From positions 1 through 20,704 of the IMG/VR virus record IMGVR_UViG_3300014839_000240: 20,704 nucleotides of DNA. The stretch is one strand, 5' to 3'. The stretch comes from a virus. The number at the start of each line of letters is the position of its first letter. The first letter of the stretch is position 1. Of the stretch, positions 1 to 20,704 are shown one piece after another. The position numbers and the translations under genes are program-made. The notes under the pieces are model-generated. The model saw only the letters and a program-made list of their open reading frames with translations, was not told where the DNA came from and did no database searches.

Positions 1-255
1 ACCCGTCAGGTTACAAAACACGGGCGACAATCCCATGGCATAAGGGCCTTGCTCGCCGTGGACCCAAACTGTGTCGCCGGGAGCGACCGAAGCATTCGCC
101 ACGCTCGGATTGGTAGTCGGGCAAATCTTCGTGATCGACCACGGAGACGCGAGCGTTCCGGGATTGGAGTCGGAGCCGGTCGGGCTGACATAGTACTCGG
201 ACGCGCTCAGTGCAGATGCTAATGACAATGCAAGCAGTGCGCTTAGTTTTTCCAT
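1..255 (-). CDS. Secreted-type parallel beta-helix protein (tailspike or depolymerase-like), 3' end cut by window edge
   Basis: Partial gene: 85 codons are visible and it runs off the left edge. Residues 1-19 form a Sec-type leader (MEKLSALLALSLASALSAS, with a small-residue cleavage site). Residues 21-40 (YYVSPTGSDSNPGTLASPWS) and 58-72 (APGDTVWVHGEQGPY) match the entry signature of right-handed parallel beta-helix proteins (YYVSP.G.DsNpGT...PF..i, then PGDTV.v..G.Y), seen in secreted pectate-lyase-like proteins and many phage tailspikes. By family analogy it would bind or cleave surface polysaccharide; the catalytic region is not in view. The ATG at 255 overlaps the end of the 596-aa fibre gene by 13 bases, so the genes are translationally linked, and the ribosome site is weak (GGTG about 8 bases upstream). 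The frame is secure because the motif is clear; the exact enzyme class is unknown. Confidence 0.7.
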   Translation of the reverse strand, partial: MEKLSALLALSLASALSASEYYVSPTGSDSNPGTLASPWSITKICPTTNPSVANASVAPGDTVWVHGEQGPYAMGLSPVFCNLTG

Positions 256-2033
256 AGTAACACCGTTGGATACAATGCCGTCGTATATGCCGACGTGCAA
301 CTTGATCCATTAAAGTCTAACGCTGCTCCGTTTCCGGTCATTGCCTGTGTGCAGTATCCCCCGGAAACGTTTCCGTCAAGAGCGCTCATAGTGTTAACGC
401 CCATCATTTTAAGCTGAAGCGCCGACGAATCTGTACCCACGGATAGATAATATATACCCGGAGTAAGCGTAATCGCTCCAATGCTACCGAGTAGAGCACC
501 TGTCGTGTTAATGTCAGGGCTTCCGCCAGAGACAAAGACTGAGGACTTGACTAGAATCGTTTTAGACGCATTTAGGATCGCAAACACCAGCCCGCACGTT
601 CCGCCTGAGCAACTCGTTCCCGAACCAACACCGACATCGAATGCGATGTGATCAACTGCGACGGTGACGTTAACCATGAATGCCGTCACGTACCACCGTG
701 AGGGTGTCATAGCGGCGCTAAGATCAGGGAAATTCCCAAATGGCTTAAAGAACGCCGATTTAGTCGCAGTGAACACAGCGGCCGCGTTACCGTTCGTAAG
801 ATTACCATTCGCGTCCCACGCGGGGGTATTCCCGGAGGTCTTGCTGCTAGCATCCGCAGTTACCATAGCGGTTGTGTTCCCAGTTCGAGTTCCCACAGCT
901 ACAGCATTTAGGCCAGCTCCGAGCACGGGAGCATTGAGTGTCAGGGCTGAACCGTTAGTGACCGTTCCAGATCCCGCAGCTCCGCCATCTTGCAATACGT
1001 TTCCGGTCCCATCTGCGAATGTTGCTACATGTCCAGTCGTTGAGCTTCCGGGGCCTGTGACTGTTCCTGCCGTCCCGCCATCCTTCGTCAACCCCGTTGT
1101 GCCGTCGAACACCACCACATGCCCGTCCGTCGGAGCTGAGGTCGGAGCCCCCAGCAACTGATGCCCGAACTGCGGATTCACGTCCACGAGCACGGTCCCA
1201 CTGGCAGCGGTAGTGAGCGCCTTTCCGAGGGTACGGATCGTGAACGCGACGGCCCCGATGCTCGTCTGTGTTGAATCGGCTACCTTGGTCGGATCGCCTG
1301 TGTCAGCCTGGAGATAATGCTGATCCGTCACCGCCGAGGCTATACTGACCGTCGTCGGCCCGCGTACAGTGACAAGGACAGGATCGCCGGGGTTCGTAGC
1401 GGCAGTTTCGGCGACACCCAAGATCATCTGCGTGTCTGCCGCCACCGGCCCTACCTGATCCGCCGCGACCCACTTCACGATGGAATGCGCCGTGATGGCT
1501 CCGTTGGCCGTGAGCCAGAAGGACGTACTCCGGCCAAGATCGGTCCAGACGTTCGTGGCGGAACACACGGAGAGGTGCAGGGAATCGGTGGCGAAGTACT
1601 GTGAGCCCGCCGTGCATGTCCCCGGAAGCGCCGAGGCGAGGCCCGTGGCTCCTACGCCGGTCCAGGACCATGTGCGCGTGTAGAGCCCGCCAACCAAGCT
1701 CCCACTGAGCCCCACGCCAGCCCCCGTCACGTCATTGACCGTGGCCGCCGTGCCGACCGCAGAGCCATTTATCTGGTAGGCCGTGTTGCCTGGAACTATC
1801 AGGGACAAGGCGCTCCTGACGGCCTTCTCGCTAGGCAGATTGGTGTCCGCGCCAGGAGAGCCTACCGTGGTCACGAGTCCAAGCGACGCGCCCCACGAGG
1901 TTCCTGCGACGGACTGCGGGATGCCAGCGGCAGGGTAAACCATCGACCCGCCGCCCGTGTTCGGAGGCGGGGTGATCTGCGCGACCAGCCCGCCCGCAAA
2001 CGTCAGTAACGAGAACAGAAGTGCTCTTTTCAT
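243..2033 (-). CDS. Tail fibre-like protein with N-terminal signal peptide (596 aa)
   Basis: Probable fibre or adhesin. Residues 1-19 are a Sec-type leader (MKRALLFSLLTFAGGLVAQ), followed by a Pro/Gly/Thr-rich region. Residues 65-76 (NLPSEKAVRSAL) and the two related segments GHVVVFDGTTGLTKDGG (304-320) and GHVATFADGTGNVLQDGG (334-351) are of the low-complexity type common in phage tail-fibre shafts. Around 391-412 a VTADASSKTSGNTPAWDANG segment continues that pattern. The C-terminal ~170 residues look like a separate globular domain with four cysteines and probably bind the receptor. The ATG at 2033 overlaps the upstream stop as ATGA. The DNA for the C-terminal part is visibly richer in A+T than the N-terminal part, suggesting module exchange. 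Fibre-like character is fairly sure; receptor and virion location are inferred. Confidence 0.75.
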   Translation of the reverse strand: MKRALLFSLLTFAGGLVAQITPPPNTGGGSMVYPAAGIPQSVAGTSWGASLGLVTTVGSPGADTNLPSEKAVRSALSLIVPGNTAYQINGSAVGTAATVNDVTGAGVGLSGSLVGGLYTRTWSWTGVGATGLASALPGTCTAGSQYFATDSLHLSVCSATNVWTDLGRSTSFWLTANGAITAHSIVKWVAADQVGPVAADTQMILGVAETAATNPGDPVLVTVRGPTTVSIASAVTDQHYLQADTGDPTKVADSTQTSIGAVAFTIRTLGKALTTAASGTVLVDVNPQFGHQLLGAPTSAPTDGHVVVFDGTTGLTKDGGTAGTVTGPGSSTTGHVATFADGTGNVLQDGGAAGSGTVTNGSALTLNAPVLGAGLNAVAVGTRTGNTTAMVTADASSKTSGNTPAWDANGNLTNGNAAAVFTATKSAFFKPFGNFPDLSAAMTPSRWYVTAFMVNVTVAVDHIAFDVGVGSGTSCSGGTCGLVFAILNASKTILVKSSVFVSGGSPDINTTGALLGSIGAITLTPGIYYLSVGTDSSALQLKMMGVNTMSALDGNVSGGYCTQAMTGNGAALDFNGSSCTSAYTTALYPTVLLWKN

Positions 2034-2332
2034 GGCTTTGTCTCTACTATTGCTTGGCGCTTCACGATGCGCTTGTTCGGGAGGTCGATATCGTACTGGT
2101 CCTCGGGGAGCTTGGCGCGGCCCAGGATGGCCTTGCGCTCGGCGCGCGCCTCGGCCTTCAGGCGCTCGACCTCGACCTTCATCTGGTCGATGCGCTCAGT
2201 GTAAAGTTCCACCTTCAGAAGCGTGTTCTCTAGCGTGAGGGCTTCCTCGGTGGTGAGCGTTGATTCGGGAGCGGGCCTATCTTGGGCCACCAGGAGGCCA
2301 GCGAAGAGTAGAACGAAGATTAGTTGTCGCAT
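2030..2332 (-). CDS. Small exported or membrane-anchored coiled-coil protein (100 aa)
   Basis: Unrecognised small protein. Residues 1-17 (MRQLIFVLLFAGLLVAQ) form a hydrophobic leader or anchor. Residues about 27-75 are a charged helix with heptad-like spacing of Leu/Val/Ile (ENTLLKVELYTERIDQMKVE and onwards), predicted coiled coil; the tail is basic. The ATG at 2332 follows the stop of the 726-aa fibre gene by two bases, and the stop overlaps the next start as ATGA, so it sits inside the fibre operon. A longer in-frame reading from 2455 overlaps the previous gene and was not used. An N-terminal hydrophobic segment followed by a periplasmic coiled coil is also the topology of an inner-membrane spanin, but no outer-membrane lipoprotein partner is visible. 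A fibre chaperone or periplasmic factor is equally possible. Confidence 0.7.
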   Translation of the reverse strand: MRQLIFVLLFAGLLVAQDRPAPESTLTTEEALTLENTLLKVELYTERIDQMKVEVERLKAEARAERKAILGRAKLPEDQYDIDLPNKRIVKRQAIVETKP

Positions 2333-2334
2333 AG

Positions 2335-4515
2335 CTAAGTCCCCACGCACACCAGATATATGGCATCGCTCCCGGTTCCCGTCACCGTGATTTGCGATCC
2401 CGATATGTTCACCACCTTGAAGGGATTCACGGAGACCTTGTTCGATCCGCCACAATCGTAACTGGTCGAGCTGGTGAATGCGCCCGCACCAGGAAAGGTG
2501 TAAGTTGCGGAGCCGGAACTCATCACAACAAACGCTATGTTGATTTTGGCCCCCGACACCGGGTTTCCAGAGGAGTCATGCACTTCCGGCGTGTAATTGG
2601 CATCGGCAAACGTGCCATCGGCATCTGGGAAGATCCACTGTCGGGCTATAGACGGGGTTCCTGGGTTGATACGAATAAATGGGGCTCCAATACTGCCGCT
2701 GAACCCAATTGTCAGCATCTTGGAGACTTCAAGCCCCCAATCCTTGTCTAGCCAGCATATATCCGTGGGGGTCCCGCCCTGGATGCTCCAGGAGAACTTC
2801 AGCCAGCCGTTTACCCAGTGTTGGATAGACCAGTCGTCCATTTCCTGTGCTCCCCCCACTACTTGTTGCATTCGGAAAGTGACGATGTTGCTAGGATTGG
2901 TGTTCAGCCCGGCGTACCCACGAGAATCAAGGAGGATTCCGATTGTGGGGGACGCGATAATATCTCCCGCGAAGTGCGTGAACAGGCTCTCCGTACTTCC
3001 TCCACCGACAATAATACCATAGGCTCCCGGCGTCGTTACCCGCAAGCCAGCGATAGGATCTACAAGGTCGTTGGTGGTGATCCAGAGGCCCTGCTCGTAG
3101 GTGTTGGTAATGAGTTCTCCCAGCCTCCAGAGCGCGGTCGGTGTGCCATTTATAGAGAGCGCCACCGTGTGCCTGTGGCTGCCAGCTCCGATGATCGACT
3201 CGCCGATTGAGTAGACCCCGGCGTTCTGATTCCACACTGCATCTGCTCCGCTGTCGTTCTCGATATCCACCTCTAGTCCATTGACCGTTCGGGTGTAACC
3301 CGAGTTGAGCAGTACGTTGGTGGGATTGTTCCACCCGACGTTGATGTTGGCTCCCTGCAAGCCCTCCGTCACATTGGTGAGCGGAGCACCGGACGGCTTC
3401 TTGTCATACAACGCGATGCCAAGCCCGTAAACCGGATAACCGACTCCGTCGCTCGACTGATACCCCGTCCCGTTGACAAGAATACCCATCTGGTCGCTCA
3501 TCCCCTGACTGGTATTCGGATTGGTCATATCGATACGGAAGATCGGCGCGCTGCACGGGCCGAGGATACCTCCAGAGGGACACTGGGAGCGATCCGTGGT
3601 GTCGTACCGGCTCAAATACAGATCCGGGTTCCACAGGTAACGGTCGTGTGTCGCCGTCTGGATCGATAGACCTGGAGAGAACGTAGCTTCGGAACTGGTG
3701 TAGTTCGATGCACGTCCCTGGTACGGCGTAACAAGACTTGACTGCGTAACCGGACCCTCGCATCCGAGCAGGATCATGTTCCCGGTCGAGGTCATGTTCC
3801 CAAGCATGAGGTTGTACGCCGCCGTGTTGTCGCTCGACCCGTTACAGGGAGCGCCAAAGTCGTTCACCGAGTGTGTGTCGGCGAGCTTCGAGTTCTTGAC
3901 CCGGTTAGCGATCGCGCCACTCCAGCCAGTCGCCGGTGGATCGAAGAACGGGTCGATCACGGCGGTCGCGCCATGCGTGAACGGGGTAACGATACCGCCA
4001 CCGGAAAGCTGCACCTCGTAGTTGTAGTCGTCGGCGTGGAAGAAGTAGAAGCCGCTCGTGTTCGCCGTGAACGGGTTCGCGAGCGCGGTACCGGCATTGT
4101 CCGAGTAGATCGCAGCCGGAGCGTTCAGGACCCCGTAAGGCACTCCCGATTGCGTTCCCGCGCTAGTGGTCAGCGTCATCGAAGTGGTGGAGCCCACGGA
4201 GTTGATAGTGTAACTTACGGAATTGATCGAGATCGCGAGACCAGACCATTGGCCGTTCGGATTGAACAACGTCCCCGATACCCACGTCACCACCAAACCG
4301 GAAGTAGAGACAGCCCCAACTGCACCACCCGTGATGTAAACTGTCACCGTGCAACTCGGATAGGAACGCTGGACTGGTGTTGAGACAGAACTCACCAGGC
4401 CAATGACAGTCACGGTTTGGTTTCCCTGTTCACACCATCCCTGGAATCGCGCTCGTCCGAACGCGCTCCCACCCGCCAGTAGAACCAACACCACCAATCG
4501 CGCCCACACGGTCAC
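2335..4515 (-). CDS. Beta-helix tail fibre or tailspike with signal peptide (726 aa)
   Basis: Probable receptor-binding or depolymerase protein. The GTG at 4515 is chosen because a strong Shine-Dalgarno (AAGGGAGAG) lies six bases upstream; a nearby ATG at 4533 overlaps the upstream stop but has no usable spacer. From the GTG, residues 1-22 are a hydrophobic leader (MTVWARLVVLVLLAGGSAFG, then RA). Residues 136-173 hold the YSDNAGTALANPF...GFYFFHADDYNYEVQLSG pattern common in phage fibre N-termini. Residues 216-234 (SVNDFGAPCNGSSDNTAAY) match the start of pectate-lyase-type beta-helices (V.DFGA..DG..DdTaA). A long Gly/Asn/Thr-rich region follows, and a small Cys-containing C-terminal domain ends in ITVTGTGSDAIYLVCVGT. 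No catalytic residues can be assigned. It is followed two bases later by the 100-aa coiled-coil gene. Confidence 0.78.
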   Translation of the reverse strand: MTVWARLVVLVLLAGGSAFGRARFQGWCEQGNQTVTVIGLVSSVSTPVQRSYPSCTVTVYITGGAVGAVSTSGLVVTWVSGTLFNPNGQWSGLAISINSVSYTINSVGSTTSMTLTTSAGTQSGVPYGVLNAPAAIYSDNAGTALANPFTANTSGFYFFHADDYNYEVQLSGGGIVTPFTHGATAVIDPFFDPPATGWSGAIANRVKNSKLADTHSVNDFGAPCNGSSDNTAAYNLMLGNMTSTGNMILLGCEGPVTQSSLVTPYQGRASNYTSSEATFSPGLSIQTATHDRYLWNPDLYLSRYDTTDRSQCPSGGILGPCSAPIFRIDMTNPNTSQGMSDQMGILVNGTGYQSSDGVGYPVYGLGIALYDKKPSGAPLTNVTEGLQGANINVGWNNPTNVLLNSGYTRTVNGLEVDIENDSGADAVWNQNAGVYSIGESIIGAGSHRHTVALSINGTPTALWRLGELITNTYEQGLWITTNDLVDPIAGLRVTTPGAYGIIVGGGSTESLFTHFAGDIIASPTIGILLDSRGYAGLNTNPSNIVTFRMQQVVGGAQEMDDWSIQHWVNGWLKFSWSIQGGTPTDICWLDKDWGLEVSKMLTIGFSGSIGAPFIRINPGTPSIARQWIFPDADGTFADANYTPEVHDSSGNPVSGAKINIAFVVMSSGSATYTFPGAGAFTSSTSYDCGGSNKVSVNPFKVVNISGSQITVTGTGSDAIYLVCVGT

Positions 4516-4521
4516 AATATA

Positions 4522-4530
4522 CTCTCCCTT
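4522..4530 (-). promoter_or_regulatory. Shine-Dalgarno that decides a GTG start
   Basis: On the minus strand AAGGGAGAG is followed by TATATT and then GTG (4515-4513). This places the start of the 726-aa fibre at the GTG and makes its signal peptide begin MTVWARL. The ATG at 4533-4531, which overlaps the previous gene's TGA, lies immediately upstream of this site and would be preceded by GCGGAG with no spacer. Confidence 0.6.
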
Positions 4531-6206
4531 CATCTCCGCAGATACGGTACAAAGACCTCGTTCGCCACATCGATCGAACCGCCGGAACCGGCAGTAAGAG
4601 TTCCCGCTGCGTGCAAATGCGCCGACCCGGCCCCGGAAGTGAGCGCTTGAGCCGCGTACGGCGTAGGTACGTATTCCGCGTAGCCCCAAATGTTGATAAC
4701 CGCCGCCGTCGTTGTCACCTGATACTGCAACGGCAACGCCCCGAGGTTTGCCTGCGCGCCCCAGAGGTAGAAAGAGAGCGGGCCACCGGAAGACGCCAGG
4801 AACTCGATCCCGTCGCTGCCTCCGCCGCTTGCAAGGAATGGTGTTATGAGAGTCACAGCCGGGTGTCCGACGCAAAGCCTTTGCCAGTAGCCCAGTATCG
4901 AATTGGACATATCCACAGACATTAGCCCGTAAGCTACGCCACGAGGGTTCTGAATGTAGAGGATTCCCGAAGTCGAGATCGCTTGAATCCAGCAGGACAC
5001 ATTGTACGGCCCGTTCAAACTAGCCGGAGCTGCTTGTTCAAGTACGTCAGGGAAAGCGTTGATCGCGGCCACCGTAGCTCCAGTTACGTTACCGTCTGGA
5101 GCCTGCTTGGTATTGTTCACCACGGTGACCAGACCAGCGAAGATCCAAGGCGTCGTAGCTGGCGCTTGCGACTGGAGCAGGTAGTTCTGACCACCGCTGT
5201 TGCCACCAATGAGCAGTTGCAATGAACGGTTGTCTGGGATCGTGACCCCGTGCGTGTGCGCCGCCTCGGTCGCGGTCGATCCGGTAACCGCACCTCCACT
5301 ACTGCTCGCGGGGTTCGCCACACCCGTGAACGCCGCGCCACCTTTCAAGTACAAACCTGCTTGGATAGAGTCGAACCGCGTGATCGCCCCGACCGCTCCG
5401 TACTGAAGCAGATATGTGAGGGGATGAGTCGCGCTGATCGAGTATCCATCGTCTCCTTGTCCGTTGAGCGCGATCCACGCCGGAGGACCAAGGGTCGCCG
5501 CGCTCATCACGATGTAACCTGACTGCGGATCGTTGTAGTCCCATACGAAACCGCCGGGACCTCCGCCCCAAGACCAGCGCAGTTTATGTGCGTAATCGGT
5601 AACCGCGATGATCGCTCCGTCATCGTACTGTCCGAATGCAAGACCGGCAATAGCCGACTGCACAACCCGGTACACACCGGTCAGATAGGCCCAGTGGCTC
5701 GCCGCGAGAGTACCGGCGTTGATGTAGAGCAAATGCGTATCCGTCTCCCAGAACAGGATGCCGACCGGATACGTAGCGGCGGGGTAGTTCGCAATCCGAT
5801 GGGCTCGGGTGTCCGACAACACCACACCAGCCGCCGGGACCACTTGCCAAGCGCCCGGCTGCGTTGCCGCGTTGTACCAATAGAGCAGACCGTTAAAGAT
5901 AACGACCGTGCCATTCTGAGCGAGCGGATCGGGCGGTACCGGCAGTGCCTTGACCACTTGGAAGAAGGGAACTTGTGGCTGTGCGAGCAAACCGATCAGG
6001 TTCGAGACGTTAAGCGGGTCCGATCCGTCCGCTTGAAGCGCAGCCTCGATCGCCGCGTAATCGACCGTAGGAGCGGGAGACGAACCGATAGCCGATACCC
6101 TGCCCTCCAAACCCGTAAATGCCTGCTGCACCTGGCGCAAGTAACGTTCAGCCAGCGGGTCGATACGGCCATTCAGGACAGGCGGCGCGAGCGTCTGGTT
6201 AGCCAT
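4530..6206 (-). CDS. Tail fibre or receptor-binding-type structural protein (558 aa)
   Basis: Probable tail protein without an export leader (it starts MANQTLAPPVLNGRIDP). Residues about 15-45 (AERYLRQVQQAFTGLEGRVS) form a helix suitable for attachment to the tail. The stretch NGTVVIFNGLLYWYNAATQP...LSDTRAHRIANYPA...LFWETDTHLLYIN resembles a repeat found in phage structural proteins, with DT..R...YP and YE.D..llY elements. The rest is Gly/Ala/Ser/Thr-rich beta-type sequence. Two His motifs (AAHTHGVTI in the middle and SAHLHAAG near the C-terminus) recall metal-coordinating HxH sites of trimeric fibres. Its ATG overlaps the end of the nozzle-like gene by eight bases, and its stop overlaps the ATG at 4533. 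As the first fibre gene after the nozzle it may link nozzle and distal fibres; that is inference. Confidence 0.65.
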   Translation of the reverse strand: MANQTLAPPVLNGRIDPLAERYLRQVQQAFTGLEGRVSAIGSSPAPTVDYAAIEAALQADGSDPLNVSNLIGLLAQPQVPFFQVVKALPVPPDPLAQNGTVVIFNGLLYWYNAATQPGAWQVVPAAGVVLSDTRAHRIANYPAATYPVGILFWETDTHLLYINAGTLAASHWAYLTGVYRVVQSAIAGLAFGQYDDGAIIAVTDYAHKLRWSWGGGPGGFVWDYNDPQSGYIVMSAATLGPPAWIALNGQGDDGYSISATHPLTYLLQYGAVGAITRFDSIQAGLYLKGGAAFTGVANPASSSGGAVTGSTATEAAHTHGVTIPDNRSLQLLIGGNSGGQNYLLQSQAPATTPWIFAGLVTVVNNTKQAPDGNVTGATVAAINAFPDVLEQAAPASLNGPYNVSCWIQAISTSGILYIQNPRGVAYGLMSVDMSNSILGYWQRLCVGHPAVTLITPFLASGGGSDGIEFLASSGGPLSFYLWGAQANLGALPLQYQVTTTAAVINIWGYAEYVPTPYAAQALTSGAGSAHLHAAGTLTAGSGGSIDVANEVFVPYLRR

Positions 6207-9200
6207 TAGTGATCCCCGCGAACGGCTTGTAGGGCTGGTAGGCTCCCTGTCCGGCCCACGGCTTCACGTTCACCGTCGTCTCGTCCGGGTAGAGGACAAA
6301 CGCGCTACCATCGCTCGTGTACGCCTTGTAGAGAAAGAGCTTGCCTTTCACTGGAGGGGCGGGCAGATAGACCTTCCGGTACAGACCGGTGGTGGACGGC
6401 AGTGCCGCAATCGGGATCGGTACGCCATCGACCACCACTACGACCAGGACCGTTGCCGCCGAGATCACCGAGTACCAGCCCTCGCGCAGATGAGCGAATC
6501 CTTGAATCCCGTGATCGACCGCCTGCGAGATCACAACCGGAGCCAGATAGGGTTGCAGCTCGACCGCCGGCTGGAACTCGTACAGGCTTCCCGCGCCAGA
6601 CCACTGCGCATCGAGCGAGATGTTCCGCCAGAGCGTGAGAGCGTTCGCCGCGAGCGCGAGCTGAGACTGTCCACGCGATCCCTGCGATGCGGCGCTTACC
6701 ACTTGAGACGAGAAGTTGTCGAACAGGATCGCGAGCGTGAACGATCCGGCGCAGTCGAGCATCGCGTCGGTCCCGAGCTTCTGCGCGCGGGTATCGCCGA
6801 GATCCAGACAAGCCGTACGGGCCTGACAGGTAAACGTCTCCGTTCCCGCAGTTGAGAACTTGTAGAGCCCACCATTGGCGCCACCTACCAGCAGGGACTC
6901 CAGTTCCCCACCCTCTTCTTCGTAGACGTAGTAGGGAGCCGGCGTCGTATCGTAAGGGAACCAGCCGCCACCGTGGGCGAAGTCGTAGCGCATCATCCGG
7001 CGTACGCCACCTGTGTCCGCGTACAGGAAGTAGAGTTCGCTATCGGCCCAGCATAGCCGTAGCGCCACCGGACTGCCCGTATCGACAGGCTGATACCCAT
7101 TCACTGCTGTACCAGCCACGTCCGCTTGCGGGAACAGCGGGTAGAGCGAGTCGTCGGTCAGGCTCGGGCTCGCGCCACCACCCCAACTGTTCACGCTGGA
7201 TTCGGACCCGAAAAACGGTGTAGAACCTACACAGGAAAACCAGGGCGCGAACAATCCCTTCCCTGACGGTACTTCCTGCGCGATGAATCCGACACGCTGG
7301 TTGCCGGTCGGCGCGGTTGGCGAGAGCACGAACAAACGCAGCGGCGAGTACACGTACGCCTGCCCGTTCCAGGTAAAGGGCATGTAGAGCGGCTCAGACG
7401 GACTCGTAACCTCGATATTGTGCGTATCGGAAGCTGTGTCCGGGTCGCTCGGGTTCGTCCAATAGAGAATACCTGGGTTGTTCGGGTCACCCGCGCCGAA
7501 GATCACATTCGAGTTCAGATTGCCACCGTCACACTGGTAAGGCAGCGGCGTGCCGTAGAGAGTCGCTTCGGGGACTGAGAAGCCGACGCCTGACTGTGCG
7601 CCTGCCGACTCCACGATCTGAAGTCGTGTCGTGCTCTCCGGGCTATCGTAGAGCGTGTAGGCGAGACCGCCGACGATAATCTGGGAGCCTGGAGACCAAC
7701 GCACGTTAAATGCGTCACCTCCTGTGTTCAGAATCGTCGTGCCCACTACGTTACAGGTGCCTGCGCGCGGCAAATCGCTTGTGGGGAACGGTACGAAGTT
7801 GTCGAACTGGAGCGCCTCTCCGATAGTCAATGCGGCGTTCGTGAGGTCCACATTCGCGCTCGTCTGCGCGCTCGGGATCGAGGCCGCGAGCGTCCAGTTG
7901 TTGTTGTTGCCACCAAATACGAACACGTCGATTGTGTCTACCTGCGGGTCGGTAGGCGCTTGGAAGCCAGAGATAACCAGTCGCTCACGACGCGCGAAGA
8001 CTCCAGCGCGAGTCGCAGGCGCCGGGTTCGATCTCGATCCGATCGCCGCGGACCTGTAGCGGTAGGTCGAGAGCAGTTGTGTGCCGAGATCGCCGGTGTC
8101 CGGGCCGTAAGTGCCACCGATCCACCAGGAGGAAGCCAGCAGGACCATCGCGGCTGTCACGTTCAACTGGATGCGTATCGCCACCACGTTCGCAAGCGTC
8201 TTGGTCTGATCGCTTCCTACCCGGATCAGGCTGCTCATCGGGATCAGCAACTCGGTCCATTGACTGCCGCCGGGCACGGTCTCCGCGCCGACCGATTGAA
8301 TCCCCGATCCCTGTGACTGCCCCGGCTGTGGTGGAGACTGCGACAGCGGCAGATTAGGCACTACGCCGGGACCGTGCTGCTGCATCACAGCCGTTACCGT
8401 CTCTATATTCTGCTGGATGATCTGCTGCTGGAGAGCCGCCTGCTGCGACGAGAGCAGTGTGAGCGTACCAAGCGCATTGGCTTGCAGATTCGATTGCGTG
8501 AACGGATAGTAAAAGTAGTTCGCGTCAAACAACCCGTCCGAGATATCGATCTCGAACCGACCCTCGACGATGTTCTGAGGCTGATCGACCAGTACGCTCA
8601 AATGGATATAGTCATCGTTCGTGATCGGGCGGTTCCCTACCGTATTGAGGTTGTAAGCGCCTGCGAAGTTGACCCAGCCGATCCCGGTAGCGATAGACGA
8701 CTGGATCGCGACTCCGACCGCTGTCTCGGCCGCCGCGTGGGCGACAGTCGTATAAGCGCGCAGGCTGGCGTAGCCGGTCACCGTCTCACCAACTGCATGG
8801 GTCCCTGTCGTACTAGTGCGCAACGACGGGATGCCATCGGGGCCAACTGTCACCGACAGGATGCGTACCAGTTCGGCGTTCAGCAGGATCACCGCATCAC
8901 GCGCAAGACCGACTGTCGGAGCGGTCAGTACGACCGAGCAAGCGCCACTCGTTCCTGTGTCGTAGCTGATCGCGGAGATCGTAGTGGTCGTAATCGCCGG
9001 GAAGACATCGTGGATCTTGACGACCTCAGCGCTGTTAAGACGGATCAGCGCGCCCGGCTGGCAGTTATTGTCCATCGTCGCAAGCACGATAGAGCACCAG
9101 CCGGTAGTACCTACATCGTAGAGGATCTTACTGATCGTGGTCGAGAAGCGATTCTGGCTGACGGGCGCTCCGGCAGTGCCGCCAGCAGTCCAGGAAGCGA

Positions 9201-9711
9201 GCGCGGCGGTCGTGACAAAGTCGGCGATGTTGATGTAGTTGGGTATGCCGAGCGCGATAGACGGAGCTTGGTTAGGGGGCACGATGCCGGTCAGATAGTT
9301 GATTCCCGCGACATTGATCTTGCGCGAACGCGACGAGTCGCCGACGTACATCCAGGGAGCTGCGGACTGAAGCGGTCGGAACGGGACCAGCGAGGTTGGG
9401 TTGCCGCTGTAGCCGGTGTCCCGAATAGCCAGAGCATTCGTACCCGAGATAAGATGGCCCGCCGCGTCGGTGGCAATGCGCGCGTAAGTGCCGGTGGTCG
9501 GGTCGTTGAGCCGCCGCACCGACAGGACCGGACTGGCAGCCGCGGGCGAAGCGGCGAGCGCGAGCGGCGGCCGGGACGATACTACTCCTTCGCCGGCAGA
9601 CAAGACGTTGCGCAGAATCGGGAACTGGCCGGCAGGGAGCAGGTCAGGTGGGTTGGCGAGCCCCAGACCCTTGCAGATGTACTTGTACGACTTGCGCAGG
9701 AATTGAGGCAT
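6199..9711 (-). CDS. Large tail nozzle-like protein (T7 gp12 / P22 gp10-like), 1170 aa
   Basis: Probable tail tube/nozzle protein. Residues 14-50 (KGLGLANPPDLLPAGQFPIL, then N..SAGEGVVSSRPPL) match the opening pattern of podovirus nozzle proteins such as T7 gp12 (KGGISQQPD...N....EGL..RPP) and resemble P22 gp10. The C-terminal half has beta-propeller-like stretches, including ALRLCWADSELYFLYADTGG, MMRYDFAHGGGWFPYD and LLVGGANGGLYKF. At 1170 residues it is longer than T7 gp12 (about 794). Extra material includes a tandem duplication (about 196-237 and 248-287), a Gln-rich helix (411-446) and a Pro/Gln/Ser linker (450-470). It starts by a TGATG overlap with the 448-aa gene and ends overlapping the 558-aa fibre. 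The assignment rests on pattern similarity and gene order. Confidence 0.65.
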   Translation of the reverse strand: MPQFLRKSYKYICKGLGLANPPDLLPAGQFPILRNVLSAGEGVVSSRPPLALAASPAAASPVLSVRRLNDPTTGTYARIATDAAGHLISGTNALAIRDTGYSGNPTSLVPFRPLQSAAPWMYVGDSSRSRKINVAGINYLTGIVPPNQAPSIALGIPNYINIADFVTTAALASWTAGGTAGAPVSQNRFSTTISKILYDVGTTGWCSIVLATMDNNCQPGALIRLNSAEVVKIHDVFPAITTTTISAISYDTGTSGACSVVLTAPTVGLARDAVILLNAELVRILSVTVGPDGIPSLRTSTTGTHAVGETVTGYASLRAYTTVAHAAAETAVGVAIQSSIATGIGWVNFAGAYNLNTVGNRPITNDDYIHLSVLVDQPQNIVEGRFEIDISDGLFDANYFYYPFTQSNLQANALGTLTLLSSQQAALQQQIIQQNIETVTAVMQQHGPGVVPNLPLSQSPPQPGQSQGSGIQSVGAETVPGGSQWTELLIPMSSLIRVGSDQTKTLANVVAIRIQLNVTAAMVLLASSWWIGGTYGPDTGDLGTQLLSTYRYRSAAIGSRSNPAPATRAGVFARRERLVISGFQAPTDPQVDTIDVFVFGGNNNNWTLAASIPSAQTSANVDLTNAALTIGEALQFDNFVPFPTSDLPRAGTCNVVGTTILNTGGDAFNVRWSPGSQIIVGGLAYTLYDSPESTTRLQIVESAGAQSGVGFSVPEATLYGTPLPYQCDGGNLNSNVIFGAGDPNNPGILYWTNPSDPDTASDTHNIEVTSPSEPLYMPFTWNGQAYVYSPLRLFVLSPTAPTGNQRVGFIAQEVPSGKGLFAPWFSCVGSTPFFGSESSVNSWGGGASPSLTDDSLYPLFPQADVAGTAVNGYQPVDTGSPVALRLCWADSELYFLYADTGGVRRMMRYDFAHGGGWFPYDTTPAPYYVYEEEGGELESLLVGGANGGLYKFSTAGTETFTCQARTACLDLGDTRAQKLGTDAMLDCAGSFTLAILFDNFSSQVVSAASQGSRGQSQLALAANALTLWRNISLDAQWSGAGSLYEFQPAVELQPYLAPVVISQAVDHGIQGFAHLREGWYSVISAATVLVVVVVDGVPIPIAALPSTTGLYRKVYLPAPPVKGKLFLYKAYTSDGSAFVLYPDETTVNVKPWAGQGAYQPYKPFAGITNG
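7218..7234. repeat. Copy of the GTAGAACCTACAC palindrome inside the nozzle-like gene
   Basis: GTGTAGAACCTACACAG forms a six-base-pair stem with an AAC loop. On the minus strand it encodes C-V-G-S-T (followed by P) with codons TGT GTA GGT TCT ACA. It shares 15 consecutive bases (GTAGAACCTACACAG) with the copy in the 448-aa gene. Confidence 0.5.
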
Positions 9712-11057
9712 CAGGACACCATCCGGGCGACTTCGATCTCGCTCTTGGCGGCAGGCTGCTGCAATTGACTCCGGTAGAAGGAGACAGCCGAGAGACGTGT
9801 GTTCTGAGCCGTGGCCGCAGTGACTAAGTTACTGTAGAGCGGTGTTGTCGCGTCGAACTCCGCGCCACCCATCTTAAAGCTCGCGACGTGCTGGGCGTAG
9901 TCTAGTACTGGATCGATCGCGCCACGGTCCACCTGCATGTACCCGGCAAGGTTGACCGGAGCGTTGGCTACCGTGACCAGTCCGATCCCGTACGGGCCTG
10001 CGTCCGGCGTAGAACCTACACAGACGAGGTTGCGACCGCAAATACCAATGAAAAACGGGGCGCCGGATGCGATTTGCCAGTCAGGCGCGTAGCAGTCCAT
10101 ATCGAACACCGAACCCAGGCCGCAACTCACGTTGTCGATGTCCGCCAGCAGGACAGACGGATAGAGCACAGCGACCTGCACGAACTCCTGATAACGCTGC
10201 TCGCAGTAAGCAGCTCGCGCTGCATCCCGACATGGTCCATCGGAGCCTAGCATATCAGCGAGCACGCCCCACTTCAGAGACGGGGTCAGATCGTCGGGGA
10301 TCGGGAGGATGACTGGCGCCGAGATGTTGATATTAAGTGCCGGACCCGCTTGGACGAACAGGCAGTCTACGTTCCCTTCATTGATCGGTGGCGGAACCAT
10401 GCGGATCTGGAGCGGGGCGGTACCGAACACGGAGTAACTGTACGGCTGCGTCGGGTTCTGCTCGGCATCCGGCACGTACGCCTGCTCCGCCCACTCATCT
10501 AAACGGCCAAGCGGATAGGCGGGCAGCGGTGGATTGAGCGGAGCCTGACCAGGGAGCGGTACCCAGGCGGCACGGCGGACATCCAAGGCAGCGTCCGGCA
10601 GCGTGGCGATATCGTCGGGAGGAGAGGGACCGGGGATCGTCTGCTGCGAGACCCGGCAGCCGGTATCGCTCAAGAATCGATTCAGGCGTCCCTGAAGCGC
10701 CGCTTGCAGTTGCGTGAGGGTGAACTGGCCCGAGCCGGACCAGATAGCCGCAAGCGGGGGCTCCAGGAGCGCCGCGAGGACATTGTTGGCGATCTCCACG
10801 TCCGTGACGTGATAGGCTACCGAGTCGCCGTTGGTTGCGCCAGTCAGGTTTGGCAGATCGTAGTAGTTGACGTTCTGGCTAGTCGGGAACGCGATCTTCT
10901 GCTTGTAGGAGCCAGTCAGCGCTTGATAGACACGCACCGCTTCGATGAGGCAGTTATCGAGTTCGAGCGGCTGGTTCCAATAGACGAGGTTGGAGTCCTG
11001 GAGGCGAGCGGAGAGCATGGACCGGGCGGAGGCGAACGTCAAGTAGGCGAACGGCAT
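9711..11057 (-). CDS. Adaptor or tail-neck structural protein (448 aa)
   Basis: Probable neck or stub-tail component. The N-terminus (FASARSMLSARLQDSNLVYW, then a long ELDNCLIEAVRVYQALTG helix) and the later segment IPDDLTPSLKWGVLADMLGS...AAYCEQRYQEFV follow the pattern of head-tail adaptor proteins, in which helices that count and contact portal subunits flank a beta region. It lies directly before the nozzle-like gene, with a TGATG overlap, as adaptors do in podoviruses. The ATG at 11057 has only a weak ribosome site (GGGTGG), 27 bases after the 63-aa gene. Residues around VCVGSTPDAG are encoded by a 15-base sequence also present in the nozzle gene. It could instead be a second nozzle-ring protein. 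Confidence 0.6.
   Translation of the reverse strand: MPFAYLTFASARSMLSARLQDSNLVYWNQPLELDNCLIEAVRVYQALTGSYKQKIAFPTSQNVNYYDLPNLTGATNGDSVAYHVTDVEIANNVLAALLEPPLAAIWSGSGQFTLTQLQAALQGRLNRFLSDTGCRVSQQTIPGPSPPDDIATLPDAALDVRRAAWVPLPGQAPLNPPLPAYPLGRLDEWAEQAYVPDAEQNPTQPYSYSVFGTAPLQIRMVPPPINEGNVDCLFVQAGPALNINISAPVILPIPDDLTPSLKWGVLADMLGSDGPCRDAARAAYCEQRYQEFVQVAVLYPSVLLADIDNVSCGLGSVFDMDCYAPDWQIASGAPFFIGICGRNLVCVGSTPDAGPYGIGLVTVANAPVNLAGYMQVDRGAIDPVLDYAQHVASFKMGGAEFDATTPLYSNLVTAATAQNTRLSAVSFYRSQLQQPAAKSEIEVARMVS
10007..10023. repeat. Copy of the GTAGAACCTACAC palindrome inside the 448-aa gene
   Basis: GCGTAGAACCTACACAG carries the same core and again encodes C-V-G-S-T-P in the same frame (TGT GTA GGT TCT ACG). 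One outer pair of the palindrome is lost relative to the other copies. Confidence 0.5.
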
Positions 11058-11084
11058 AGATCGGCCACCCGGCCATAAGCTCTA

Positions 11085-11276
11085 TTAGACGATGTTCCCG
11101 GCGTTCTGCGGCGACCGGATCGGCGAACTCTTCTTGCTGATCCCCGGCCGGGTCGTATTGGCAGCCACGCTCGGATTGAGCTTGCTTTTGCCAACCAGCC
11201 CGTGACCGGACGTTGCCATCGGGGAACGGACGCCGCCGATCATTCCGGCCTTGGCGCCCTTCGAGATTTTCGGCAT
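11085..11276 (-). CDS. Small basic Gly/Ser/Lys-rich protein (63 aa)
   Basis: Unrecognised. The protein is short, strongly basic and of low complexity (MPKISKGAKAGMIGGVRSPM...SKKSSPIRSPQN), with no Cys, Trp or hydrophobic core. It has a good Shine-Dalgarno (AAAGGAGAAG) just upstream of its ATG and sits in a 240-base space between two adaptor-like genes, so it is probably expressed with them. The composition suits a peptide that contacts packaged DNA or acidic capsid surfaces, but that is only inference. Confidence 0.6.
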   Translation of the reverse strand: MPKISKGAKAGMIGGVRSPMATSGHGLVGKSKLNPSVAANTTRPGISKKSSPIRSPQNAGNIV

Positions 11277-11295
11277 GTGATTCTTCTCCTTTCGG

Positions 11296-12360
11296 TTATT
11301 GTACTATCGCGGACAGGTCGTGCGACTGCAAGAACTCGCCGCCCCACGGGAACGACATGCCGCCCTGATAAACGAAAGGCTTCGGGCTCGGCATGATCTC
11401 GTCGTCTTCCTTGACGCAGAGCCGGAGCGAGTTCTTGAACTCCGTCTCCATCTGATCGCAGTACCAGGGCCAGTTCACGCTCGCCAAGTCCTTGTAGCGC
11501 GCCGCATTCGCGCTCGCCCATTGGCCGGCGAACTTCTTCGCCAGGAAGGTGACCGTGTCGTCGAGCGCATACGAGACTTGGGGTAACTGCGTCGTCATCG
11601 TCAGCAGCGGACCCTTGCTGGAGTAGTTCGCCTGGTACGTTGTCTTGTTGACTGGATTTGGGTACATCTCATAAACCGGCTGACCGTTCGAGTTGTGCTG
11701 GTAGTAGGCGAGTATGTACGCATCGCCCTGGCCGCCGCGCTGCGGGTCGAACTTATTGAGGTCCGACTGGCTGAAGTAGAGCTGCTTGCCGGTGATCGTG
11801 TAGCCGTCGAGCAGATTCGTGACGCTCATGTAGCGAGCGAACTGCGCGTCGGCGCCGGTCGAGGTCACGGGTAAGAATGGCGCCGCGTAGAAGCACTTCA
11901 AGACCTGATAGTTCGCGCCCACCTGCGAGGACTCGCCGAACGGCCGGTCGATAGTCAGAGTACCGACGCCGTCCCAAGCGACAATCGAGTAGGTCGGGCC
12001 GGTCGGCACGGCCAGGCCGGATGCGGCCGTCCCGGTACGAATCTGATAGCCAACGCCGATGATCGGGCTCGCGAGCGGTGGATTGCCAAAAGCGATCGCG
12101 TTGAGTGCCGCGGTGGCCGCCGCGTTCATAGTCACCGTCGTGCTGTTGAACGTAGCAGTGCAAGAGCCCGCAGTCACTACGGCCGGGACGAACAGTTGCG
12201 CGTTCGAGATCACCTGCCAGCTCCAGAGGCGATAGTCGTTGACCCGCTTCCAGGCGCGATTGATCGAACGCATCGCTTGTGGATCGGGGAGCATGGGGAT
12301 CTCGCCCGTCAGCTCCTTGTAGAGCTGCTGGAAGGTCAGTAGTGGATAGGGGTTCGGCAT
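11296..12360 (-). CDS. Head-tail adaptor-like protein (354 aa)
   Basis: Probable neck protein. Near the N-terminus, PLLTFQQLYKELTGEIPMLP followed by AMRSINRAWKRVNDYRLWSW has the helix and aromatic pattern (INrAwk.i.d...WsW) of podovirus adaptor proteins that dock under the portal. A Thr/Ala-rich beta insert follows. A second helical part, SYALDDTVTFLAKKFAGQWA...RYKDLASVNWPWYCDQMETEF, resembles the C-terminal helices of the same class. A TAG lies directly before the ATG, which fixes the start, and no clear Shine-Dalgarno is seen, so translation may depend on upstream ribosomes. The 63 bases between it and the 125-aa gene hold no ORF. Confidence 0.6.
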   Translation of the reverse strand: MPNPYPLLTFQQLYKELTGEIPMLPDPQAMRSINRAWKRVNDYRLWSWQVISNAQLFVPAVVTAGSCTATFNSTTVTMNAAATAALNAIAFGNPPLASPIIGVGYQIRTGTAASGLAVPTGPTYSIVAWDGVGTLTIDRPFGESSQVGANYQVLKCFYAAPFLPVTSTGADAQFARYMSVTNLLDGYTITGKQLYFSQSDLNKFDPQRGGQGDAYILAYYQHNSNGQPVYEMYPNPVNKTTYQANYSSKGPLLTMTTQLPQVSYALDDTVTFLAKKFAGQWASANAARYKDLASVNWPWYCDQMETEFKNSLRLCVKEDDEIMPSPKPFVYQGGMSFPWGGEFLQSHDLSAIVQ

Positions 12361-12423
12361 CTAAGAGCAGGCGGAACAGCACGCCGTAGCGCACCGTCCC
12401 GCCGTTCCCTCGAGAGAGCTTGG

Positions 12424-12801
12424 TTAGTACGGCCCGAACCCAATCAGCCGCACGGTCTCGGTAGACAGATTGGCGGCTCCAGAAGCCTCGGCCCCGGTCG
12501 CCGCCGTGATCCAGCGCAGAATCCATGTCAGATTCGGCTGGCCCTGCTGGTAGCTGGTCGCCTGGAACGCCTGCACCGTGTAGGTGCCTGTGAGCGAGGA
12601 ACCGACTACGAAGATGCCTTCAAGACCGGCGGAGAGACCGAAGTTCACATTCGTGATCGCCTGGCCGCCGGTGGGCTGTGCCGGCGCTGTGCCGTTGGTC
12701 ACCTGTGTGTAACTAGCCGGTCCCGCCCAGTCGATGATTGCGTAGGGCCGGTCGCCCCAAGCGCCATTGCGCGGACTGTCCGCGAAAGCAGTGATCGCCA
12801 T
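12424..12801 (-). CDS. Small structural protein, possibly head decoration (125 aa)
   Basis: Unrecognised structural-type protein. It is beta-rich with many Thr/Gly/Ala/Gln and few charges (for example ITNVNFGLSAGLEGIFVVGS, then TYTVQAFQATSYQQG), resembling compact beta-sandwich decoration or minor head proteins. It lies two genes after the capsid gene and before the adaptor gene. A strong Shine-Dalgarno (AAAGGAGGA) precedes the ATG with a long spacer of about 13 bases. Decoration, head completion or a minor tail role are all possible. Confidence 0.6.
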   Translation of the reverse strand: MAITAFADSPRNGAWGDRPYAIIDWAGPASYTQVTNGTAPAQPTGGQAITNVNFGLSAGLEGIFVVGSSLTGTYTVQAFQATSYQQGQPNLTWILRWITAATGAEASGAANLSTETVRLIGFGPY

Positions 12802-12825
12802 ATCTGTCTGGTGTCCTCCTTTTCG

Positions 12826-13497
12826 CTAGACTCCGGGGTAGAACTTCGGGCCGAGGCCGCCGAGCAGAACCGGCGATACCGTGCTGTTGGTCGGCGCCAC
12901 GCCAAACGCGGTGCCGAGAACGCCCTTGAGCTGCGCGAGCGTCAATCCGGTAGTGCTCTGTGTCGGATCGATAGCGTAGATGCTGGAGCCTACATAATCG
13001 GCGAACACGAGATCGCCGACCGCCGGAGTCGCCGCGTTGTTCGAGGCCGCGAACTTGACTTGCGCCACGCCCGCAATCTGAATCCACCAGTACTTGTTCT
13101 TGGCGGTATTGGCGAGCGCGATGCCGGCGATCTCGCCGAGTTCGCCCGCCGATTCGTCCGAGGTCACGTCGCGCAGCGCGGCCAGCAAATTCGCCGTCGT
13201 GTCCTTCCAGAACACAACTTGGCCTTGAACGGCTGGCCCGGTTGTCGGAACGAAGTGCACGTACTGGAACTTGCCGGCGTACAGGGTCGCGCTCGCCGGG
13301 TCGCTGTAGTTCGCCGCATCCGCGGCATTGAGCGTCAGGATCGCGCCGAGAAAACCTCCGTAGGACTGCACGATCGATCCCGAAACGTCCGAGGTCTGAA
13401 CGAGAACGCCGGGAGCCGGGTCGCCCGTGTAGGCAGCGGTATTGAGATATCGCTGCGTGATAATGGGACTCTGATTGCCGCCGTCGATGTATGCCAT
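12826..13497 (-). CDS. Head-associated structural protein, decoration or head-fibre type (223 aa)
   Basis: Probable capsid-associated protein. It directly follows the capsid gene (28-base gap between stop and Shine-Dalgarno region, AAAGGGGGA) and has the size and composition of phage decoration or head-fibre proteins: Ala/Gly/Thr/Val-rich, with YLNTAAYTGDPAPGVLVQTS near the start and a central GELGEIAGIALANTAKNKYW...GVAQVKFAA. That central pattern (IAGIA..A...g...WIQ..G...v) is one I associate with phage surface proteins. The C-terminus (LLGGLGPKFYPGV) is non-polar. No enzymatic motif is seen. Confidence 0.6.
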   Translation of the reverse strand: MAYIDGGNQSPIITQRYLNTAAYTGDPAPGVLVQTSDVSGSIVQSYGGFLGAILTLNAADAANYSDPASATLYAGKFQYVHFVPTTGPAVQGQVVFWKDTTANLLAALRDVTSDESAGELGEIAGIALANTAKNKYWWIQIAGVAQVKFAASNNAATPAVGDLVFADYVGSSIYAIDPTQSTTGLTLAQLKGVLGTAFGVAPTNSTVSPVLLGGLGPKFYPGV

Positions 13498-13530
13498 TTC
13501 TGTAGTGTCCCCCTTTCCTGAGTTCGAGCG

Positions 13531-14670
13531 TTAGCTCGTCCACCCGTAGCCTTGGACGCCGGTCCAGGGAGCTACGTTCTCGACGTTGACCGCGGCCTTT
13601 AATTGGCTCGCGACGCGAGTGCTGTCGGGCGCACGGATGAAGTCGGTCGGCATGAAGCCGAACTCGCTCGATGCGCTGAGTCGGAACGCGATGCGTCCCA
13701 TATTGAACATGCAGCCGACTTCGCCGACCGTGCAGGTGGCCGAGAGCGGGAAGTTCGAGCTGGTCGATGCGGCCGAAGAGACCGTGCCGGTCAGGTTCGA
13801 TCCGCCAGGATTGGTGGTCTTGCCGAACGCCGAGAAGCTCGACGGGAAGTAGTCGTCCACCATCACGATCAAGTTCTTGAAGCGGAAGCCCATCGCGCCG
13901 AAGAACGGGTCGCGGGTGCTCGCGCCTTCCTGGCCGAACCGCTGCTGCTGCTGGATGCGGTTCTCGACGAAGTTGTTGAGCGGCTTGTTCATCGTGAACA
14001 AGTCTGGCTCGTCCGCGCCGCGCTTCGCCAGAATGTACATCGCGTTGACTTGCGCGTACTGGATGGTGCCGGCTGCGGCGGTCGATCCCGACTTGGCCTG
14101 TCCGCCCCAATACGTGTTCCCGTTCAGAGCCGCGCCAATCGCGCCATTCCGGGTGGCGGTTCCGTAGGTGGTGTAGATGCCGTTGTCGTAGCTGGGGTCC
14201 ACGCCGTTGTTCAGGAACTCGACCCAGCCGTTCATGTTGATCGTGCGGGGCACCACCTGGCCGTTCTGCTGGAGATCGAGAGCCATGATCGTGCTCATGG
14301 TCAGGTAGGCGTTCGCCATGTCGGTTTCGAGCAGCGAGAAGATCGCGAGATCGCCCGTGTTCAGGACCGAGATGTCTTCGAGGTACTCGACGATCATCAC
14401 CACGTAGTAGCGAGGATCGAAGACGTTGGAAGAGATCGTCAGCGGCTTGGTGAGATTGAAGCCGCCGACACCCTTGGCGTACGCGCCGCCGATGAGCGGA
14501 GCGTACAGTTGGAGGTTGCGCATGAACGCGCCGCCCTCAAAAGGAACGAGACACTTGCTGCGGAGATGCGCCTGGAAGACCGAAGACAGGAAAAACTCGT
14601 CTTCGATCGCGTCCTGGTTAATTTCGGGCAACGTTGTCTCATTTATGGGATCGAGCAACGGATCGGGCAT
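13531..14670 (-). CDS. Major capsid protein (379 aa)
   Basis: Probable shell protein. The evidence is its position after the scaffold (with a mobile gene between), its size typical for a HK97-fold coat without a protease domain, and its composition. It is acidic at the N-terminus (PINETTLPEINQDAIEDEFF), then has NLQLYAPLIGGAYAKGVGGF and a long helix region LSLLETDMANAYLTMSTIMA-like (FSLLETDMANAYLTMSTI) that suits the spine helix. The C-terminal FNMGRIAFRLSASSEFGFMP...KAAVNVENVAPWTG ends as coat proteins often do. The Shine-Dalgarno (AAGGAG) lies inside the end of the upstream endonuclease gene, about 12 bases before the ATG. I did not recognise a named coat family; gene order carries much of the call. 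Confidence 0.75.
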   Translation of the reverse strand: MPDPLLDPINETTLPEINQDAIEDEFFLSSVFQAHLRSKCLVPFEGGAFMRNLQLYAPLIGGAYAKGVGGFNLTKPLTISSNVFDPRYYVVMIVEYLEDISVLNTGDLAIFSLLETDMANAYLTMSTIMALDLQQNGQVVPRTINMNGWVEFLNNGVDPSYDNGIYTTYGTATRNGAIGAALNGNTYWGGQAKSGSTAAAGTIQYAQVNAMYILAKRGADEPDLFTMNKPLNNFVENRIQQQQRFGQEGASTRDPFFGAMGFRFKNLIVMVDDYFPSSFSAFGKTTNPGGSNLTGTVSSAASTSSNFPLSATCTVGEVGCMFNMGRIAFRLSASSEFGFMPTDFIRAPDSTRVASQLKAAVNVENVAPWTGVQGYGWTS

Positions 14671-14673
14671 AGG

Positions 14674-15183
14674 TTAGTTGACTCCTTGCAACTTGTCTTT
14701 GATCCGCTCCATTTCCTCATTCGTGTTTCCCACCCACCGTAATGCCTTGAGTTTTTCCCTCAATTCATTACGATAAGCAGTGAGTTCTGGAGGGTTGGGA
14801 GATCCTCTATGACCCCCCTCGCCGCGCGTTGTAGCGCGGTAAGCGAACGCGATATCCGCCTGATCTTGCTTGCAGATCAAGTACTGGTAACAGCCACGCA
14901 AAATCCACTCCGCCTTGCGACAGGATGTGTGCCACTTGATCTGACCACGGTAGCCTTCGCGGTACGATTTCCGCATCACGGTAACCGAACCGCCGAAGTG
15001 CTCCTTCAGCCAGATAATCATCCTGGGGTCGGTATTGCAGATCACGACGCGGAGCCAGACATCTTGTGGCCGGTCATTTCGACGGTTCATCAGGATAGAA
15101 CCTTCACCGTCGATCAAGGCCGCCAACCGTGCCCAGTCGATCTCGCTCGGCTTGAAACCTTCCGATGGATCTTTTCGCGTCAC
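14674..15183 (-). CDS. LAGLIDADG homing endonuclease, free-standing (169 aa)
   Basis: Residues 20-30 read LAALIDGEGSI, the LAGLIDADG dodecapeptide in its common L.GLIDGEGS form; the acidic Glu27 takes the catalytic metal-binding place. Only one such motif is present in 169 residues, so it should act as a homodimer, like I-CreI-type enzymes, cutting a long near-palindromic DNA site. The C-terminus is basic and helical (LREKLKALRWVGNTNEEMER). It starts with GTG at 15183, whose GTGA overlaps the scaffold stop, and it ends four bases before the capsid ATG, carrying the capsid ribosome site. Its DNA, especially about 14690-14800, is visibly poorer in G+C than its neighbours, which fits recent arrival. 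The likely target is the matching scaffold-capsid junction of phages lacking the gene. Confidence 0.85.
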   Translation of the reverse strand: MTRKDPSEGFKPSEIDWARLAALIDGEGSILMNRRNDRPQDVWLRVVICNTDPRMIIWLKEHFGGSVTVMRKSYREGYRGQIKWHTSCRKAEWILRGCYQYLICKQDQADIAFAYRATTRGEGGHRGSPNPPELTAYRNELREKLKALRWVGNTNEEMERIKDKLQGVN

Positions 15184-16220
15184 GCTGTCTTCCGCCCCGC
15201 CTGTTGCTGATTCGACAAATACTTCGCCGCGGCTCGCTGCGCGCCCGTAGGCCCACGACCGCCGCCTTCCTGCCGTACATGCTGGCCCGGCTGGGCCACA
15301 ACTACCGGCACGCCATCCGTACCGTTCGCTACCCGGCCCGGCTGCGCGTTCGGGTCACTCTCGAACTGCTTGAACTTGGTCTTGAACGCGAGCGAGATAC
15401 CGGGGCCGGAGCCCAAGTCCGCCTGCGCCGGGGTTACCACTTCGAGCGCGGCCTTCGAGCGCGCCGCGGCATCGGCAGCTTCCCGCTCCGACGCCCAACC
15501 GGCCTTCAGGCGCTCGTCGCGCTTCTGCATCCGCAGGCCGCTATCACCATCGATCTGGAACTTCGTCTCCCACACGTCGCGGAGGGACTTGCCTTCCTTG
15601 CGCGCGGTCTCCAGAATCTCCGTGGACTCCTTGTAGGAAAGCCCCTTGCCGGTGAGTTCCTGGTGCTCGCGCTGGATATCCTGCCAGATCAGGGGGAGCG
15701 ATGCCATCGCGCCCAGTTCGGGAACCATCGCGCCGGCGAACTTCTTCTCCATTCGGGTCTCGGCTTCGGCTACCGCCGCCTTGATCCGCGCGTCCACATC
15801 TTCGGTCGTATCGACCGGCTTGCCCTTCTTCGAGGTCTCGATCAGATCGGACATGCCGGGGAGGTCTTCGTCGGTGAGCTGGTACTTCTCCTGCAAGAGC
15901 TTCATCAGTTCGCGAGCCTTGGCGGTCGAGATGCGGTGACCGGCAAGCTCCTTCAGGATCGAGCCCTTCTCGCCCTCGGCTGCTTCGAGCGCCTTGCGCA
16001 GTGTATCGATCTGGACGTTCTGCTGCTCGAACTGCTGTCTCTGGGAGGCTAACCCCTGCGTCTTCTTGGTGTAATCGTCGGTTCGCATGAACCCGCCGAC
16101 AAACTTCGCGGCGAGGCTGTCGTTCTTGGCGTACCGTTCGCGCAGGAAGGTAGCCATCTCGGCGTCGTCGCCCGACGCTTCGAGGATACATGCCTCCAAA
16201 ATCTGTTTGTCTACCGCCAT
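15180..16220 (-). CDS. Capsid scaffolding protein (346 aa)
   Basis: Probable internal scaffold that directs procapsid assembly and then leaves. It is highly charged and almost all helix. About residues 50-90 form a coiled coil (YTKKTQGLASQRQQFEQQNV, QIDTLRKALEAAEGEKGS). An Ala/Glu/Lys-rich central region follows, and the C-terminus is a basic, disordered tail (QEGGGRGPTGAQRAAAKYLS...GRKTA), as expected for the coat-binding end of a scaffold. It lies between portal and capsid genes, the standard place. A good Shine-Dalgarno (GAGAGGAAAAGG) precedes the ATG. Its stop overlaps the GTG of the homing endonuclease. Confidence 0.75.
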   Translation of the reverse strand: MAVDKQILEACILEASGDDAEMATFLRERYAKNDSLAAKFVGGFMRTDDYTKKTQGLASQRQQFEQQNVQIDTLRKALEAAEGEKGSILKELAGHRISTAKARELMKLLQEKYQLTDEDLPGMSDLIETSKKGKPVDTTEDVDARIKAAVAEAETRMEKKFAGAMVPELGAMASLPLIWQDIQREHQELTGKGLSYKESTEILETARKEGKSLRDVWETKFQIDGDSGLRMQKRDERLKAGWASEREAADAAARSKAALEVVTPAQADLGSGPGISLAFKTKFKQFESDPNAQPGRVANGTDGVPVVVAQPGQHVRQEGGGRGPTGAQRAAAKYLSNQQQAGRKTA

Positions 16221-16237
16221 TGCCTTTTCCTCTCAGT

Positions 16238-16252
16238 CTGTCGATTAGACAG
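16238..16252. repeat. Small palindrome before the scaffold ribosome site
   Basis: CTGTC-GATTA-GACAG is a five-base-pair hairpin located directly upstream of the Shine-Dalgarno of the scaffold gene. It has no T-tract and is too short to be a convincing terminator. It may be a weak mRNA structure near the ribosome site, or chance. The rest of the 110-base gap holds nothing recognisable. Confidence 0.3.
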
Positions 16253-16331
16253 GTTGCTGAATCAACTACTTACTGCAATCGGGTCGCTCGGGTCGAAGAA
16301 TTGTCGCCTGACCTTGTCAACACCTGGCCTG

Positions 16332-16691
16332 TCACGCCGTAGTGTTGGGTACCGGCGGTTCCATCGTCCCGGCGCTCGATACGATCTGCCTCTGTGCGGA
16401 CCTGAGAGCATCCGAAGCGTTGCGGAGGGCCTTCGAGGCAGTCGGATAGGACTGCCCCATTTCGAGAAGCGCCGCTTCCATCGAACGCAATGCCTGTACG
16501 TCCTTGCTCAACTTCGCGTCCGCCGAAGCCTTGGGGTCCTGCTGTTGGGGCTGGGGCGATCCGCCGGCGAGCTGGGAGGGGGAACCGCCAGTGTCAGGCG
16601 CTTGGCCTGCGTTACCGTCCTGAGACGGCGCGGCGTTCATGCCAGCCAGTTGCGAGGGGGATGCCGACGCGGGCGAGTTGACTTCAGGCAC
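16332..16691 (-). CDS. Small pre-scaffold protein with SPSQLAG repeats (119 aa)
   Basis: Unrecognised. The N-terminal half is disordered, rich in Pro/Ser/Gly/Gln/Ala, with the heptapeptide SPSQLAG occurring twice (residues 11-17 and 37-43). The C-terminal half is a charged helix (LSKDVQALRSMEAALLEMGQ, then YPTASKALRNASDALRSAQR). It starts with GTG behind an AGAGAGG ribosome site. Its place just before the scaffold and its half-disordered, half-helical build suggest an assembly or head-internal protein, but no family is recognised. Confidence 0.6.
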   Translation of the reverse strand: MPEVNSPASASPSQLAGMNAAPSQDGNAGQAPDTGGSPSQLAGGSPQPQQQDPKASADAKLSKDVQALRSMEAALLEMGQSYPTASKALRNASDALRSAQRQIVSSAGTMEPPVPNTTA

Positions 16692-16755
16692 CGGATAACC
16701 TCTCTACTCTCATCCCGTTCTACAGAGGGCTACTACTGCTGGTTGCTAAGAGACC

Positions 16756-16793
16756 GGCCGGGACCGCAAGAGTCGAATCGAACGATCCCGGCC
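16756..16793. repeat. Inverted repeat, 8-bp arms with 22-base loop
   Basis: GGCCGGGA (16756-16763) pairs perfectly with TCCCGGCC (16786-16793). The loop contains TCGAATCGA. It lies in the 110-base space between the 24-aa gene and the 119-aa gene. Neither side has a T-tract, so it is not a convincing intrinsic terminator; it could be an mRNA-stabilising or processing structure, or a protein-binding site. Confidence 0.4.
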
Positions 16794-16801
16794 AGACCAA
16801 G

Positions 16802-16876
16802 TTACCGCTTCTTGCCGCGCTTTTTGCCGCGATGGCCGCCGCGCCGGTTCTCCACCGGTCCAAACAGGTTCTTCAT
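16802..16876 (-). CDS. 24-residue very basic microprotein
   Basis: Short ORF with a near-ideal start: AAAGGAG, six bases (TTCGCA), then ATG. The product begins MKNLFGPVENRRGGHRG and ends KKRGKKR, with ten Lys/Arg plus one His in 24 residues. It lies just downstream of the terminator-like hairpin at 16955-17011 and upstream of the pre-scaffold gene. The arginine/lysine-rich tail suits binding of nucleic acid or of an acidic partner; no family is recognised. The ribosome site and the matching codon choice are the main evidence, and because the ORF is so short chance cannot be excluded. Confidence 0.55.
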   Translation of the reverse strand: MKNLFGPVENRRGGHRGKKRGKKR

Positions 16877-16954
16877 TGCGAACTCCTTTCTCCGACCACC
16901 GGATCTATCCGGCTATCGGTACTCGGAAGACGAACAGAACGACCAGACAGCCCC

Positions 16955-17011
16955 AGAAACAAAGAAGGCAGGCTGCACCAGAGGGTCGAGTCCCTGGTAC
17001 TGCCTGCCTTC
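16955..17011 (-). terminator. Strong intrinsic terminator (minus strand)
   Basis: A ten-base-pair stem (GAAGGCAGGC at 16964-16973 with GCCTGCCTTC at 17002-17011) is extended by an inner imperfect helix (ACCA/TGGT and GGG/CCC) around a small loop. On the minus strand it is followed by TTTGTTTCT (16963-16955). There is no T-run on the plus side, so it should stop leftward transcription. It separates the lysozyme-portal-zinc-ribbon group from the scaffold-capsid-tail group. It may be partly read through, since no strong promoter is seen right after it. Confidence 0.65.
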
Positions 17012-17083
17012 CACTAATCGCCGGAAACCGAGATTCCCGAAACGATGCTTCCGGGGACGTTCAGCCGCCGCGAACGCCCTTCA
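16955..17083 (-). ncRNA. Possible short RNA or attenuated leader between candidate promoter and terminator
   Basis: No protein-coding ORF with a ribosome site is visible in 17012-17135. The stretch carries additional pairing potential on the minus strand (CCGGAA with TTCCGG, and CCCG with CGGG) before the strong terminator hairpin. Together with the candidate promoter this could make a roughly 120-nt structured RNA, or a leader whose read-through controls the downstream scaffold-capsid block. The evidence is structural only; simple spacer DNA is the alternative. Confidence 0.25.
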
Positions 17084-17089
17084 GCAAGT

Positions 17090-17119
17090 ACTCTAGTCGA
17101 TAGTCGAGGGGAAAGTCAA
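17090..17119 (-). promoter_or_regulatory. Candidate sigma70-type promoter
   Basis: On the minus strand TTGACT (17119-17114; 5 of 6 to the -35 consensus) is followed after 18 bases by TAGAGT (17095-17090; 4 of 6 to the -10 consensus). A transcript would start near 17083 and meet the terminator at 17011-16955 after about 120 bases. A TTGACA also occurs at 17139-17134 but has no partner -10. This is a pattern match only. Confidence 0.3.
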
Positions 17120-17135
17120 GTACAGCGTGGGTTTG

Positions 17136-17291
17136 TCAACCCGCGAGCGCTACCACGCCCACGCGCGGGATCGGAATGTGAACCGCCGGAAACATTTGAG
17201 ACGTAGTACATACGTGGTAGCAGTCGCGATACATCGTCCCTCCACATTTCGGGCAGATTCCACATCCACCTGTCGTATTCGTAGCAATCAC
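17136..17291 (-). CDS. Zinc-ribbon-like microprotein (51 aa)
   Basis: Small ORF starting GTG, with five cysteines packed in the first half: C10, C13, C16, C24 and C28, plus H26 (CGICPKCGGTMYRDCYHVC). The CPKCGG knuckle followed by a second Cys/His cluster is typical of zinc ribbons in small nucleic-acid-binding or protein-binding proteins. The C-terminal part (FPAVHIPIPRVGVVALAG) is non-polar. AAAGG lies only two bases before the GTG, which is unusually close, and directly ahead of that is a perfect hairpin (17300-17318). It sits 38 bases after the 79-aa gene, so it is probably the last gene before the terminator. The cysteine pattern makes chance unlikely; partner and function are unknown. 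Confidence 0.6.
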   Translation of the reverse strand: MIATNTTGGCGICPKCGGTMYRDCYHVCTTSQMFPAVHIPIPRVGVVALAG

Positions 17292-17299
17292 CACCTTTC

Positions 17300-17318
17300 G
17301 CGTGTAGAACCTACACGC
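17300..17318. repeat. Perfect hairpin GCGTGTAG-AAC-CTACACGC before the zinc-ribbon gene
   Basis: Eight-base-pair stem with a three-base loop, ending immediately upstream of the GAAAGG ribosome site of the 51-aa gene on the minus strand. The core GTAGAACCTACAC (17304-17316) recurs at 7220-7232 and 10009-10021 inside two tail genes. It could gate translation, serve as an RNA-processing site or bind a regulator. Confidence 0.55.
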
Positions 17319-17329
17319 AACCTGACTGG

Positions 17330-17569
17330 CTATACGTCCGGCGCCTTCGCATCACGCGAGTTCGCCCACTTCAAGTCTATTGCCTTACCCTTATGGAAGT
17401 TGACCTGGAGCCCGCCGGTGTAGCCGAGTCGATGAATCGTTTCGAGCACTTCGGCCATCGAGGAAGCAGGGAGACGGACTTCTACCTGCAAGCGTGCGGA
17501 GGCTGATGCGCCCGCCAAGCCAGAGAGCGAGGAGCCGTTCAGCAGACTCTTTTTGCTTTCTTCACTCAT
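17330..17569 (-). CDS. Hypothetical small protein (79 aa)
   Basis: Unrecognised. A Ser/Gly/Ala-rich N-terminus (residues 1-25) precedes a compact segment, LQVEVRLPASSMAEVLETIH, then RLGYTGGLQVNFHKGKAIDL. The helix followed by yGxLxVxxxxGkaidl faintly resembles small DUF2292-like proteins (helix, then a two-strand hairpin with a Gly-Lys turn), but the match is weak. The ATG has no strong Shine-Dalgarno and begins 12 bases after the stop of the membrane-protein gene, so it is probably co-translated with the portal-membrane protein group. Confidence 0.6.
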   Translation of the reverse strand: MSEESKKSLLNGSSLSGLAGASASARLQVEVRLPASSMAEVLETIHRLGYTGGLQVNFHKGKAIDLKWANSRDAKAPDV

Positions 17570-17581
17570 CCAGCGTCGAGG

Positions 17582-17782
17582 CTAGTGCAGCAATGGTTTG
17601 TGTAGGAACGCGCCGCCGCCACCCAACTGACCGATCAGGAAGTACAGCAGCACGATCAGGCAGATTGCGCCCCAGATCCAGCGGATCGGAACCGGGAAAC
17701 CGGAGCGGTCGCAGATGTAGAAGCCGCCCCAAACGGCTAAGACGAACACGATCACGATCACAAGAAGCGTAATCAGATCCAT
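17582..17782 (-). CDS. Small two-helix membrane protein, holin candidate (66 aa)
   Basis: Residues 3-24 (LITLLVIVIVFVLAVWGGFY and on) and about 35-50 (WIWGAICLIVLLYFLIG) are two hydrophobic helices joined by a short polar turn with Cys, Asp and Arg, followed by a Gly-rich, His-containing tail. A clear Shine-Dalgarno (GGGAGGT, seven-base spacer) precedes the ATG, 13 bases after the portal stop. Size and topology suit a class II holin, the pore that releases the lysozyme encoded at 20026-20439. The sequence also resembles small two-helix membrane proteins of unknown role (Thivi_2564-like pattern). The membrane location is fairly sure; the holin role is inference. Confidence 0.65.
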   Translation of the reverse strand: MDLITLLVIVIVFVLAVWGGFYICDRSGFPVPIRWIWGAICLIVLLYFLIGQLGGGGAFLHKPLLH

Positions 17783-17795
17783 ACAAACTACCTCC

Positions 17796-20015
17796 CTAGC
17801 TATGACTCGATGTTCTCACTGTCGAGGTCGTACCACCCTGCTTGCCTTCCATGACCGGTGGCTGCTGGAAGGTCTGCGGCCGTCCCTTCTGACCACCCTT
17901 ACCACCACCACCCTTGCCGCCTCCACCCATCGACGACGCGATTCGGGCCTGGATCTCTAACTGTACGACGTACTTCTCGATCTCGTTCCGCGCCTCGCGC
18001 ATCTCGCCCGTCTCCGGGTCCTTCATCATGCAGGGGCCGAAGTTCTTGATATCGAACAGGTCGGCCTGGGTCCACCAGGAGAGTGGGAACCCGGCCTTCA
18101 TGAGCTGGAGCATGAACAGCTTCCGGGTCGTACTGTTGATCTCGTGCAGCGAATAAGGCGTTACCGAGAAGGTGAAGTTGTTCTTGTGCCAGCGGGCGCG
18201 CTCGAACTGGTTGACGGCGAGATCGGGCATACGAGCCGACGATTCCGCGCTCGGATCGTAGCTCCAGGAGCCATCCGGCCCCTGCGCCATTGGCGTGTAC
18301 TCACCCTTGCCATCCGCCGACTTCTCCATCGGGATCAGCGTACCCGGCTCGAAGTCGAAGTCTTCCTCGGTGACACCTTCAGGTCCGAGCATCTGCATAC
18401 GGCGCCTAGCGGTCGCGAACTGGAACCAGTCGGACTTCCACATCTCACCGAGCAGCCGGATCGACTCTTCCATGTTACGGGACTGGTCCTTAACGAGCGG
18501 ACCCATCGCCTCCAGGAGCTTCTCGGTAGAGTCGCCGGAGGGCAATTGGCGCGCTCGGGCCATCGCCGATACGTCCGCCACGCCCATCGTCTCTTTGAGC
18601 ATCGCCGGCAGGATCTTAGTCGCCAGATCGATAATGTTCTGGTTGACCGCGTACCACTGGTACGGAAGCATCGGGACGAACTGACTGGCGGCGGCGTTCA
18701 ATCCCATATCTAACGGGGTACGCAAGCCAGGAATGCGAGGGTTGACTGCCTGGAGCATCGCCTGTGCCGTGGACCCGCGATCATAGAACGCGCTCGGATT
18801 GAGCGAGAGATTCATCTGGTCGTTGACGCCACGCAGCAACTCGATCCCCATCTTTTCAAGGATCTGGCCGTAGCGGGTGACCGGGAAGCCAAGGAAGTTC
18901 CAGGCCCAGTCATCGGCTCGCAATTGGGCGAACGGGACGCGTCCGTCCCAGCGGTACGAGGACTGATGCTCCGGCGCCGGGTTGATAACGCAGGTATCGG
19001 TCGCGATCACCAGACGCCGGTTCGGGTAGATCAGGCAGTCTTCGCGCTTGGCGGATTTGAACTCCTGACGGCCGCCCGACAGCATCTTGCCGGTCGGGAT
19101 CTGCTGGCCGACGTACGGGACTGTGTAGGACCAGGAAGTTCCCCACTGGCCGTCCGGGCCGCAGATTTGAAGCGGATGGTCCGTCTCATTCACCGAGTCG
19201 TCATCGACGTAGATATAGTAAACGTCGGTGGTGTCCCAAGTAGAGGTTTCCTCGGGTACCCGCGAGCCCTGGCCGAAGCGGCGAAGCACAGCCGATGCAA
19301 TCTTCACCGCTTGCGCGACGACGGTGCCCTTGCCCTGCGTGTTCACACGGCTCGCAACGATATTGTCTCGCTGGAGCGGGAACATCCGCCAGACCTGATG
19401 GATCGGCATCTTCTTACGGCCGGCGACCGCGTAGGCGTGTTGCAGGTCCAGGTTCGGGGGGAGTCCGAGCGGCAGAACATCGAGCGGGCCGTAGGCATCC
19501 CAGACAATATCGCCCTTGCCGCGGTAATAGTAGTTCGGGTCGTACCGCGCACCCAAGTAGCCGGTGCCACCTGCGCAGGCCCATTGCCACGCTTTACGAA
19601 GCTGGCGATCCGCGAAGGTCATGTTCTGCCAGGCCATGAAGCCTTTGTTCAGGATCGCGTTCTGCTCGCGGTACTGCTCGGCTTCGGACTTGAACGCCGG
19701 GATGATACGGAGGTTGGTCTGCGCCGCAACGATCTCTTTGGTGTTGCGGACGGTGTGCTCGGTGCGCACAGAAGAGAGCGACTGGACGTTGACTTGCTCC
19801 GAATCACCGTTAATAAGGTCGATGCCGTCCTGAATGTACTTGTAAGCGGGTTGGAGGCGGAGATAGGAACGTGAGTCCTGGAGCATCGACTGGGACCAGG
19901 CGAATAGCTCGTCGGGCGAGCAGGGGTCCCAAACGCCGGTGGAACGGTTGCGCTCAAACGGGGCAGGGCACAGGTAGGCGGTATCGATAGGCGAGGAGCC
20001 GGGGCGACGGTTCAT
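17796..20015 (-). CDS. Portal protein (739 aa)
   Basis: Probable dodecameric portal through which DNA enters and leaves the head. The length (739) is in the range of P22-type portals (about 725). The N-terminal region has YLRLQPAYKYIQDGIDLING and RTEHTVRNTKEIVAAQTNLR. The central region has GIELLRGVNDQMNLSLNPSA and IIDLATKILPAMLKETMGVA, then ARQLPSGDSTEKLLEAMGPL, the helical stem/crown pattern of portals. It ends with a helix (EARNEIEKYVVQLEIQARIA) and a Gly/Lys-rich disordered tail (SMGGGGKGGGGKGGQKGRPQ). It begins ten bases after the lysozyme stop with a poor ribosome site, so translation may be coupled. Gene order before scaffold and capsid supports the call. Confidence 0.8.
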   Translation of the reverse strand: MNRRPGSSPIDTAYLCPAPFERNRSTGVWDPCSPDELFAWSQSMLQDSRSYLRLQPAYKYIQDGIDLINGDSEQVNVQSLSSVRTEHTVRNTKEIVAAQTNLRIIPAFKSEAEQYREQNAILNKGFMAWQNMTFADRQLRKAWQWACAGGTGYLGARYDPNYYYRGKGDIVWDAYGPLDVLPLGLPPNLDLQHAYAVAGRKKMPIHQVWRMFPLQRDNIVASRVNTQGKGTVVAQAVKIASAVLRRFGQGSRVPEETSTWDTTDVYYIYVDDDSVNETDHPLQICGPDGQWGTSWSYTVPYVGQQIPTGKMLSGGRQEFKSAKREDCLIYPNRRLVIATDTCVINPAPEHQSSYRWDGRVPFAQLRADDWAWNFLGFPVTRYGQILEKMGIELLRGVNDQMNLSLNPSAFYDRGSTAQAMLQAVNPRIPGLRTPLDMGLNAAASQFVPMLPYQWYAVNQNIIDLATKILPAMLKETMGVADVSAMARARQLPSGDSTEKLLEAMGPLVKDQSRNMEESIRLLGEMWKSDWFQFATARRRMQMLGPEGVTEEDFDFEPGTLIPMEKSADGKGEYTPMAQGPDGSWSYDPSAESSARMPDLAVNQFERARWHKNNFTFSVTPYSLHEINSTTRKLFMLQLMKAGFPLSWWTQADLFDIKNFGPCMMKDPETGEMREARNEIEKYVVQLEIQARIASSMGGGGKGGGGKGGQKGRPQTFQQPPVMEGKQGGTTSTVRTSSHS

Positions 20016-20025
20016 ATCGAAACCA

Positions 20026-20439
20026 TTATGCGCTATCGGAGAGCAGGATCAACATCTGTTCGAGGCGGCGGCGATTCACGAGTCCGCCTAGAACGACGCC
20101 GCGCGCATCGGTTGTGTGAACCGGGTTAGAGATCGAATCGGCTCCTGAAAGCACTTTGTTAAGCGCGCCGCGACCACAATTGAAGCCGAACGAAGCGAGC
20201 GCGACCGCTTCGAGCAACGGCTTACCGTCGATCATCGACAGAAGCGTTGCGAAGTCTTCCTCGAACCAGGCATAGGCTTGATCGGCCGTGCAGGTCATCC
20301 CCTCGACTACGCCCTTAGTGTGGCCGATACCGATAGTCCAGACTCCGCCTGAATCCGTGTACGAATGCAAGCGCAGACCTTCGGCGAGAGCGATGATACA
20401 TGCGGCGAGCGCTGGAATCGTCACGTCGGATCGTTGCAT
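20026..20439 (-). CDS. T4-type lysozyme / endolysin (GH24), 137 aa
   Basis: Cleaves the MurNAc-GlcNAc bond of peptidoglycan to release progeny. The GH24 catalytic triad pattern E-x8-D-x5-T is exact: Glu20, Asp29, Thr35 in EGLRLHSYTDSGGVWTIGIG, followed by the H-T of the active-site cleft. C-terminal family marks SFGFNCGRGALNKVLSG and GLVNRRRLEQ are present. At 137 residues it is slightly shorter than P22- or R21-type enzymes (about 145-165), with the loss between the FN.G.GA block and the RR block. No signal peptide or arrest anchor is evident (residues 9-19 are only weakly hydrophobic), so it should need a holin. The Shine-Dalgarno is strong (AGGAGG, three bases before ATG). Confidence 0.9.
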   Translation of the reverse strand: MQRSDVTIPALAACIIALAEGLRLHSYTDSGGVWTIGIGHTKGVVEGMTCTADQAYAWFEEDFATLLSMIDGKPLLEAVALASFGFNCGRGALNKVLSGADSISNPVHTTDARGVVLGGLVNRRRLEQMLILLSDSA

Positions 20440-20498
20440 AGTCCTCCTCTCCTACTTGCCAGTCGGGGTCGGGAAGATCGAGCCCCGGAATGGCGTAG

Positions 20499-20675
20499 TC
20501 ACTTCGCTCGTCGGGCTTGCCATCCATGACGACCGCCGCTATCCTCAGCCGACCAGTCCTGCATATTCGACTGGTTGAACTCCAGCAGTTGAGCGTGAAA
20601 GTGCGCGTCCAATGGCTTGCCGTACCGTGCGTCCGTCTTCCTATCACTCCGCGCTCTCACCAGCCTTGCCAGCAT
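20499..20675 (-). CDS. Uncertain short ORF upstream of lysozyme (58 aa)
   Basis: An open frame (58 codons from the ATG at 20675; a GTG at 20660 preceded by AAGG is another start) encodes a polar helix-like protein including GKPLDAHFHAQLLEFNQSNM and ending RHGWQARRAK. Its G/C-rich third positions match the neighbours until about 20530, after which a different frame (ATG at 20527: MDGKPDERSDYAIPGLDLPD) looks more protein-like and runs into the lysozyme gene. It is either one small gene, two overlapping ones or a frameshifted one. No family is recognised. Confidence 0.35.
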   Translation of the reverse strand: MLARLVRARSDRKTDARYGKPLDAHFHAQLLEFNQSNMQDWSAEDSGGRHGWQARRAK

Positions 20676-20703
20676 CTTCAGGAACGGGGAGTGTCTGATC
20701 CGC
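20644..20703 (-). CDS. 3' end of an unidentified upstream gene
   Basis: Nineteen codons (ADQTLPVPEDAGKAGESAE) end at TGA. The acidic, Pro/Gly/Glu-rich tail looks like a natural disordered C-terminus. Position ahead of lysozyme and portal would suit a packaging or lysis gene such as terminase, but nothing in these residues identifies it. Confidence 0.35.
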   Translation of the reverse strand, partial: ADQTLPVPEDAGKAGESAE

Positions 20704-20704
20704 G

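Follow-up and report, generated by a model that had tools for sequence, protein, structure and literature searches.

Sec-type leaders on a P22-type tailspike and its neighbours in a viral contig, with a possible two-compartment route to the virion

The window analysed here is an entire 20,704-nucleotide (20.7-kb) IMG/VR contig from a soil phage, and IMG/VR contigs are mostly fragments. At its left end lie four consecutive genes on the minus strand, arranged head to tail with short overlaps or a gap of zero, whose products all begin with a Sec-type signal peptide (Table 1). Leaders were called with the von Heijne 1986 matrix together with hydropathy, and gene starts were picked by a script that preferred leader-like ones; as controls, the exported proteins OmpA, MalE, Bla and PhoA gave scores of 10.5-17, and LacZ, RecA and EF-Tu scored 4 or less. 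The 726-aa protein carries the leader MTVWARLVVLVLLAGGSAFG, with a predicted cut before RARFQG and a score of 10.6, and the 100-aa protein carries MRQLIFVLLFAGLLVA, cut before QDRPAP, with a score of 7.6. The leader of the 596-aa protein, MKRALLFSLLTFAGGLVAQITPPP, scores 8.1; the matrix favours a cut at residue 13, but by eye the cut between VA and Q is likelier. The gene at the left edge, which is interrupted by the contig end, has the leader MEKLSALLALSLASALSASEYYVSP and a score of 9.4. No leader was called in the 15 other genes of the window, including those for the portal, capsid, nozzle and 558-aa fibre; a 66-aa gene (17582-17782) encodes a transmembrane segment with an acidic start, not a leader. 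The initial annotation had described both the four leaders and the leaderless state of the other structural genes, and the scoring bears it out. The 726-aa gene has an alternative start, ATG 4533, that overlaps the upstream stop; the leader is intact from either this codon or GTG 4515.

Table 1. Features at the left end of the window
Feature	Position	Strand	Basis
Tailspike gene with Sec-type leader, 726 aa (732 aa from ATG 4533)	2335..4515	-	leader and head-binding domain
Predicted signal peptide, residues 1-20, cut between AFG and RAR	4456..4515	-	leader scoring
Head-binding domain part 1, residues 22-61	4333..4452	-	alignment, model
Cys28 and Cys55, pair covarying with leader	4432-4434 and 4351-4353	-	head-binding domain part 1
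Insertion of ~70 aa within head-binding domain, missing in most relatives	4123..4332	-	alignment
Head-binding domain part 2, residues 132-186	3958..4122	-	alignment, model
Small protein, 100 aa; leader, then charged, helix-like stretch	2030..2332	-	leader scoring
Fibre-like protein with leader, 596 aa	243..2033	-	leader scoring
Fourth leader protein, N-terminal part, ends at contig edge	1..255	-	leader scoring
Leaderless fibre or adaptor, 558 aa, precedes leader genes	4530..6206	-	leader scoring, homology
Conserved nozzle-like tail protein, 1170 aa, leaderless	6199..9711	-	homology

The N-terminus of the 558-aa protein is homologous to short adaptor genes found at the same place in relatives, and the nozzle-like family is common to phages that have leader tailspikes and phages that have none. 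A gene at 14674-15183 (minus strand), named 169hnh by eye, separates the capsid gene from its neighbour; Tunturi_1 gp4, an annotated HNH endonuclease, is placed between portal and capsid. The window has no close DNA relatives among 50,697 phage records. Over the best segment its portal shares 51-81% identity with the portals of 24 other viral contig loci; it is 28% identical to those of Tunturi_1 and Tunturi_2, podoviruses isolated as lytic phages of the acidobacterium Tunturiibacter (PMC11924767). Whole-length relatives of the 726-aa and 596-aa proteins were absent from the phage records, and the 726-aa protein as a whole has none in the viral contigs either.

Behind its leader the 726-aa protein has an N-terminal domain that at least nine phages share in their first leader gene. 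Among these relatives the N-terminal 110-125 aa are conserved and the remainders mostly unrelated; the leader is hypervariable in sequence, and the domain adjoining it is conserved. A profile of the domain compared with PDB sequences gave five matches at E ≤ 1, all of them tailspikes, with E-values of 8e-5 to 5e-4 for Pan3 and 0.023 for the Pam1 "tailspike head-binding domain". AlphaFold modelled the domain from 70 homologues at a pLDDT of 90, and the fold matched Pan3 (Z 9.0), Pam1 (7.9) and P22 (1lkt; 7.3); the predicted structure of the window's own protein gave a Z of 7.9 to Pan3, and the viral structure predictions matching the domain include pectate-lyase-type tailspikes. Transthyretin-like and pilin domains match this beta-sandwich at similar Z, so the tailspike assignment rests on the sequence profile. 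The ~70-aa insertion sits between strands, and L034, L058, L115, L190 and L194 have other insertions close to this point. By profile and predicted fold, then, the product of 2335-4515 is a tailspike with a P22-type head-binding domain. P22-type tailspikes are defined in part by having no export signal, and its Sec-type leader makes the 726-aa protein a variant instead of an ordinary member. Its earlier description as a beta-helix fibre needs amending, in that the start may be 4533 and the beta-helix label is unproven: Pfam gave no matches, and an AlphaFold2 model of the whole mature protein is confident only in the head-binding domain.

Runs of large leader-bearing genes lie directly behind the nozzle and adaptor genes in several relatives (Tunturi_1, L028, L032, L034, L037, L038 and L079), so the comparison with related phages proposed in the initial annotation finds leaders at the same gene position in Tunturi_1 and in several viral contig loci. 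The leader genes encode 814, 1223, 385 and 402 aa plus two small products in L028, 750, 730 and 1785 aa in L034 and L037, and 1871 and 1059 aa in L038; L079 has four. The stretch AQITPPP behind the leader of the window's 596-aa protein recurs in the 385-aa leader protein of L028. No leaders occur at that position in G007, G012, G014, G017 and G018, which have the same portal or nozzle families, and gain or loss of the trait has thus taken place inside this group. Restriction by the host was rejected as an explanation of the leaders, since the fibres of Tunturi_3, which has the same host strain as Tunturi_1, are leaderless. In the siphovirus Tunturi_4 (PP885687; L046:34652-38325), gp113 and gp114 are adjacent leader-bearing fibre genes. 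Its gp114 shares 50% identity with residues 390-1002 of Tunturi_1 gp17 (which had no match in plasmids), and each has its own leader, so the two leaders were acquired separately. The head-binding domain is also matched on L150 and L155 (~134 kb), where the copies have leaders, and on L148 (89 kb); these contigs are too large for the 60-kb podovirus group, so the trait is not confined to one group of phages. Upstream of the nozzle gene many relatives have further giant leader proteins of 500-1550 aa (19 of 177 large upstream genes; for example L058:6356-9985, L062:5090-8215 and L093:1890-6344). One leader fibre gene, L032:7610-9778 (minus strand; leader MRRVLLSTLLICAAAIG, cut before QIYAPS), is inverted within its leader-gene run and is a possible invertible fibre cassette.

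The same caller found no leader among ORFs of at least 250 aa in T7 (0/14), lambda (0/18) and epsilon15 (0/15; 0/47 in total), and among lambda ORFs of at least 100 aa the sole positive was lom, a known exported protein. Since lom carries its leader among the lambda tail genes, the leader genes of the window might similarly be lysogenic-conversion (moron) genes of a prophage that alter the host surface. This is very improbable: the genes lie within a conserved structural order, between the nozzle and internal-protein genes, the docking domain is present, and pattern-based, non-exhaustive scans of a one-genome-per-species bacterial and archaeal collection gave no relative of the portal and none of the head-binding domain. 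The same scans, with a domain made for phage docking, leave unsupported the proposal that host secretion genes had been captured.

Scans for the domain gave 90 usable copies, of which 73 have a hydrophobic leader and 17 start with Met at the domain edge (for example MQRIQGWVEAGN). Each of L058 and L115 has one copy of either kind; the single head-binding-domain gene has a leader in G011, G008, G015 and Tunturi_1 and is leaderless in G020, G022, G024 and G025. Because sister phages, and even neighbouring genes within a single phage, differ in this respect, the leader would be an evolvable switch. The leader copies fit the Sec/signal peptidase I pattern of a basic n-region, a hydrophobic core and small residues at -3 and -1: the net charge of the n-region is +1 to +3 in 68 of 73, the residue at -1 is A in 49, G in 11, S in 9 and T in 4, and in 70 of 73 the predicted cut falls 0-9 aa ahead of the domain. 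The residue predicted at +1 is Gln in 34 of 73, perhaps because the signal peptidase of the host group prefers it. A SAR protein, weakly hydrophobic and uncleaved with no cleavage site, was rejected because the hydrophobic cores are strong and the predicted sites good; dual initiation, giving cytoplasmic and exported forms, was rejected because SD-backed internal starts at the domain are lacking in all 73 leader genes.

Two cysteines of the domain, in GW-C and PS-C contexts (Cys28 and Cys55 in the window), follow the presence of the leader. Both occur in 64 of 73 leader copies and in 0 of 17 leaderless copies (Fisher 3e-12); the nine leader copies without the full pair have one of the two (four copies) or neither (five), so among leader copies, too, the pair mostly behaves as a unit. 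After dereplication at 50% identity the counts are 16 of 20 and 0 of 7 (p 4e-4). In a Pagel-type test, on a tree built without the two cysteine columns and without the leader, the dependent model beat the independent one (LR 29.4, p 6.6e-6), and in L144, where a leaderless copy lies within a leader-bearing clade, both cysteines are lost. Leader proteins have 1.55 Cys per 100 aa against 0.84, and an even Cys count in 46 of 60 against 171 of 370, both comparisons being inflated by related sequences. The pair that tracks the leader, along with these rich and even counts, argues for folding in an oxidising compartment; the simplest reading is that a disulfide depends on the leader and forms only in the compartment to which the leader directs the protein.

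The hydrophobic N-terminus might instead stay uncleaved as a working part of the spike, such as a trimerisation or membrane-inserting segment, as its place at the extreme N-terminus, always adjoining the docking domain, would permit. Such a role is very improbable for a segment that is hypervariable and cleanly missing from 17 homologues, that has signal-peptidase-like -3/-1 positions (in each of the 73 copies, -1 is A, G, S or T), and that accompanies a cysteine covariation which needs an oxidising compartment. Wrong start codons could also make leaderless fibres look exported, the more so as the starts were scripted with a preference for leader-like ones. The depositors' starts in Tunturi_1 agree, however: of the six genes gp12-gp17, four (gp12, gp14, gp16 and gp17) pass strictly and the other two, gp13 and gp15, pass weakly, and outside these only 2 of 99 genes are positive, both with lipobox-like motifs. 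With SD-backed internal starts lacking, leaderless homologues cleanly separate and a cysteine pair outside the leader still tracking it, an annotation artefact is scarcely probable and is largely refuted.

The earlier suggestion that a whole sub-operon may be exported therefore gains support from the recurrence of leaders in relatives, the cuts at the domain boundary and the cysteine pair that tracks the leader, and export of the leader gene products is, as far as sequence can tell, well supported. The leaders, the placement of cleavage sites, the identity of the domain and the coevolution of cysteines with the leader all have sequence support; that the proteins are in fact exported and cleaved, form the disulfide, enter the virion and dock at or after lysis is what we infer. 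The genes at 1-4533 would encode a tailspike and fibre proteins with cleavable Sec signal peptides, which would cross the inner membrane by the host Sec system and lose the leader. The exported proteins would fold in the oxidising periplasm, where the first would close a disulfide in its N-terminal domain. Heads and tails, being leaderless, would assemble in the cytoplasm, so that spikes would meet particles only at lysis and docking would come last; the P22-type head-binding domain is what would allow the mature spike to dock on a short tail, and the virion membership of the spike is likewise drawn from it. The P22 tailspike is able to dock, as a soluble spike, onto finished particles. A periplasmic part in a phage assembled in the cytoplasm is an obvious difficulty for this route. 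We nevertheless regard Sec-exported tailspikes with a periplasmic disulfide and docking on virions at or after lysis as the probable, if far from assured, account; the fuller two-compartment build, with heads and tails made in the cytoplasm and exported, disulfide-bonded spikes docked only at lysis, stands at about an even chance. Of the options offered in the initial annotation, fibres added after export or at lysis fits best, as the first leader is followed by a tailspike head-binding domain.

A recognised docking domain is missing from the other three leader proteins of the window. If the anchor spike is exported its partner fibres must be too, which would explain the whole exported run; the neighbours would be co-exported, either to join the spike in a branched complex or to be released as proteins that bind or degrade glycans. 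The fourth protein has a YYVSPTGSDSNPGT motif and a weak Pel9A-like beta-helix match (E 0.011, below the cut-off). The 100-aa protein has no homologue among the loci examined. Small leader ORFs of 98-112 aa adjoin leader tailspikes in L028 (6981-7304), L032 (9754-10050), L063 (8309-8647) and the window (2030-2332), have no sequence similarity to each other, and are candidate spanins or periplasmic spike chaperones.

For these three neighbours above all, the main rival is that the leader proteins are exported without being virion parts, as soluble secreted adhesins or polysaccharide depolymerases whose role at lysis would be to loosen the envelope of the host or the matrix surrounding neighbouring cells, or to block re-adsorption, with the head-binding domain a leftover of tailspike ancestry. 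The evidence for export fits this too, as does the lack of a docking domain in three of four proteins, and Pantoea stewartii WceF is a tailspike fold serving as an exported bacterial enzyme (PMC7949094). Some leader proteins have Beta_helix, pectate-lyase-like, glycosyl hydrolase 43 or lectin-like domains (among 47, Beta_helix in 4 and Pect-lyase in 3), but such content does not discriminate virion spikes from released glycan-active proteins. A purely secreted role nonetheless seems unlikely, though it deserves serious weight: strong conservation of the docking domain while the remainder changes would be odd for a leftover, and G011, G008, G015 and Tunturi_1 have no head-binding-domain gene other than the leader copy.

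The exported, docking spike differs from the known systems that it resembles. P22 gp9 and Sf6 gp14 likewise have an N-terminal head-binding beta-sandwich followed by a variable receptor-binding part, on short tails; the P22 tailspike, however, is a leaderless product of the cytoplasm, and in the window's protein the domain follows a Sec leader and contains a cysteine pair. The cyanophage tailspikes of Pan3 and Pam1 (PDB 9vyg, 9vyh, 7eeq) are the closest solved relatives by profile and fold, the match covering the domain only. WceF, with its tailspike fold, is exported by a Tat signal and encoded by a bacterial gene in an exopolysaccharide locus, not by a phage tail gene; lambda Lom, whose leader gene also lies among tail genes, is a single outer-membrane protein of the lysogen and no spike. 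Filamentous phage pIII is a host-binding virion protein with a signal sequence and Sec dependence (PMC8310372), but its phage has ssDNA and is membrane-assembled and extruded, unlike tailed phages with their cytoplasmic assembly and lysis. In the open-access literature no published precedent was found for a Sec leader on a tailspike, nor a description, for any tailed phage, of spikes exported and then joined to the particle.

Assembly of tailed phages is taught as a cytoplasmic process. If the export route is true, part of the virion would come from a different compartment, have disulfides that could not form in the cytoplasm, and join the particle at or after lysis; the annotation and engineering of spikes would change. 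The route is testable now, since Tunturi_1 and Tunturi_2 are cultured with their host. It would raise new questions, among them the timing of docking and whether spare spikes act on neighbours, and would explain why giant exported proteins are encoded in runs in the genomes of soil phages.
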